The position numbers were made by a program, and so were the translations under genes. From Candidatus Peribacteria bacterium (GTDB taxonomy: Bacteria > Patescibacteriota > Gracilibacteria > UBA1369 > LOWO2-01-FULL-3): DNA of 64,000 bases. Of the stretch, positions 1-64,000 are shown in pieces (within the stretch, counting starts at the first letter, position 1; each line of letters begins with the position of its first letter). The stretch lies in NCBI GenBank assembly GCA_943357285.1, contig CALRGJ010000005.1, forward strand, positions 19,935 through 83,934, read 5' to 3'. Below the pieces are notes generated by a model that made no database searches, was not told the DNA's origin, and saw only the letters and a list, made by a program, of their open reading frames with translations.

Positions 1-174
1 CTTTGTCCTCTTCACCTTAAACTGAGTGTTTAAGACTGTATAAACAGCGTCTTTGGTGCTACTTTTTCCTACCGAACCGGTAATTCCAATAATTTTACCT
101 TTGAATCTTTTTAGTCTGTACTTCGCCATTGCCTTCAGCATTCGAAGCACTAATTTTTTTAGAAATTTTTTCAT
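1..174 (-). CDS. Mur ligase family protein, N-terminal fragment (MurF-like), truncated by window edge
   Basis: Manual reverse-strand translation MKKFLKKLVLRMLKAMAKYRLKRFKGKIIGITGSVGKSSTKDAVYTVLNTQFKVKRTK; GITGSVGKSSTK P-loop typical of Mur ligases; not in ORF track. Confidence 0.7.
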   Translation of the reverse strand, partial: MKKFLKKLVLRMLKAMAKYRLKRFKGKIIGITGSVGKSSTKDAVYTVLNTQFKVKRTK

Positions 175-380
175 GTAAAATACCTTATTTAAAGCGCCAA
201 AAGGTTACCACAAAGCCAAATAAAAAACCACCCGGAGAGGCAAGCTTCAAAACTGGCATGAGGGAGAGCAAAATGAGTGAAGTAAAGTTCCTCACATAAA
301 GCCCTTCCCGTCCACAAAATTGACGTTTTTTAATTGAACCTTTTTGTGCTAAAATCCTGCCAATCAGTAATCCTCAATTT

Positions 381-1064
381 ATGTATAAAAAATCATTTTG
401 TTTGGCGACTATTTCTGCTCTAGTACTCAGCGGCTGCGGCGGTGGTGAAAGCCAAGACATTTTCTCTGTCAACAATCCTGCATGTCAGTATGAGTCAAAG
501 ATGGATGCTGGACAGCTTGCTCAATTACTTAATTACCCTAACGATTTACAAATGAAAATCAAACCTGTCGCTGGCGACACAATCGCTACGCTCGAAACAA
601 ATTTTGGAGATATGCAGATGCTTCTCTATACAAAAGAAGCTCCAGAAACAGCAAAGAATTTTATAGAATTAGCAAAGGCCGGTAAATATGACGGCACAAA
701 ATTCCACAGGGTTATCGATTGTTTTATGGTTCAAGGCGGAGATTTTGAAAATGGAAATGGTACAGGTGGCTATTCTTACAAAGGCCCTGGTACAAAGCTA
801 AAGGATGAATTTGGAAAAGGTTTGAAGAACGTGCGTGGCGCTGTCTCTATGGCAAACTCCGGCCCAAACACAGGTGGTAGCCAGTTTTTCATCGTTCAGG
901 CTGACGAGGGTACTCCATGGTTAGATGGAAAGCATGCGGTTTTTGGATTTATTTTTGAAGGAATGGGAAATGTTGATAAGATCGCAAAAGTAAAAGTTGG
1001 ATACTCCGATGACCCTAAGGAAGATATAATTGTTCAGAAAGTTACAATTTCAGAATTTAAATAG
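381..1064 (+). CDS. cyclophilin-type peptidyl-prolyl cis-trans isomerase, lipoprotein
   Basis: Lipobox LSGC; FHRVIDCFMVQGGDFENGNGTGG and GSQFFIV cyclophilin motifs. Confidence 0.93.
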   Translation: MYKKSFCLATISALVLSGCGGGESQDIFSVNNPACQYESKMDAGQLAQLLNYPNDLQMKIKPVAGDTIATLETNFGDMQMLLYTKEAPETAKNFIELAKAGKYDGTKFHRVIDCFMVQGGDFENGNGTGGYSYKGPGTKLKDEFGKGLKNVRGAVSMANSGPNTGGSQFFIVQADEGTPWLDGKHAVFGFIFEGMGNVDKIAKVKVGYSDDPKEDIIVQKVTISEFK

Positions 1065-1101
1065 TCGCTACAGTTTCTTTAAAGCTTTTTTCTAAAACTT
1101 T

Positions 1102-1136
1102 GCGCGAGGCTGGCCATTTGCCCCTCGCGCTTTTTT
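1102..1136 (+). terminator. Rho-independent terminator after cyclophilin gene
   Basis: GCGCGAGG...CCTCGCGC stem followed by TTTTTT. Confidence 0.85.
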
Positions 1137-1196
1137 GTGTAACGCTGGGTCATCCCATGGTTCCATATCCACTCATTCCAGTCTCGCCTTATAGGC

Positions 1197-1511
1197 TTAC
1201 CGTCGTCGCCTCGCCGCCCTATCTATTTCCATCGTTGCCCGCGACACCTTTCTGCTATCACCGATCTCCCAATTTAAAGGATTCTCATCTTCATTCTCTA
1301 TCAATCCGGCGTGAGCCAGCTCATGATGAATTTTGCAGAGCGGCACGATTTCCTCTTCCACGTGTCTATTCACTAGGGCAAATCTTTTAGTGTGATGCAT
1401 AGCTCTTGCCGGTTTCCTGCATTTAGGAAATCCACATCTTGTGCCAGACCTGAATTCAAACCGCCCTTTAATAGCCCTCCTAATTTTCACAGGAATGTAT
1501 CGGCTATCCAT
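1197..1511 (-). CDS. HNH endonuclease domain protein (C-terminal half of a split gene)
   Basis: SRYIPVKIRRAIKGR...CGFPKC...HHTKRF...IVPLCKIHHELAH; ATG at 1511 overlaps the upstream stop. Confidence 0.75.
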   Translation of the reverse strand: MDSRYIPVKIRRAIKGRFEFRSGTRCGFPKCRKPARAMHHTKRFALVNRHVEEEIVPLCKIHHELAHAGLIENEDENPLNWEIGDSRKVSRATMEIDRAARRRR

Positions 1512-2256
1512 GGCCACCTCCAGCCCCAAGCTTCTTTCTGCAGTCTTCACATATCTTAAAACAGGCCTTTCCCTTTTTGCATTTTACGCAGAACTGCTCA
1601 AAATCAGTTTTTTTAATTATCATCTGAAAAGTCTCATTCCAGCTCAGGGTCTGTTTAGTATTCTTTTCCAACTTTTGTTTTGCTACTCGCAAGTCAAATT
1701 CTAGGTCCCTACTTGCAGGAAAAGAGAATCTCACAGGAGGTTCGAATTCAGTCCTCGCCTCTTGACCTATTTGAGGCTCGTTTTCTGATATGTTCATGGG
1801 GACACTTTTTCTTCTGTAGTTTTGTACATAGGCTTCCAGGGCTGCAGCCGAAAGAAGCTGAAGTTTTTCCGCCCAAAATTTATCAGTTTCTGTTGTGGAA
1901 ACCGCCGCAACTTTCAATATTTTGCTCCATCCACACTCACCTGATTCAAATAATTTTTTCAGAACCGGTTTCCTTTCCAAATTCTTTGCCAAATTCAAAA
2001 TTCTATCGACGGCATATTCGCTCATCCCCGCGAGCTTCCCTGCAAACTCATGGATAGAAACAAATCCTTTTCTTCTATGGAGCCCACGCTTCGCCACTTC
2101 TGGCAGAAGTCCTGCAAACCTACGCGACCATGTCTTCGCATTCAGCCCATAATCTCGACATTTTAAATAAAGGTCTTTATCTGAAAGAAGAGAAGGCACA
2201 ACTTCATTGCTTGCGTTTACTAGCCATGCCGGGATTTTTTGAAAATTCTGTTCCAT
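1504..2256 (-). CDS. N-terminal portion of HNH-endonuclease-like protein
   Basis: 250-aa ORF directly upstream of and overlapping the HNH-domain ORF. Confidence 0.6.
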   Translation of the reverse strand: MEQNFQKIPAWLVNASNEVVPSLLSDKDLYLKCRDYGLNAKTWSRRFAGLLPEVAKRGLHRRKGFVSIHEFAGKLAGMSEYAVDRILNLAKNLERKPVLKKLFESGECGWSKILKVAAVSTTETDKFWAEKLQLLSAAALEAYVQNYRRKSVPMNISENEPQIGQEARTEFEPPVRFSFPASRDLEFDLRVAKQKLEKNTKQTLSWNETFQMIIKKTDFEQFCVKCKKGKACFKICEDCRKKLGAGGGHG

Positions 2257-2261
2257 GTCCC

Positions 2262-2328
2262 CAGCCTAGCACCCAAACATTAAATTTTCTTAAAATTTTT
2301 CTAAATTAATTTTAAAACATTTTGCTCA
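2262..2328 (-). repeat. dispersed AT-rich repeat, copy 1
   Basis: AAATTAATTTAGAAAAATTTTAAGAAAATTTAATGTTTG (2312..2274 on minus) identical to 54087..54125; flanks resemble copy 3. Confidence 0.9.
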
Positions 2329-2374
2329 TTGTTTTCAGCCTCATGGGCACTCCCCCAGTCTGCCACACCTACAC

Positions 2375-2406
2375 AAAAAAACCGCCCGCATTTCTGCGAA
2401 CGGTTT
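2375..2406 (-). terminator. Rho-independent terminator of infC-rpmI-rplT operon
   Basis: Minus strand AACCGTTCGCAGAAATGCGGGCGGTTTTTTT hairpin plus U-tract. Confidence 0.8.
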
Positions 2407-2466
2407 CAACTTTTGAGTTTTGCAGAGGATGTCTGAGATTTCTCTCAAATCCTCCGCCCTTTCCCT

Positions 2467-2814
2467 TTATTTCATTGCTTCTTCCACAATTTTCTTGAAA
2501 ACTTCAGGGTTGTTCACCGCTAAGTCAGCAAGCATTTTTCTGTTGATAGACATATCTTTCTTAGTCATGGCATCAATCAATCTGCTGTATTTCACGCCCA
2601 TTGCGCGGCATGCAGAATTGATTCTTGTGATCCATAAGCTACGGAAGTCACGCTTTTTCAAACGACGACTTGTATAACTTCTAAGACCTGCTTTCATCGT
2701 GGCATTTTTAGCCCACTTAAACGTGCGGCTACGTAGTCCACGGTAGCCTTTGGCAGCCTTCTTCATCTTTTGGTGCCTGCGGCGGGTGTTTACACCTCTT
2801 TTTACTCTAGACAT
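2467..2814 (-). CDS. rplT: 50S ribosomal protein L20
   Basis: MSRVKRGVNTRRRHQKMKKAAKGYRGLRSRTFKWA; order infC-rpmI-rplT. Confidence 0.98.
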   Translation of the reverse strand: MSRVKRGVNTRRRHQKMKKAAKGYRGLRSRTFKWAKNATMKAGLRSYTSRRLKKRDFRSLWITRINSACRAMGVKYSRLIDAMTKKDMSINRKMLADLAVNNPEVFKKIVEEAMK

Positions 2815-2882
2815 ATTAGTTAATTAAAAAAATAAATACTTTGTAATGCGTCGGGATTTTTATCCCACGCGGTTCTTTTGGC

Positions 2883-3146
2883 CTACGCCTTCTTCTCTTC
2901 TTCTTTCATTTTCTTCAATGCTTCTTGTCTCTTTCTTGTAACGTGAATCTGAGCTTTTCCTGACAAAAGTCTTCTTACGTGCTTCATGCCGCCAGCATAA
3001 ACTGGAACACCATTACGCATAGATCTTTTTTGTCTCTTAGACTTGTTTGTAAGTAAGTGACGTCTAGCCGCCTTGTTGAAGGAAAGAGCTCCGCTCTTTT
3101 TTACCTTAAGACGCTTTTTCAATCCACTGTGACTTTTGACTTTCAT
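2883..3146 (-). CDS. rpmI: 50S ribosomal protein L35
   Basis: MKVKSHSGLKKRLKVKKSGALSFNKAARRHLLTNKS; synteny. Confidence 0.95.
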   Translation of the reverse strand: MKVKSHSGLKKRLKVKKSGALSFNKAARRHLLTNKSKRQKRSMRNGVPVYAGGMKHVRRLLSGKAQIHVTRKRQEALKKMKEEEKKA

Positions 3147-3179
3147 AAATATTAAATTATTTTTTTTAAAATTAAGTTT

Positions 3180-3749
3180 CTATTCCTGTGGTGCTTGATG
3201 GCTCATTCTACTTGGAGTAATCACCATAAGCATGGCATTTCCTTGTTTTTTTGGAGCCTCATCCATGCGTCCTACATCCTTTACTGCGTCATAAAACTTC
3301 ATCATTTTCGCAAGACCTAAATCTTTATATGCAGCTTCTCTTCCACGGAACAAAAGAGTTACTTTTACCGGATTTCCATCTTCCAGGAACCCATGAGCTT
3401 GTCTAGACTTAATACCAAGGTCATGATCTCCGATTTTGAATCCAATACGAATGCCTTTCATTTCAGCTTTCTTCTGCATTCTACGATGCTTCATTTCCAC
3501 CTTTTTCTGATGATACTGATACTTACCATAGTCCAAAATCTTACACACGGGTGGATTTACATTTGGTGCTACTTCGGCTAGATCTAGCCCGGATTCTTGG
3601 GCTAAAGCTATCGCTGCATCTCGAGACATAATCCCAAGCTGCTCACCTTCTGCGCCGATCAACCTAATGGTTGGAACGCGTATTTCCAGATTAATGCGTA
3701 GTTTCTTAACTATATAATTTGTATTACGAAATACGAGGCCCAAAGCCAC
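3180..3749 (-). CDS. infC: translation initiation factor IF-3 (start codon uncertain; ATT at 3695 is an alternative)
   Basis: RINLEIRVPTIRLIGAEGEQLG and PPVCKILDYGKYQY motifs; upstream of rpmI-rplT. Confidence 0.95.
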   Translation of the reverse strand: MALGLVFRNTNYIVKKLRINLEIRVPTIRLIGAEGEQLGIMSRDAAIALAQESGLDLAEVAPNVNPPVCKILDYGKYQYHQKKVEMKHRRMQKKAEMKGIRIGFKIGDHDLGIKSRQAHGFLEDGNPVKVTLLFRGREAAYKDLGLAKMMKFYDAVKDVGRMDEAPKKQGNAMLMVITPSRMSHQAPQE

Positions 3750-3752
3750 AGG

Positions 3753-3781
3753 ATGATAGGCAAAACTGATTAGAAAGTCAA
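3753..3781 (-). promoter_or_regulatory. putative sigma70-type promoter for infC operon
   Basis: TTGACT-17 bp-TATCAT on minus strand. Confidence 0.65.
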
Positions 3782-3867
3782 GATCTACTGATGCTCCCGC
3801 TCGATTTAGCTCCTCGGCCCAAAGTTACGCTTTACAAAGACGACTCTGAACTGTAGATAATTGTTAT

Positions 3868-4857
3868 ATGCAAAACGTCGTAATTTTGGGATCCACAGGC
3901 TCTTTAGGCACCCAAGCCCTAGAGGTTTTAGAAAGATATAAAGAACATTTTCGCGTGATTGGTCTTTCGGCGAACGTAAACAAATCTCTTTTGGAAAAGC
4001 AGGCGAAAAAGTGGAAAGTAAAAGCCTCCGTCCTCGCCTCTACCTCCAGCGCCGACTCTCTCGTCACCCTCTCCACTCTCAAAAATGCCGACATAATTAT
4101 CAACGTCCTTTCTGGAATTGCCGGAATAAATCCTTCTATTGCTGCACTCAAGTCCGAAAAAATCCTTCTTCTTGGAAACAAGGAATCTCTAATTGCGGAA
4201 GGAAAAAAGATAATGAAGCTTGCCTCTCGCTCACCTACTCGCCTCCTCCCCCTCGACTCCGAACACAACGCGATTTACGAAATTCTTAAAAAATTTCCTC
4301 AGAAAAAAATAGAAAAAATAATTCTGTCTTGTTCCGGCGGACCTTTTTATAAAAAAACTAAAACTCAATTAAAAAATATCACCGTCGCCGATGCTCTCTC
4401 TCACCCTCGTTGGAATATGGGGCCAAAAATTTCCATAGAATCCGCCACGCTGATAAATAAAGGTCTCGAATTAATTGAAGCACATTTTCTTTTCAACATT
4501 CCTCTCTCAAAAATTTCCGCAATTTATCATCCTGAATCTCAAATTCACGGCGCTGTAAAATTCAAAGGAGAAAAATTTCTCACTGCTTACGTCTCCAATC
4601 CAGACATGCGCGAGCACATAGAAAACGCTCTCCTTCGCGCCGCCGGACTTCCTCCTCTCTCCAGAACTTTTAAAAAAATCCTCGCCTCTTCTCTCTCAAA
4701 AATTTCTACAAAAACCCTTCCTGGAATTCCCCTCGTACTAAATTTTTTCAAAAAAAATCCCACAAAAATGCGAAAATTTCTCCAGCGTGAAGAAAAAATT
4801 ATCAAAAAATTTTTGGAAAATAAAATCGGATTTCTAGATATTTACCGTTTTATTTAG
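3868..4857 (+). CDS. dxr: 1-deoxy-D-xylulose 5-phosphate reductoisomerase
   Basis: VVILGSTGSLGTQALEVL, LLGNKESLIAEG, LPLDSEHNAI, HPRWNMGPKISIESATLINKGLELIEA. Confidence 0.95.
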   Translation: MQNVVILGSTGSLGTQALEVLERYKEHFRVIGLSANVNKSLLEKQAKKWKVKASVLASTSSADSLVTLSTLKNADIIINVLSGIAGINPSIAALKSEKILLLGNKESLIAEGKKIMKLASRSPTRLLPLDSEHNAIYEILKKFPQKKIEKIILSCSGGPFYKKTKTQLKNITVADALSHPRWNMGPKISIESATLINKGLELIEAHFLFNIPLSKISAIYHPESQIHGAVKFKGEKFLTAYVSNPDMREHIENALLRAAGLPPLSRTFKKILASSLSKISTKTLPGIPLVLNFFKKNPTKMRKFLQREEKIIKKFLENKIGFLDIYRFI

Positions 4858-5900
4858 ACTCTTCTCTGAGCCTGTGGCTTGTATCTATCTTCAGGGGTAA
4901 CCATCATAAAGGTCTGTGCTCCAGCAGGAGAGATTTCTATTTTCTCAACAGCATTTCTGCCGCCTTTCTTAGCCATGTACAATGCGTCATCACTTTGGCC
5001 TCGTAGTTGTTCGTAACTTTTCGTCGTTTTAAAGTTTGCTTCTGCCACCCCTATAGAAATAGAAACATTTAGCTTAACTTGATCTCCTTTTCCATCTGTA
5101 ACCAAAAATGGCTTAGAGTCTACAGCGTCTCTGGCACGTTCTGCGGCAATGCATGCTCCATCCAAAGGAGTTCCCGCGAGAAGTACACAAAATTCTTCAC
5201 CTCCGGCTCTAGACATTATGTCAAAAAGTTCTCCCTGATGTCCATCTCTAGTGCTCTCTTCCTCGTTGGCAATGCGCATCAAAAAATCAGATGTACGCAA
5301 AGCCTCTTTTAATCTTTGTGCCAATTGAGTAAGCACTTGGTCTCCCACCGGGTGTCCGTGTGTATCATTGATACTTTTGAAAAAATCTATATCCATCATT
5401 AAGCAGGATAAAGGTCTTCCGGATTCTTTAGCTCTTTCAAAAAGTTTAGGCCCAAATTCTAGCAGTGAAGCCTGATTCCCCAGTCCGGTAAGTCTATCTT
5501 TGTAGGCAGCAGCTTTTAGAGAGGTTTTTATCATCATCTCATTTGTAAGTCTCTCGGCTAAGGCGCTAATTTTAGCGCTCGCCTCTGCGTCCTGTTGCAT
5601 CGCCACTCTCACCAATGAATTGATTGCTGAACAGAGCTCTTCTACTGCAGAGATGGTCTCAACGTCGGCACCTTCCGCCTTGCTGAAATGATCTACCGCG
5701 GCTTTTACATGACCCAATGATCCTTCCATGCTTGGCAAAACAGCAGTTTTTTCGCCCAGTGCCGTAATAGCTAAAAGACTGTCTGTAGCCGTTGGAGGAA
5801 TAGTTGGTCTTCCTCTGCGTCGCTCAGTAGCAAGAGGTTCCTTTTCTGGTTGCTCTGGTTGTTCTATTATTTCTGGATCTTTGGACATTTTGAAAATCAA
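4854..5900 (-). CDS. GGDEF-domain diguanylate cyclase
   Basis: DRLTGLGN, MMDIDFFKSINDTHGHPVGD, RAGGEEFCVLL, SIGVAE. Confidence 0.93.
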   Translation of the reverse strand: MIFKMSKDPEIIEQPEQPEKEPLATERRRGRPTIPPTATDSLLAITALGEKTAVLPSMEGSLGHVKAAVDHFSKAEGADVETISAVEELCSAINSLVRVAMQQDAEASAKISALAERLTNEMMIKTSLKAAAYKDRLTGLGNQASLLEFGPKLFERAKESGRPLSCLMMDIDFFKSINDTHGHPVGDQVLTQLAQRLKEALRTSDFLMRIANEEESTRDGHQGELFDIMSRAGGEEFCVLLAGTPLDGACIAAERARDAVDSKPFLVTDGKGDQVKLNVSISIGVAEANFKTTKSYEQLRGQSDDALYMAKKGGRNAVEKIEISPAGAQTFMMVTPEDRYKPQAQRRV

Positions 5901-5954
5901 TTACTAAGCCATTAACTATAACACTAAGCGGTAAATACGTCAAGGGGCTCTCTT

Positions 5955-6473
5955 TCAAGCCTGCTCTTTAACTTTAGCCGCCATCTCTATAGCTCTATGA
6001 ATATGATTGAAAAGTTCAGAAAGTCCGCCTTCGCCCTTTTCTCCTACGTGATGAAATATTCCATCATCCACCAAAGCTTGTGCCAACCCTGGATTGTATG
6101 ATCCGGTCATCATCAGCTTTGGGACTTCTTTCAATGACTTTCTATGCTCTGAATCAAGGATATGCCCCATAACCTCTTCTCCAGCCAGAACTTGTCCCAA
6201 CTGAATTCCGTCCATTCTTGGCATATCCTTATCTGACCAGACAAAAGCTACGCTGCCCGCGACCCCTTCTCTTGAAAGTTGGGCAATCGCATCAATAGGG
6301 TGTGGCGCTTCTAGAATACTCAGCTCTGGTAATGCTTTTCCTATAACTATTCTGGCAAATGCTCTCATGTTCGGGCAATCATCAACCACGAGCGCAAGGG
6401 TTCTTTCTGTATCTGGGTGGTGCAGGGCTTTTAATGCACTCATTGAATCCGGTCTTTCTGATGTTTCTTTCAT
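5955..6473 (-). CDS. response regulator receiver (CheY-like) protein
   Basis: ALVVDDCPNMRAFARIVI and WSDKDMPRMDGIQL. Confidence 0.85.
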   Translation of the reverse strand: MKETSERPDSMSALKALHHPDTERTLALVVDDCPNMRAFARIVIGKALPELSILEAPHPIDAIAQLSREGVAGSVAFVWSDKDMPRMDGIQLGQVLAGEEVMGHILDSEHRKSLKEVPKLMMTGSYNPGLAQALVDDGIFHHVGEKGEGGLSELFNHIHRAIEMAAKVKEQA

Positions 6474-6630
6474 CTTTTACAAACAATAATAAAATTTACG
6501 CGAGTGGCAAGATACATTGTTTTCAGAGAAAGTCAATTGTCAGAATTTCGCTTAATCTTTGAAGAAAACACCACCACTGAAAGTTTCGACTTTTTGCAAA
6601 ACGATGAGATGTATGGCAAAATATACAAGT

Positions 6631-7797
6631 ATGAATTACTCCCTCATTCTTGCTGCTGGTCGCGGACAGCGCATGAAAACTCAACAAGATAAATTGCTTC
6701 TACAAGTCGGAGGTAAGCCTTTGGTTTATCATTCTCTTGTCGCCTTCAATGATCATCCCGAAATTGAAGGAATTATTTTAGTGGTAAATAAAGACAATAA
6801 ATTTGAGATGGAAAGGCTTGTGAAAAAATATCACTTTCCAAAGGTGAGAAAAATTATTATTGGTGGAGAAACTCGTCAGAAATCTTTTGCTAAAGCTTTT
6901 GAAGCATTGCCAAAAAATCTCAAAAAGGAAGACATAATAATTGTCCACAATGGTGACAATCCTTGTGTCAGCCAGGAAGAAATAGAAAAAGTTATTAAAG
7001 AATCTCGTGAAAACGGTGCCTGCATTGTTGGGCACTATGTTACTTCTACAATCAAAGAAGTAAACGATAAACACATTCTGAAAACTCACGATCGCGATAA
7101 ACTTTTTGCGGCAGAGACTCCTCAAGCCGCGACATATTCTCTTTTTGTGAAAGCTTTGGAACACGCCAAGAAAAAGAAATTGGAAGTTACAGACGAGGCC
7201 ATGCTTCTCGAATCTATTGGTCAAAATGTTTCCTACATTGAAGCGAGTGAAAACAATTTTAAAATTACTACCAATCACGATTTACAAAAAGTTCGCGCAG
7301 TTTTTGGCGATTTGCCGGAAGATTTTCGCGTAGGCCTTGGTCAAGATAGTCACCAGTTTGATTCTGAAAAAATGGGTCTAACTCTAGCCGGCCATTTTCT
7401 CGCCGATCAGCCGAAGTTAAAGGCAAATTCCGACGGCGATGTGATTTTGCACGCTGTGTTTAATGCGCTTTCTCAAGCCATCGGAGACATGTCTCTTGGT
7501 TTTTATGCGGATAGTCTTTGTGAGAAAGGGGTGAAGGATAGTAAAAAATATCTCGACGTGATTTTGAAAAAAGTTGAACAACAAAATTTTAAAATAAATA
7601 GTCTTGGTTTAATGATTGAATGTAAAAAACCAAAGATTGATCCTCTGACTTTGAAGTTAAAAAAATCTCTCTGCAATATTCTCAATCTTCCGCCGTCTCG
7701 CATCGGCATCACTGCAACAACTGGAGAAGAACTTACGATGTTCGGCGCCGGTCTCGGCATTCAATGCTTCGCGATAGTTTCTTTAGTGAAGGGTTAA
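6631..7797 (+). CDS. ispDF: bifunctional IspD/IspF (MEP cytidylyltransferase / MEcPP synthase)
   Basis: SLILAAGRGQRM...QQDKLLLQVGGKPLVYHSL (IspD) fused to FRVGLGQDSHQF...SDGDVILHA (IspF); start moved from 6559 to ATG 6631. Confidence 0.9.
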   Translation: MNYSLILAAGRGQRMKTQQDKLLLQVGGKPLVYHSLVAFNDHPEIEGIILVVNKDNKFEMERLVKKYHFPKVRKIIIGGETRQKSFAKAFEALPKNLKKEDIIIVHNGDNPCVSQEEIEKVIKESRENGACIVGHYVTSTIKEVNDKHILKTHDRDKLFAAETPQAATYSLFVKALEHAKKKKLEVTDEAMLLESIGQNVSYIEASENNFKITTNHDLQKVRAVFGDLPEDFRVGLGQDSHQFDSEKMGLTLAGHFLADQPKLKANSDGDVILHAVFNALSQAIGDMSLGFYADSLCEKGVKDSKKYLDVILKKVEQQNFKINSLGLMIECKKPKIDPLTLKLKKSLCNILNLPPSRIGITATTGEELTMFGAGLGIQCFAIVSLVKG

Positions 7798-8903
7798 GCC
7801 AAAGCCGCTTCCATTGGAGTAATAAATTCTCTTTGTAGTCGAGACATTGCCTCTCGTGAATTAGTGGATGTCACCACTATATTAACCAGAGATCTTTCCA
7901 TGCTAGAAGGGTCTATTGTTAGGCCGAATTTTTCCGTCACCTGGCGAAATTTTTCTAAGGTTAAACAAATTTTTCCTAAAGATTCAGCATCCCCTCGTCC
8001 TTGGGTTTTCTGTATAAAAGCCAAAAGCATTTTGTCGAAAAGTTGATCTACCAAAGTATAAATTTCATAACTGCGAAATCTTGATAATAGCTCGTCGCGC
8101 TTTCTCGGATTGTTAGCAAATTTTCTGGAAATATGAGCCACTAGCATTTTTGAATCTGCTATAGAAAGTTCTACAAATGTTCCATGTGGAGGATTTGGAT
8201 GAAGCTCTTTTGTTCCTGGCACGAAGTTCACCTCAGGATGTCCGGCTGATATTCCGGCATCTAGAAAATCCGCCATCACATTTTTAGGATTACGTGCGCG
8301 AATCCTTTTAGCAAGCTGATCTAGACCTTTAAATCCACTAGCAACCACAGAGGTAATTAGACTGTCTAATTCGATTTCCGGTCCTATTGCTGACACTATT
8401 TTTGCATTCACTTCTTTTCTTTCCGCCGCAAAAAATGGTGCCATTTGCTCTTTGGTTGCACCTCTGCGAGAGCCTTCGTCACGTCTCTCTAGTATCACCG
8501 CGTAATACTGGTTCATGATGTCATCCCTAATAGCACAAAGCTCTGGGTCTCCCACGGCTTCGCGACTAACGGTCACGGGTTTTCCATCCATAGGTTCAAA
8601 TTCCCTTATATTCCCCATACTAGAGGACACTCTTTCATCGTAAGAGCCTATTACCTCAATTGTATCGTGAGGAAAAAGTTCATGCACTATTGAATAAGAA
8701 AGTTCAATTTTTTTGTGCCAAAAAGGAGATAGGCTGGATCCTCCAAGCTCAATGGGCATATAGAAAGCTTTGTCATGACTTCGGTGCCATTTTTTAGCCC
8801 ATAGCTGCTCGCCATTCACTGATGTACGATAAAGCAGACCCTCTTCTCCTCGGAAGTCGTGGGTTTTCTTTTTATCAACTTCTTGTCTAACCTTTTCTAG
8901 CAT
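7794..8903 (-). CDS. hypothetical protein (369 aa)
   Basis: Long ORF, no recognised motif. Confidence 0.7.
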   Translation of the reverse strand: MLEKVRQEVDKKKTHDFRGEEGLLYRTSVNGEQLWAKKWHRSHDKAFYMPIELGGSSLSPFWHKKIELSYSIVHELFPHDTIEVIGSYDERVSSSMGNIREFEPMDGKPVTVSREAVGDPELCAIRDDIMNQYYAVILERRDEGSRRGATKEQMAPFFAAERKEVNAKIVSAIGPEIELDSLITSVVASGFKGLDQLAKRIRARNPKNVMADFLDAGISAGHPEVNFVPGTKELHPNPPHGTFVELSIADSKMLVAHISRKFANNPRKRDELLSRFRSYEIYTLVDQLFDKMLLAFIQKTQGRGDAESLGKICLTLEKFRQVTEKFGLTIDPSSMERSLVNIVVTSTNSREAMSRLQREFITPMEAALA

Positions 8904-9047
8904 AAAAATTAACTCATTAGAGTTCTACACTTAAACAGTTTTTGGAAAGAATGTCAAGAAGCGAAGAAGGGCGAACTTGACTATCCACGCAAAAACTTCA
9001 CAATAGCCTCAGTTTTGTAAACACCAGAGGCCATTTCAGCAAAATTC

Positions 9048-9797
9048 ATCAAAATCAAAGCTCCTGCAAAGATAAACCTCTCTTTAGACGTACTCAAGAG
9101 AACGGCTTCCGGCTACCACGAAATCCAAACCGTTCTCCAAGAAATCCCTCAAATCAAAGATGAACTCAAAATAATAAGCACAAAAGATTCAGACGCTACG
9201 TCAATAGCTTACCCACCCAAATTCAAAGGGCCAAAAACGCCTATTCCCGAAAATGATAATCTCGCCCACAAAGCGCTTCTTCTAATTAAGCAGACTTATA
9301 AAATAAGAAAATTCGCACACGTTATCATAACTAAAAACATTCCCCTTTCTTCCGGACTTGGTGGTGCCTCATCCGACGCCGCGGCAGTTCTCAAGGGTTT
9401 AAATAAATTGTGGAACCTAAAAATTTCTCAGAAAAAACTCCTCGCCCTCGCAGCTAAGCTCGGAATGGATGTTCCATTCTTTATTGTCGGCGGTACAGCT
9501 CTCGCCACTCATTTTGGAGAAAGAGTAAAGGCCCTGAAACCAATTAAAAATATTAAATTTAAGATCAATCCAGCCTCTTCCTTTTCCACTTCAAAAACCG
9601 CCTCTGCCTACGCTTCTCTCGACCTTTCTCTTTGCGGAAAAAATCTTACCCAAACAAAAAAACTCTTAAAAGCTATAAAAAAATCAGATAAAAAATCCAT
9701 ACTCTCTTCCCTTCACAACGACTTTGAAATTATCTCACCACAAAAACCTCCCAATCACCTTTCCGGCTCCGGCCCATCTACTTTCACTGCAATTTAA
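9048..9797 (+). CDS. ispE: 4-diphosphocytidyl-2-C-methyl-D-erythritol kinase, non-canonical start, short C-terminus
   Basis: Manual translation upstream of the track ORF gives (I)KIKAPAKINLSLDVLKRTASGYHEIQTVLQEI...ENDNLAHKALLLIK...ITKNIPLSSGLGGASSDAAAVLKGLNKLW, then LSGSGPS. Confidence 0.88.
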   Translation: MKIKAPAKINLSLDVLKRTASGYHEIQTVLQEIPQIKDELKIISTKDSDATSIAYPPKFKGPKTPIPENDNLAHKALLLIKQTYKIRKFAHVIITKNIPLSSGLGGASSDAAAVLKGLNKLWNLKISQKKLLALAAKLGMDVPFFIVGGTALATHFGERVKALKPIKNIKFKINPASSFSTSKTASAYASLDLSLCGKNLTQTKKLLKAIKKSDKKSILSSLHNDFEIISPQKPPNHLSGSGPSTFTAI

Positions 9798-10297
9798 ACT
9801 CCAAGTTTAGCTTTTATCTGTGGCCAAACTTTTTTAGCAACAGCACGGATAATTATTCCATTTGTTTGCGGTGGCACGGAAGCTCCAATATCTCTCTTTA
9901 TTCCGCCAATGAGAATAGAAATTGGCCCATCTACTCTATTCATGACATCTTCTACAATTCTAGTCTCCGCCAGGCTGCATCCGTCTAAAAACGCATCCGA
10001 TGACTCACTGGAAAATTTGTTAATTCCATTTAATCTTCTCCACACTCCTTCAGCAATAACACCCACAGAGTTTTCCTTTAATTCCGATTGTCTTAATTTT
10101 TCCAACAGTCTCTTTACAACTGCTTTTGCAATTGGTCTGGCGAGCCTCATTCCGTCGACAAAATCAATTACAGTTTGAGAAAGCTTATCTATTAAAACTC
10201 TCTCACTTTGAGAAAAATTTTCTTCGGCCAATTGAGGTGCGTAGCCCTCCGCTTCCATCATTATTAAATCTGATAATCCCTCCACTCTATCTGTCAT
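9794..10297 (-). CDS. hypothetical protein (167 aa)
   Basis: ORF upstream of recR region, no recognised motif. Confidence 0.6.
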   Translation of the reverse strand: MTDRVEGLSDLIMMEAEGYAPQLAEENFSQSERVLIDKLSQTVIDFVDGMRLARPIAKAVVKRLLEKLRQSELKENSVGVIAEGVWRRLNGINKFSSESSDAFLDGCSLAETRIVEDVMNRVDGPISILIGGIKRDIGASVPPQTNGIIIRAVAKKVWPQIKAKLGV

Positions 10298-10309
10298 AAA
10301 AATTTTAAT

Positions 10310-10915
10310 TTAGAATTCTCCTCTACCCTGTAATGCCTTGGTCAGAGTGATCTCGTCGGCATATTCCAGGTCGGCTCCCACAGGCAGTCCGCGCGCTATT
10401 CTAGTGATTTTTACGCCCATGTCACGCAAATGTTTTTGAATATAGAGTGCGGTAGCTTCTCCTTCTAGGCTTGGATTGGTAGCAAGAATAACTTCCTGAA
10501 CCACTCCTCCGATCTTAATTCTATCAAATAATTCAGTGATTTTTAACTGTTCCGGACCCACTCCGTCAATCGGTGACAAAGCTCCATGTAGCACATGATA
10601 AGCACCTTTGAATTCGCCCGTTTTTTCTAGTGCCACTACGTCCAGCACATTCTCTACTATGCACACAATGCTTTGATCTCTTGTCCCGTCAGAGCACACC
10701 CAGCATGGATCACTTTCGGCAATATTCCAGCAAATTTTGCAGAACATGACATTTTCCTTCAGGCCAAGAATAGCCTCTCCTAGTGGCGTCACTCTGCTTG
10801 ATGGAGAATGTAGCAAGTGAATTGCTAGTCTTTGAGCCGATTTTGGTCCTATTCCAGGGAGTTTACTAAGCTCTTCAATAAGCGTTCTAACTGATTTTGG
10901 GAGAAAATTGGACAT
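10310..10915 (-). CDS. recR: recombination protein RecR
   Basis: LIEELSKLPGIGPKSAQRLAIHLL; CKICWNIAESDPCWVC zinc finger; Toprim region. Confidence 0.97.
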   Translation of the reverse strand: MSNFLPKSVRTLIEELSKLPGIGPKSAQRLAIHLLHSPSSRVTPLGEAILGLKENVMFCKICWNIAESDPCWVCSDGTRDQSIVCIVENVLDVVALEKTGEFKGAYHVLHGALSPIDGVGPEQLKITELFDRIKIGGVVQEVILATNPSLEGEATALYIQKHLRDMGVKITRIARGLPVGADLEYADEITLTKALQGRGEF

Positions 10916-11027
10916 GCCGAAATTCTAGAGATTGTCGTTTTCTAATACAAGGCCGCATTTCAACACCCCTTGACACAATGAACTTATTATGCCAAGATGT
11001 TATTCTTTGAATTTGTAAGAAATTTTT

Positions 11028-11798
11028 ATGGTTAGAAATCCAGCAAAAGTAGTTCCAGAATCTCCAACAGAAGTTGATCAAAAGCCTACTGAGGCTATGC
11101 AAAGACTCGAAAGAGAAAAAGAACAGCAATCAATTTCTGAGGTTGTAGAAGAGTTGGTTATTTCTCTTAATCGTTTAGATGCAGAGCATCCATATTTAAT
11201 AAGAGATTATCCAGAGTATGCTGCCCTTAGTGCGGGAATTAGAGATTTTAAAAATACTACGGAGAACGGAATGAACACTCTCGGATTTATTTTTGATGAA
11301 TTAAGAAAATGTCTTCACACTATTTCTGATGAACGGAATTCTCATTTAAGCCATCATGGTTTGAGATCTCGTTTAATACCTCGCAGATTTTTGCCAATGT
11401 CTTTTGATTTATTGCGAGGATCTATTCATGAGCGCAAGAATGTTGCTATGAATATTCGCGAAGCTCTTGCCGATGCGGTGGAAGATGTTATTTCAGGAGA
11501 AATTGGTATTAATGAAATTCCCGAAGCTTATCGTAATAAAGTTAAAGGGATGGTTTTGCAAGCATTAGTTTTCGACTACGGTAGAGCCTCTCAAATTAGG
11601 GCACAACTTGGGGAGGCCGGAGGTGTTGTTTTTGATCTTTTGAGAAAGCCAGATAATAAATTAAAAGAGCTTCGTTCAGAGGCGGGAGTCAATCCGTCGC
11701 CAATTAGAAATCCGGAAAATTCCGAGCAGATAGAGGCTGCGGTTGCGCTTATCATTATGAGAACTCGAGGACAAATTTCTCATGGCCAACCATTATAA
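11028..11798 (+). CDS. hypothetical protein, tandem paralog A
   Basis: 256-aa ORF resembling 11807..12658. Confidence 0.7.
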   Translation: MVRNPAKVVPESPTEVDQKPTEAMQRLEREKEQQSISEVVEELVISLNRLDAEHPYLIRDYPEYAALSAGIRDFKNTTENGMNTLGFIFDELRKCLHTISDERNSHLSHHGLRSRLIPRRFLPMSFDLLRGSIHERKNVAMNIREALADAVEDVISGEIGINEIPEAYRNKVKGMVLQALVFDYGRASQIRAQLGEAGGVVFDLLRKPDNKLKELRSEAGVNPSPIRNPENSEQIEAAVALIIMRTRGQISHGQPL

Positions 11799-11806
11799 AA
11801 ATTATC

Positions 11807-12658
11807 ATGAGTCTTTCTCACGATGTACAATCGCAAATTCTGGAAAGCATAGATCCCATAAATATTATTGGAGACTTGCGAATTGAATTGGCGAGCTTGG
11901 ATCAATGGTATCCGGCGTTATTTGGGAATGAAGATTATCTTTCTTTAATGGGTGAACTTATTGCTATTGAGGCGGAAAGAAATCGCTTAGACTTGGGTGT
12001 TGTGGAAGCTTTTTATGTGCGCCTGATTTCATTTTTAAAAACAGCACAGCTAGACAATAATGTTATTAGATTCGGAAGTAGACCGGAAAAAAGCAAACCT
12101 GCCCTTGATGGTTTTCTACCTGTAACCTTCTCTGATTTTGTCACTAAAATAAGTTTAGAAAAACAAGCCATGGAGTATGTAGAAGACGGTGTTGAGGCTG
12201 CTGCTCATGCTATCATTCTTGGTGAATTACCATATGGTTTGACGGCGGTGACCCCAAGATTCAGGAATGCTGTAAAAGCTGTTGTGATGAGCGAAATACA
12301 GGGTACCGTAGCGGGAGAAGCTCTGGAGGTTATTTCGGAAGAATATCTTTTGTCAGTTTTAGAATTGGATGAAGAAGAGATAGTTGAGCAATTGATGGAT
12401 GAATATACTTTTGCTGTTGGCTTGGCTATTTTGGCAGTAAGAAGAGAGCTAGATGGAGTGCTTAAAGTTTCTACACGCACTCATGTTGAGCCCAATGCTA
12501 ATCCAATAACGAGGGAAGAGGTGGAAAGGATGAGAGAAACAGATCCGTTGGCATACAATCTTCTTAGAACTATTATCTATTCCAAACCGGAGTCTCCTAG
12601 GTCAACCAGATTAAAGTTGGCGGCCAGAGTCGCAAGAGTGATGGCTTTCGATAGCTAA
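11807..12658 (+). CDS. hypothetical protein, tandem paralog B
   Basis: 283-aa ORF resembling 11028..11798. Confidence 0.7.
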   Translation: MSLSHDVQSQILESIDPINIIGDLRIELASLDQWYPALFGNEDYLSLMGELIAIEAERNRLDLGVVEAFYVRLISFLKTAQLDNNVIRFGSRPEKSKPALDGFLPVTFSDFVTKISLEKQAMEYVEDGVEAAAHAIILGELPYGLTAVTPRFRNAVKAVVMSEIQGTVAGEALEVISEEYLLSVLELDEEEIVEQLMDEYTFAVGLAILAVRRELDGVLKVSTRTHVEPNANPITREEVERMRETDPLAYNLLRTIIYSKPESPRSTRLKLAARVARVMAFDS

Positions 12659-13266
12659 ATTTTTTCAGAACACATTTCTGCAAAATACTTGTGTACTTCC
12701 AGACTTTCTGAGAGCTCAGGATGGAAATTTGTCACGAGCAGATTTTTTTGACGTGCAGCAACGATCTCACCTTTGTGTTGAGCTAAGATTTTTACGCCTT
12801 CGCCTACGCTCACGATTTTTGGCGCACGAATAAATACACCGGGAATACCAGGTCCGGCATAAGCGCGACCTACGCTCCCCAGGTCAAATTCCAACTGAGT
12901 CTCAAAGCTGTCTAATTGTCTTCCATAAGCGTTTCTTTCCACCGCTATATCCATCAATTCTAGTGAGTCTGCTTGTTGTTTCCCTATGATTTTTTTTGCC
13001 AATAAAATTGCTCCGGCACATGTTCCCCACACTGCCATTCCCTTTTTTGCTCTTTCAATAATTAAATCGCGAAGCCCAAATCTTCTTAGTAGTTTTCCTA
13101 TTGTTGTACTCTCTCCTCCCGGAATAATTAGGCCACTTACCTGTGCCAAAGTCTCCGGAGTTTTCACTAAAACAGGTTCGATTTTCATTCCACTCTTTGC
13201 AAGTTTTTTCAAACTTTCTAAGTGCTCTTCCACTGATCCTTGAATGTCTAGTACGCCGATTTTCAT
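12655..13266 (-). CDS. pdxT: pyridoxal 5'-phosphate synthase glutaminase subunit
   Basis: IGVLDIQGSVEEH, LIIPGGESTTIGKLL, WGTCAGAILLA, VTNFHPELS. Confidence 0.97.
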   Translation of the reverse strand: MKIGVLDIQGSVEEHLESLKKLAKSGMKIEPVLVKTPETLAQVSGLIIPGGESTTIGKLLRRFGLRDLIIERAKKGMAVWGTCAGAILLAKKIIGKQQADSLELMDIAVERNAYGRQLDSFETQLEFDLGSVGRAYAGPGIPGVFIRAPKIVSVGEGVKILAQHKGEIVAARQKNLLVTNFHPELSESLEVHKYFAEMCSEKI

Positions 13267-13284
13267 ATCCTGGAATTTACCATC

Positions 13285-14160
13285 TTACCAACCTCTCTCG
13301 GCATATTTTTGTTCCACTTTGCTCATTTCCAAGCTAGCCATAGCTTCGCCTAAACCTTCTGAGCATTTAGCCAAAACAGCGGCATCATCGAAATGCAGAG
13401 TCGCTTCCACGATTGCTTTCGCACGTCTCGCAGGATCTGAAGATTTGAAAATTCCACTACCCACGAAAACGCCATCACATCCTAATTGCATCATAAGAGC
13501 TGCATCAGCAGGAGTAGCTATTCCACCAGCAGCAAAATTCACTACTGGAAGGCGACCTAATTTTTGTACTTGTTCTACCAATTCCACATTTACTCTTTCA
13601 CTTACCGCCCATTTTTTCAAAGCAGTCTTATTCATTTTATTCAAAGCCGCAGTCTCTTCCACCATTGTTCTCATATGTCTCACTGCTTCTACTACATTTC
13701 CAGTGCCCGCTTCGCCTTTTGTACGAATCATTGCCGCACCTTCTTGAATTCTGCGTAGAGCCTCGCCAAGATTTCTCGCACCACACACGAAAGGAATTTT
13801 ATAATTCAATTTGTTTACATGATATTTTTCGTCAGCCGGGGTAAGCACCTCACTTTCATCTATATAATCTACTCCAAGAGATTCTAAAATTTGAGCTTCC
13901 ACAAAATGTCCAATTCTCACCTTTGCCATAACTGGAATAGAAACGGCCTTCATGATTTCTTTAATCATCTTAGGATCGCTCATTCTCGCTACGCCACCAT
14001 CACGACGAATATCGGAAGGAACGCGTTCTAGGGCCATCACAGCCACCGCTCCTGCCTCTTCAGCAATCTTTGCCTGTTCAGCATTCACCACGTCCATAAT
14101 CACTCCACCCTTGAGCATCTGAGCGAGACCTTTCTTCAATTTTAAAGTATTTTTTTCCAT
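13285..14160 (-). CDS. pdxS: pyridoxal 5'-phosphate synthase subunit PdxS
   Basis: [44 protein letters not shown]; adjacent to pdxT; start set to MEKNTLK. Confidence 0.97.
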
Positions 14161-14229
14161 AGTTATTTTAAGTAATCCCTTACGAGCCACCGCATTATAG
14201 CAAAATTCGGCTATTGGCCAAGGTTTTTT

Positions 14230-16926
14230 CTACCCTTCCAAAATTTTCTTCGCCGCCAACATCGGGCTATCATCTATTCCTGGCGTCTTCAAGAATCTTT
14301 CCAATTCTGCTCTCATCAAAGCCTGTCTCTTCGCATCCATTTTTGGCAAACTTCCGAAAGCCTCACGTAGCATTCGCGCTGCCGCATAAGGGTTTTTTGA
14401 TTTAGCCGCCACGTCTACTACCAAGCGATACGCCTTTCCTTCAGCATCATGGAACCTCGCCGGATTTCCAATAAATCCGCCAAACAAATTCATCACATGG
14501 CCAGGTTTATTGAAATCAAATTTATCAGATTTTGTGTAAGCTTCCACCTTCTCAAAAACATTATCCAAATCCATCAATCCAAGCATGCTTCTCCATCTCT
14601 GAAGAACCAATTCCTCATGTTCCCACTTGTCGTAGAAAGCCTTCATGTACTCATCGCTCTTCTCTTTATTATCAGACAAAATTTTCAAAGCTGCAGACTC
14701 ATCAGTCATATTTTTTGCAGACTTAAATTGAGCTTCAGCCATTGCAATAAATTCTGCACCTTGGGAGTCGAGATAGACCAAACAAGTATTCTTTACTCTT
14801 CTAGCCAGCATCGCCTCCTTATCAATTACTGGAGCATCTTTCTTTGCTTCATGCTCGGCCGCAATTATCTGATATTTTTTATAAAGTTCCGCAAAACGAT
14901 TCTTAAATCTAGTAGCAATTGCTAAACGGAAAGCATCTCTCGCCGCCTTCGCTGCCTGGAAATCATAAACTTCCATTTTTTGAACCATTTCTTTTTCTCC
15001 TGGAAGAATTAACATTTCTCTCGCCAAAGCCGGATTCACATCCATCAACTCAAAAGCTACAGCATCAAAAGATTTCAAAGTTTCTTCATCTACCACTAGT
15101 TTTTCGCCCTTCTTCGCTGCTGCTACCAATTTATCTAATTCAAAATTGATAATTCTCTGACCAGCTTCAAATCTGTTAAATCCTTCATCATCATGTTGCA
15201 TCAAATGCATTAAGTCCGCGATAGAATAATCGTAAGTATATTTCATTGGCGCAGAAAATTCTCTAAACAAAGATGGCACACTTCCCTTAGGTACATTTTT
15301 GAAAACAAAAGTTTGCTCATTTTTTGTAATGTTTAGAACGCCACGAGACAAATCACTACCGGAGCATTCTTCAGTTAATTCGAGCTTCACCGCTTTTCCA
15401 TCTGGGGAAATTAGGCCCATTTGCAAAGGAAAATTCAAAGCGTATTTCGGTTCGCGAGGACATTCATGCTTCACGTTTAAAGCGAAAGTAGCATCGCTCT
15501 CGTTGTAAGAACTAGTGATCTCCGCCGTCGGAGTTCCCACTTGTTTAAACCATTGTTTGAATTGAGTTAAATCTCTTCCGCTCGCATCTTGTAAACAAGT
15601 TACGAGATCTTCAATAGTTGCCGCTTTGCCATAAAATTTCTCAAAATATAAATCTAGACCAGCGCGGAATTTTTCTTTACCCACCAAAGTTTTTACCATT
15701 CTCACTACTTCCGCACCTTTTGAATAAGTTGTCGAAGTGTAAATGCTATCACCAGGATCTCCTACATATTCTTCCGGCCAAATTTGGTGTGCAGAATTTC
15801 CTGCATCCTCCGTAAATTGTGAACTTCTCAAATATCTTACTGTTCTAATTCTCGCCACACTTTCTCCCACTAATTCTCCTTCAAAAGTGCAATCCATTAG
15901 GCGTACAAAACCTTCTTTTAGTGCAGCCTCATGCCATGTTCTCACTGTGACCAAATCTCCTCTCCAAGTATGGCAATATTCATGAGCCACAGTCACTGCG
16001 ATGCCCACGGTTGTCTCATCCGTACCAGTTTCTGGGCTAGAAATTGCACTCGCACTATTGAAAATATTTAAGCCCAAATTTTCCATCGCACCGAAATTGA
16101 AATCATCTGCCGCCACAATGCTGTATTGATCCAAAGGATACTGACGACCATAATTATCAAAGTCCCACTGCAAAGACATTTTCAATGACTCCATCGCAAT
16201 CGCCGCTCTATCAGTTTTTCCAGGAGCAGTAAAAATTTGTAATTTAATTTTGTGACCATCAAGATTGTATTCATCCACGAGTGCATCCATTTTTCCTAGT
16301 GCCATCGCAAATAAATAAGAAGGCATATGGAGCTCGCTCTGGTAAAGAGAAGTGTGTGTTCCGTCGCCATTTTCTTTATTTGAAACTAAATTTCCTGTCG
16401 CAAGCATCACCGGATAATCGGCTTTTGAAGCGGTTACTTCCGTCCTCCAGCTTGTAAGAATATCTGGCCTATCTGGGAAAGGAATAATATCTCTAAATCC
16501 TTCAGATTCGTTTTGGGTAATAATTAATTCTCCACTTTTATAAAGTCCGCGGCGTTTCTGATTTTCCACCGGACTAATAATAGAGCCTACCTTTACAGTG
16601 AATGGCTCCTTTTTCCCTGGAAAACTTAGGGAATATTTTTTCTGCACAAATTCCCCGGCTTTCAATTGCACGCCATCCACCCACACGCCAGTAACTTCTT
16701 TAATTTCTGTTCCAATATTTAGAAATACGTCGGCCACCTTTCCTCCCTTCGCACCTTCTGCCTCAGCATTCACCTTCATTTTCATCTCACCAGTCACTTC
16801 CACTCTTCCCTCATTCACAACTTTAAAAAACAAATCAACATGCTCTACAAAATATTCCGGCACCTTGTAATCCGCGCGACGAACCGGTTTCTCCATTTCA
16901 TTTTCCTCGGTCAATATATCTGCCAT
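14230..16926 (-). CDS. pepN: M1 family aminopeptidase N
   Basis: FNFGAMENLGLNIFNSA and HEYCHTWRGDLVTVRTWHEAALKEG; start set to MADILTEEN. Confidence 0.93.
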   Translation of the reverse strand: MADILTEENEMEKPVRRADYKVPEYFVEHVDLFFKVVNEGRVEVTGEMKMKVNAEAEGAKGGKVADVFLNIGTEIKEVTGVWVDGVQLKAGEFVQKKYSLSFPGKKEPFTVKVGSIISPVENQKRRGLYKSGELIITQNESEGFRDIIPFPDRPDILTSWRTEVTASKADYPVMLATGNLVSNKENGDGTHTSLYQSELHMPSYLFAMALGKMDALVDEYNLDGHKIKLQIFTAPGKTDRAAIAMESLKMSLQWDFDNYGRQYPLDQYSIVAADDFNFGAMENLGLNIFNSASAISSPETGTDETTVGIAVTVAHEYCHTWRGDLVTVRTWHEAALKEGFVRLMDCTFEGELVGESVARIRTVRYLRSSQFTEDAGNSAHQIWPEEYVGDPGDSIYTSTTYSKGAEVVRMVKTLVGKEKFRAGLDLYFEKFYGKAATIEDLVTCLQDASGRDLTQFKQWFKQVGTPTAEITSSYNESDATFALNVKHECPREPKYALNFPLQMGLISPDGKAVKLELTEECSGSDLSRGVLNITKNEQTFVFKNVPKGSVPSLFREFSAPMKYTYDYSIADLMHLMQHDDEGFNRFEAGQRIINFELDKLVAAAKKGEKLVVDEETLKSFDAVAFELMDVNPALAREMLILPGEKEMVQKMEVYDFQAAKAARDAFRLAIATRFKNRFAELYKKYQIIAAEHEAKKDAPVIDKEAMLARRVKNTCLVYLDSQGAEFIAMAEAQFKSAKNMTDESAALKILSDNKEKSDEYMKAFYDKWEHEELVLQRWRSMLGLMDLDNVFEKVEAYTKSDKFDFNKPGHVMNLFGGFIGNPARFHDAEGKAYRLVVDVAAKSKNPYAAARMLREAFGSLPKMDAKRQALMRAELERFLKTPGIDDSPMLAAKKILEG

Positions 16927-17063
16927 AATTGAAAAATTAATAATTCGAACGGGCGAATTATAACAAAATTTCACTGAATCCCAAGGATTTCCTAAAACAA
17001 AAAGGGTCATTGATTAATTGCCAAGATTGTGTTATAAATAAAAAACTCATTTAATAGCTAAGA

Positions 17064-18869
17064 ATGAAGCAAAACACTCTCAAGACATTCAAGTTTTTCA
17101 TAAATGAGGGCAAAAAACACAAACTTTTGCTCACTATTATGATAATTTCTCTTGTGTTTGCTACCGTTAGTTCCATGGCTTGGTATGTGGTTGGACGCAA
17201 TTTTTTTGCCGCTCTTTCGTCTGGCGACAGCAAAGATATTATCGTCAATTCTCTTACTCAGACTCTGCTCGTCATTATGGTTGTGGAGCTTATGGAATGG
17301 ATTGGCTGGCGCGGATTTCAGCAGGCCGTTCTCCATTTCGAAGCAAAATGCATGGCAAATATAAACAACCAGTGTTTCGATTATTTACAGCAACATTCTT
17401 ATAGATTTTTTACTAATAATTTTGTCGGGTCACTTGTGAAAAAAGTAACCAGATTCGTCCGTGCTTTTGAACAGATCACCGATAGACTTTTTTGGGATAT
17501 GGCCACGCTCGCTTTAAAAGTTCTTATTGTTAGTGGAGCACTTTTTTATTTGAATCCAATCCTAGGAGTTATCATCGTAGTTTGGACAATTGTTTTTCTT
17601 ACGGTGAATTACAAACTTGCCGTCTATAAGCTGAAATTTGACATTCCAAAATCTGAGCAAGACAGTGTGGTCACCGCTAGATTAGCTGACACAATCACCA
17701 ATAATACAAACGTAAAACTTTTTGCAAACCTTGGTTATGAATCCGCAAAATATCGCAAAGAAACAGAATCTTGGTATGAGAAAACTGTGAAGGCGTGGAA
17801 GGTTAATCACTACATTGAAGCGGGGCAAGCCTTGCTTATGATTGTTTTGGAATTTGCAGTCACCTACGCTTCTATTATTTTGTGGCAAAAAGATATTTTA
17901 GTGCTCGCAGATTTCTTTCTGATTCAGACCTATATGCTGGAATTATTCCGCCAAATTTGGGGATTCGGTAGAAACGTGCGCCAGATCTACGAAGCTCTTG
18001 CAGATAGCGAAGAAATGATCGTGATTTTAGATGAAGAACATGAAGTGAAAGATGCGCCAAATGCTAAAAATCTGAAAATTTCATCTGGAAAAGTAGAGTT
18101 TGAAAAAGTTAGTTTTTCGTATAATAAAGCCAAGGAAGAAAGTGTTATAAAAAATCTTTCCTTTAGCATTGCTCCAGGCGAAAAGGTAGCTCTTATCGGT
18201 CCTTCCGGCGGTGGAAAATCCACGCTGACAAAATTAATTCTCCGACTTTTTGACATCAAAAAAGGCCACATTTTAATAGATGGACAAGATATTTCGAAAG
18301 TCACTCAAGATAGTCTTCGTAAACAAATTGCCCTTGTGCCACAAGATCCGATTTTGTTTCACCGATCACTGATAGAAAATATTCGTTATGGAAATCAGAA
18401 TGCTACTAATGAGGAAATCATGGCTGCTTCAAAAATGGCCCACTGTCATGAATTTATTAAAAAATTGCCTCATGGTTACGACACTCACGTAGGTGAACGC
18501 GGAATCAAACTTTCCGGTGGTCAGCGCCAAAGAGTGGCTATTGCTAGGGCAATTCTCAGCCAGGCTAAAATCCTAATTCTCGATGAAGCTACTAGTAGTC
18601 TCGACTCTGAATCAGAGAAATTAATTCAAGATGCTCTCAAAAATCTTATCAAAAATAAGACCACTTTTATTATTGCTCACAGACTTTCTACCATCATGAA
18701 TGTCGACCATATTTTCGTCCTAGAAAACGGCCACATCATCGAAGAAGGAACTCATTCAGATCTCGTCAGCAAAGAATCCGGCCTCTACAAAAAACTCTGG
18801 AATTTGCAGGTGGGTGGATATTTAGAGGACGAGAAAAAGGAGGAAGAGACAGACGACTCCTTAGGTTAA
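17064..18869 (+). CDS. ABC transporter, fused permease and ATPase
   Basis: N-terminal TM segments; VALIGPSGGGKSTLTKLILRLFD Walker A, LSGGQRQRVAIARAIL signature, ILILDEATSSLD. Confidence 0.95.
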   Translation: MKQNTLKTFKFFINEGKKHKLLLTIMIISLVFATVSSMAWYVVGRNFFAALSSGDSKDIIVNSLTQTLLVIMVVELMEWIGWRGFQQAVLHFEAKCMANINNQCFDYLQQHSYRFFTNNFVGSLVKKVTRFVRAFEQITDRLFWDMATLALKVLIVSGALFYLNPILGVIIVVWTIVFLTVNYKLAVYKLKFDIPKSEQDSVVTARLADTITNNTNVKLFANLGYESAKYRKETESWYEKTVKAWKVNHYIEAGQALLMIVLEFAVTYASIILWQKDILVLADFFLIQTYMLELFRQIWGFGRNVRQIYEALADSEEMIVILDEEHEVKDAPNAKNLKISSGKVEFEKVSFSYNKAKEESVIKNLSFSIAPGEKVALIGPSGGGKSTLTKLILRLFDIKKGHILIDGQDISKVTQDSLRKQIALVPQDPILFHRSLIENIRYGNQNATNEEIMAASKMAHCHEFIKKLPHGYDTHVGERGIKLSGGQRQRVAIARAILSQAKILILDEATSSLDSESEKLIQDALKNLIKNKTTFIIAHRLSTIMNVDHIFVLENGHIIEEGTHSDLVSKESGLYKKLWNLQVGGYLEDEKKEEETDDSLG

Positions 18870-18872
18870 TCC

Positions 18873-21800
18873 CTATCTAAAATAGCTTTCCACATCCTTA
18901 ATTTTTAAATCTTCCAATTTATACTTCTCCAAAGCTTCCGCCATGATTTTTGCTACCTGCACGTTTGTGATTAGTGGAATATTTGAGTCCAAAGCTTTTC
19001 TGCGAATTGAATATCCATCAGTCACCATATTGCGAGTATAATTTTTTGGAATATTTACGATGAGATCCACGTCGTGATCCATCATCGCATCCACAATATT
19101 TGGTTTTAGACCGGTAGAAATTTTGTTTAACTTATGCGCCTTAACGCCATTTTTGTTAAAGAACTCTGCTGTACCATCGCTCGCATAAATTTTGAATCCC
19201 ATCTCTGCAAATTTTTGTGCTGCCGGTAAAATATCTGCCTTCGCTTCCACTCCACCGACACTAAATAAAATTCCTTTTTTAGGTAATTCAAATCCCACAC
19301 TTATCATTGATTTCAATAAAGCCTCGTATAAATCTTCACCAAAGCACGCTACTTCTCCCGTAGACGCCATTTCCACACCAAGTACAGGATCAGCACCCTT
19401 CAAACGAGGGAAACTAAACTGAGGCGCTTTCACAGCCACATGATCTAAATCCAAAGTCTTATAATCTCTATATTCTAATAATTTTTTTCCATTCTTTGTC
19501 ATCTTTCCAGTCGTCATCGCCAACATAGATTCCATCGCAATTTCGATGAAATTATATCCAGTAACTTTCGAAGCAAATGGGAAACTACGACTCGCACGTA
19601 GATTACATTCAATCACCATTACCCTATTGCTCTTAGCCAAAAACTGAATATTGAAAGGTCCGCTAATGTTTAATTCTTTTGCAATTTGTTTCGCAATAAT
19701 TTTAATTCTACGAATTGTTTCCATGTACAATTTCTGTGGTGGCAAAACTATCGTCGCATCACCACTATGTACACCGGCATTTTCAATATGTTCGGAAATT
19801 GCATACACCACAATACGGCCTTTGTAAGCCACAGCATCAATCTCTACTTCTTTAGCACCAGTCTCGAATTTCGAAACTACTACCGGCGCATCTTTAGAAA
19901 TTTTCACCGCTTTGCTCAAGAAAGTGCTGAGCGCATGTTCGTCATAAGCCACACTCATTGCTGCACCGGAAAGTACGTAAGAAGGTCTCACCAAAACCGG
20001 ATAACCAACATCATCTGTAAATTTATTTATCTCTTTCAAATTAGCCAATTCTTTCCATTTTGGTTGATCCACGCCAAGCTTATCCAGCATTCCAGAAAAC
20101 TTGTGTCTATCTTCCGCTCTATCAATATTTTTTGGATCAGTTCCAAGAATTTTCACATCTAATTTATATAATTTTAGCGCTAAATTATTGGCTACTTGTC
20201 CTCCTGTAGAAACCACTACTCCAGTTACATTCTTTCCCTTCATTCCGCCATTTTCAAATTCATAAATATCCAAAACTCTCTCCAGAGAAAGTTCATCAAA
20301 ATATAATTTATCGCACATATCGTAATCCGTAGAAACTGTCTCCGGATTGTAGTTGATCATTATTTTTTCGTAGCCTTCTTTCCCTGCAGTTTGAGCCGCA
20401 TTTACGCAGCACCAATCAAACTCTACGCTTGATCCAATGCAGTAAGCACCACTTCCAAGTACGATGATTTTCTTCTTATTTCCAGCTACCACATCGTTCT
20501 TATCACCATGATAAGTAGCATATAAATAATTCGTATTTGCAGGATATTCTGCCGCCATCGTATCGATTTGTTTCAAGGAAGGAAGTACGCCTAATTTTTT
20601 GCGCAAAGCTCTTACTTCTAATTCGCCTACGCCACGCATAAATCCTAATTGTTTATCTGAAAATCCTTTTTTCTTCGCATTTCTCATCGTCTCTTCATCG
20701 AGAGTTTTTGCTTTTTTCAAGCTCTCACTCATCTCCACGATATTTTTCAATTTATCCAAAAACCAGCTATCAATTCCGGAAAGTTTCGCAATTTTTTCTA
20801 CCGTCCAACCTTTCCTCAAAGCTTCAGCAATTACCAAAATTCTTTTCGGAGTTGGATGAATGATATCTTCTTCAATTTCATTAGTTTCCAGTCTCACGTC
20901 CTCATTTGCCACTAGTCCATGAAGTCCTACTTGTAGCATACGCAAGCCTTTTTGTACTACTTCTTCGAAACTACGACCCAGGGCCATAATTTCTCCCACA
21001 GATTTCATTTCGCTCGTAATTTCTTTGCTCACCATTCTAAATTTATTCAAATCCCAACGTGGAATTTTCAAAGCTAAATAATCTAAAGCCGGTTCGAAAC
21101 AAGCCGTAGTAGTCTTAGTCACAGCATTCTTCAATTGAGGCAATGTGTATCCGAGAGCAAGCTTCGCCGCCACATGCGCGAGAGGATATCCAGTCGCCTT
21201 TGAAGCCAAAGCTGATGAACGACTCAATCTCGCATTCACCTCAATCACACGATAATCTTCTGAATTTGGATCGAGAGCGTATTGAATATTGCATTCACCC
21301 ACGATTCCCAAATGTCTGATTACTTTAATGCCAATTTCTCTTAATTTGTGATATTCGCTATTAGTCAAAGTCTGAGAAGGAGCGACTACAATCGATTCTC
21401 CGGTATGTATTCCAAGTGGATCGAAATTTTCCATATTACAAACCGTGATGCAGTTATCGGCCCTGTCACGCACCACTTCATATTCCACTTCTTTCCATCC
21501 TTTCAAATTCTCCTCCACCAAAACCTGTGGACTATAAGCAAAAGCTGTATCAAGCATCTCTTCTAATTGTTTGTCATTGTAAGCAAAACCACTTCCCTTT
21601 CCACCAAGAGCAAAAGCTGCTCTTATCATTAGCGGGAAGCCAATAGTCTTCGCTGCTAACATTCCGGATTTCTTGTCTGTACATGCAATACTCTTTGGCA
21701 TTTTTACGCCAATTTTTGTCAGCTCTTTGTTGAACAAATCCCTATCCTCAGTTTTTTGAATTGCTTCTACCGGAGTACCGAGCACTTTCAGATTATATTT

Positions 21801-22172
21801 TTCGAAAATTCCTTTTTCGTATAATTTTACACCACAATTCAGCGCCGTCTGACCACCAAAAGCCAAGAGAATTCCATCTGGCTTCTCTTCTTTAATTACC
21901 TTCTCCACAAAATAATCATTCACCGGCAAGAAATAAATCTTATCAGCGAGTCCTTTGCTAGTTTGAATTGTAGCTACATTCGGATTCACCAAAACGGTCT
22001 GGATGCCTTCTTCCTTCATCGCTTTTATGGCTTGGGAACCGGAGTAATCAAACTCTCCAGCCTCACCAATTTTCAAGGCGCCACTTCCCAATATCAAAAC
22101 TTTTTTAGGAAAAACTAAAGCCCCGTTTTTTTTGGAGGCCAAATTTTTTTTAGCTCGTTTCATCTTCGCCAA
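18873..22172 (-). CDS. carB: carbamoyl-phosphate synthase large subunit
   Basis: KKVLILGSGALKIGEAGEFDYSGSQA; duplicated ATP-grasp halves; C-terminal MGS-like domain. Confidence 0.97.
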   Translation of the reverse strand: MAKMKRAKKNLASKKNGALVFPKKVLILGSGALKIGEAGEFDYSGSQAIKAMKEEGIQTVLVNPNVATIQTSKGLADKIYFLPVNDYFVEKVIKEEKPDGILLAFGGQTALNCGVKLYEKGIFEKYNLKVLGTPVEAIQKTEDRDLFNKELTKIGVKMPKSIACTDKKSGMLAAKTIGFPLMIRAAFALGGKGSGFAYNDKQLEEMLDTAFAYSPQVLVEENLKGWKEVEYEVVRDRADNCITVCNMENFDPLGIHTGESIVVAPSQTLTNSEYHKLREIGIKVIRHLGIVGECNIQYALDPNSEDYRVIEVNARLSRSSALASKATGYPLAHVAAKLALGYTLPQLKNAVTKTTTACFEPALDYLALKIPRWDLNKFRMVSKEITSEMKSVGEIMALGRSFEEVVQKGLRMLQVGLHGLVANEDVRLETNEIEEDIIHPTPKRILVIAEALRKGWTVEKIAKLSGIDSWFLDKLKNIVEMSESLKKAKTLDEETMRNAKKKGFSDKQLGFMRGVGELEVRALRKKLGVLPSLKQIDTMAAEYPANTNYLYATYHGDKNDVVAGNKKKIIVLGSGAYCIGSSVEFDWCCVNAAQTAGKEGYEKIMINYNPETVSTDYDMCDKLYFDELSLERVLDIYEFENGGMKGKNVTGVVVSTGGQVANNLALKLYKLDVKILGTDPKNIDRAEDRHKFSGMLDKLGVDQPKWKELANLKEINKFTDDVGYPVLVRPSYVLSGAAMSVAYDEHALSTFLSKAVKISKDAPVVVSKFETGAKEVEIDAVAYKGRIVVYAISEHIENAGVHSGDATIVLPPQKLYMETIRRIKIIAKQIAKELNISGPFNIQFLAKSNRVMVIECNLRASRSFPFASKVTGYNFIEIAMESMLAMTTGKMTKNGKKLLEYRDYKTLDLDHVAVKAPQFSFPRLKGADPVLGVEMASTGEVACFGEDLYEALLKSMISVGFELPKKGILFSVGGVEAKADILPAAQKFAEMGFKIYASDGTAEFFNKNGVKAHKLNKISTGLKPNIVDAMMDHDVDLIVNIPKNYTRNMVTDGYSIRRKALDSNIPLITNVQVAKIMAEALEKYKLEDLKIKDVESYFR

Positions 22173-22211
22173 TTTTAGAGAAGAAAGATCATCAGGTCAA
22201 GCACGAGTTAA

Positions 22212-22808
22212 TTATTTTATCCCCTCTGTTGTCTGCAATACCTTTTCCAGTCTAGCCATTAGCTTATCCCTAAGAGCTGCACACATTTGTTTAATATTTT
22301 CACTTGAGGAGCTCGCTGAGTTACTACCGATTTCTTTCGAATCATGAATTGTACAGGCACTGTCATTCAAGTTCATTGTTGAAGCGGATTGGCTTTTTCC
22401 TTTGTCATAACGACGCACCACCTGCACTCCATTCTTACCAGCCACAACAATTGTACTTTCGCCTCTATTTAGGTAAACCTGATTAGGATTAGTGTTCAAA
22501 GCCGTAAAAGATGATTTTTCACAAATGACTCCCTCTCCAATATTACTATTTTGGCAACCATATGTTTCGGCACCATCCACGACAATTACCTCTCCACTCT
22601 GGCTACCAAATTCTTTAAAGCTTTCACCTGTAGAGATAGCGTTACTAGCCGCAATTTCAAATTCTCTAGCTAAATCATCAGTTTCTTTTTGAAGAGTGGC
22701 AAGCGCAGCATTCATCTGCTCGTCTGATTGCAATTCAGTCGAACAAGCCATAGTCATCGCCGCCAATACTGGCATTACTTTATTCCCAATTGATTTAAAA
22801 CTTTCCAT
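22212..22808 (-). CDS. putative lipoprotein, hypothetical
   Basis: N-terminal hydrophobic segment with lipobox-like AAMTMACS. Confidence 0.65.
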   Translation of the reverse strand: MESFKSIGNKVMPVLAAMTMACSTELQSDEQMNAALATLQKETDDLAREFEIAASNAISTGESFKEFGSQSGEVIVVDGAETYGCQNSNIGEGVICEKSSFTALNTNPNQVYLNRGESTIVVAGKNGVQVVRRYDKGKSQSASTMNLNDSACTIHDSKEIGSNSASSSSENIKQMCAALRDKLMARLEKVLQTTEGIK

Positions 22809-22860
22809 ATATAACTTTAATAATAGAAGATTTTATACTTTTTTTTCTTCTGTTTTGCAA

Positions 22861-23874
22861 CTAGAAACTGATCTCGGTACCGTGAGCTTCGTCCTCACTT
22901 CCACTCATGATTTTCCAGCTCATTACCGGCTGTAGTTTTCCTGGCATTCCGAATCCACTGGCTTTTGGGTGACCACCGCCTCCCCATTGTCCAGCTACAT
23001 CAGATAAGTTTATATCATTTCTTTGTGTTCGTAGTGAGCCTTTTACTAGTCCTTTTTCGTCTTCACTCAATAGTACACAATACTTACTTCCCGGCACTGC
23101 ATTGAGGTAATCAATCGCACCACCGGTATCGTGAGAATCTGTGCCACAGGCCTCATAATCTTGACGATTTACCGCAGATACCGTCACGCCCTCTTCGTTC
23201 ACATAAGCCCTTTCCATAATTTTTCCCCACAATCTAAGGCGATTCACCGGAGTGGTGTGAAAAAGTTCTTTTGAAATGCGTTTTAGGTCAGCACCACGGG
23301 CCATCAATTCACCACAAACCTTCATTACTTCCGCACTTGTATTACTGTGAACCAACCCACCGGTATCAAAATAAATTCCATGAAGTAAACAAGTAGCCAC
23401 ATCTATTGTAATTGGCCAATCACAAAACTTTAGAAATTTATAAAGAATCATGCAAGTAGAACAAGCAGCAGGATCCACAGGATTAATAGTGCCAAAATGA
23501 TTATTGGAAATGTGATGATCGAAATTTATGAAAGGCTTTTGGGCAGAAAGAATTTCAGGTTTTTTTTCATGAAATGCTACGAGTTTAAGGGCCCCACAGT
23601 CCACGCTCATAATTAGATCAAAATCTTCATAATTAAAATCTTGAACAAAAGTGTCAGCCTTTTTGAGGAATATGCTATTTTCCGGAACCGGATCCACCGA
23701 TGCACTTACTATCTCTTTTCCCAAAGCTTCCAGCGGGAGTCTTAGCGCGAGATTGCTTCCCACTGCATCTCCATCAGGGCTTCTATGAGAAATAATGCAA
23801 ATTTTCTTTGCACTCAACAAGGCTTTTTTTGCCTTCTGGAACTCTATTTTTAGTTCTTCCGAGATATAAAGCAT
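22861..23874 (-). CDS. DHH/DHHA1 phosphoesterase (NrnA-like)
   Basis: SHRSPDGDAVGSNLAL, MSVDCGA, NFDHHISN, GGGGHPKASGF. Confidence 0.92.
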   Translation of the reverse strand: MLYISEELKIEFQKAKKALLSAKKICIISHRSPDGDAVGSNLALRLPLEALGKEIVSASVDPVPENSIFLKKADTFVQDFNYEDFDLIMSVDCGALKLVAFHEKKPEILSAQKPFINFDHHISNNHFGTINPVDPAACSTCMILYKFLKFCDWPITIDVATCLLHGIYFDTGGLVHSNTSAEVMKVCGELMARGADLKRISKELFHTTPVNRLRLWGKIMERAYVNEEGVTVSAVNRQDYEACGTDSHDTGGAIDYLNAVPGSKYCVLLSEDEKGLVKGSLRTQRNDINLSDVAGQWGGGGHPKASGFGMPGKLQPVMSWKIMSGSEDEAHGTEISF

Positions 23875-23979
23875 GAATGCTGATAAAGGGGTTAATCTTA
23901 ATAAGATTTTTGTTTAATGGGAAGGCTTAAGTATAAAAACAGATTGCAAAAAGAGGTAAGATATTCCACCATAGCAGAC

Positions 23980-25011
23980 ATGCAGCTAACAAATGCCGAA
24001 AAATTCACGTTGCGCCAAAAAATTTCTGACTACGCTAAGTCTATTGGTTTTGATTTGGTAGGATTTTCTCCGGCAAAAATTGAAGAAAAATATTTGCATG
24101 CTTTTGAAGATTGGCTAGGAAATGGTCGCGAAGGAAGCATGGAATATATGAAGAAAATTGAGCAGCGCCGCGATCTCTCTAAAATTCTTCCAGACGCAAA
24201 ATCCGTGATTGTTTTTGGCATGAATTATTTTCACGAGCAGCCGCCACTCAAGCGTAGTCATGGCCGTGTCGCACGCTATGCCTATGGCAGGGATTATCAC
24301 AAAATCATTGGGAAGAAATTAAAATTGGTAGAAAAATTCATTGGGGAGATTTGCCAAGATCAATTGACCAGCACTTCACCAATTCTCTCCAAATCCTACG
24401 TCGACACAGGACCAATCTTAGAACGCGCTCTTGCTGAACAAGCCGGACTCGGACGCATTGGGAAAAATTCTCTCCTCATTACTGAAAAATTTGGTTCTTG
24501 GATTTTCCTCAGCGAAATTATTACGACGTTGGATTTAAATTTCGCACCCGCCACCACCTCCGCAATACAGCCGTCCTCCTCCCGCTGGTCCTCTCCATCC
24601 CAAAAATCTTTCAATGTCTGTGGCAACTGCAACAAATGTATGACAGCTTGTCCTACTGGTGCGATTATTGCTCCTGGAGTGGTAGATTCTCGCCTCTGCA
24701 TTTCCTATCTCACAATAGAAAATAAAGAAAAAATTCCACCAGCCCTCGCAAAAATTATCAAAAAAACTAAACGTCTGTATGGCTGTGATATTTGTCAGGA
24801 GGTTTGCCCGCATAACGATGCACGAGCCAAAATTGCCACCGCTCCACAAGACGGTTTATTCACACCAATCGCCGGAGACTCACTCGAAATAAAAAAAGTT
24901 CTCGCTAAAACCTGCGCCTCCGAAGAAACCTTTCTGAAAACTTTTGCCGGCTCGCCTGTCATGCGCGCAAAAAGAAAGGGGCTCACCCGCACTGCAAAAA
25001 TATTTATTTAA
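23980..25011 (+). CDS. queG: epoxyqueuosine reductase
   Basis: Cysteine motifs CGNCNKCMTACPTGAI and CDICQEVCPHN; YVDTGPILERALAEQAGLGRIGKNS. Confidence 0.94.
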   Translation: MQLTNAEKFTLRQKISDYAKSIGFDLVGFSPAKIEEKYLHAFEDWLGNGREGSMEYMKKIEQRRDLSKILPDAKSVIVFGMNYFHEQPPLKRSHGRVARYAYGRDYHKIIGKKLKLVEKFIGEICQDQLTSTSPILSKSYVDTGPILERALAEQAGLGRIGKNSLLITEKFGSWIFLSEIITTLDLNFAPATTSAIQPSSSRWSSPSQKSFNVCGNCNKCMTACPTGAIIAPGVVDSRLCISYLTIENKEKIPPALAKIIKKTKRLYGCDICQEVCPHNDARAKIATAPQDGLFTPIAGDSLEIKKVLAKTCASEETFLKTFAGSPVMRAKRKGLTRTAKIFI

Positions 25012-25661
25012 TGTATTTCGGTAGAAGAATATTTTACGGCTTTAGACTTCGTTTCGTTTTCCTTAAAATTACGCAGTTCACCATCAGCGAAAGTAGCGTC
25101 TACAATTTTTCTTATAAATTTAGAGCAATAGATGATAAATTCTTGAATTCTTATTGTGGAATATGGTGATTCTTCAGTCTTTGGACCATCTATTCCTAAT
25201 CCCATAATGACGGATCGCATTTTAACTTCCAAACGGGTCATTACTACATTTTTAAATTCCTCACTTTTGAACGGGTTTCCATAGGAATAGTCCCACACCT
25301 TAAGACCATCTCTCAAAAATTTATCAACACAGAGATAAAAAAGATTTATTTCTTCAGGTGAGATGACTCCTTCAGAAATCATTTCAAATAATTCTTCCAG
25401 CTCCGCAGCCTGAGGATCGTCTTCGTAAGTCTTCATTTCTAAGATTTTTATATTTCCCTTCCCCTGCCTAATGGTAGAAAACATCAATCTATTAACTGTT
25501 TTTAGAATATCGCCAGACTGCACTATTTCCCCTAACCATGATAGGCTCTTTGGCTGACAATCTGGAGCCAAGCAGTCTCCGTCAACGTTTAAACCAAGGC
25601 CGGCATCATCCATTTCTGCCGAAAATTTTCCGTACATTGATATTTCTGGTTCGAAATGCAT
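25008..25661 (-). CDS. hypothetical protein (217 aa)
   Basis: ORF, no recognised motif. Confidence 0.6.
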   Translation of the reverse strand: MHFEPEISMYGKFSAEMDDAGLGLNVDGDCLAPDCQPKSLSWLGEIVQSGDILKTVNRLMFSTIRQGKGNIKILEMKTYEDDPQAAELEELFEMISEGVISPEEINLFYLCVDKFLRDGLKVWDYSYGNPFKSEEFKNVVMTRLEVKMRSVIMGLGIDGPKTEESPYSTIRIQEFIIYCSKFIRKIVDATFADGELRNFKENETKSKAVKYSSTEIH

Positions 25662-25737
25662 AGTGTGAATTAGATTTAAAGAGATGTTTATACGCTAAAA
25701 ACAGATCTGAGTCAAGCACCTTGCGAATAGTGAACTA

Positions 25738-26640
25738 TTAGATCAAATCCTTCACGTCGTAATGCCTCACTTCATCTACTAAACTCGTCTTCACACCTTC
25801 TCTATTCGTCTGCAAACTCAAGAAATCTTTTTTCTCAATATTTTCATAAATTAATCCAAGATAAATTTCTTTATCCATATCTTGTACCAATTTTTTTGCT
25901 GCCCAAATGTCGTTCCTATCATATCCTTTCAAATCTTCCACGTATTTTACGCGTGAAGCATACCAATCTTCCGTCGTTAGGCGATTGTAGGTTGGGCAAG
26001 ATTGCAAAATTTCCAGATAAGCAAAACCTTTATGTCTCATTGTCATTCTAAATAATTCCGTCAGATGATCCACGTCTCCAGAAAATCCACGAGCCACAAA
26101 AGTTGGATTCAAACTCAACACAAATTCCAAAGTATTTATCGGTTCAATAGACACACCACCAGGAGTTCCATTCATTTTAGCTCCAATACGAGTAGTAGAA
26201 GAAGCCTGACCAATTGTTAAACCATAATTTTCATTATTATGATGAACAAAAACCATAGGGAAATTATTTCTTACACCATGAACCAAGTGTCCCACGCCTT
26301 CACTAAAAGTCGCACCGTCACCGGCAAAAGCAATCACTTTCATCTTGTCATTTGCCAAAGCTGCACCTGCCGCTGTGCTAATAATACGGCCATGCAATCC
26401 ATGTAAAGTATTAGCTTCAAATTTATCGGAACCATTTCCAGAACATCCAATGTCAAAAAACAAAGCAAAATCTTTTCTCTCTTTTCCTTCCAAAACTAGA
26501 GCTCTCGCTAAAGCATTTTGAATGCCATAGTTTCCGCATCCACTACACCAAGTAATCACTTTATCAGTTTCATATTTGAGTAATTTGTCCGCCTTAGCGA
26601 TCAACTCATCCCTAGTTTTCTTGTCCATTTTTTTGATCAT
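25738..26640 (-). CDS. 2-oxoacid:ferredoxin/flavodoxin oxidoreductase, beta subunit
   Basis: WCSGCGNYGIQNALARAL; TPP-binding AFAGDGATFSEGVGHLVHGVRNN. Confidence 0.92.
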   Translation of the reverse strand: MIKKMDKKTRDELIAKADKLLKYETDKVITWCSGCGNYGIQNALARALVLEGKERKDFALFFDIGCSGNGSDKFEANTLHGLHGRIISTAAGAALANDKMKVIAFAGDGATFSEGVGHLVHGVRNNFPMVFVHHNNENYGLTIGQASSTTRIGAKMNGTPGGVSIEPINTLEFVLSLNPTFVARGFSGDVDHLTELFRMTMRHKGFAYLEILQSCPTYNRLTTEDWYASRVKYVEDLKGYDRNDIWAAKKLVQDMDKEIYLGLIYENIEKKDFLSLQTNREGVKTSLVDEVRHYDVKDLI

Positions 26641-28358
26641 TTGTTTGCATCAATAAATTTTTCTAGGTCATTCAAATAGAATGGTCGTCCATCATATTTG
26701 AGTAAGCGATTTTTGAATTTTAAACCTGTCTTTGCTTCAATTAAATTGCCTAGTTGTCCCTGATAATTTCCTTCAATTAAATTCACATCTTTATTTTCCT
26801 TGAAGAATTTTTTCAATACTTCAGTCTTCAATGGAAACACAAAACTATAATGTAGATAATTTACCTTCACTCCTTTTTCCGCATACTCCTTGATAATATC
26901 GCGCATTACATTTTTAGAACTTCCCCATCCTACAAAAGAAATGTCAGCACCCACTTCGCCATAAATTTCCGGCTCCGGCAAAGCTTCAATCAAAGCTCCC
27001 ATTTTTCTCATTCTCTTATCTATCATTTTTCTTGATGGCTCGGCATCTTCTGTCAGACTTCCATCTTCCAAATGTTCATCACTATTTGCGAAATAATAAG
27101 CGTCACTCGCACCAGGTACCCAGCGCTTAGACACGCCACTTCCTGTAATTCTAAATCGGTCTTCATTCACTAAACTCTTAAGATCTTCTCCTTCTACCAG
27201 TCCTCTTTCGATCTTGATTTTTTCTTGGTCAAACATCGGAATAGTCCAATACGTTTCTGCAATCCCCTTTTCCGTCAAAAGAACGACAGGAATTTGGAAT
27301 TTTTCCGCGTAATTAAAAGCATGTTGAGTTAAATCAAAAGCATCAGAAGGATCGCCCACAGCCACTACCAATCTAGTAAATTCTCCATGTGCTGAATAAA
27401 TAGCCAAATCTAAATCCGCCTGACAAGTCCAAGTCGGCATACCTGTTGCCGGACCAGGTCTCTGCGCAATACAAATCACCAGTGGACACTCAATCATTCC
27501 AGCCAAAGAAACAGTCTCCGTCATCAAATCATATCCTCCACCAGAAGTAGCACAAAAGGCTCTCGTACCCATATGCATTGCACCCAATGTCATACTTGCC
27601 ACGCTAATCTCGTCCTCCACTTGTTTTACGAGCATTCCAGTCTTCGCCGCAAAATTGGCCATATGGGTTAGCACCGTACTTGCCGGACTCATAGGATAAG
27701 CGAAATAAGCACGACATCCCGCATGCACCGCGCCAAGTGCAATCGCCTTATTCCCTTCCATCAAAATTGTTTTTGGCACACTTGTCGGCATTTTTATATC
27801 CATAATTTTTTCCGACTTCTCAAATCCCGCTTTCAGACATCTCAAATCCGCTTCCAATAATTTTGGTTTACTCTTAAATCTTTCAGTTACTTCCGCTTCA
27901 ATATATTTGTATTCCAAGCCAAGAGCTTTCCACATCATTCCCAATAGAACGACATTACTCATCAATACATTTCCACCACTTTCCAAAGCCACAGTTCTTA
28001 TCGGTAAATGTACTTCTTTCACACCTTTTGCTTTCGCTTTTTCTAGAGCCTCCTTTCCTTCAATTACTCTTTCCTGTCCATGCACCAAAATTCCGCCTTC
28101 TTTCAAACTATCGACATACATTTTCAAACTCAAAGAATCAATCGCCATAATCAAATCCACTTCTTCACGCAAAGCATAGATAGGCTCTTCGCTCGCTGTA
28201 ATATTGAAGCAAGCATGGCCACCTTTAATAACCGAAGGATATTCTCTTTCGGCCACGAGATAAAATCCCATATTCTGTAGAGCTTTCAAAATGATGTCGC
28301 CCGTACTGAGCAATCCACCTCCGCTAGCTCCTGCAATTTTTATTGAAAATCTATTCAT
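26637..28358 (-). CDS. 2-oxoacid oxidoreductase, fused gamma-alpha subunit
   Basis: N-terminal GASGGGLLSTGDIILKAL (gamma) then GNKAIALGAVHAGCRAYFAYPMSPAS (alpha). Confidence 0.92.
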   Translation of the reverse strand: MNRFSIKIAGASGGGLLSTGDIILKALQNMGFYLVAEREYPSVIKGGHACFNITASEEPIYALREEVDLIMAIDSLSLKMYVDSLKEGGILVHGQERVIEGKEALEKAKAKGVKEVHLPIRTVALESGGNVLMSNVVLLGMMWKALGLEYKYIEAEVTERFKSKPKLLEADLRCLKAGFEKSEKIMDIKMPTSVPKTILMEGNKAIALGAVHAGCRAYFAYPMSPASTVLTHMANFAAKTGMLVKQVEDEISVASMTLGAMHMGTRAFCATSGGGYDLMTETVSLAGMIECPLVICIAQRPGPATGMPTWTCQADLDLAIYSAHGEFTRLVVAVGDPSDAFDLTQHAFNYAEKFQIPVVLLTEKGIAETYWTIPMFDQEKIKIERGLVEGEDLKSLVNEDRFRITGSGVSKRWVPGASDAYYFANSDEHLEDGSLTEDAEPSRKMIDKRMRKMGALIEALPEPEIYGEVGADISFVGWGSSKNVMRDIIKEYAEKGVKVNYLHYSFVFPLKTEVLKKFFKENKDVNLIEGNYQGQLGNLIEAKTGLKFKNRLLKYDGRPFYLNDLEKFIDANK

Positions 28359-28810
28359 TATTTCATTAATTCATTAATCTTTTCCGCCCATCTATCTACG
28401 AATCCAGTTGGTATTAAAACCATAGGATTTTTAGAAATTCTGAGAGGCATGTGTAGGATTTTTGCCTCTTTCTTCTGCAGAAATTCCATTATTATCCTCG
28501 CAGACTCCAGATGGTAATCTTTATCATATTTTGGGTCTCCAAGTCCAATGATTGCACATTTTTTTTCTTTCAAGTCCACAGTTGCCAATTTCCCTAAAAA
28601 TAATTCGAAGAAATGTTCCAGCTCGCCGATTCCATAAGTAGGACAGGCAAGAATCAATAAATCGGCATCAGCGGCATACACCGGATCAGCCAATCTTGCT
28701 TCGAGTAATTCCACGGAATTTCCTGCTTTTTCCAGCACTTCTTGTGCCTTCTCGCAGACCAACTCAGTGTTTCCTCCTACAGACCCGTAAACTACTTTTA
28801 TCTTAGCCAT
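28358..28810 (-). CDS. flavodoxin
   Basis: VVYGSVGGNTELVCEKAQEVL FMN loop; LLILACPTYGIGEL. Confidence 0.92.
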   Translation of the reverse strand: MAKIKVVYGSVGGNTELVCEKAQEVLEKAGNSVELLEARLADPVYAADADLLILACPTYGIGELEHFFELFLGKLATVDLKEKKCAIIGLGDPKYDKDYHLESARIIMEFLQKKEAKILHMPLRISKNPMVLIPTGFVDRWAEKINELMK

Positions 28811-28850
28811 ACATGAATTCTATCAGTTTTTCCTGATCTGGCAATCATAT

Positions 28851-29363
28851 CTAAGCCCTATATGCCAACACGAACAAGAAATCCGACAGCCTATTTAGAT
28901 ATTTTAGAATTGTCCCAGCCACTTCTTTCCCCTCATCATTCATTGCTCCAGACATCTCCACCAAACCCCTTTCCACTCTCCTACACACCGTTCTCGCAAT
29001 ATGTAATCTCGTAGCCAACTCTGATCCACCCGGCCTCACAAACTCTTTTACTTTATCCATCTCTTCCTCATATTTACCCATTTCTCGCTCCAAAAATTCC
29101 ACATCACTCTCATCAATCATTTTAATATTCGACGGACATTTAAATTCAAAACCAACCACGGACATCATTCTATACAAATCATCCTGTACTTTATCCATCG
29201 CCAAAGAATCTTCACCCTTCATCGAAACTCTGCACCATCCTACTAAAGCTTGTAGTTCATCCAGTTCCCCCACCAACTCAATAAACGAAGATGCTTTGCT
29301 CACTCTTCTTCCGCCAAACAAACTTGTTTCACCTTTATCTCCAGTTTTTGTGGTAATTTTCAT
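28851..29363 (-). CDS. ATP:cob(I)alamin adenosyltransferase (PduO type)
   Basis: KITTKTGDKGETSLFGGRRVSK, VGELDELQALVGWCR, ARTVCRRVER, YLNRLSDFLFVLAY. Confidence 0.95.
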   Translation of the reverse strand: MKITTKTGDKGETSLFGGRRVSKASSFIELVGELDELQALVGWCRVSMKGEDSLAMDKVQDDLYRMMSVVGFEFKCPSNIKMIDESDVEFLEREMGKYEEEMDKVKEFVRPGGSELATRLHIARTVCRRVERGLVEMSGAMNDEGKEVAGTILKYLNRLSDFLFVLAYRA

Positions 29364-29386
29364 AGTTGGATTATATAATACGATCC

Positions 29387-29728
29387 ATGAGCAATCAAAC
29401 TACTGAGCATCGCGATCATAGTATAGCTTTGGCACGAGAGGTAAAAGAACTTACAACTGAAATTTCTCGCCTAAAGAAGATGGATTTCATGCAAGTATTC
29501 AACCATCCTATAAAATTTCTTTTCTATTCTTTTCTTAAAGGATTGATGATAGGATTTGGCTCTGTTCTTGGAGCTTCAGTGCTCGTAGGAATTTTTATTT
29601 ATGTATTAGCCCAAATTCGTTTAGTACCAATTCTCGGAGATTTTGTTCAGGAAGTAATTAATCAAATTCAAACTGAACAGTCCTTTAAATCTCCTTCAAC
29701 AACAACTCAACAAAATATAACTAAATAA
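29387..29728 (+). CDS. membrane protein, DUF5665-like
   Basis: KGLMIGFGSVLGASVLVGIFIYVLAQI...PILGDFVQEVI; start moved to ATG 29387 downstream of TATAAT. Confidence 0.65.
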   Translation: MSNQTTEHRDHSIALAREVKELTTEISRLKKMDFMQVFNHPIKFLFYSFLKGLMIGFGSVLGASVLVGIFIYVLAQIRLVPILGDFVQEVINQIQTEQSFKSPSTTTQQNITK

Positions 29729-29732
29729 ATTT

Positions 29733-30395
29733 ATGGATAATAATGAAGATATAAAACGTTTTGCTCTTTGGTTTGTGGTCGGAGTAATACTTATTGGAAG
29801 CTTTTTAGCTCTCATGTTTATGAATAAGGGGCCTGAAGTTACGCCAGGTAAACTCAGCAAGCCTGCATCTGCTGATGAATGGATAAAAGGAGATAAAGAC
29901 GCAAAGGTGACTTTGGTAGAATATAGCGATTTTCAGTGTCCTGCTTGCCGTGCCTGGGAACCACGAATTGAGAGCCTTATGAGCGAATTTGGTAATCATG
30001 TTCGTTTGGTTTATCGCAACTTCCCACTCAAAACTATTCACCAGAATGCACAAATTTCCGCTCAAGCTGCTGAGGCTGCAGGAATGCAGGGGAAATACTG
30101 GGAAATGCACAGTCTTCTATTTGAAAAACAATCAATTTGGTCTCCTCAGACATCTACTGTTGTTAAGGAAACATTCGCGAGCTATGCAGCTGACCTGGGA
30201 CTTAACGTAGAACAATTCAAAAAAGATCTTGTCTCCGATAAAGCAAAGAGCTTGGTTGATGAAGACTCAGATAGCGGTAAAGCTTCAGGAGTAGATTCAA
30301 CACCAACATTTTTCTTAAATAATTCAGAAATTAAACCACAAAATAATGACAACTTTAGACAGCTCCTCAGAGATGCAGTCGACGCATCTGCCTAA
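29733..30395 (+). CDS. DsbA-family thiol:disulfide oxidoreductase
   Basis: TM anchor; VEYSDFQCPACRAWEP CxxC motif; VDSTPTFFLN. Confidence 0.93.
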   Translation: MDNNEDIKRFALWFVVGVILIGSFLALMFMNKGPEVTPGKLSKPASADEWIKGDKDAKVTLVEYSDFQCPACRAWEPRIESLMSEFGNHVRLVYRNFPLKTIHQNAQISAQAAEAAGMQGKYWEMHSLLFEKQSIWSPQTSTVVKETFASYAADLGLNVEQFKKDLVSDKAKSLVDEDSDSGKASGVDSTPTFFLNNSEIKPQNNDNFRQLLRDAVDASA

Positions 30396-30822
30396 ATGGC
30401 TTATTTGGAGCTTAATAATCGTAAGCTTCATAGGATTTCTCGATGCCAGCTATCTTACGATTGCTCACTATACCGGACTGGCTTTGCGTTGCAGTGTATT
30501 TAGTGGCTGTGATCAGGTTACCACTAGTCCATATTCGGTTGTTTTAGGCGTTCCTGTTGCGCTTATGGGCGTGCTCTATTATCTCACAATTTTATTGGCG
30601 ACACTTTTCTATTTTGATACTAGAAAACCATATTTACCTAAATATATTGCTTGGGCCACTAACGCAGGATTAGCTGCTTCCTTTTGGTTCGTATTTTTAC
30701 AGTTGTTTGTAATTAAAGCCATTTGTCAGTACTGCATGATTTCTGCAGTAACCTCCACCTTATTATTTATTTTTGGAATAATAATTATAAAAAAATATGG
30801 CAACAAAAAACCTCAACAATGA
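30373..30822 (+). CDS. vitamin K epoxide reductase (VKOR) family protein
   Basis: DASYLTIAHYTG, CSVFSGCDQVTTSPYSVVLGVPVALMGVLYY, CQYC; overlaps upstream dsbA-like gene. Confidence 0.9.
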   Translation: MQSTHLPKWLIWSLIIVSFIGFLDASYLTIAHYTGLALRCSVFSGCDQVTTSPYSVVLGVPVALMGVLYYLTILLATLFYFDTRKPYLPKYIAWATNAGLAASFWFVFLQLFVIKAICQYCMISAVTSTLLFIFGIIIIKKYGNKKPQQ

Positions 30823-31267
30823 TTACGTCAAAGAAACAATAATTTTTCTTTTGAGAATTGCACTTGGCTGGTTATTTTTTTACGCTGGAGTGGAAAAACT
30901 GATGAATCCGGAATGGACGGCATCCGGATTTTTGTTGAATGCTAAGACCTTTCACGATCTCTATGCTTCGTTCGCTTCCGCCGGAAATATCGGTTGGGTT
31001 AATTCCATCGTACCGTGGGGAGAACTTTCTATCGGACTCGGTCTAATATTTGGGACCTTCACCCGTTTGGCCTCCTATTTCGCAATTTTATTATTGGCAC
31101 TTTTTTATTTTCCGGGATTGGATTTCCCACACGTCAAAAACGGATTTATTGTAGACGAAAAAGTAATATACATTTTGGTCTTCGCAGCCTTGATATATGT
31201 TCGCGCCGGCACCATCTGGGGCCTCGACTACTTCATCAATAAGAAAATTAAGAATTGGTTGGTGTAA
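30797..31267 (+). CDS. DoxX/DoxD family membrane protein
   Basis: LLRIALGWLFFYAGVEKLMNPEW...GELSIGLGLIFGTFTRLASYFAILL. Confidence 0.8.
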   Translation: MATKNLNNDYVKETIIFLLRIALGWLFFYAGVEKLMNPEWTASGFLLNAKTFHDLYASFASAGNIGWVNSIVPWGELSIGLGLIFGTFTRLASYFAILLLALFYFPGLDFPHVKNGFIVDEKVIYILVFAALIYVRAGTIWGLDYFINKKIKNWLV

Positions 31268-31275
31268 TGTTTGAA

Positions 31276-31369
31276 TGAAGAAAATAAATTTTAAATTGCG
31301 TTCGAGCGAATAAGCCCCGTAGCCTCGGGGCGTCTCTTGAGCGAGAAAAGTAATTTAAATTTTATTTTC
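31276..31369. repeat. long imperfect palindrome with GC hairpin (element A)
   Basis: GAAAATAAATTTTAAATT...AATTTAAATTTTATTTTC arms around GCCCCGTAGCCTCGGGGC hairpin. Confidence 0.7.
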
Positions 31370-32144
31370 TTTTTCTAACCACCAACCACACAAAATACCC
31401 CACCGCCGCTAATACCGGCAAAATACTCAATACCTGCCCCATTGATAGCGGGAAGTCTGTTGGTAATGGTCCGTGTAAATCCTTGAAAAATTCGAGCAAA
31501 AATCTGCCTCCGAAATATACGAAAAGAAAAGCGCTCAAAATGAATAGTTGTGGCAATTTAGTGTAATATTTTTTGTATAAGAAATAAGTTACACCAAAGG
31601 TGGCTAGGCATAGCATCGCCTCATATAATTGCGCTGGATGACGAGGAAAATCTTCTCCTAATCTTTTAAAGATAACTCCATAATTGCTATTTGTAGGATT
31701 ACCGATAATTTCGGAATTAAAGAAATTTCCAATTCTCACACAAGCCGCAGCAATAGGAATCGGAACCACAACTAAGTCCACATATTTTGAAAATTTTATT
31801 TTGTGAACTTTTACCCAAGTTATATAAGAAATAAATAAACCGATTGTAGCTCCGTGACTAGATAGCCCACCATGCCATACTTTGAGAATTTCAGACGGAT
31901 TTTCGAGGAAATAAGCAGGCTCATAAAAAAACACTTGTCCAAGTCTTGCTCCTATCAAAAGCCCAAAAAATAAATAGATAGCAATGCTATCAACGTGTTC
32001 CACCGGATAACCGTGCTTCTCAAAACTCTTAATCAAAAACAAATAACAAAATACAATTCCCAGCGCAAAAAATAATCCATACCAGTGCACTTGCAGCCCA
32101 GCAAAAGAAACTAAAATAGGATCGATATTATTTGTAAAAAGCAT
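31362..32144 (-). CDS. lgt: prolipoprotein diacylglyceryl transferase
   Basis: IDPILVSFAGLQVHWYGLFFALGI; GARLGQVFFYEPAYF; RIGNFFNSEIIGNPTN; HPAQLYEA. Confidence 0.96.
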   Translation of the reverse strand: MLFTNNIDPILVSFAGLQVHWYGLFFALGIVFCYLFLIKSFEKHGYPVEHVDSIAIYLFFGLLIGARLGQVFFYEPAYFLENPSEILKVWHGGLSSHGATIGLFISYITWVKVHKIKFSKYVDLVVVPIPIAAACVRIGNFFNSEIIGNPTNSNYGVIFKRLGEDFPRHPAQLYEAMLCLATFGVTYFLYKKYYTKLPQLFILSAFLFVYFGGRFLLEFFKDLHGPLPTDFPLSMGQVLSILPVLAAVGYFVWLVVRKRK

Positions 32145-32171
32145 AGGAAAAAATTAGAAGGTACATCCAAT

Positions 32172-32645
32172 CTATTCTGTACGGTCGCTTTTTGCAAATC
32201 GCTCTCTGCTCGCTTCCCTTATAGCTGCATTAAATTCATTCAAATAAGTTAATTCAGCATGAACTCTATCGTTTACCAATATTATAAAACTCATATCCAC
32301 ATTACCCTCCGCATCCAACATTTTCATTTGCCTTAAAAGTGCAATCGTTAAATGGCAAGTATGATCCATGATCAACGCCAGCTGAGGTCTTTTTGCATAC
32401 GTTTCTTTGCGTAGCAATACTCCTGGATTAACAAGATTTCCTACCTTCAATATATCAAAATACTTTTTAATAAATGCCTGACGAGTGTAGTCGTCAGTTC
32501 GTGTATCTGCAATCATATTATAGGAAATTTTTGCAGTATTTAATTCAGCCAACATTTCAGCATAAATAAAATCATCCACTGCCGCCAGTTCAGTTTCTGC
32601 ATCTGGATAATAGTATACCAATTCTTGATCACCTTGAGATTCCAT
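32172..32645 (-). CDS. hypothetical protein
   Basis: ORF with likely start MESQGDQEL; no recognised motif. Confidence 0.6.
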   Translation of the reverse strand: MESQGDQELVYYYPDAETELAAVDDFIYAEMLAELNTAKISYNMIADTRTDDYTRQAFIKKYFDILKVGNLVNPGVLLRKETYAKRPQLALIMDHTCHLTIALLRQMKMLDAEGNVDMSFIILVNDRVHAELTYLNEFNAAIREASRERFAKSDRTE

Positions 32646-32661
32646 AGAGATGATTATCCCA

Positions 32662-33870
32662 CTAAATCTTGATTTTGGCAAGCTTGATCGCTGCCTCATT
32701 GATTTCTTCGAGAGTTGGCATCAATGCGAATCTGACATAGCCAGCGCCAGGATTGATTTTTCTTCCATTATAATCACATTCATCAGAGATCAAACTTCCC
32801 GGAGTCACTACGATTCCAATCTCAGGATCTAATAGTTTTTTTGCAAATTCCACATCAGTCATTCCAGCCGGAACTTTTTGCCAGATGTAGAATGTAGCTT
32901 TCGGCATTTCAGCCTCTAGACCAATTGCCCGCAAACCATTAATTAAAATCTTAGCTTTTTCTTTATAAAGTTCTCTCATCTGACCCACATGCACATCATT
33001 CTCCAAAGCCTTAATTGCCGCCTCCTGAATAATATTTGGTGTACCGGAATCTATATTGGTTTTCAAAAGTTTATAAACATTTACCACTCCCTCATCTCCC
33101 GCCACGAATCCTACGCGATATCCGGTCATATTATTACGTTTGCTCAAAGAGTAGAAAGCAATGATTCCCTCTCTTCCAAGCCCTAATTCATCGGCAGCTT
33201 GTAGAATAGAAATCGGCGCTTCGTCAAAATAAATATCAATATAACAACCTTCATCCGCTGCAATCACAATGTCGTATTTGCGAGCCCATTCTATTAGTCC
33301 TTTGTAGTAATTTTTATCTGCCACTGCTCCAGTCGGAGAATTCGGATAATTAGTCCAAATAATCTGCGCCTTCTTTGCGATCTCTTCCGGAATTGCTTTG
33401 TAATCAATCAGAAAATTATTTTCTTTTAATAACGGCGCATAAAATGGAGTTCCTTCAGCAAAAAATGTTCCGGTCTTCATCGGTGGATATCCTGGAGAAG
33501 GACAAATCACCACATCACCTGGATCCACAAACGCTTCAGAAAAATTAAATATCGCCTCCTTTGAACCAATATTGGAAGAAATTTCTTTTTCAGGATCGAG
33601 AGTCACACCAAATCTACGTTTCATGTAATCTGCTGCAGCCACACGGAATTCTTTCAAACCCACGTAGCTTGGATATCCAGTAAGCACATGCTTCTTTGCA
33701 GCCTCTACGAGGGCATTCACTACAAAGTCGGGAGTTGGCTCGCTCGGATCACCTACTCCGAAATCTATGGCCTTTACGCCGCTTGCACGCAATGCTGCAA
33801 CTTTGTCATTAATTTCTTTAAAGGCATATGCCGGTAAACTTTGTAAACGTTTTGATGGCTCTATTTTCAT
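32662..33870 (-). CDS. dapL: LL-diaminopimelate aminotransferase-like class I/II PLP aminotransferase
   Basis: IDFGVGDPSEPTPDFVV, NYPNSPTGAVADK, YSLSKRNNMTGYRVGF; in DAP operon. Confidence 0.85.
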   Translation of the reverse strand: MKIEPSKRLQSLPAYAFKEINDKVAALRASGVKAIDFGVGDPSEPTPDFVVNALVEAAKKHVLTGYPSYVGLKEFRVAAADYMKRRFGVTLDPEKEISSNIGSKEAIFNFSEAFVDPGDVVICPSPGYPPMKTGTFFAEGTPFYAPLLKENNFLIDYKAIPEEIAKKAQIIWTNYPNSPTGAVADKNYYKGLIEWARKYDIVIAADEGCYIDIYFDEAPISILQAADELGLGREGIIAFYSLSKRNNMTGYRVGFVAGDEGVVNVYKLLKTNIDSGTPNIIQEAAIKALENDVHVGQMRELYKEKAKILINGLRAIGLEAEMPKATFYIWQKVPAGMTDVEFAKKLLDPEIGIVVTPGSLISDECDYNGRKINPGAGYVRFALMPTLEEINEAAIKLAKIKI

Positions 33871-35147
33871 ACTTCAGTTGTTTTATATAAATCTTCAAAA
33901 GTTTCTGCTCGGCGGATCATACGCAATTCGCCATTTTCCTGCAATAAATATTCCGCATGTCTTGGTCTTCCATTGTAATTATGTCCCATAGCAAAAGCAT
34001 GTCCTCCACAATTGTGAATGAGAACGATGTCGCCGATTTCACATTTTTGTAATAATCTATCTTGCGCTAACTGATCATTATTTTCACAAATTCTGCCGAC
34101 GATGGAAACGAGTTCTTTTTCATCACTTTCTTTCATCACAGTGGCATGATGGTATGCGCCATAAATTGATGGTCTTGGCATGTCGTTTGAGCTCGCATCT
34201 ATTCCCACAAATTTTTTGTAAGAATCTTTTATCACAATTACTTTTGAAACCAGCCATCCGGCATCCGCTGCAATAAAACGTCCAGGCTCAGCCATTAATC
34301 TCGGTTCCTTTAATCCGTACTCTTTACACTTTTCATCGAAAGCTCCGCGAATACTTTTTGCCACGACTTCCATATCGAGACTTTTTTCTTCCGGTTTGTA
34401 TGGCACGCCAAAACCTCCACCCATATTCATAAATTCAATTTCAATTCCGGTTTTATTTTTAATATCAGCCACAATATCAAACAATTTTCTAATGATGCCG
34501 GCAAAATAATCTTTGTCTTCCATCGGCACATTGCTGCCAGTCATCATGTGAATTCCGAAATGTTTCACGCCCATTTCTTTGGCCTTCTCATAGGCTTCAT
34601 ATGCTTTTTCGAACGGAACGCCGTATTTGGCATTTGGTCCGGCAAAAACATTGCTAGCGATCGTTGCTTTGCCCACACCAGGATTAATACGAAAAGAAAT
34701 AGTTTCAGGAACGCTCAATGCTCCATCTCCCACAAAAAAATCTAACATGCTCACGTCATCTAAATTCAGAATAAATCCCGCATCTTGTGCCACTTTTAAT
34801 TCACTCGCCGGATTATAATTCCCAGTAAACATTCCGCCGACTTTCAATTTTTGTCCGAGAATTACCTCTGTATCGCTCGACGCATCAAACTCAAATCCTT
34901 CGCTGATTATAATTTTCAAAACTTCCGGATTAGAGTTGGCTTTTACAGCATATAGAGGCTGAAACGCGCCCTTCCCATCCACACCCGGGAAATATTTCGT
35001 AAACGCTCCCCTCAAATTTCTGCAATTTTCTCGGAGTCTTTTCTCTTCATACACGAAGAATGGGGTCTCAAATTCTTCCACAGCTTTTTTTATCCCCGCC
35101 TCCGGATAATAAATAACGTCTTTATTTTCTTCGGTCTGCATATTCAT
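33867..35147 (-). CDS. lysA: diaminopimelate decarboxylase
   Basis: TPFFVYEEKRLRENC, YAVKANSNPEVLKII, FMNMGGGFGVPY, EPGRFIAADAG. Confidence 0.9.
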   Translation of the reverse strand: MNMQTEENKDVIYYPEAGIKKAVEEFETPFFVYEEKRLRENCRNLRGAFTKYFPGVDGKGAFQPLYAVKANSNPEVLKIIISEGFEFDASSDTEVILGQKLKVGGMFTGNYNPASELKVAQDAGFILNLDDVSMLDFFVGDGALSVPETISFRINPGVGKATIASNVFAGPNAKYGVPFEKAYEAYEKAKEMGVKHFGIHMMTGSNVPMEDKDYFAGIIRKLFDIVADIKNKTGIEIEFMNMGGGFGVPYKPEEKSLDMEVVAKSIRGAFDEKCKEYGLKEPRLMAEPGRFIAADAGWLVSKVIVIKDSYKKFVGIDASSNDMPRPSIYGAYHHATVMKESDEKELVSIVGRICENNDQLAQDRLLQKCEIGDIVLIHNCGGHAFAMGHNYNGRPRHAEYLLQENGELRMIRRAETFEDLYKTTEV

Positions 35148-35262
35148 TTTTAAATTTATAGTTTTTTAAATTTCCTTCGTTGACGTATTTATTTTTAGAT
35201 TTACTATTCCCCGCCGGCGGGACTTTTCAATCTGTTGATTTTTACCGCGCACCAACGCCCCC

Positions 35263-36165
35263 TCAAATTAATCCATACTGCTTAATAGTCTCTTCTAAAT
35301 ACTCCTTTGTTTTATCTTCCGGTTCACACATCGGCAATCTGAAAGATAGCTCACATAAGCCCATTCTCGATGCAATATATTTTACTGGAATTGGATTTGT
35401 TTCTACGAAAATATCTTTGAATAAACGCACCAAATTTGTATTAATTTTTTCTGCCTCTTCAAAATTTCCTTCACTCGCAAATTTCACCATCTCACTCAAT
35501 TCTTTTGGAACTAAATTTCCAGCCACAGACACCACTCCATCTCCACCGTTCTTCATCACCTCTATTGTCAGTCCATCATCACCTGAAAGCACTGTAAAAT
35601 CAGCCGGTCTTCTCGCTAGTACATCTTTAATTTGAACCATATCGCCGCTCGCTTCCTTCACTCCCACAATCATCGGATGTTTAGCAATTTCCATCAAAGT
35701 ATCCGTCTCAATATTTACGCCGGTACGTCCCTTAATATTGTAAACAATTATAGGCAATCCCAATTCCGCTAAAGCCAAATAATGTAGTCTCAAACCTTTC
35801 TGAGTCGGCTTATTGTAATATGGAGAAACGATAAGACAGCAATCCACACCAGCCTTCTTAGCATTGCCAATATATTCGCTCGCTTCATGAGTAGAATTAC
35901 TTCCTGCGCCTGCCATTACCATTACTCTCGGTCCACCTGCAGCTACCGCTTTATCTCTTTCCTCCACCACAATTTGGAAAATTTTTGCATCTTCTTCGGT
36001 CGTAGTAGTGGGAGATTCGCCCGTTGTGCCTACCGGTACAATTCCAGTCACTCCACTAGCGATTTGTCTCTGCACCATATTGCGTAGAGCCGATTCATCA
36101 ACGCTTCCATCTTTAGCAAATGGCGTCACTATCGCGGTCCATGTTCCTGCATATTTTCTTGGCAT
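35263..36165 (-). CDS. dapA: 4-hydroxy-tetrahydrodipicolinate synthase
   Basis: GTWTAIVTPFAKDGSVD, GIVPVGTTGESPTTT, VSPYYNKPTQKGL, GVKEASGD. Confidence 0.97.
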   Translation of the reverse strand: MPRKYAGTWTAIVTPFAKDGSVDESALRNMVQRQIASGVTGIVPVGTTGESPTTTTEEDAKIFQIVVEERDKAVAAGGPRVMVMAGAGSNSTHEASEYIGNAKKAGVDCCLIVSPYYNKPTQKGLRLHYLALAELGLPIIVYNIKGRTGVNIETDTLMEIAKHPMIVGVKEASGDMVQIKDVLARRPADFTVLSGDDGLTIEVMKNGGDGVVSVAGNLVPKELSEMVKFASEGNFEEAEKINTNLVRLFKDIFVETNPIPVKYIASRMGLCELSFRLPMCEPEDKTKEYLEETIKQYGLI

Positions 36166-36195
36166 ATAATTAGGGTAATAATTTACGAAATAAAA

Positions 36196-36945
36196 CTATC
36201 CATTCAAAAAATCTTCCATCTCAAAGTATCCCTTTTTACCAACTATCCACTCCGCCGCCTTCACCGCTCCTAGAGCATAGCCATCACGACAACGCGCCTC
36301 ATGAGTAATAGTGATTCTGTCTGCAGCTGAATCAAAACCAATAGTGTGTCCGAAGTTTACTAGACCACCTCTCACAGATGAAAAATGAATTTCGTTCATC
36401 TCGCGTTTGCGATCTAATTTGTCCTCCACTACTGCAGTTTTTCTTTCAATATTTTCTAGCAAAATTTTCTCCAAAGTTTTTGCCGTACCAGATGGGGAAT
36501 CTACTTTATTACAGTGGTGGATTTCAGTTCCCCACACATCATATTCATCGAATTTATTTACCAATTTTGCTGCCGCCTCCACAATTTTGAAATACATATT
36601 TACGCCAATAGAAAAATTTGAGGACCACAGAAATCCTATCTCGCCGCCACCATCTTTTGCTCCCACGATTTTTTTCATTTCATCTGATTTCCCATACCAT
36701 CCAGTCGCACCTTCCACCAAATTCACCCCCGCTTCTTTACAAATTTTTAAATTTTCCATAACTGCATCTCCACCGGAAAAATCAATCACCACATCTATGC
36801 CTTTTAGCATCAGCACATCCAATTTTTTAGCTGTTGCTTCAGCAGCACTTGGATCCACAATCACTGGCACTTCATGCCCTCTTTCAAGTGCAATTGTTCT
36901 CACCACTTTTCCCATTCCACCAAACCCTAGTAATGCAATTTTCAT
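36196..36945 (-). CDS. dapB: 4-hydroxy-tetrahydrodipicolinate reductase
   Basis: IALLGFGGMGKVV, VVIDFSGGDAV, SSNFSIGVN, EIHHCNKVDSPSGTAKTL. Confidence 0.95.
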   Translation of the reverse strand: MKIALLGFGGMGKVVRTIALERGHEVPVIVDPSAAEATAKKLDVLMLKGIDVVIDFSGGDAVMENLKICKEAGVNLVEGATGWYGKSDEMKKIVGAKDGGGEIGFLWSSNFSIGVNMYFKIVEAAAKLVNKFDEYDVWGTEIHHCNKVDSPSGTAKTLEKILLENIERKTAVVEDKLDRKREMNEIHFSSVRGGLVNFGHTIGFDSAADRITITHEARCRDGYALGAVKAAEWIVGKKGYFEMEDFLNG

Positions 36946-37021
36946 AATAATTACAGATTAGAAAGTGTCCCCATGAACATATTAGAAATAAAATTTTGAA
37001 TCGGTCAACTTTTCCTTTTCC

Positions 37022-38083
37022 CTAAACAAATAACATCGCAATCTCTACTGCATTTAGCGCCGCACCTCGGAGCAACTGATCTCCACTCACAAATAATTCC
37101 AATCCATGATCTCCGAAAATCAAACTCTGACGAATTCTGCCCACCTCCACGTTAAACTTTCCAGCAGCGTTTATAGGCATAGGATAGAGGTTTTTGCTCA
37201 CATCGTCCACTAGATCAACACCTGGAGCACTACTCAAAACCTCACGAGCGCCCTCCACTGTCACAGGCTTCTCAGTTTCAATCACAATGCTCTCGCTATG
37301 TGCACGAAGAGTCGGAATTCTCACTGCTGTACATGAACACGCAATATTCTCATCTCCAAAAATTTTTCTAGTTTCCCAAGCCACTTTCATTTCCTCTTTT
37401 GTGTAACCATTCTCCTGAAATTTATCGATATGTGGAATAATATTGAAAGCAATTTGATGAACAAAAAACTTTGGACTCGCTTCTGAACCAGCCTTCACTT
37501 TTACATGTTCCGGATCCAATAATTCCTCAATTCCCTTATTGCCCAAATCATTCCCCTCAAAAACAGCGCGAGTCTGGTCTACTAATTCTTTCATTCCTTT
37601 TGCGCCCGCTCCGCTAGTAGCCTGATATGTCGAAACAATCACCTTCTTCAAGCCAAATTTTTTATAAATTGGCCATAGCGCCATCGCTGCAATCGCTGTA
37701 GTACAGTTTGGGTTTGCGATCACGCCAGGATTCACCTTCGCTGCTTCAGAATTCACTCCAGGAATCACCAAAGGCACATCTTTCTCATATCTAAATGCTG
37801 AAGAATTATCCACCATCAAGCATCCAGCTTTCACTACGCGGTCTCTCCACTCCTTGCTGATATCGCTTCCTGCTGAGAAAAGAGCCACGTCACTTTCTTC
37901 AAAAACTTTATCGGAAATTACTTCGCAAGCCACGTCTCCGAATGGAGTTTTAATTACTTTTCCTAAAGATTTTTCTGATGCCACTAGTCTCAACTTCCCT
38001 ACTGGAAAATTCAAAGCCTTGAGACAATTAATCATCTCCACACCCACCGCCCCTGTCGCCCCTACTATCACTACATTTTTCAT
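37022..38083 (-). CDS. asd: aspartate-semialdehyde dehydrogenase
   Basis: VVIVGATGAVGVEMINCL, VDNSSAFRYEKDVPLVIPGVN, NPNCTT, TYQATSGAG. Confidence 0.97.
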   Translation of the reverse strand: MKNVVIVGATGAVGVEMINCLKALNFPVGKLRLVASEKSLGKVIKTPFGDVACEVISDKVFEESDVALFSAGSDISKEWRDRVVKAGCLMVDNSSAFRYEKDVPLVIPGVNSEAAKVNPGVIANPNCTTAIAAMALWPIYKKFGLKKVIVSTYQATSGAGAKGMKELVDQTRAVFEGNDLGNKGIEELLDPEHVKVKAGSEASPKFFVHQIAFNIIPHIDKFQENGYTKEEMKVAWETRKIFGDENIACSCTAVRIPTLRAHSESIVIETEKPVTVEGAREVLSSAPGVDLVDDVSKNLYPMPINAAGKFNVEVGRIRQSLIFGDHGLELFVSGDQLLRGAALNAVEIAMLFV

Positions 38084-38109
38084 AATATTTTTGGTTAAAA
38101 AAATCGGAA

Positions 38110-38188
38110 TTTATAAAATTAAATTTTTGCGAATGGAGCGACGTTGCTACGGCGCGACTTTGAGCAAAAAGAGAATTTTAAAATTTCA
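38110..38188. repeat. imperfect palindromic intergenic element B between lysC and asd
   Basis: AAATTTTTGCGAATGGAGCGACGTTGCTACGGCGCGACTTTGAGCAAAAAGAGAATTTTAAAATTT; same layout as element A. Confidence 0.55.
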
Positions 38189-38192
38189 ATTT

Positions 38193-39509
38193 TCAATCTA
38201 TAAAAAATTTATTAAATACTTTTTTCACTACTTCCTGCACCTCCGCTTCCTTCACCAAGAAAGTAATATTTCTTTTTGAAGAACCTTGAGAAACCATGCT
38301 TACATCATGTTCTTGCACAGCTGTAAAAAGATCTAGTAATGCCAATTTGTCGTGAATAATTCCCGCACCCACAAGACACACGATAGCCATTCCCTTCTCT
38401 ACTCTCACGTTTGCAAATTTGCTCAATTGATCTATTACTTTATCCGCTTCACCATTATCTACCGTCACAGACACGCTCACCTCAGAAGTGGAAACTACAT
38501 CCACATCGATATGAGCCTTCGCGAAAATCTGGAAAATCTTAGACATAAATCCGGGAGCACTGAGCATGCCCGCGGAACAAATATTCACGATGGTAATATT
38601 CTTTTTGAAAGTCACAGATTTAATAGATTCTTCTTCTTCATTTGTGATCAAAGTTCCCGGTGCACTTGGATTAAAAGTATTCAAAATTTTCACCGGAATA
38701 TTTTTTGCAATCGCCGGTTTAATAGTTTTTGGATGCAACACTTTTGCTCCAAAGAAAGCCAACTCTGCCGCTTCCTTGAATGATAATTTTGGTAGAACTT
38801 TTGCTCTTGGCTCATTCCTTGGGTCGAAATTGAAAATTCCATCCACATCAGTCCAGATTTGTAATTCACTGGAGTTTAAAGCTCCGGCAACAATTGCTCC
38901 ACTATAATCACTTCCACCACGTCCTAGAGTAATATATTCACCAGTTTCAGATTGACCGATAAATCCAGTCACTACCGGAATCACTCCACTCTTCAAAAGT
39001 GGAACCAATTTTTCTTCGATTGCTTTATAAGTTTTTTCGAAATCCACATTTCCCTCGCCAAAATTATTATCTGCAAAAACCAATTCATAAGAATCTACGG
39101 CCACACTCTTAAATCCATTCTTTTTCAAAACTTCCGGCAAAATATTGCTGCTAATTCTTTCGCCAAATCCGGAGATTTTATCTTTCATATAAGTAAGAAG
39201 TTCTCCTTTTTTCTGAACTTCTTCACAACACTCTTTCAATTCTTTCCATAAGTTTTCTAAATTCACAGTCACTCCCAATTCTGCCAAAATTGCCTCATGT
39301 TTTTCTACTAGAACCTTAATGCCTTCTTGCCAATTTCCACCAGTTGCAGCAGTTTCTCCCAGTAAAATTAATTTATCAGTCGTGCCTGAAGTTGCTGATA
39401 CTACCGCGGTTTTAGCACCAGGCATCTTGCCTAATATATCAGCAACTTGCTGAATCGCTTTTGCTGACCCCATTGATGTACCACCGAATTTTGCTACTAC
39501 GTTTTCCAT
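38193..39509 (-). CDS. lysC: aspartokinase
   Basis: VVAKFGGTSMGSAKAI, GFIGQSETGEYITLGRGGSDYSGAIVAGAL, C-terminal ACT region. Confidence 0.97.
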   Translation of the reverse strand: MENVVAKFGGTSMGSAKAIQQVADILGKMPGAKTAVVSATSGTTDKLILLGETAATGGNWQEGIKVLVEKHEAILAELGVTVNLENLWKELKECCEEVQKKGELLTYMKDKISGFGERISSNILPEVLKKNGFKSVAVDSYELVFADNNFGEGNVDFEKTYKAIEEKLVPLLKSGVIPVVTGFIGQSETGEYITLGRGGSDYSGAIVAGALNSSELQIWTDVDGIFNFDPRNEPRAKVLPKLSFKEAAELAFFGAKVLHPKTIKPAIAKNIPVKILNTFNPSAPGTLITNEEEESIKSVTFKKNITIVNICSAGMLSAPGFMSKIFQIFAKAHIDVDVVSTSEVSVSVTVDNGEADKVIDQLSKFANVRVEKGMAIVCLVGAGIIHDKLALLDLFTAVQEHDVSMVSQGSSKRNITFLVKEAEVQEVVKKVFNKFFID

Positions 39510-39532
39510 TTGATAGTGTTTAGAAATGAAAT

Positions 39533-39643
39533 AAAAAAAGTCTCGCGCTTTAGGCGGAGACTAGGTTCTAAGAAATTCAGAATTCTAAGAACTTACTCCG
39601 CTGGGAGCATCTTCTTAGTCTTCTTTAGTTCTTTCCTTTCCAT
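39533..39643 (-). promoter_or_regulatory. candidate lysine leader-peptide attenuator of the lysC operon
   Basis: Terminator hairpin 39539-39562 with 7-nt U-tract; competing antiterminator pairing 39596-39601 with 39554-39559; upstream Lys-rich mini-ORF. Confidence 0.72.
39593..39643 (-). CDS. 16-aa lysine-rich leader peptide MERKELKKTKKMLPAE
   Basis: ATGGAAAGGAAAGAACTAAAGAAGACTAAGAAGATGCTCCCAGCGGAGTAA; 5 Lys plus 1 Arg in the first 11 residues. Confidence 0.68.
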   Translation of the reverse strand: MERKELKKTKKMLPAE

Positions 39644-39667
39644 ATGATTATTACGTTAACGGGCTCA

Positions 39668-39695
39668 ATTTTATCTGAAGCTTCTCATTTGTCAA
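39668..39695 (-). promoter_or_regulatory. putative lysC operon promoter
   Basis: TTGACA-16 bp-TAAAAT on minus strand, between upstream terminator and leader ORF. Confidence 0.7.
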
Positions 39696-39708
39696 TTTTT
39701 TTATTACA

Positions 39709-39737
39709 TAAAAAGGATCCCCGACAAAGGGATCCTT
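39709..39737 (-). terminator. terminator of SLH-like gene
   Basis: AAGGATCCC TTTGTC GGGGATCCTTTTTT on minus strand. Confidence 0.85.
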
Positions 39738-39756
39738 CCCATACGAACATTAAAAA

Positions 39757-41160
39757 TTATTTTTTTAGAACTCCTTCTTGAGTTAATCCCTTACGAAGCA
39801 TGATCAGCATTTTTGCTGCTTCCGCTCTAATAGCTGTTCCTCTGAAATTCGCTCTAGTGCCATTGTCAGCACCAGTAATTACTCCAAGGTTATGAGCCTT
39901 AGCAAAATTTTCTTTCTGGTGTTCGTTCATCTGGTTAAAATCCAGATAATCACCAATTTCAGTTACGGCATTTACATCTATTGTTTTACCAGTCATTTTT
40001 TCGTATACAGCAATTGCCGTATCCGCAAATGTTTCTCTTTTCATTTCTCCTGCGATCCCGCCACAAGCGGCAATCTCGCTTTTTAATTTTTCTACACCGA
40101 TCACGTTAGCCATAGATTGCAAGAATGGTTTAGCCCATTCAATATTTCCACCAAGTGCGTCAACTTCAGGAGAAACACTTGAATCTGGTTTCAATTTTGC
40201 CGCCTTATCAATCATGGCAATACCTTCGGCGCAGTTTAGTTTGTATTCTGGTCTCAAATCCTTGAACCCGTCATCATTTTCCGTTCCCTCAACTATTCCA
40301 AGAGCAGCGGCTTCATTAGCGGATTCCGCATACCAAGAATCTTGGTCTACGTCAGGGAAAGCCCATAATCCTTCACTGCTTAAATGACGATTCAATTCTT
40401 TATCGTCTGAAGCATTACGTTCAGAAAGTTTTTCTAAAATTTTGGCAGGATCTTTTCCTTCATTTGCATAAGCAAATGCCTTATTTGCGAGTTCTTTAAA
40501 CTCAGCTAAATATTTCACCGGCCAAATTCTTTCTGTAATCATTGTACGCAATTTTTCAACCATATCTTTAGATGCTGGACTAACTGTCACAATTTTATCT
40601 AAAGTTTGAATAATTTCGGCTGTGTAAGTTTGCTGTTTGGTTACAGCATCACCTGCAGTTTTTGAAAACATTGAAAATTTGTCCTGATTTTCTGTGAATT
40701 TAGAAATCATATCACTTTTAAGGCTGGCCATAGCATCTTTAATTTTTGCCATTGTTGCCTCATCGGTAACCGTAGATAGACTGTCTAGCTTCGCATTAAT
40801 TAGCTCATCAATCTTTGAATTTAATTCTTTAGTATTATCCAAAAATTCATCTTCGAATTTTTTTTCTTTCAACTCTTTTTCACGGAGTTTTAATTTTTTA
40901 AGATTATTTTTAATAATGAAATCCTTATTCAGTTCCAATTCATCTCCATCTGATAAATCCTTCTCGTCATTGGTATCATCGTTTTTATCATTGTCATTCC
41001 CCTCATCACTTACGTAATTGGAAAACAGACTGTCGCTAGATATTTTTTTATTCACATCTGCCATATCACTGGCAGCAATTGTGATAACTGACAAAACCAT
41101 CGCGACAATAAGTCCGACATTTTTTTTGTGATTTCCTGTAGAACCTTTGTTTTTCTTCAT
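39757..41160 (-). CDS. S-layer-homology-like domain protein, exported
   Basis: N-terminal signal/TM; WAFPDVDQDSWYAESANEAAALGIVEGTENDDGFKDLRPEYKLNCAEGIAMI. Confidence 0.75.
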   Translation of the reverse strand: MKKNKGSTGNHKKNVGLIVAMVLSVITIAASDMADVNKKISSDSLFSNYVSDEGNDNDKNDDTNDEKDLSDGDELELNKDFIIKNNLKKLKLREKELKEKKFEDEFLDNTKELNSKIDELINAKLDSLSTVTDEATMAKIKDAMASLKSDMISKFTENQDKFSMFSKTAGDAVTKQQTYTAEIIQTLDKIVTVSPASKDMVEKLRTMITERIWPVKYLAEFKELANKAFAYANEGKDPAKILEKLSERNASDDKELNRHLSSEGLWAFPDVDQDSWYAESANEAAALGIVEGTENDDGFKDLRPEYKLNCAEGIAMIDKAAKLKPDSSVSPEVDALGGNIEWAKPFLQSMANVIGVEKLKSEIAACGGIAGEMKRETFADTAIAVYEKMTGKTIDVNAVTEIGDYLDFNQMNEHQKENFAKAHNLGVITGADNGTRANFRGTAIRAEAAKMLIMLRKGLTQEGVLKK

Positions 41161-41254
41161 TTGTTTTTGTTTAAATAATAAAATAGAAAATTCTTTCGAA
41201 TTCCCCCTGTTTTTAGATCTTTATATTTTTTTGTTTTAATCTAATCACGACAAT

Positions 41255-41283
41255 ATTATACAACAAAATGGGTCATTAGTCAA
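41255..41283 (-). promoter_or_regulatory. putative strong promoter for SLH-like gene
   Basis: TTGACT-17 bp-TATAAT on minus strand. Confidence 0.75.
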
Positions 41284-41304
41284 ATACAGACTATTACGCT
41301 CTAA

Positions 41305-42357
41305 TTAGAGATTTTTGGCCGCCTCTAGTATGATTTTCTTTGTTTCTTCCCAGCTTATACAGCTGTCAGTTACAGACACTCCATATTTCATTTCTCCCCA
41401 GCCTCCACCTATTTTCTGACTACCTTCGAACAAATGACTTTCTAGCATCAATCCTACTATATTATCGGAGCCATTTTTGATCTGTCCCATCACATCATTC
41501 CAAACCTTCGGCTGATTTCTAAAATCTTTTTCGCTATTTGCATGACTACAATCAATAATAATTCTTGGTTTAACTCCGGCTTTTTTGCAGAAATTTGCAG
41601 CTAGAGCTACATCTTTTGATGAATAATTTGGTCCAGACACTCCTCCTCTCAAAATCACATGCCCATATGGATTACCTGTGGTGCTTACTACGGAAACTTT
41701 TCCTTCATCATCCATTCCAAGGAAATTATGAGGAGCTTCCGCTGATAGAATTGCATTCACCGCCACATCTACATTGCCTTCAGTTCCATTTTTGAAACCC
41801 ACCGGCATGGATAAACCACTGGCCAATTCTCTATGGGTTTGTGATTCTGCAGTTCTGGCGCCAATAGCGCTCCAACAGATCAAATCCGAATGATATTGAA
41901 TAACGATCGGTCCCAAAACTTCCGTAGCAGTTGGTAATCCCATGTCATTTATCTGTATTAACAATTTCCTAGCCAAAAGCACACCTTCCTTCAAACTATA
42001 AGAATCATCTAAATAAGGATCATAAATAAAACCCTTCCAACCAATGGTTGTTCGAGGTTTTTCTAGATATGCTCTCATTACAATCACGAATTTATCTTCA
42101 ACTTGTTTGCGCAGTTCGTTTAGTTTTTCCGCATATTCTAAAGCCGCTTTTGCATCATGAATAGAGCAAGGACCCACCACGATAATTTTTCTGGAATCTT
42201 TCCCATCCAAAATATTTTGAATATCTTCACGCGCTTTAAGCACAGTTTCAGATGCACGCTTGGTTATCTTTGCCTGCTTCAAAACTGTCGCCGGCGAAGC
42301 AATTTCTCCAAAAGACGAAACGCGTAAGTTGTTTATTTTAGAATTCATAGCTCGCAT
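41305..42357 (-). CDS. 3-deoxy-7-phosphoheptulonate (DAHP) synthase, class I
   Basis: GKDSRKIIVVGPCSIHD, MRAYLEKPRTTIGWKGFIYDPYLDDS, RAYLEKPRTT, IIDCSHANSEKD. Confidence 0.97.
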   Translation of the reverse strand: MRAMNSKINNLRVSSFGEIASPATVLKQAKITKRASETVLKAREDIQNILDGKDSRKIIVVGPCSIHDAKAALEYAEKLNELRKQVEDKFVIVMRAYLEKPRTTIGWKGFIYDPYLDDSYSLKEGVLLARKLLIQINDMGLPTATEVLGPIVIQYHSDLICWSAIGARTAESQTHRELASGLSMPVGFKNGTEGNVDVAVNAILSAEAPHNFLGMDDEGKVSVVSTTGNPYGHVILRGGVSGPNYSSKDVALAANFCKKAGVKPRIIIDCSHANSEKDFRNQPKVWNDVMGQIKNGSDNIVGLMLESHLFEGSQKIGGGWGEMKYGVSVTDSCISWEETKKIILEAAKNL

Positions 42358-42391
42358 AAAATAGCTTAAAAGCTTCCTGTTGCCAACTTTA

Positions 42392-42419
42392 ACAAAAAAA
42401 ACAGCCTTTTGGGCTGCTC
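42392..42419 (-). terminator. terminator downstream of tRNA-Asp
   Basis: AGCAGCCCAAAAGGCTGTTTTTTTT on minus strand. Confidence 0.8.
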
Positions 42420-42432
42420 TACACTATTTGAA

Positions 42433-42509
42433 TGGCGGAACGGACGGGATTCGAACCCGCGACCTCCACAGTGACAGTGTGGCGTTCTAACCAGCTGAAC
42501 TACCGCTCC
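42433..42509 (-). tRNA. tRNA-Asp(GTC)
   Basis: GGAGCGG acceptor, anticodon arm CCACA CTGTCAC TGTGG, T-arm GCGGGTTCGAATCCCGT, encoded CCA. Confidence 0.95.
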
Positions 42510-42598
42510 ACGTAAATAATGCAGGTGGACGATAATATAATTCGCACCCAAAAACAAGTAAATTTGTGATATTGAGCGTTTTCCCCTAAGATTATTGC

Positions 42599-43705
42599 AT
42601 GAAAATTGGAATAGATTGTCGCTTTTTCAGCTCAAAATTTACCGGAATTGGTCGTTATACCCATGAACTGGTGGAGAATTTCATTAAACTCAATTCTGCT
42701 CTCACCTCTCCTCACGAGCTTATACTCTTCTTTAATGAGCCTGAATATAAAGATTTTATCTACCCCAATCACACCAAAAAAGTTCTCGTGAATGCCAAGC
42801 ACTATTCCATCGACGAACAATTTATATTTCTCAGAAAATTAAATAAGGAAAAACTTGATCTGGTTCATTTTCCGCATTTCAATATTCCAGTTCTCTACTC
42901 TAGACCATACATCGTTACCATTCACGACCTCACGCTTTCTATGTTTCCAGGTCAAAAAATGACCAGATGGTATCATCGCATTGGATACAATCTCACGATA
43001 AAAAACGCCGTTAAAAAAGCTAAAAAAATTATCTCTGTTTCTGAAAATACGAAAAAAGATTTGATACGACTACTTCGCGTTCCGGAAGAAAAAATAACTG
43101 TAATTTATAATGGTATTTCTCCAGATTTAAAAGTTGTTCCGGAATATAAAAATGCTGCACATGAAGACTTCCTTTTGTATGCCGGAGTTTGGCGCAGCCA
43201 TAAAAATTTACCTCGTCTTATCTCCGCTTTCCATCTGTTGAAAAATAGGAATCCGGAATTCAAAGATGTTAAGTTGATAATCACTGGTAAACCTGATCCA
43301 CACTATCCAGAAGTAAAACACACAGTTCGTTTTCTCGGTTTGGAGCATGATGTAAAATTTCTTGGCCTTGTTCCGGAACAAGAATTAATTAAGCTTTATA
43401 ACCAAGCAACGATTTTCGTCTTCCCTTCTTTATATGAAGGATTCGGTCTTCCTCCTCTTGAAGCCATGAGCTGCGGTACGCCCGTAGCCGCCGCAAATTC
43501 TTCTTCCATCCCAGAAGTTTGTGGCGAAGGTAATGCCGTATTTTTCAATCCTCATAGTATAGACTCCATTGCTGAAACCATCCTTTCCCTATATAAAAAT
43601 CCTACTGCTCAAGAAAAATTAATCAAAAATGGCCTCGACCATGCGGCCAAATTTTCTTGGATCAAAACCGCTAAAGAAACCTGGCAAATAATAAATCACC
43701 AATGA
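42599..43705 (+). CDS. glycosyltransferase family 4 (GT1-type C-terminal domain)
   Basis: IDCRFFSSKFTGIGRYTHEL; FVFPSLYEGFGLPPLEAMSCGTPVAAANSSSIPEVCG. Confidence 0.93.
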   Translation: MKIGIDCRFFSSKFTGIGRYTHELVENFIKLNSALTSPHELILFFNEPEYKDFIYPNHTKKVLVNAKHYSIDEQFIFLRKLNKEKLDLVHFPHFNIPVLYSRPYIVTIHDLTLSMFPGQKMTRWYHRIGYNLTIKNAVKKAKKIISVSENTKKDLIRLLRVPEEKITVIYNGISPDLKVVPEYKNAAHEDFLLYAGVWRSHKNLPRLISAFHLLKNRNPEFKDVKLIITGKPDPHYPEVKHTVRFLGLEHDVKFLGLVPEQELIKLYNQATIFVFPSLYEGFGLPPLEAMSCGTPVAAANSSSIPEVCGEGNAVFFNPHSIDSIAETILSLYKNPTAQEKLIKNGLDHAAKFSWIKTAKETWQIINHQ

Positions 43706-44022
43706 CTTTTTATCCTTTTCAAGATTTTTTAAAGAGAGCAGCCAATAAATATGGCATTTCCAAAGAGATGGAAGCTGCAAAAATATGCAACGATTTTCGC
43801 GCAATTATGCCCGAACTCTTGAAAGGAATTCCTCAAGCCGATATATACATTCAGCCCGCTTTTTATAAGAACAAAACTCTCGTTCTCAATGTTTTAAATC
43901 CAGCTTGGGCTCAAGAAATTATTATTCGTCGTCCAAAAATTATCGCCGAAATGAATAGAAAAGCCGGCAAGGAAATAATAAAGAATCTTTATACTCAACT
44001 TCATAGCTCAGGACAGTACTAA
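43702..44022 (+). CDS. DUF721/DciA-like protein
   Basis: Short basic protein; LNVLNPAWAQEIIIRRPKIIAEMN resembles DciA-type region. Confidence 0.55.
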   Translation: MTFYPFQDFLKRAANKYGISKEMEAAKICNDFRAIMPELLKGIPQADIYIQPAFYKNKTLVLNVLNPAWAQEIIIRRPKIIAEMNRKAGKEIIKNLYTQLHSSGQY

Positions 44023-44144
44023 GGTCAAAAAAATAACAATTTTAGTCGAAATTTCCTCTGTTAGCAGACAAAAGAATGATTTTTTCTTGACTTTAAAACG
44101 CTTCTGTCTAAAATAAAGCCCGCTTACTCGTAACGAAAAACAAC

Positions 44145-44483
44145 GTGCTAAAGATCAGACTAACTCGTATTGGAAAGAACAAACAACCTAGTTTCCGTGT
44201 AGTTCTTCAGGAACACACATCTCCAGTAAAAGGTAAATTTATTGAAGAGCTTGGATACTACAGACCAGCTGCTACACCTAAAGAGGTCAAATTTGAACTC
44301 GATAGAGTTAAGCATTGGTTAAAAATGGGTGCTCAGCCATCTGATACAATCGCTGTTTTATTGAAAAAACAAGGTATTGAAAATATGGATCAATTTATTG
44401 CACCTCGCAATAAAAAGACTAGAAATAAAAAAGCTCCAGCTGTTGAAGCCGCTCCGGCTGTTCCAGCTGCTCCAGCCGCTTAA
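44145..44483 (+). CDS. rpsP: 30S ribosomal protein S16
   Basis: KIRLTRIGKNKQPSFRVVLQEHTSPVKGKFIEELGYY; GTG start. Confidence 0.97.
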   Translation: MLKIRLTRIGKNKQPSFRVVLQEHTSPVKGKFIEELGYYRPAATPKEVKFELDRVKHWLKMGAQPSDTIAVLLKKQGIENMDQFIAPRNKKTRNKKAPAVEAAPAVPAAPAA

Positions 44484-44534
44484 TACACATTATTAAAAAT
44501 TCCCTTTAATTTTTAATTTTTTAATTTCACAGAC

Positions 44535-44804
44535 ATGACAGACCAAACAACTGCAGATCGCGATTTTGTTGAATACGTTGTGAAGCAAATAGTTGAAAAA
44601 CCTGAAGAGGTTGTAGTAGAAAGAGTTGTAGACGAAATGGGAGTTCTTATTACGCTCAAAGTTTCTAAAGACGATATGGGAAAAATCATCGGAAAGAGCG
44701 GCCAAACAGCTAAAGCTCTCCGTATCCTTTTAAGAATAATTGGTTCCAAGAATAACGCACGTGTCAACTTGAAGATAGTTGAACCTGGGCAGGAAACAGT
44801 TTAA
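44535..44804 (+). CDS. khpA: KH-domain RNA-binding protein KhpA
   Basis: DMGKIIGKSGQTAKALRILLR; adjacent to rpsP. Confidence 0.9.
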   Translation: MTDQTTADRDFVEYVVKQIVEKPEEVVVERVVDEMGVLITLKVSKDDMGKIIGKSGQTAKALRILLRIIGSKNNARVNLKIVEPGQETV

Positions 44805-44813
44805 TATACAGTC

Positions 44814-45215
44814 ATGCCAAACATATCAGACGGTAGCTCTACCCTCGGAAGCAGCCAACCTGTTGGAAGCAAATCTATTGTAGAAGCTGCTCAAAATTAT
44901 CAAATTCTAGAAATCCTTAATCGCGGATTGGCTTATGCAATTATTATTGCAGGTCTACTTTCCGTAATTTTTATCTTCATCGGAGGTATTTCCTTCATCC
45001 TTTCAGGAGGAGCTGAAGACAAAATTAAATCAGCCGTTTCCACTATTCGTTACGCTATTATCGGTCTAATCGTAACTATTTTGGCAACTGTAATAGTAGG
45101 AACCGTAGGTAAAGCTATGGGCTTAGACATCATCCGATACTTGAATTTTGGTGATATTATTGCCACTATTCAGGGCATCACCACTACAGGAGCGAATGGC
45201 GGCGGGTTACAGTGA
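44814..45215 (+). CDS. small two-TM membrane protein, T4SS-pilin-like
   Basis: GLLSVIFIFIGGISFILSGGAEDKIKSAVSTIRYAIIGLIVTILATVIV. Confidence 0.5.
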   Translation: MPNISDGSSTLGSSQPVGSKSIVEAAQNYQILEILNRGLAYAIIIAGLLSVIFIFIGGISFILSGGAEDKIKSAVSTIRYAIIGLIVTILATVIVGTVGKAMGLDIIRYLNFGDIIATIQGITTTGANGGGLQ

Positions 45216-45283
45216 CCCCTTGACTAAGCCATTTTTTTCATGTTAAAAAGAATACTTGATCTATAGTATCCTTTTTATCTTGT

Positions 45284-46573
45284 ATGGAACAAATGGGAAG
45301 AAGAAATTTTTTGGAACGTAGTCTAGGTGCAATTGGCGTAGCTGCCCTTGCTGAACTTTTTCCTGGCTGTAAAGATTACCGCGAGGATACTCAGCAAAGA
45401 GCTAATGCAGTTATTAGCCCTAAGGAAAAAGATATCGATTCTAAAAAGTTTATCGAAAAAATTGAAGTGAAAGGTGTTATTTTCAATATTCATTTTTCAG
45501 AAGGTTTACACAATCCACCAGATTTAGCTGTTTTGAGATCAGCAATCGAAGGAGCGGTAGATCTCAATGCCAAATATATAGATGTTCCCACAGGTCTTGA
45601 AATTAGCCTAGTAATTAGAAATCCTGAAGAACTAGGAGGTGCGGGCGGAAATGTACCGGTAACTTTTCAAATCGGCCCAAATGAAGAAGGAAGATACTCC
45701 AAACCTGTTGGTCTTGAGTTTGATAATAAGGTTATTAATTTAAGTTCGTCCGACATTACCCCTACAAATCTTGGTCATGAACTTTTACATTACATTAGAG
45801 CGGATCAGGGAATCATGGTTTCACATGAGGGAATAGAGGAAGGTTTAGCTGAATATTTAGAATTTATTGAAGGAGCTCCATCCGAGATAGAGCTGCTTAA
45901 TTCTGCTGTTTCCCTGGAAGATTTTTTTGAGCTTTTCCCGGATTTGTTGGCCATCCCTTTAGAAGATGAAATACGTCATGGTAAAGCTTTTGTTAAAGAT
46001 TTGCCTCGGAAGTCGGAATTGGTTGCGAAACTAAAAAGAGAGATGCAAAGAAGAGCTTGGAAAAAATGGTTTGAAAAACCAGCGAATACTGATTTTTTAA
46101 GAAATCTTCACCGCGAACAAGCCAGAATTCAAAAAGATCAACCGCAAAAAGTTTGGACAGTCACTGATTTCGTTGCTGCCGGTAGCAAAATTAATCCTGA
46201 ATTTGCCTCTTGGTTTGAAAGTCAAAAAATCTTTGAAATGGCTGAGCCAGGGCCAATTATAAGAGCCATTTTTAAAGATGGTAAGATCCATATACTCTCC
46301 TTATCACAGGAATCTTTAAACGATAAAGCAGGCAAAGACATTAGTAAGTATCCAAAACTTTTTCATTTGCAGCCTTTTGAGGGCGAAGTAAAAGTCACTT
46401 TATCCTTACGTTCAGGCTCAAGATTAAATTTTACTTTACCACTTCGTGGTAAAACTTTCGACTCTCCAAATATAAAAAAGGCTTTAGCGGAGCGTAATAT
46501 TGCTTATGAAGAACTAGTTAGTGTTCAAATAAAACACAATGGACAAGATGTGACACTGAAAGCTGTACCCTAG
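45284..46573 (+). CDS. putative Tat-exported lipoprotein zinc metallopeptidase
   Basis: RRNFLERSLGAIGVAALAELFPGC Tat/lipobox-like; GHELLHYIRADQG HExxH followed by EEGLAEYLE. Confidence 0.6.
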   Translation: MEQMGRRNFLERSLGAIGVAALAELFPGCKDYREDTQQRANAVISPKEKDIDSKKFIEKIEVKGVIFNIHFSEGLHNPPDLAVLRSAIEGAVDLNAKYIDVPTGLEISLVIRNPEELGGAGGNVPVTFQIGPNEEGRYSKPVGLEFDNKVINLSSSDITPTNLGHELLHYIRADQGIMVSHEGIEEGLAEYLEFIEGAPSEIELLNSAVSLEDFFELFPDLLAIPLEDEIRHGKAFVKDLPRKSELVAKLKREMQRRAWKKWFEKPANTDFLRNLHREQARIQKDQPQKVWTVTDFVAAGSKINPEFASWFESQKIFEMAEPGPIIRAIFKDGKIHILSLSQESLNDKAGKDISKYPKLFHLQPFEGEVKVTLSLRSGSRLNFTLPLRGKTFDSPNIKKALAERNIAYEELVSVQIKHNGQDVTLKAVP

Positions 46574-46574
46574 T

Positions 46575-47114
46575 CTAGGATTTCACCAACACCGTTTCCA
46601 ATCCTTGTCTCACTATATTTTTCCAGTCATATGGAAATTTGAACGTTTCTAGTGCGCGGACTAGAGCGGCAAAGATGGACCATGAGTCCCCTGTTCTGTA
46701 TATGAAAGCATTTCCTGTTTCGTGATTTGGATTGTAGTCTTCTACTTCAGCGCGATTTGGACTTACCGGAATTGTTCCATTTAGGAGCATTTCTTCCACA
46801 TCACTGAAATTGAATCCAAGCGCGATATCCGCAGCTTGTAGTACGACCTTTCTGTTATTGCGACTATAAGGCAAAACAACCGTGTGAGGCACTGAGAAAG
46901 CTCCGAGATTAGTATCGGCAAGTATTACTACCTGCACATCTACGTGAGCTGTTGCCTCCAAAATCTTTTTTAAAGTATCTTCAATAGCCGGAGACAATTC
47001 TTTATCTAGGATAATTCCTAGAAGAGGCTTCCTAGTATTAAATGATAATTTTTTTGAAAGAAATCCTTTTACTTCCTTTTTTTGTTTAACGAAATTTTCT
47101 AAGGAGCTGTACAT
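46575..47114 (-). CDS. protein resembling the C-terminal half of a starch/glycogen synthase-type glycosyltransferase
   Basis: ILLNGTIPVSPNRAEVEDYNPNHETGNAFIY...IFAALVRALETFKFPYDWKNIVRQGLE; likely start MYSSLENF. Confidence 0.45.
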   Translation of the reverse strand: MYSSLENFVKQKKEVKGFLSKKLSFNTRKPLLGIILDKELSPAIEDTLKKILEATAHVDVQVVILADTNLGAFSVPHTVVLPYSRNNRKVVLQAADIALGFNFSDVEEMLLNGTIPVSPNRAEVEDYNPNHETGNAFIYRTGDSWSIFAALVRALETFKFPYDWKNIVRQGLETVLVKS

Positions 47115-47228
47115 ATTTTTTTTATTTTTGTTATTCAATCATTATACCTTATAATCTGACTTAAGTCGAGAACTATACCCTTGACGATAGCGTGAGTTGT
47201 TATTTAATTCGAATAGCCCAAAAACCGC

Positions 47229-48149
47229 ATGTCTAAGCTAATAATCATCGATGGTAATGCTATTATTCATCGCGCTTTTCACGGTCTTCCACCATTCAAA
47301 ACTTCTACCGGTGAATTAGTAAATGCCGTCTATGGTTTTTCCTCGATTCTTTTAAATATTTTGAATAAAGAACAGCCCGATTATATCGCTGTTACTTTTG
47401 ATATGAAGGCTCCCACTTTTCGCCATATTGAGTATAAAGAATACAAAGCTACTCGCACGAAAGCTCCCGACGAACTCTATGCTCAGATTCCTCGTATTCG
47501 TGACGTAGTGCGTGCTTTCAGAATTCCAATTTATGAAACCGAAGGCTACGAAGCCGATGATGTGATAGGCACACTCGCGAAGCAAGCGGAGAAAATGGAC
47601 ATCAATACTTACATCGTGACTGGCGATATGGATACGATGCAATTAGTAACTGATAAAATTAAAGTACTCGCAAACACTCAGAAATTTTCCGAACCAATTG
47701 TTTACGATATCGCAAAAGTAATGGGAAGATTTGGCTTACAGCCAAGCCAAATTACCGACATGAAAGGTCTTCAGGGAGATAATTCTGATAACATAAAGGG
47801 TGTGCAAGGAATAGGTCCTAAGACTGCTTGTACTCTTCTTCAGAAATATGGAACGTTAGAAAATATTTATAAAAACCTCGATGAAATTACTGGTGGCGTT
47901 CACGACAAACTTGCTGCTCACAAAGAGGAAGCTTTCCAAAGCAAACATCTCGCTACAATTATTACCGACGTCCCGGGAATCACTCTCGACATTGAAGCCT
48001 GTAAAACTCATGACTACGACGAAGCTACTCTGCGCGAAATTTTCGAAAAACTAGAATTTAAGAGCCTCCTCGCTCGCCTAAATACTTTTCATAAATTTTC
48101 CAGCGAAAAGAAAGCTGTGGAAAATAATATACAGGTGTCATTGTTTTAG
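47229..48149 (+). CDS. stand-alone 5'-3' exonuclease (PolI N-terminal domain-like)
   Basis: IIDGNAIIHRAFHGLPPFKTSTGELVNAVYGF, YEADDVIGTLA, GDNSDNIKGVQGIGPKTA. Confidence 0.95.
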   Translation: MSKLIIIDGNAIIHRAFHGLPPFKTSTGELVNAVYGFSSILLNILNKEQPDYIAVTFDMKAPTFRHIEYKEYKATRTKAPDELYAQIPRIRDVVRAFRIPIYETEGYEADDVIGTLAKQAEKMDINTYIVTGDMDTMQLVTDKIKVLANTQKFSEPIVYDIAKVMGRFGLQPSQITDMKGLQGDNSDNIKGVQGIGPKTACTLLQKYGTLENIYKNLDEITGGVHDKLAAHKEEAFQSKHLATIITDVPGITLDIEACKTHDYDEATLREIFEKLEFKSLLARLNTFHKFSSEKKAVENNIQVSLF

Positions 48150-48207
48150 TCTCCCCATATTGACAAACAGGGAAAAAGGTTTAGAATCTTTCCTTGAATA
48201 ATTTTTT

Positions 48208-48963
48208 ATGGAAGATCCTAAATATAGTCAGTCAGAGGAAGTTGAACAAGATAGTCCCAGAAAAAGGGAGATTGTTAAGCGTTTATTGGCTATTGATGTC
48301 GTTTCAGAAGTTTCCGAAATGGAAGATGGTGGTTCTACGAATAAACCTAAATCCGTAGATGGAGCTCCTCAAAGCTTGCCATTTTTTAGGACTGATGCCT
48401 TAACGATAGATATAAACTCTAATCCAAATGCAGAAATTGTCTGTAATTTTGGTAAATTAGGAGAAAGGTCTGTTCACGTTCTTGTAGCCATTGCATATGC
48501 TTATGCCAATGGTGATTTGAACGAATCAGAGGCTACCAGTCTTCATTTCAAAGTTCTTCATACTCTTATTGCTCAGTTTGAAGGTAGCCCACGCAAAAAT
48601 CTACTAGAAGCGAGATTATTAAGAGTTGAATCTCTAGCTAAGGCTATTAAAGTAATGAGACCGAAACCACACCTTGGTGAAACTAGTGAGCTTAAGGATT
48701 ATCACATTGACGCTATTCTTGGTTCCACGGAATCGCTAAAGGAGGCAGACGCTCTCGATCCGGCACCCACAAAAGTAAGCGACACTAGAGCAAAAACCAG
48801 ACGTCTTATTATAGCATCTGGAATTGCTGGTTTAGTTATGGGTATTGGAGCTGCAATAGGAGCAACCTACCCTGAAAAAATCCAGGCATTAGAAAAATCC
48901 ATGGGATCAGCGATTAAGTCTACCTCCGACTGGGTTTCAAAAAAACTGGAAGAAGTTAAGTAA
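48208..48963 (+). CDS. hypothetical protein with one C-terminal TM segment
   Basis: ORF with LIIASGIAGLVMGIGAAIGATY near C-terminus; TTGACA-type promoter just upstream. Confidence 0.65.
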   Translation: MEDPKYSQSEEVEQDSPRKREIVKRLLAIDVVSEVSEMEDGGSTNKPKSVDGAPQSLPFFRTDALTIDINSNPNAEIVCNFGKLGERSVHVLVAIAYAYANGDLNESEATSLHFKVLHTLIAQFEGSPRKNLLEARLLRVESLAKAIKVMRPKPHLGETSELKDYHIDAILGSTESLKEADALDPAPTKVSDTRAKTRRLIIASGIAGLVMGIGAAIGATYPEKIQALEKSMGSAIKSTSDWVSKKLEEVK

Positions 48964-49253
48964 AACAGATAAGTTTATACCCCCATCTGTTTGACAAAAC
49001 TCTCTTCTGTGCGTAAACTAAACCCCCACCCTTGAGAGCGATTTATAGCACACGAAAGATTCGAGAGCTATCAAGCGGAAGTGAAGTGAATTTTTATTAT
49101 TTTTGACATCGGCAAACAGCTCTTCGCAGAGCCTTCTAGACCGAATAAAAAAATTGAACGAGGCGCATTTATTGGCCAAAAACTGACGCATTTCATTTGT
49201 AAGCAAAATAAATTTCTAGTAATATCCCTTCGACTTAAGATTAATCAATAAAC

Positions 49254-50489
49254 ATGGCTAAAACAAGAATAGTAGCGAGCCTAGACATCGGAAGTTCAAA
49301 AATTAGAACGGTTGTTGGTATAATGGATGATGACTCCAAAGTTCCTAACATTATCGGAGTTGGTATCGCTCCTTCTACTGGTCTCCGAAAAGGAGCAGTA
49401 ATTGACGTTGAAGAAACCATCAACAGCATTTCTTCTTCTCTTGAAGATGCTGAAAGAATGGCTGGAGAACCAATTAACCATGTATTCCTTGGTGTTGGTG
49501 GAAATCATATTGATTCCCTCAATAGCCGTGGTGTTATTGCTGTAGCTCACGCTGAAAACGAAATTTCAGAAGAGGACGTAGATCGTGTTCTTGAAGCTGC
49601 TCAGGCTGTAACAATTCCAAGCAATCGTAGAATTCTTAGAATTATTCCAAAAACTTTCACAGTTGATGAACAAAAAGGTATTAAATATCCGGTTGGTATG
49701 ACTGGTATTCGTCTAGAAGTTGAAACACATATTATTACTGGATTTGAACCGGTAGTTAAGAATATTGAAAAATGTGTACTTCAGTCAGGTGTAGACGTGG
49801 ATGATATTATTCCAGCTTGTCTTGCTTCTGCCGAAGCTGTTCTTTCAAAGAGACAGAAAGAGCTTGGAGTTGTGGTTGTAGATATTGGTTGCGGTGGTAC
49901 TTCAGTAACTGTCTTTGAAGACGGTGCTACTCTTCACACTTCTGTAATTCCGGTTGGTGGAGAAAATGTTACTAACGACGTAGCCATCGGTATGAGAACT
50001 TCTATTGATACAGCTGAAAAAATTAAAATTGAATATGGTTCAGTGATTCCGGAAGACGTAAACGAGAGAGAGACAATCGATCTTTCACTATTAAGCAAAA
50101 TAGATACACATTTGGTTTCAAAGAAGCAGGTAGTAGAAATTATTCAGGCTCGTTACAGCGAAATTTTTGTTCTCGTTAAAGACGAATTAGCAAAAATCCA
50201 CCGTGACGGAATGCTTCCAGCGGGAGTCATTCTTACTGGTGCTGGTGCAAAGATGGCCGGAGTTATTGATTTAGCTCGTGAGACTTTGAACCTACCTTGC
50301 CAAATTGGTTTCCCACAAAATTATGACGGTGTTGTAGATAAAATTGATGACCCGGCTTATGCTACTGCGATTGGACTTTTACTTTGGGGTTCACGCTTCG
50401 AAGGACGTCACCACGCAGGCTTGAAAAACATCAATTTCAAGAAAGGAATGAATAGCTTGAAAAAATGGTTTAAGAACTTGGTTCCGTAA
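49254..50489 (+). CDS. ftsA: cell division protein FtsA
   Basis: VASLDIGSSKIRTVVG, VVVDIGCGGTSVTVF, GVILTGAGAKMAGV; upstream of ftsZ. Confidence 0.97.
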   Translation: MAKTRIVASLDIGSSKIRTVVGIMDDDSKVPNIIGVGIAPSTGLRKGAVIDVEETINSISSSLEDAERMAGEPINHVFLGVGGNHIDSLNSRGVIAVAHAENEISEEDVDRVLEAAQAVTIPSNRRILRIIPKTFTVDEQKGIKYPVGMTGIRLEVETHIITGFEPVVKNIEKCVLQSGVDVDDIIPACLASAEAVLSKRQKELGVVVVDIGCGGTSVTVFEDGATLHTSVIPVGGENVTNDVAIGMRTSIDTAEKIKIEYGSVIPEDVNERETIDLSLLSKIDTHLVSKKQVVEIIQARYSEIFVLVKDELAKIHRDGMLPAGVILTGAGAKMAGVIDLARETLNLPCQIGFPQNYDGVVDKIDDPAYATAIGLLLWGSRFEGRHHAGLKNINFKKGMNSLKKWFKNLVP

Positions 50490-50502
50490 CCCTTTACGGA
50501 AT

Positions 50503-50540
50503 TACCTTTCACCTTGACATTATGTCAAGCGAGCGGTAAT
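50503..50540. other. palindromic element in ftsA-ftsZ intergenic region
   Basis: ATTACC...CTTGACAT T ATGTCAAG...GGTAAT nested inverted repeats. Confidence 0.65.
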
Positions 50541-50593
50541 AATGAGCTCCCAACTATGGGAAAGAACAGATGTAGTTATCTAACCTCTAGACC

Positions 50594-51781
50594 ATGACAA
50601 CACAAGACGATAATTTGGATCTTAAGAATCTTTTCTCAAAAGGAAGAGATAATTCTAAACCAACATCAAAATTAAAGACCATGGAAATTAAGCCGGAAAT
50701 TACACCGGTTGCGAATATTAAAGTGCTCGGAGTTGGTGGTGGTGGTTGCAATGCTGTAAACCGCATGATCAAGTCTGGTTTAAAAGGAATTGAATTTATT
50801 AGTATCAATACAGATGCTCAGGCTCTTTATCATTCTGAGGCTGGTACAAAAATTAATATTGGTCACGCTACAACTCGTGGTCTTGGTGCAGGATCTAATC
50901 CGGATATTGGTCGTCAAGCTGCTGAGGAAAGCATTGATGAAATTCGTGATGCTATCGAAGGTAGCGACATGATTTTTATTACATGTGGTCTTGGTGGTGG
51001 TACTGGTACTGGAGGTGCTCCAGTTATTGCTGGTGTTGCTAAAGAAATGGGAATTTTGACTGTTGCCGTTGTTACTAAGCCTTTCTCTTTTGAAGGTCAA
51101 CGTCGCAAAGGTCAGGCTGATGAAGGTTTAGAGAATTTGAAGAACAAAGTAGATACACTTATTACAATTCCAAACGACAAAATTCTTTCTATTATCGATA
51201 AGAAAACTCCACTTAACGACGCTTTCGCTGTTGTGGATGATGTTCTTAGACAAGGTGTTCAAGGTATCGCTGACCTTATCACTATTCACGGTATGATCAA
51301 TGTGGATTTCGCGGATGTTAAGGCTGTTATGGAAAACGCTGGTTCAGCCCTTATGGGTATTGGTTATGGCACTGGTGAAAATCGTGCTGTTGAAGCTGCG
51401 AAAGCTGCTGTTGAAAGTCCTCTTTTGGAACTTTCTATCGACGGAGCGAAAGGTGTTCTATTCAATATTACCGGTGGTAACGACTTGAGTATGTTTGAGG
51501 TTGATGAAGCTGCTCGTATTATTACAGAAGCTGCTGATCCAGAAGCAAACATTATCTTTGGTGCTGTTATCAACGATTCATACACAGGTGAAGTTAAAAT
51601 CACTGTTGTAGCTACAGGTTTTGATTATAGTCGTAATGAAAGCTCAATGCTTCGTCAGAAGTCTGCTTTCAGCCCACGCACTATGCATACTCCAGCACAG
51701 ACAGCTGCAGAAGCTATGCCAATCAAAAAGACTGAGAATGAATTAGACATCCCAGCTTTCATTAGACAGAAGATGCAGTAA
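50594..51781 (+). CDS. ftsZ: cell division protein FtsZ
   Basis: [33 protein letters not shown]. Confidence 0.99.
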
Positions 51782-51843
51782 GAGCACTTGTGCTCTAGCG
51801 AGCGTAAGAGCGAGCCTAACATTTTTGCGATGAGCAAAAATAA
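51780..51843. other. paired hairpins in convergent ftsZ/WG-repeat gene intergenic region (element C)
   Basis: AGAGCACTTGTGCTCT and ATTTTTGCGATGAGCAAAAAT hairpins; GCGAGC direct repeats. Confidence 0.55.
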
Positions 51844-51851
51844 CCTTATCC

Positions 51852-52643
51852 CTAGTCTTGTGCAGTTTCCTTCGGAGCTAACTGTTCTTTACCTTTGAGG
51901 TCTACTACGTACCATGTGTTGCCTCTTTTTGCATGAGCAAAGCCATCATCAAAGTCTTCTACTTTGCTATAGCTCTTGTCATTTAGTTTAGAACCATCTG
52001 CTTTGAGGAATTTCCAATAAGGTCCGTTTCTTACTCCGGCAACTCCTTGGAAGAAAGGATAAGTTTCATCGTATTCTCCGAATTTCAAATCTTGACCTTT
52101 TGTATCAATAAAGTGCCACTTCTTTCCATCTTTTACTGCGGCTTTTCCTTCAAAGAACCACTGAGCATCAGTATAGATTTTTCCATCTACTTCTTTACCT
52201 TTCAAATTTAACATTACATATCCATCATCAGTACTAGCCCAGGCAATTCCATCATGATATTCTTCAACTTCAAAATATTCTTGGCTAAGAATATCTCCTT
52301 TTTCATCCACGACAAAGGAAAGACCATTCTTGTTTGCAATCGCTACGCCCTTTTCGTATTCCCCTACTGAATCATAACCATTTTTTTTAGCTACATCTGC
52401 AGGATTTACTTTTACATTTTTTGTATCAGTCAAAAAATCTGCTAATTTTTTGCCATCACCTTTGATTATTTTTTCAGCTTCTTTTTTCGCCAAGGCTTGA
52501 GCAGATTCAGCACTAAGCTTTATCTCTACACCTTTAAATGGAGAAACTTTCCACGTTTCTTCTATCATCTTCTTTGCTGCCTCTTGTTTTGGAGCATCTT
52601 TAGGTCTCTCTAGGAATACTAAACGGTTTTCGTGGATGTACAT
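51852..52643 (-). CDS. WG-repeat-containing protein
   Basis: Repeated pattern VVDEKGDILSQEYFEVEEYHDGIAWAS / FIDTKGQDLKFGEYDETYPFFQGVAGV / ADGSKLNDKSYSKVEDFDDGFAHAK. Confidence 0.75.
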   Translation of the reverse strand: MYIHENRLVFLERPKDAPKQEAAKKMIEETWKVSPFKGVEIKLSAESAQALAKKEAEKIIKGDGKKLADFLTDTKNVKVNPADVAKKNGYDSVGEYEKGVAIANKNGLSFVVDEKGDILSQEYFEVEEYHDGIAWASTDDGYVMLNLKGKEVDGKIYTDAQWFFEGKAAVKDGKKWHFIDTKGQDLKFGEYDETYPFFQGVAGVRNGPYWKFLKADGSKLNDKSYSKVEDFDDGFAHAKRGNTWYVVDLKGKEQLAPKETAQD

Positions 52644-52858
52644 GGTTTTGATTTTTATTTTTGTTTTGATTTTTTTTGAAATCTGGTCATTCTAGCATCG
52701 TTTTATTTTAGTTTCAAATATTTCGTATCAAGAAGACTATGTTCAGCGCCAAAATTTGTTAAGAATTAATATTTGAACACGCGAAATTAACAGATTGGAA
52801 AAATTGCATAAAATAGAAAAAAGTTATGACAACTAAAAGTTTGTTTTAAATAAGCCTT

Positions 52859-54019
52859 TTATAACGAATTTATAATCAACAACGGAGTCATATCTATGAC
52901 GGAAACGCTCTCGAATCTTGCTCTATTCCATAGATTGCCGTGGGTATTCATTCCTTTAAAAACTATAAGAGGAGTTTTTGTATCAGTTGTTCTTTTTAGA
53001 TCTTCGTAAACCACGAATTCTACTGAACCATCAAAGCCCATTTTCGATAGGACTCCATTCCATTGTTGTTCAAATCTAACACGCAATCTACCTTCGGGTG
53101 GAACAAGTATTTTTAGCTTATTCCCAGATGCACGCGCTGCTTCTATGAGTTGAGAAAGTTTTGCTTTGGTAATTTCCAGATTATCGAATCCATCTTTCGC
53201 TTCAGTTTTTGGTTTATCTTTATCAATAGGTAGAGGAGCTGAAGTTTCACGTTTTTTAGTTGCTGCTCTTTCTACGATTTCAGGAGTAGGTTTTCTTAGT
53301 GCATGAATTTTAGGAGCTATATCTTTTTTTCCAATATTCAATAATGTCGCTCTGGTAGCCTCAATTATTTCATCCACAAATTTTCGCAATTCTATTTTGC
53401 CCTTTAGATCAGCCTCCACCTCTTCCATGTCTAATATTTTGTTGTAAACTGCAGTTATTTTTCTATTAATTTCTTCTGCAAAACCACCTACGACATCATG
53501 AGCTGAGTCTGGAGATTGCAGCCAGCCGGGTTTCTGTATTTTTGTATTAATTCTCATTGCTAATATTCTCAATTGATTTCCAAGATCGGATTCAACTGTC
53601 AATGTGTCAGAAGCTCTTTCAAGCCCTCTCTGAACATTTCTTAGTTGTCTTTCTAAGTCGTCAATTGGTGGTACACCTCTTACAGTTCCTGATAATCTAT
53701 CTTGTTGAGCTTTTAACGCGAATATCCAGTAGTCGTCACCGCCAGCTTGTGCTTCTTTGTAATGAGCCTCCAGTTTAAGTGCTGGTATAGGCATACTGTG
53801 GCCAAAAGCATGCAATCTTTTCATTAAATATTCTGCCACCTCAAAGGCAAATTTTTCATCAAAAATATCGGTTTCAAACACCGAGAGGTCCATTCCGCCT
53901 ATCCATATCTTGAAATTTCTATCGTTTTCAAATCTAGAAGTTAGAGCACGGCTTATCTCAGCCAAGTCGCTTGAAAGGAGAGAAAACCTTCTATTATTTT
54001 CTACGCGTGTTTCTAACAT
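52859..54019 (-). CDS. hypothetical protein
   Basis: Long ORF, likely start MLETRVENN; no recognised motif. Confidence 0.7.
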   Translation of the reverse strand: MLETRVENNRRFSLLSSDLAEISRALTSRFENDRNFKIWIGGMDLSVFETDIFDEKFAFEVAEYLMKRLHAFGHSMPIPALKLEAHYKEAQAGGDDYWIFALKAQQDRLSGTVRGVPPIDDLERQLRNVQRGLERASDTLTVESDLGNQLRILAMRINTKIQKPGWLQSPDSAHDVVGGFAEEINRKITAVYNKILDMEEVEADLKGKIELRKFVDEIIEATRATLLNIGKKDIAPKIHALRKPTPEIVERAATKKRETSAPLPIDKDKPKTEAKDGFDNLEITKAKLSQLIEAARASGNKLKILVPPEGRLRVRFEQQWNGVLSKMGFDGSVEFVVYEDLKRTTDTKTPLIVFKGMNTHGNLWNRARFESVSVIDMTPLLIINSL

Positions 54020-54086
54020 ATAAAATTTAAGAGAGTAGATTTTATAATATAAGTTGCAATAAGTCAACAGGGGGGAGTCCCCCGCC

Positions 54087-54125
54087 AAATTAATTTAGAA
54101 AAATTTTAAGAAAATTTAATGTTTG
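54087..54125 (+). repeat. dispersed AT-rich repeat, copy 2
   Basis: 39 bp identical to reverse complement of 2274..2312. Confidence 0.95.
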
Positions 54126-54238
54126 TTTGATATACAGAAGATGTTGATACTGATAAACACTATCACTCACCCAGAATGTTTGACAATTATCTGACAATTC
54201 CGGTAAAATTAAGGCGGTCACGATTAAAAGGCCTACTT

Positions 54239-54523
54239 ATGAACGAAAAAACTATTAACACCCGAGAATTCCTCCGTAATTACAAGAAATTCATCGCTGC
54301 CAACGAGACGGTGATTATATCCAATCACGGTAAGCCAGAAGGAGTTCTCATCCCCTATCCAGAATGGGAAAAGAATACCCAACGTAAATCCAAAATCATT
54401 ACTCAAGAAATGATTGATAAATATACGAAGGACCTACCAGGATTTACTCCTATTTCTAATCGTGAAATAGACGAAGCTGCTTATCCCTATCCTAACAAAA
54501 TTAATAAGAGTAGAAAAAAATGA
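54239..54523 (+). CDS. putative Phd/YefM-like antitoxin
   Basis: INTREFLRNYKKFIAANETVIISNHGKPEGVLIPYPEWEK; 4-bp overlap with PIN gene. Confidence 0.75.
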   Translation: MNEKTINTREFLRNYKKFIAANETVIISNHGKPEGVLIPYPEWEKNTQRKSKIITQEMIDKYTKDLPGFTPISNREIDEAAYPYPNKINKSRKK

Positions 54524-54906
54524 TTATTATAGATTCATCAGTTTGGATATCACTTTTCAATCCATTGGATTCTAATCATGATAGAGCAAAAAAAATATTT
54601 GAAGGCCTTAATTCTGAACATATAGTAATATTTGATTACATATTTACAGAGAGCATGACAGTTTTTAGGAATAAAGTTTCAGATGAATTTTGTGTTAAAT
54701 TTGAGCAGCTTCTTCATTACTGGGATATTTCAGTTTTCTTTACTGATCACATCCTAGTACGCCTCGCCACCGAATATTTTTTTCAATTCAAAAAACTCTC
54801 TTTTACTGATTGTCTTATCCTAGCCTCTGCTAAACTAAACGATTATGAAATAGCCACTTTCGATGAAGAACTAAAAAAAGCTTCTAAGCTCGCCCTAGCC
54901 CAGTAG
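54520..54906 (+). CDS. PIN-domain (VapC-like) toxin
   Basis: MIIIDSSVWISLFN, FTESMT, SFTDCLILASA, ATFDEEL acidic motifs. Confidence 0.88.
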   Translation: MIIIDSSVWISLFNPLDSNHDRAKKIFEGLNSEHIVIFDYIFTESMTVFRNKVSDEFCVKFEQLLHYWDISVFFTDHILVRLATEYFFQFKKLSFTDCLILASAKLNDYEIATFDEELKKASKLALAQ

Positions 54907-54945
54907 ACAGTGACTTTAATCCCCTTTCCTGCTAATATTCCTCTC

Positions 54946-55962
54946 ATGGAAGCCAGAATTTTAAATCAGTCAGAAGAGCACCTTTGGGCAGCTTTTGTGG
55001 AGAAACATCCTCAAGGAAATATTCATCAAACTCCAGAGTGGGGACACTTTCGAGGCCATGTCCCTGGAAATGATAAACATTGGATAATTGTGCTCGAGGA
55101 AAAGGCCGCAGGACAGACACAAATCATCGCCGGCACACTTCTTATTCGCCAATCTCTTCCTCGTGGATACAGCTGGTTATATGCTCCTCGCGGTCCGCTT
55201 TTGAATTATGAAGATTTTGGCTCTACACAGATGCAAATGTCCATACTCATGGACACAATTAAAGAGCTAGCCAGAAAGGAAAAAGCCATTTTTTTCAGAG
55301 TCGATCCATTGATACAGGTAGAGAGTCAATCACCCATCTCATTCCCCCACTTTCGACAAAATATTCACGGTTCTCAGCCAGATCACACTCTCCTACTCGA
55401 TCTGACACCATCTGAAGACGACATTCTCAAACAAATGAAACCAAAAGGTCGTTACAATATTAAACTCGCCGAGAAAAAAGGCGTCACTATTCGCAAATCT
55501 ACAGATGTAGCCGACTTTTATAAGATTCTTTCCGAAACCACTTCTCGCGATGGTTTTCACGGTCACAATCAGAAATTTTATCAGAATATGCTCGATTCAC
55601 TCGGCAAAAATGCCTCACTATATCTCGCCGAATTTGAAGGCCAGGTCATCGCCGGCTGTCTCAATACTTTCTACAAAAACACAGCCACTTACTATTATGG
55701 AGCTTCTTCGAACGAGCATCGCAATGTCATGGCCCCTTATCTTCTTCACTGGCACGCTATCGTCGAGGCAAAGGCCAAAGGTTACAACTTTTACGACTTT
55801 TTTGGTATCGCCCCTGAGAACGCCGTAAACCACGCTTGGGCCGGAGTCACCGAATTCAAAAAGAAATTCGGCGGAATAGAAGTTTCCTATCAAAAACCTC
55901 AGGAATTCATTTTCAAAAAAGCTCTCTATTATCTTTACCGCACATATAAAAAAGTGCGATAA
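54946..55962 (+). CDS. FemAB/FemX-family peptidoglycan peptidyltransferase
   Basis: HQTPEWGHFRG, MKPKGRYNIKLAEKKGVTIRKS, YYYGASSNEHRNVMAPYLLHWHAI. Confidence 0.88.
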   Translation: MEARILNQSEEHLWAAFVEKHPQGNIHQTPEWGHFRGHVPGNDKHWIIVLEEKAAGQTQIIAGTLLIRQSLPRGYSWLYAPRGPLLNYEDFGSTQMQMSILMDTIKELARKEKAIFFRVDPLIQVESQSPISFPHFRQNIHGSQPDHTLLLDLTPSEDDILKQMKPKGRYNIKLAEKKGVTIRKSTDVADFYKILSETTSRDGFHGHNQKFYQNMLDSLGKNASLYLAEFEGQVIAGCLNTFYKNTATYYYGASSNEHRNVMAPYLLHWHAIVEAKAKGYNFYDFFGIAPENAVNHAWAGVTEFKKKFGGIEVSYQKPQEFIFKKALYYLYRTYKKVR

Positions 55963-56027
55963 CTAAGCTTGGGGAAAACGGCAAAACATGGTATAATACC
56001 TAGAAGTCAAAAAAATAAAAACAAAAA

Positions 56028-56375
56028 ATGCTCGATCTTTCTGTTATTAAAAACGAAAAACTTCGCAACCTGGTTAAGGCTTCTCGCAAATTCCAGGCTC
56101 TTTCTGAGTTTCAGCAGCAAAAACATTTGGACAATATGAAAAGTATTTCTTCTGAAAAAGAAGAGTCACTTTGTCAGTTTTTTACAGATGAAAATGCTAA
56201 AGAAAATGATGACATGACAAATGAAGAAAAAATGCAAATTCTTGATCAACTTTATAATGAAGTCCTCGAGCTTGGAGAAAAATTTACCAAGTTACTCAAA
56301 AAAGAACCGGAGAAAAAACAGCGCAAAAAAGATGATGAGAATATGGATGATCTTTTGGCCTCTCTCGATAAATAA
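56028..56375 (+). CDS. hypothetical protein
   Basis: 115-aa charged ORF upstream of the 1161-aa gene. Confidence 0.65.
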   Translation: MLDLSVIKNEKLRNLVKASRKFQALSEFQQQKHLDNMKSISSEKEESLCQFFTDENAKENDDMTNEEKMQILDQLYNEVLELGEKFTKLLKKEPEKKQRKKDDENMDDLLASLDK

Positions 56376-56397
56376 ATAAAAAAATAAAAATAAAAAT

Positions 56398-59300
56398 ATG
56401 AAAACGTATCTATTCAATCTTCTGACTCAATCTTTTAAAGAAAAGAATTTAATTTTTGAGGCCACAAAGGGCGGAGAAGCTGCGAAAACTGAAGCACCAA
56501 AAGATGCTGCTCCGGCAAAACCTGAGGAGGCAAAGGGAGCAGAAAAAAAACCTGAAACTCCAGAAGAGAAAAAAGCAAAAATAAAAGAAGCTATTGGCGC
56601 TTTGACACCAAAGTTTGAAAAAGTTTTGGCTGAAGGTAGTGGTTATACTGAGGATTTTATTAAAGAAACAAAAAAGATTAAAGAAAAATTTGAAGAAATT
56701 ACTAAAAAATTAGAGGGTGATAAAAAATTGGATAAAGCGGATTTAAAGATATTTAATGAAAAATTGGAAAAATCTTATGAAAATAAATCTCTCGAAAGAA
56801 ATAAAAGTATTCAGGCTCAAAGAGTAGCTCTGGAAGCCGCAAAAACTGACCCTGAACTCACTGCAGATAAAATTTGGGAAGCACAGAAATCAATGTTGAT
56901 TGAAGGTGATTTTTCCGAATCTATTTTGGAGGCTATTAAAGAAAAATTTAATGCCGAAGGTAGATTGAAAAATCAATTTGAGTTTGTATCTAAGATACTT
57001 GATGGTGCTGAAAAAGGTGCCAGTGATGAAAATGCAGATAAAAATCTCGCCGAGGCGACTAAAGAAATTAAAAATTTAACTAAAGGAATTTTCACCACTA
57101 AGGACTTCACCGCACAATACAATGCAGTTCTAGAAGAAGTTAAAAAGATTAATGATTTTCCGAAGGACGTGAAAACTCTCGGAGAAAAAGCTTCCGCTGC
57201 TAAGACCGCAATCTTTGACAAAATTGCCGAAGATATCAAGAAAAGTAAGGAAGGAAAACCTCTCAACCCAAATTCATTTGTAGCGTATCAGCAAGAGATT
57301 ATGTACGCACATGTTGCTGATGTTTTGGGTGATGAAGAATTGACTCCGGAAAAAATTAAATCAGCTATCAGCCTTTATGACCTTGGGAAATTTAAACCTG
57401 GAAAAGAAAGTGCAGAAGCTAAAAAAACTTTGGATAAACTTCTAAGTCCGGAAATAAAAGATAAACTTATTGCCGCCGGAATCCGTATCGATTTTATGGG
57501 AGGTACCGATGGTACAGATCACCAATTAATGAAGAGTAAAGAATGGCATGATGAAAAAGTTACTGCATTTGATAAACTTGTAGCTTTCGATTCTGCTGGG
57601 CATCTCAATCCTCCACTTACAGCTGATAATAAAACGGAAATTGAGGCTTATAAAACAGCTGTTGCAGCTGGTACTCAAGCCGATTTCTTGAATGATGCTG
57701 CTCACAAAGATAAATTTCTCTCTGGTGGTATGCTTTTTGATCAAGCTTTGGCCCTTCAACGTGCTGAAGACAAGGCAGAGAGAGTAAAAGAATCATTTGA
57801 TCCAGCTCAGAGATATCTCAATATTGAATTAGGTAATTCTACCGCTGCCGACAATGAAGAAAAGAAATCCGGTATTGCTTTCAATATTGAGGAAAAACCG
57901 GAAGTTGATGAGACTAAACCTCAGTATGAAGTGGAAGGAGGTACTGTAGTGGTTACTCTTCCTAAGGATCCTCAGAAACCAAATGATGTGCCTGTAAAAT
58001 TAACTTACACTTTGAGTACGGTTCCATCACTTCAGGCAGAATTGAAACCTGGAAATCCTCCGACTATTACGGTTGAAGGTCGTGTAGCTACTCTAGAGTT
58101 AGAAGGAGAGAAACTTGTTTCGAAAGATAAAGATCCTAATGATGAAGATAAGAAATTTACGGCTTATTGCACTCTGACAATTGTGGAGCCAAAAGGAGAT
58201 AAACAAGGAACAATCGAAGTTAAAAAAATAGAAGAGAAGAAAGACGAAACTCCTCAGGATAAAGAACATCCAAACGATAGTGAAGCTGAAGCAACTGATA
58301 GAAAATATTATGAGGAAAAAAAAGTTCCATATAAAACTGAAGCCGAAGCAAAGGCAGAGGGAATGTTAGAAACTACTACAGACAATAAACTTAAGCCAAA
58401 AGATGGATATGATTGGGCTGCCACCGATGAAGACAACAAGGCTCATCCAACAAATTACGCTACAAAACGAAAAGAAGTAGCTAAACCCCCTGAGCCAGCC
58501 GCAGATCTTCCCGACACAGCGACTCCAGACGGAGCAGGAGCACAACCAGCAGCAGATCTCCCAGGTACAGCAACAGCAGCCGAAGGAGGAGCGCAACCAG
58601 CCACAGCTTTACCAGATGGCTCTACGCAGGTAGATGCACCAGCAACTCCAACGGAGACTACAGATAAGGTGCCAGAAGCTCCAGTAAAAGATTATACATA
58701 TTTGTTTATTAATGATGGCAAAGATCTTCAAGTAGAAAGAGGTGGGGAAAAATGGCAGTTCAAATTAAACAATCAGGCAGAAGTTTCACTTTCAGCTATT
58801 GATTCTGGAGATAATAACTATGTCCGCCTAGATAAGAAAATAGATGGCAAACAATTCTCGGCTTACTTTGAATTTGATCCAAAAACTGGAGTTTTCAATT
58901 CAAGACCTATTGATGGATTTCCAGATCTTCACGACACTACTACTATTTCTTACGATAAAAATACAAGAACAATTAATGTAATTCCAAAAAATACACCTGC
59001 AGATGCCCCAGTAGACAATCCTCAGCCTGCTACAGATACTAGTGAAGCCAATAACTCAGAAAGTAATAACCCAGCCTCAGAAAGGAGGACGCTTTCGAAT
59101 GGAATAATAACAGAAGGTTTATTTGATAAAGAAACTGGTCGTTTTCTCAAAGGAAAAGCCACATTTAAAGATGGAGATATATACGAAGGTTTATTTGATA
59201 AAGAAACTGGTCGTTTTCTCAAAGGAAAATGCATACATAAAAGTGGAGAAATTCTAGAAGGTGATTTTGATAAAGACACTGGTAATTTAATCAAAGGAAA

Positions 59301-59883
59301 AGCCACAAGTAAAAGTGGAGAAATTCTAGAAGGTGATTTTGATAAAGACACTCGCGCTTTCATCAAAGGAAAGAGGACATTTCCAGATGGGAGAGTAGTA
59401 GACTTCCCAGAACCAAAATTACCACTCACTATTTCTGGCAATACGTTAACCTTAAATATGAATGATGGTACAACCAAAAAATATACTATTAAAACTAATG
59501 ATAATACAAAACTTGAGATTAAGGAAAAAAAATCAGGAGAATTGTGTGAGGTTGTTATTAATGGATTTGTCTCAGCACTTATAGATATTAAACCAAAATT
59601 AACACCCCCTGTATCTGTATATATGGGATACGGAGAACCTTGGCAGTTCAATATAAAAACTGGTTCTTCGGATTCAATTAAAGAGATAATTTTTAGTCCT
59701 AGGGCAATAAGTGATGCCAATATTATTGAAGAATTGTTAAATCAAAATGATTGGATAGCTAAATCAAATGATGGATTTAGCTATTACAATAAGTTTGCAC
59801 GTAATCGATTAGCCGACAACAGTTATGAATATTGGATGGTGCCAAATGGGGCAAATGATTACAGAAAATTAAATAAAGAATAA
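56398..59883 (+). CDS. large hypothetical protein, charged/coiled N-terminus, Ala-Pro-rich linker, MORN-like repeats
   Basis: 1161-aa uninterrupted ORF; internal 24-aa repeats G-x3-EGxFDKxT-x4-KGK. Confidence 0.85.
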   Translation: MKTYLFNLLTQSFKEKNLIFEATKGGEAAKTEAPKDAAPAKPEEAKGAEKKPETPEEKKAKIKEAIGALTPKFEKVLAEGSGYTEDFIKETKKIKEKFEEITKKLEGDKKLDKADLKIFNEKLEKSYENKSLERNKSIQAQRVALEAAKTDPELTADKIWEAQKSMLIEGDFSESILEAIKEKFNAEGRLKNQFEFVSKILDGAEKGASDENADKNLAEATKEIKNLTKGIFTTKDFTAQYNAVLEEVKKINDFPKDVKTLGEKASAAKTAIFDKIAEDIKKSKEGKPLNPNSFVAYQQEIMYAHVADVLGDEELTPEKIKSAISLYDLGKFKPGKESAEAKKTLDKLLSPEIKDKLIAAGIRIDFMGGTDGTDHQLMKSKEWHDEKVTAFDKLVAFDSAGHLNPPLTADNKTEIEAYKTAVAAGTQADFLNDAAHKDKFLSGGMLFDQALALQRAEDKAERVKESFDPAQRYLNIELGNSTAADNEEKKSGIAFNIEEKPEVDETKPQYEVEGGTVVVTLPKDPQKPNDVPVKLTYTLSTVPSLQAELKPGNPPTITVEGRVATLELEGEKLVSKDKDPNDEDKKFTAYCTLTIVEPKGDKQGTIEVKKIEEKKDETPQDKEHPNDSEAEATDRKYYEEKKVPYKTEAEAKAEGMLETTTDNKLKPKDGYDWAATDEDNKAHPTNYATKRKEVAKPPEPAADLPDTATPDGAGAQPAADLPGTATAAEGGAQPATALPDGSTQVDAPATPTETTDKVPEAPVKDYTYLFINDGKDLQVERGGEKWQFKLNNQAEVSLSAIDSGDNNYVRLDKKIDGKQFSAYFEFDPKTGVFNSRPIDGFPDLHDTTTISYDKNTRTINVIPKNTPADAPVDNPQPATDTSEANNSESNNPASERRTLSNGIITEGLFDKETGRFLKGKATFKDGDIYEGLFDKETGRFLKGKCIHKSGEILEGDFDKDTGNLIKGKATSKSGEILEGDFDKDTRAFIKGKRTFPDGRVVDFPEPKLPLTISGNTLTLNMNDGTTKKYTIKTNDNTKLEIKEKKSGELCEVVINGFVSALIDIKPKLTPPVSVYMGYGEPWQFNIKTGSSDSIKEIIFSPRAISDANIIEELLNQNDWIAKSNDGFSYYNKFARNRLADNSYEYWMVPNGANDYRKLNKE
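59101..59388 (+). repeat. four tandem 72-bp units encoding MORN-like 24-aa repeats
   Basis: GIITEGLFDKETGRFLKGKATFKD / GDIYEGLFDKETGRFLKGKCIHKS / GEILEGDFDKDTGNLIKGKATSKS / GEILEGDFDKDTRAFIKGKRTFPD. Confidence 0.92.
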
Positions 59884-59905
59884 ATTGTTATAAATAGATA
59901 TTCTC

Positions 59906-59940
59906 AAAAATCCCCGCACAATCTGTGGGGATTTTATTTT
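59906..59940. terminator. bidirectional terminator between convergent genes
   Basis: AAAAATCCCCGCACAATCTGTGGGGATTTTATTTT. Confidence 0.9.
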
Positions 59941-59953
59941 GCCCAGCCAGCCA

Positions 59954-60442
59954 CTACAAAACCAAATTTTCTCTCTCTGCCATTTCCTTCATTCTGTCGA
60001 TGAAAAGCACGCCATTGATGTGATCATTTTCGTGCTGAGTTACGCGCGCATTAAGGCCCTTTAGATCAAAAACTTGTCTCGCTCCACTTAGGTCATGGAA
60101 AGCTACTGTAATCTCCGTAAAACGCTCTACATTGCCATATTCTCCAGGAAGACTGAGGCACCCTTCCTCTTTCACTTCAGTTTTTTTACCATGTGAAAGA
60201 ATCTCCGGATTCACCATAGTTACTATTACTTGATGATCGGTTTTGTAATTCATCGTCACGATAAAAAGACGAATATTTTTCCCAACCTGAGGTGACGCAA
60301 TTCCGAGTCCATCAGCTTTAAGCATCGTATCCTTCAAATCCTTCGCAAACTTTTTCAAACTCGCATCAAACTTTTTTACCGGCACACTCATCGCCCGCAA
60401 AATCGGATTATTTTCCCCAGTTACAATTTTTAGTTTTGCCAT
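59954..60442 (-). CDS. def: peptide deformylase
   Basis: DGLGIASPQVGKNIRLF, EEGCLSLPGEYG, QHENDHINGVLFIDRM. Confidence 0.96.
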   Translation of the reverse strand: MAKLKIVTGENNPILRAMSVPVKKFDASLKKFAKDLKDTMLKADGLGIASPQVGKNIRLFIVTMNYKTDHQVIVTMVNPEILSHGKKTEVKEEGCLSLPGEYGNVERFTEITVAFHDLSGARQVFDLKGLNARVTQHENDHINGVLFIDRMKEMAERENLVL

Positions 60443-60463
60443 AAATTTACTTTAGTTGCTGAG

Positions 60464-60492
60464 ATTATAATGTCTGCGCGCGCAGATGTGAA
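60464..60492 (-). promoter_or_regulatory. putative def promoter with palindromic spacer
   Basis: TTCACA-17 bp-TATAAT on minus strand; spacer contains TCTGCGCGCGCAGA. Confidence 0.65.
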
Positions 60493-60522
60493 TACAATAA
60501 TTCTTTTAGTTGAGCAACTTAA

Positions 60523-60575
60523 TAGTTAATTAATTTAAGAAAATTTAATGTTCGGCTGCTACGGTCAAAACAATT
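60523..60575 (+). repeat. dispersed AT-rich repeat, copy 3 (11-nt shorter)
   Basis: GAGCAA-N10-AATTAATTTAAGAAAATTTAATGTTCGGCTGCTACGG matches copy 1 layout. Confidence 0.75.
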
Positions 60576-60612
60576 CATAACACAAACAGCCTTGAATATT
60601 AGCCTACTTTCC

Positions 60613-60641
60613 GATAGTATACATTCAGAATATATACTATC
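60613..60641. promoter_or_regulatory. candidate autoregulatory operator of AbrB-RelE-like pair
   Basis: GATAGTATA-N11-TATACTATC perfect 9-bp inverted repeat 11 bp before the ATG. Confidence 0.7.
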
Positions 60642-60651
60642 TACAAATTAT

Positions 60652-60909
60652 ATGACCCATACTGCCATCCCTTCTATCAAGGGGCAAATTACCATCCCAG
60701 CAGAAATAAGGACTAAATATAATATTGGTAAGGACACTCCTGTGGTTATTGAAGACCAAGGAAAGGGCATTATTACTCTAAAAATTATGCGCATGGTTGA
60801 GAATGACAGCATTGAATATTATGAAGATAAAGGTGGATTTGGGCTAAATTTCAAAAAGCCAATTGATCCACAAGTTTTAATAGACGCTATCAAAAAAATA
60901 GATGGATAG
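60652..60909 (+). CDS. AbrB/SpoVT-family antitoxin
   Basis: SIKGQITIPAEIRTKYNIGKDTPVVIEDQGKGIITL. Confidence 0.85.
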   Translation: MTHTAIPSIKGQITIPAEIRTKYNIGKDTPVVIEDQGKGIITLKIMRMVENDSIEYYEDKGGFGLNFKKPIDPQVLIDAIKKIDG

Positions 60910-61141
60910 AATACAAAAATTTCTTTTAAAATTAGACAGAGATAGGCGTTCAATATATATAGAAATATTTCAGGATATTAGAGTCCTAAATCTAGAGAAA
61001 TACGATGTTCAGGCTTTAAAAGGATTGAAAGGGTTATTTAGATTAAGAAAAGGAAAAATAAGAATAATTTTTACAAAACAAAACAGCACAGGCTTTATCC
61101 TTAATGCCGATTTCAGAGGAGATATCTACAAAGGAATATAG
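60902..61141 (+). CDS. RelE/ParE-like toxin
   Basis: FLLKLDRDRRSIYIEIFQDIRVLNLEKYDVQALKGLKGLFRLRKGKIRIIFT; overlaps antitoxin ORF. Confidence 0.75.
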   Translation: MDRIQKFLLKLDRDRRSIYIEIFQDIRVLNLEKYDVQALKGLKGLFRLRKGKIRIIFTKQNSTGFILNADFRGDIYKGI

Positions 61142-61195
61142 TACAACGCTCGTGCCTACCCCACGCTAAGGCATCGTGTCTTGGGAGTCCGAGAA

Positions 61196-62287
61196 TCAAC
61201 CCACTTTCTTCAACTCCGCTTCAATGAATCCATCCAATTCCCCATCGAGAACTTTATCCGGATTACTTTCTTCGTAATCAGTCCTGTGGTCCTTCACCAT
61301 TTTGTATGGATGCAAAACATATGAGCGAATTTGGCTTCCCCAAGCGATATCTTTTACGGCACCCTTGAGGTCAGAAATTTCCGCAGCGTGTTGTTTTTCC
61401 ATTAAATCCAATAATTTTGAATGCAACATTTTCATACACCATTCCTTGTTTTGCAATTGGCTTCTTTCATTTTGTGATGCCACTACAAGCCCGGTAGGAA
61501 TATGCGTAATTCTCACCGCTGAATCAGTTTTATTTACATTCTGTCCGCCCTTTCCACCAGATCTATACACATCCACGCGCAAATCCTCAGACGAAATATT
61601 TACTTCTTCCGAATAATTTATTTCCGGTAAAATTTCCACCAAAGCAAAAGAAGTTTCACGAGTATTTTTTGAATTAAATGGAGACATTCTCACCAGTCTA
61701 TGCACTCCGCCTTCTCCCTTCAAATAGCCATAAGCAAATTGCCCTTTTACTAGAAAACTCGCACTCTTAATCCCCGCTTCTTCCGCTACGGATTTATCCA
61801 TTATTTCCGCCTCAAATCCCATTCTTTCAGCGTATCGCAAATACATTCTCATCAGCATTTCTGCAAAATCTGCGGCGTCCGTACCACCTGTTCCAGCATG
61901 AACAGAAACGATAGCATTATTCTCGTCATATTTTCCGTTCAAGAAAGTAGAGATCTCCAGTTTTCTCCATCTTTCAGCCAAATTTTTGACCATCTCCTTG
62001 TATTCATTGGCAGCCTTTTCATCTTTTTCCGGTGAAATTTCCGGGAACATATCTAAAAGTTCCTGACATTCTCCAGTCACGCCTTCCCACAATGCAATTA
62101 ATTTATTTATATTACTGGCTCTTTGTGAAATTTCCTGTGCCTTTTCTCTGTTGTTCCAAAAATCCGGAGCCTGCATTGCCTCATTCAAAACTTCTAATTC
62201 CTTTTTCTTTGAAGTTAAGTCTACTTTTTTTAAACCAACTTCAATTAATTTTTTAATATCCTCAAGCTGTGCCTTTATTTCATGCAT
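61196..62287 (-). CDS. prfB: peptide chain release factor 2
   Basis: VRMSPFNSKNTRETSFALVEI (SPF) and RSGGKGGQNVNKTDSAVRITHIPTG (GGQ); start set to MHEIKAQ. Confidence 0.97.
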   Translation of the reverse strand: MHEIKAQLEDIKKLIEVGLKKVDLTSKKKELEVLNEAMQAPDFWNNREKAQEISQRASNINKLIALWEGVTGECQELLDMFPEISPEKDEKAANEYKEMVKNLAERWRKLEISTFLNGKYDENNAIVSVHAGTGGTDAADFAEMLMRMYLRYAERMGFEAEIMDKSVAEEAGIKSASFLVKGQFAYGYLKGEGGVHRLVRMSPFNSKNTRETSFALVEILPEINYSEEVNISSEDLRVDVYRSGGKGGQNVNKTDSAVRITHIPTGLVVASQNERSQLQNKEWCMKMLHSKLLDLMEKQHAAEISDLKGAVKDIAWGSQIRSYVLHPYKMVKDHRTDYEESNPDKVLDGELDGFIEAELKKVG

Positions 62288-62342
62288 AAAAAAATGTAAA
62301 GTATCGCCGTCGAGTATATCATATTTTTTCAAGCGTCAATTC

Positions 62343-63878
62343 ATGTCCACTGCGCGCAAAATTGTCTCCAATACTTTAGCTCAAATTGTTGGGAAGCTTT
62401 TGGTGACGATTATTGGCCTTACTACGGTAAAAATGACCACTAGTTATCTTGCCGTAAATGGATATGGTGAATATACCGCAGTCTATGAATTTCTCGCTTT
62501 TTTTGGAATTGCCGCCGACCTTGGATTTTTCACAATTGGTGTAAAAGAAATGTCTCAGAACGAAGAAAAAATTCCAATGATTATTGGCAATATTCTCACT
62601 CTGCGTACTATCTCTGTGGTTATTGCCATGTTGGGAGCTATAGCTCTCGCCTTCTCAATGAATCAATACAGTGATACGCGTATTCCTCTTGGTATAGCCA
62701 TTTCTTCCATCACGGTTTTCTTTACGATGATGAATGGCACAATCACCAGCGTTCTTCAGGTAAAAATGAAAATGCACATCGCCTCCATCGCCACTATTGC
62801 CGGAAAAATAGTGACGGTACTTTTTATGGTTTACGTGATTTATTATGGATATCCGGAAGATAAGAATATGGGATTTAATATGCTTATGGTTGCCGGTGTT
62901 GCCGGTGCTGTAGTTATGAATTTTGGCACCAATTATTATGTCCGCAAAATTACACCATTAAAGCATCGTTTTGATCTCGCAATTTGGAAAGAAATTATTA
63001 CAAAATCTTTACCTTACGGTATTGCACTTATTCTCAGTACAATTTATTTCCGTATGAATTCAGTGCTTATTTCTACCCTTCTTCCTATGCCTCGCGCTCA
63101 GCAAGAGTTGGGAATTTATGGAGTGGCTAGCAAACTTCTGGAGCAATTTACCATTATTCCACTTTATTTTATGAACTCGGTTTTGCCGGTATTATCAAAG
63201 AAAATAAAGGAAGGTGGGGAAAAATATAAAACAATTATTCGTTATTCTTTCGATTTTCTCGTAGCCATGTCCGTACCTATGGTTGTGGGAATTTATATTC
63301 TCGCTTATCCCATCGTATTTATAATAAGCACCCCTGAATTTTTGAGTCGCACCGCTGAAGGATTTTATGGATCGGATATGGCATTAAAAATTCTTATTTT
63401 TGCCTTACTATTCCAATTCATCAATATTCTTTTTGCCTTCATTCTCATCGCCGCAAACAAACAAGGCAAATTACTTTATATAAATGGTGCCTGCGTCACT
63501 CTCAATCTGTTGATTAACTTCTATCTTATCCCCCGCTACGGATTTATCGGAGCTAGCATTACCTACGTTATCAGTGAATTATTTATTTTAATTGTGGCTG
63601 CATTTATGGCGCATAGATACGTGAAATTCTCGCTAAATTTCATCAATGTATTTAAAATTATTTTCTGTGCCGGAGTGATGGGTGCAATTGTTTATTATCT
63701 CCAACCAATTTCTTATAAATTTTTGCAAAATTGGGGCGTATTTGTCCTAGCTGCAATTGGTGGAGCAATTTATGTCGGAATGCTTTTCCTTACCAAGGTA
63801 ATAGATAAAGAAATGATGAGTTTGCTTAAAAAAGGAGATAGCGAAATTCCAGCACCGGTAGTTGATATAACTAATTAA
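62343..63878 (+). CDS. polysaccharide flippase (Wzx/MOP superfamily)
   Basis: Multiple TM segments; start set to MSTARKIVSNTLAQIVGKLL. Confidence 0.85.
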   Translation: MSTARKIVSNTLAQIVGKLLVTIIGLTTVKMTTSYLAVNGYGEYTAVYEFLAFFGIAADLGFFTIGVKEMSQNEEKIPMIIGNILTLRTISVVIAMLGAIALAFSMNQYSDTRIPLGIAISSITVFFTMMNGTITSVLQVKMKMHIASIATIAGKIVTVLFMVYVIYYGYPEDKNMGFNMLMVAGVAGAVVMNFGTNYYVRKITPLKHRFDLAIWKEIITKSLPYGIALILSTIYFRMNSVLISTLLPMPRAQQELGIYGVASKLLEQFTIIPLYFMNSVLPVLSKKIKEGGEKYKTIIRYSFDFLVAMSVPMVVGIYILAYPIVFIISTPEFLSRTAEGFYGSDMALKILIFALLFQFINILFAFILIAANKQGKLLYINGACVTLNLLINFYLIPRYGFIGASITYVISELFILIVAAFMAHRYVKFSLNFINVFKIIFCAGVMGAIVYYLQPISYKFLQNWGVFVLAAIGGAIYVGMLFLTKVIDKEMMSLLKKGDSEIPAPVVDITN

Positions 63879-63880
63879 TT

Positions 63881-64000
63881 ATGAAAAATAAATTTAAAAT
63901 TTACTTAATTATCTGCTCAGTTTTTGTTTCAGGTTTTTCCGCCACTGCCTTCGCCTTTTCCGACGTTGACGACAAGCAAATGTATTCCGCAGCTATTGAA
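63881..64000 (+). CDS. exported SLH-like protein, truncated at window end
   Basis: MKNKFKIYLIICSVFVSGFSATAFAFSDVDDKQMYSAAIE; signal peptide plus start of an SLH-like motif; not in ORF track. Confidence 0.65.
   Translation, partial: MKNKFKIYLIICSVFVSGFSATAFAFSDVDDKQMYSAAIE

Follow-up and report, generated by a model that had tools for sequence, protein, structure and literature searches.

The lysC-asd-dapB-dapA-lysA-dapL operon of this Candidatus Peribacteria genome is very probably preceded by a ribosome-mediated attenuator of transcription, with charged tRNA-Lys as the signal sensed. The window (the whole 64,000-nucleotide stretch of DNA analysed) was given this trp/his-style reading in a preliminary description, and it is supported by the conservation of lysine mini-ORFs in relatives, by compensatory changes in the pairing arms and by modelled ribosome states, together with the lack of a riboswitch match.

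Anatomy of the leader and its operon

The leader lies on the minus strand between the terminator of the upstream gene and lysC. Direct reading bears out the preliminary description as regards that terminator, the promoter, the run of seven T ahead of lysC and the complementarity of GCGGAG to CTCCGC (39559-39554) within the 5′ arm of the attenuator terminator. The lysine-rich ORF is likewise present, but the 17 codons ascribed to it include the stop codon and the peptide has 16 residues. The features are:

39710..39735, minus: intrinsic terminator that closes the upstream gene and insulates the leader; GGATCCC-loop-GGGATCC (39735-39715) then a T-run, read directly
39668..39695, minus: sigma-70-type promoter TTGACA-16-TAAAAT; TTGACA at 39695-39690, TAAAAT at 39673-39668
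39593..39643, minus: leader-peptide gene, MERKELKKTKKMLPAE; read directly, with KKxKK in frame in relatives
39611..39625, minus: regulatory codons AAG AAG ACT AAG AAG (KKTKK); AAGAAG columns invariant in the ten-leader alignment
39604..39618, minus: region 1, CUAAGAA and CUCC, with partners UUCUUAG and GGAG (1:2 hairpin); from the MFE fold, RNAalifold consensus and pair counts
39596..39601, minus: region 2, GCGGAG, the antiterminator strand, immediately 5′ of the stop codon
39585..39591, minus: UUCUUAG 3′ of the stop codon, partner of the Lys codons (1:2) or 5′ arm of the inner hairpin
39565..39592, minus: inner hairpin GTTCTTAGAA/TTCTTAGAAC, lying between region 2 and region 3, seen on removing region 1
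39554..39562, minus: region 3, AGTCTCCGC, common to the antiterminator (2:3) and the terminator (3:4)
39533..39548, minus: region 4, GCGCGAGACT and T-run, forming the attenuator terminator with region 3
38193..39509, minus: lysC, aspartate kinase, first gene of the operon; NCBIfam TIGR00657 above cut-off
32662..38083, minus: asd, dapB, dapA, lysA and a dapL-type aminotransferase; NCBIfam

The promoter has 11 of 12 consensus bases with a 16-nt spacer. The attenuator terminator reads AGTCTCCGC-CTAAA-GCG(C)GAGACT plus seven T on the minus strand, its T-run ending 23 nt upstream of lysC; it was not listed by the terminator pattern scan because of its bulge, and is shown by folding. A further element, absent from the preliminary description, is the 1:2 hairpin, formed by pairing of the Lys codons (39618-39612) with 39591-39585 and of CUCC (39607-39604) with GGAG (39599-39596). 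It completes the trp-type layout of the leader. All the features by which an attenuator is recognised at sequence level are thus present, including tandem codons for the end product and an intrinsic terminator between the mini-ORF and the first gene.

The gene identities proposed for the operon were confirmed with NCBIfam, where the equivalog closest to lysC is lysine-sensitive aspartokinase 3, with a score just under its cut-off. The genome carrying the window is 1.21 Mb in size and 99% complete and has tRNA-Lys genes with the anticodons UUU and CUU. The guess that it belongs to the CPR was correct, its named relatives being Candidatus Peregrinibacteria/Peribacteria.

Proposed mechanism and modelled ribosome states

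RNA polymerase would initiate at the promoter and transcribe the leader, and a ribosome would translate MERKELKKTKKMLPAE. With ample Lys-tRNA the ribosome would reach the stop codon and mask region 2; region 3 would therefore pair with region 4, and transcription would stop before lysC. With scarce Lys-tRNA it would stall in KKTKK and mask region 1, so that region 2, released from the 1:2 hairpin, could pair with CUCCGC around the inner hairpin (the 2:3 antiterminator) and the polymerase would continue into the operon. Without a ribosome, the leader of the window is predicted to adopt the 1:2 hairpin plus the terminator, an off state.

The window leader folds at -37.6 kcal/mol (z = -4.1), with none of 200 shuffles equally good. 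Its MFE structure is a long hairpin (CUAAGAA/UUCUUAG, CUCC/GGAG) followed by the terminator, and the inner hairpin appears once region 1 is removed. Folding with ribosome masks, which the preliminary description had proposed, gave the expected on and off states in the window: with region 4 not yet made, the antiterminator probability was 0.00 without a ribosome, 0.99-1.00 with a ribosome stalled at Lys and 0.00 with a ribosome at the stop codon. The last of these values was obtained in all 15 of the lysC leaders compared (see below). In the finished transcript at equilibrium, the terminator was still preferred in several stalled states, and the switch must therefore be kinetic, being decided during transcription, as is also held to be the case for the trp attenuator.

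Sequestration of region 2 by the 1:2 hairpin in the absence of translation, which is seen in the window, is weaker or absent in some other leaders. A ribosome-free antiterminator is possible in nine of the 15 (L006, L008, L009, L046 and five diverged leaders), so the untranslated default varies between species.

Leaders in related genomes

Genes for lysC were searched for in the family, order and class of the window's genome and their upstream regions were inspected individually. Fifteen lysC loci (the window and 14 others) have the leader; six families of the order to which the window belongs are represented, and one family from a different order. All 15 share a mini-ORF that carries Lys codons in frame and has region 2 at its stop codon or close to it, and in each a terminator comes after region 3. 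The number of in-frame Lys codons ranges from three to eight, and these include adjacent ones in every leader except L028. The KKxKK mini-ORF occurs in nine genomes of the window's family (window, L003, L005-L010, L012) and in G217 (L046), from another order of the class. Five further families of the order have diverged leaders, with the peptides MQIFLSLSKKSSKKTTLRLERANSR (L025), MNLPSQLKKNKKAKKTLKKGRFDA (L026), MKSTIKLANKIKNNSILLRG (L028), a peptide of 31 residues ending KSLDVKKPGKVR (L029) and MNIILAVIFGAKKKIAPTRQ (L030). The leader peptides, of 15-31 aa, do not align outside the Lys block; the frame and the Lys codons are nonetheless kept. The preliminary description had asked for a Lys-rich mini-ORF in relatives, and had taken relatives lacking the Lys codons or the alternative pairing as evidence against its reading; both are retained.

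In the 15 leaders the stop codon is so positioned that a terminating ribosome would cover region 2, which starts at most 8 nt from the stop codon in 13 and lies immediately 5′ of it in six. Placement is less exact in L025 and L026, where region 2 starts 16-21 nt upstream of the stop codon. A promoter similar to that of the window is found 19-24 nt 5′ of the start codon in 11 of the 15, and a transcription start inside the mini-ORF, which had also been named as a possible objection, is therefore unlikely.

Of the 14 lysC genes in the class that have dapB, dapA or lysA downstream on the same strand, 13 carry the leader. It is also present at L010, whose contig ends past asd, and at L029, where asd is the next gene and the dap genes are on the opposite strand, and is absent at 13 lysC genes of other families (L047-L059), in whose fetched loci neither dapB nor dapA occurs. 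The single exception among the 14 is the congener G015 (L004/L032, CALRGV010000019.1), in which the promoter and the start of the lysC operon are kept and the mini-ORF is absent, with only CTCGCTGGATGAGGGCTTTTTT remaining of the leader; this represents either a loss of control or an assembly deletion. The leader and lysine operon of L046 (G217, family f22) closely resemble those of the window, though from another order, while the lysC genes of other members of its family are leaderless, which suggests transfer of the operon together with its attenuator.

A covariance model built from ten leaders, including that of the window, gave a single match in the window's own genome, namely the window leader (E = 1e-13), and across 341 genomes of the class its matches at E 1e-10 to 1e-15 were nine lysC leaders. 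The five most diverged lysC leaders escape the model, and its silence is therefore not evidence of absence.

Complementarity and covariation

As MAFFT shifts region 3 by one base or more in alignments, the 2:3 pairing was tested by cross-species duplex energies and not by column counts. In a set of 18 leaders (15 Lys, 3 Thr), which like all leaders compared here are phylogenetically non-independent, the duplexes of regions 2 and 3 with their own partners averaged -10.5 kcal/mol against -6.7 kcal/mol for permuted partners, and none of 20,000 permutations reached the observed value. The corresponding p was 0.0003 for the ten closest leaders alone and 5e-5 for ten diverged leaders. Helices can be wholly replaced yet remain complementary, an example being UUAGAGAG/CUCUCUAA in L025. 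The permutation test thus shows that the antiterminator, mutually exclusive with the terminator, has been kept in evolution, and the compensatory changes expected in relatives are found, 2:3 complementarity surviving the divergence of sequence.

The 1:2 pairing also favours own over permuted partners (p = 0.0005 for all 15; 0.008 without close congeners). This hairpin was chosen unaided by RNAalifold, with 91.8% of cells paired against 46-63% on sliding, and a covariation of 0.293 against 0.197 on shuffling (0 of 500 shuffles). Its Lys-codon side covaries in L005, which has CCAAGAA/UUCUUGG where the window has CUAAGAA/UUCUUAG.

Codon choice and translation start

AAG accounts for 79% of the Lys codons in leaders as against 24% in the genes of the window, and the lysC genes of leader-bearing loci mostly use AAA for Lys. 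AAG in the leaders may be chosen for sensitivity to starvation or for pairing with UUCUU. There is no Shine-Dalgarno motif at the window mini-ORF. However, of the 42 window ORFs that reach 180 aa or more, 41 likewise lack a Shine-Dalgarno-like motif upstream of their ATG, and its lack at the mini-ORF is therefore no argument against translation; judging by these upstream regions, window genes seem to start translation by another route. Translation of the mini-ORF is suggested indirectly by the retention of its frame and codons in relatives.

Alternative explanations

An RNA binding a metabolite or tRNA (a lysine riboswitch, a T-box or a new aptamer), coupled to a terminator and with the mini-ORF incidental, would also fit an RNA structure that is real, conserved and capable of alternative pairing. 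It is nevertheless improbable, as no riboswitch or T-box matches the window, either at the gathering threshold or with E values as high as 10. Covariance-model searches of the window gave no match to RF00168 (the lysine riboswitch), the Rfam T-box model or the Rfam amino-acid leaders (His, Leu, Thr, Trp), and RF00168 was found in 0 of 341 genomes of the class, with controls positive; the fit of a lysine riboswitch to this region, which the preliminary description had named as grounds for rejecting its reading, is thus not seen. Furthermore, the Lys codons, start and stop stay in frame despite changes in sequence and length, the stop codon tracks region 2, and some 116 nt offer scant room for an aptamer besides the attenuator arms. 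Control by leader ORFs of translation or of Rho access occurs in other bacteria, and the position of the ribosome could in principle govern lysC translation or Rho access here and not intrinsic termination. This is highly improbable given that every one of the 15 leaders has a terminator after region 3, ending in the window 23 nt before lysC, and that the lysC start takes no part in the competing pairs.

The conservation of a Lys-rich peptide would also be expected if it were a functional small basic protein, the terminator merely setting its level relative to lysC, and leader peptides able to act in trans are described for S. meliloti trpL in the abstract of PMC7298713. However, residues beyond the Lys block are unconserved, whereas codons and RNA arms are conserved, and such a role is equally remote. 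A fortuitous combination of A-rich sequence with an ordinary terminator might be suspected, since the genome is AT-rich and a loose pattern of KK codons and GC arms is common in the class, but is scarcely credible in view of the fold z-score of -4.1, the cross-species permutation tests and the model matches at 1e-10 to 1e-15, which are lysC leaders only; it is refuted by conservation in relatives. A class-wide search with the loose DNA pattern itself (Lys codons and GC arms) gave many chance matches and was discarded as evidence.

Comparison with known systems

Leader-peptide attenuation is well known for tryptophan or histidine, and lysine genes are textbook riboswitch targets. Like E. coli trpL, the window leader has tandem regulatory codons, competing 1:2, 2:3 and 3:4 hairpins, a terminator with a U-run and a stop codon near region 2; it differs in sensing lysine (on the reading of an attenuator preferred here), in preceding lysC, in having no Shine-Dalgarno motif and in its unrelated sequence. 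The Thr leader of gamma-proteobacteria (RF00506, thrA) is also an attenuator ahead of an aspartate-kinase gene. Its codons, however, are Thr/Ile and not Lys, it serves another branch of the aspartate pathway, and it has no match in the window. The L-box (RF00168) resembles the window leader in controlling lysC or lysine operons of other bacteria by RNA structure, but through an aptamer for free lysine, and no such aptamer was matched here; lysine has been listed as an L-box target (PMC1262725).

In a 2013 survey the amino-acid attenuators of Rfam comprised only those for His, Leu, Thr and Trp, others being known for Ile/Val and Phe (PMC3766115), and according to a 2010 paper, which added the Firmicutes, leader peptides had been known only in Proteobacteria and Actinobacteria (PMC2965389). 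The nearest published hint of a lysine leader peptide is SEP5 of S. meliloti (PMC10117765). This small ORF contains a cluster of six codons for Thr and three for Lys, lies in the 5′ UTR of a gene of the aspartate pathway and has been put forward as a possible leader peptide. It differs from the window leader in belonging to an alphaproteobacterium, in its mixed Thr/Lys codons and in preceding an aspartate dehydrogenase gene, and the passage on it that was consulted describes no alternative RNA structure. Searches of the open-access full-text literature found no published attenuator with a lysine leader peptide and no case of leader-peptide attenuation in Patescibacteria; within that literature both the lysine specificity and the lineage are new for trp/his-like attenuators.

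An attenuator for lysine in Patescibacteria adds one specificity and one deep lineage. It would imply that minimal uncultured cells couple translation and transcription tightly enough for attenuation, without Shine-Dalgarno motifs, and that lysine synthesis is regulated by the supply of charged tRNA, and it offers a regulatory part that can be tested, from organisms for which hardly any genetics exists. It seems somewhat probable that lysine is a new attenuation specificity and that, at the same time, the device is general for amino-acid genes in Patescibacteria of this class. If so, it would comprise Lys leaders (of lysC operons and other genes), thrL-like leaders of aspartate kinase genes of the Thr type and a candidate leader for Trp/His, replacing riboswitches and T-boxes in a class that initiates without Shine-Dalgarno motifs.

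Other leaders

Outside the class, four lysC loci were inspected and a possible leader was seen in one and none in three. The one (L135, G674, of another class) has a GTG-start ORF (V)ANSLRVQNKSKKSQLSRCGFLGVGHR and a terminator upstream of lysC and is a possible Lys leader outside the class.

Weaker matches of the covariance model within the class include three Lys leaders before other genes (L110/L113, L111, L112). L110/L113 (G108:C18:25543-25662, minus) comprises tandem leaders, MNMSTIKKSKKSKLRQW then MPNYKLMRRISNKRKKVLPIKR, with a terminator after each, which precede an unknown protein of 355 aa and a histone-deacetylase-family protein, and are perhaps linked to the use of acetyl-lysine; the genes of that genome at this locus stay open when TGA is read as Gly. 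Both L111 and L112 are Lys leaders upstream of unrelated short ORFs. The other weak matches (E 0.004-0.1) are mostly ordinary terminators with A-rich sequence, and one is a candidate Trp/His leader. Lys leaders lie before dissimilar ORFs of ~115 aa with no Pfam match at L114:203-319 (MQFFSSTKKMKKTSLAGR) and L115:270-385 (MQLFTSKKEMKKTTLTGR).

Other aspartate-kinase genes of the class are preceded by thrL-like leaders (L031, L068, L069, all minus), with the peptides MNQKSPLKVTIIISTTTSI, MFMSRLVTITTTTITTITS and MKFVTMITTMTKITK respectively and with region 2/3/4 pairing; two of these kinases are long frames of about 780-815 aa. A candidate Trp/His attenuator is found at L123:358-492, where the mini-ORF MYIYFKTKQTWQNIWHHFLSHWR has three Trp and three His codons and a terminator, with a tryptophanyl-tRNA synthetase-type gene farther downstream (L123:3068-3736).

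Follow-up and report, generated by a model that had tools for sequence, protein, structure and literature searches.

The window, i.e. the whole stretch of 64,000 nt analysed here, is part of contig C5 of a genome of 25 contigs (1.21 Mb). Judged by ribosomal protein L20, the nearest relatives with a name are MAGs of Candidatus Peregrinibacteria/Peribacteria. The window holds three copies of a short repeat, each oriented toward the gene or gene pair named below. Copy 2, a 39-mer at 54087-54125 (forward strand), is identical over 39 nt to the reverse complement of 2274-2312 (copy 1, reverse strand), and copy 3 at 60539-60563 (forward strand) is shorter by one 11-nt unit. Both relations had been stated in the original prediction and were confirmed by sequence comparison. 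When the window was searched for an 18-mer core with up to three mismatches allowed, only these three sites were found, all with zero mismatches, against 0.70 expected by chance. A 20-mer core gave 15 sites genome-wide versus one for the reversed control. Thus, the earlier statement that the repeat exceeds chance holds as well.

Copy 1 precedes a gene on the reverse strand (1504-2256) for a conserved protein of 250 amino acids, which had been taken for an HNH endonuclease. Copy 2 is followed on the forward strand by genes for a Phd/YefM-type antitoxin (54239-54523; PF02604 with 6.4e-6, below its cut-off, and TIGR01552 above its cut-off) and a PIN-domain toxin (54520-54906; PF01850, 3.4e-11). 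Behind copy 3, also on the forward strand, lie genes for a MazE/AbrB-type antitoxin (60652-60909; PF04014, 4e-7) and for a RelE-like small toxin candidate (60902-61141), which was named from its position and gave no match in Pfam or NCBIfam. The claim that each copy faces an accessory gene was upheld for the orientation, the Phd-PIN pair and the MazE/AbrB antitoxin, but the HNH identity of the 250-aa protein was rejected, as it had no match in Pfam or NCBIfam. Both toxin-antitoxin (TA) pairs appear to have a second, ordinary promoter/operator in the interval that separates the element from the antitoxin gene (54160-54238 and 60600-60650), with the signals TTGACA..TAAAAT and GTATACATTCAGAATATATAC; hence, these pairs may receive two inputs.

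An extended -10 was read in the sequence of each copy, namely TGCTAGGCT at 2263-2271 (reverse strand; also seen in the alignment) for copy 1, TGATATACA at 54128-54136 (forward strand) for copy 2 and TGCTACGGT at 60557-60565 (forward strand) for copy 3. An ungapped alignment of 24 copies gave the consensus AATTTTAGAATTAATTTAGAAATAATTTAAGAAAATTTAATGTTTGTTTGCTATAAT. It comprises an AT-rich array phased at 11 bp, whose unit consensus is AATTTTAGAATTAATTTAGAAATAATTTAAGAAAATTTAATGTTTG, and a block of nearly invariant columns at about -38 to -24, with most columns on to -18 well conserved. TGnTA, the extended -10, stands in register 3' of this block; TTGACA was sought at the -35 place of the 24 aligned copies and was absent. 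Self-similarity of the upstream sequence peaks at a lag of 11, i.e. one helical turn, whereas control regions are flat. Periodicity, conserved block and the register of TGnTA together mark the repeat as promoter DNA whose units are in helical phase, copy 1 being the promoter of the 250-aa gene and copy 2 that of the Phd-PIN pair. The 11 nt by which copy 3 differs are accounted for by a single unit gained or lost. Homology between the copies ends at the promoter, and little common sequence lies beyond. The earlier suggestion of a shared regulatory leader was therefore right in the regulatory part, although a promoter, rather than a leader within the transcript, is what the copies share. At several copies the start codon lies 6-10 nt past the -10. 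Copy 1 is among them, with 6 nt from its extended -10 to the gene start at 2256; leaderless messages are predicted for genes spaced in this way.

Genome-wide, the 71-nt window copy used as query detected the element at 22 sites (E < 1e-3); further sites came from a second subtype, which ends in ATTTTAACTTTG. Summed over the pattern searches, on which all these counts rest, about 30 copies are in promoter position. Genes directly downstream encode RecA (1e-134), DprA (2.6e-74), SSB (9e-33), YifB/ComM (1.2e-167), ComEC_Rec2 (1.6e-40), ComF (2.2e-27) and YraN (1.9e-24) according to HMM matches. ComEC is encoded in two pieces under the element, a channel part and a separate metallo-beta-lactamase part; the channel part (L080) was assigned by eye from the sequence, the other com names by HMM matches. 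RecA, DprA, SSB, ComF, ComM and ComEC form the classic late-competence set. No pilus gene was found behind any of the copies. Other genes directly downstream encode an LTD-domain protein, a KilA-N protein, HicA and DUF4258, in addition to the three loci of the window, and six copies precede genes for tRNA-like RNAs, termed RNA A below. In the gene set, TA pairs are outnumbered by other genes. The original prediction had proposed to tabulate downstream genes for a bias toward accessory or TA genes; such genes are present, but the bias is not, since many copies precede the conserved core genes recA, ssb, dprA, comF, comEC and comM. With regard to the LTD-domain proteins, the element lies upstream of a gene at L073:13574 whose secreted product contains a Lamin Tail Domain (PF00932) and upstream of one at L068:14497 whose product was judged LTD-like by eye.

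Across 118 genomes (this genome and relatives), matches to the element cluster within the genus and family of this genome. In sister species, the element is retained at the orthologues of comM, yraN, comEC, recA, dprA, HicA and KilA-N (judged by eye), and relatives keep it at the orthologue of the 250-aa gene (L126-L128); orthologous placement was seen in three sister species. At 38 loci with tRNA genes above the Rfam cut-off, no element was present upstream.

Most RNA A fold as a cloverleaf within an outer helix P1 (~95 nt), with a 7-bp acceptor, a small D hairpin holding GG, a normal T arm and an anticodon arm of 9 bp (6 bp, a bulged A, 3 bp) whose loop mostly has 7 nt. A covariance model recovered the family in relatives and then further afield. 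The 69 aligned members, among which is one canonical tRNA-Ala (L266), have G3:U70 in 68 cases and GG and TTCRA in all; at most of the other acceptor positions, bases change while Watson-Crick pairing is kept. Together with A73, G3:U70 gives RNA A an alanine acceptor identity. G3:U70 is the identity pair of alanine tRNAs recognised by AlaRS. The loops (e.g. CTACGAA, CTGATAA, CTTGACA, CTCGTCA and GTTAGCA) carry no alanine anticodon at 34-36, and the terminal ACCA is replaced by ACCG or ACCC in some members. We infer the alanine-type features from sequence, and alanylation of RNA A is putative.

ARAGORN calls none of the six RNA A of this genome, and their RF00005 scores are below the cut-off or unlisted; on these grounds they were rejected as ordinary tRNAs, while a few relatives pass RF00005 (e.g. 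L185 with 35.6 bits). For three RNA A genes the best Rfam match was tmRNA, just under its cut-off (four loci at a permissive threshold), with scores of 44.6 and 44.3 bits versus a cut-off of 47. The near match arises because of the shared alanine acceptor. RNA A has the alanine acceptor and T arm of tmRNA, and lacks its mRNA-like tag domain and full length. An identity as tmRNA was rejected, since an anticodon arm takes the place of the tag and a separate true ssrA is present at C5:7260-7687. The sixth RNA A of this genome (L066:4152 onward; G000:C1, ~7.2 kb) has an apparent insertion of two hairpins in the acceptor 3' strand and keeps its antisense copy; it was left out of the RNA A models. 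A further locus, L235 (G000:C7:18913-18988, minus strand), has a full cloverleaf with the alanine acceptor GGGGCTG..CAGCTCCACCA and the loop CTCGACA. ARAGORN calls it tRNA-Ser(CGA), a normal copy of which is found elsewhere in the genome, and an antisense to its own anticodon arm lies just upstream. It looks like an intermediate, i.e. a tRNA-Ala body with a non-alanine loop.

Nearly every RNA A is adjoined by a stretch matching its anticodon arm. Read from its own promoter, this stretch would yield RNA B, which is antisense in its 5' part to the anticodon arm of RNA A. By eye, RNA B has a -10 of its own (often TGnTATAAT, or the pair TTGACA/TATAAT), a start 6-8 nt past it and a terminator at its end. 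The CCA end of RNA A is a second pairing site for some RNA B. Cognate partners had a mean antisense energy of -34.0 kcal/mol, compared with -22.3 when partners were non-cognate and -20.2 in control DNA taken from upstream. A partner scoring at least 10 was found at 64 of the 69 loci versus 6 of 69 mismatched loci; orientation was convergent at 47, divergent at 13 and tandem at 4. In a later set, all 14 non-canonical loci, eight of them outside the class, had a partner, versus none of six canonical tRNA hits; the pairs extend to other classes of Patescibacteria. Among the differences between RNA A and its RNA B copy, 39 transitions keep G-U pairing versus 11 which break it (p = 9e-5, an approximate value, as related loci are not independent), besides six transversions. 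Such an excess is predicted by RNA pairing and not by plain duplication of DNA, which argues for an antisense RNA. The existence of RNA A/RNA B pairs is, on this evidence, highly likely.

The element motif drifts between genera, so that dprA and RNA A can be compared within and between genomes. The dprA upstream region was taken from 18 relatives and compared with the RNA A promoters of the same genome in the 17 where both were usable. Similarity had a mean of 20.0 within genomes versus 12.2 between genomes (permutation p = 5e-5). Near-identical stretches of 62, 49 and 35 nt were found in G041, G047 and G058, respectively; in G005, G053, G062 and G074 the same test gave no specific likeness. 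The likeness within genomes indicates that dprA and the RNA genes belong to one regulon in several genera. The tie between the probable competence box and RNA A refers to Peregrinibacteria.

Since the DNA-uptake and recombination genes comEC, comF, dprA, comM, recA and ssb share the element upstream, the repeat is very probably the promoter/activator box of a natural-competence regulon. In the proposed mechanism, a dedicated activator or an alternative sigma factor would bind the AT units on one face of the helix. This unit-binding factor, perhaps one of the five sigma-70-family proteins of the genome, would switch the genes of the element on together, and the 11-bp phasing would be the reason why copies grow and shrink by 11 nt. 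ComK boxes (Bacillus), the cin-box (streptococci) and CRP-S (Haemophilus/Vibrio) likewise place one element at comEC, comF, dprA, ssb, recA and accessory genes. The present element differs from them in its 11-bp-phased AT array with an extended -10, and the ComK box AAAAN5TTTT, the cin-box TACGAATA and the TGCGA core of CRP-S were each found in 0 of the 24 aligned copies. Natural competence is established for Saccharibacteria (PMC10633639). In Haemophilus influenzae, a TA pair is under the competence regulator (PMC6957337), which resembles the TA genes of the present regulon; there, it is a protein TA in a single operon, whereas here several protein TA pairs and RNA-only modules are involved.

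Three other explanations of the element were weighed. The original prediction had offered a mobile-element end or an integration or recombination site, which would spread accessory cargo, and dispersed copies, an exact 39-mer and nearby TA genes would agree with it. Such an end or att site bounds a movable unit, and its placement varies among relatives; here, in contrast, sister species have their copies at the same genes, core genes lie downstream, the extended -10 faces the gene in a kept promoter register, and homology stops at the promoter. We consider this explanation hardly credible, and an integron-like site was rejected together with the other two for the conserved placement. A generic strong promoter, read by the housekeeping sigma factor through UP-element-like AT tracts and defining no special regulon, would account for tracts phased at one helical turn and for a -10 of the extended sigma-70 type. 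It is very improbable, as canonical tRNA genes lack the element, the gene set is strongly competence-like, and the motifs of dprA and RNA A drift together between genera. Moreover, conservation extends to the -35/-10 spacer, a feature that UP elements would not require. The membership of recA and ssb could fit a DNA-damage (SOS-like) regulon, and TA genes are often linked to damage; comEC, comF, dprA and comM, however, serve uptake and transformation and are not typical SOS genes, which makes a damage regulon in place of a competence regulon very improbable.

For the two-RNA module, the matched, locus-specific antisense RNAs and the presence of protein TA pairs in the same regulon suggest a TA-like role. 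RNA B would be made constitutively from its ordinary promoter and would invade, open and block the anticodon arm of RNA A, thereby neutralising it; competence would turn RNA A on, and free alanyl-RNA A would act on the ribosome or on translation as a tRNA mimic. We put forward this toxin-antitoxin-like mechanism tentatively, as plausible but short of probable. Equally tentative is the fuller reading for Patescibacteria, namely an RNA-only module with an alanine-accepting RNA A, competence-induced in Peregrinibacteria and restrained by its antisense, which on release might insert alanine at other codons or jam ribosomes and so couple DNA uptake to tRNA toxicity or mistranslation. RNA A may instead be a non-toxic regulatory tRNA mimic, binding for example AlaRS or another protein, with RNA B tuning it. 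The conserved fold, several copies per genome and some syntenic loci (L070/L164/L168) would suit such a mimic, while diverse loops and locus-specific antisense RNAs suggest insulated modules and not one regulator; we regard it as plausible as well, if slightly less so than the toxin-antitoxin-like mechanism. The tRNA-piece repeats could also be attachment-site remnants of integrations into tRNA genes, since elements with tyrosine recombinases duplicate tRNA pieces. G-U-preserving differences, promoters and terminators around the piece, and its occurrence in four orientations with the antisense relation alone kept speak against remnants and for antisense RNAs, so that this origin is highly unlikely. 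A function of RNA B as T-box leader was rejected: some RNA B contact the anticodon arm and the CCA end as a T-box riboswitch would, but RNA B ends at its own terminator without a consistent gene behind. The idea of a bridge or guide RNA was dropped, as the repeats are antisense RNAs with their own promoters.

Several known systems resemble the module in part. Both partners are base-pairing RNAs at sequence level, as in type VIII (RNA-RNA) TA systems; the module is not filed as a member of this type, toxicity and neutralisation being putative. CreTA (PMC8501985) consists of CreT, by which a tRNA is sequestered, and of CreA, which acts by way of CRISPR effectors. As in CreTA and type VIII systems, the present module would pair a small RNA that targets tRNA or translation with an RNA partner holding it in check, but here the main RNA is itself tRNA-like and its partner a direct antisense. 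The tRNA-like domain of tmRNA shares the alanine acceptor with G3:U70, the T arm and a reduced D region with RNA A. Unlike tmRNA, RNA A has no tag region or pseudoknots, and an anticodon arm and an antisense partner are present. tRNA-Other of Bacillus cereus, a single pseudo-tRNA with a Trp anticodon and linked to iron (PMC3399842), is likewise a tRNA-like element in regulatory RNA outside translation; the accessible part of that report describes no antisense partner family for it. A reduced D arm and altered arm lengths are also known from naturally occurring non-canonical tRNAs, whose review (PMC7609411) makes no mention of Patescibacteria, candidate phyla or antisense.

In a search of Rfam and of a literature whose coverage left out most subscription papers, no family or paper describing the RNA A/RNA B pair was found, nor any paper combining tRNA-like RNAs with Peregrinibacteria, nor anything similar. 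Apparently, RNA A has not been described before as a family; its members resemble alanine tRNAs, and each is paired with a dedicated antisense RNA. Taken by itself, the repeat would belong to a known kind as a new competence box, whereas no known kind was found into which the two-RNA module fits. Through the element, the timing of DNA uptake in an uncultured CPR lineage would become readable from sequence as a competence regulon, and the module would represent a family of tRNA-like RNAs that occurs phylum-wide together with its antisense partners and that standard tRNA and Rfam searches miss. If RNA A were alanylated and decoding, it would provide cells with a natural source of mistranslation that can be switched.

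Two further repeats were observed in the window. An inverted repeat pair of 60 nt (1762-1821 and 36949-37008) is 77% complementary over a distance of 35 kb. Tandem repeats of 72 nt at 59100-59372 are inside the long ORF 56398-59883 and correspond to a protein repeat of 24 residues.
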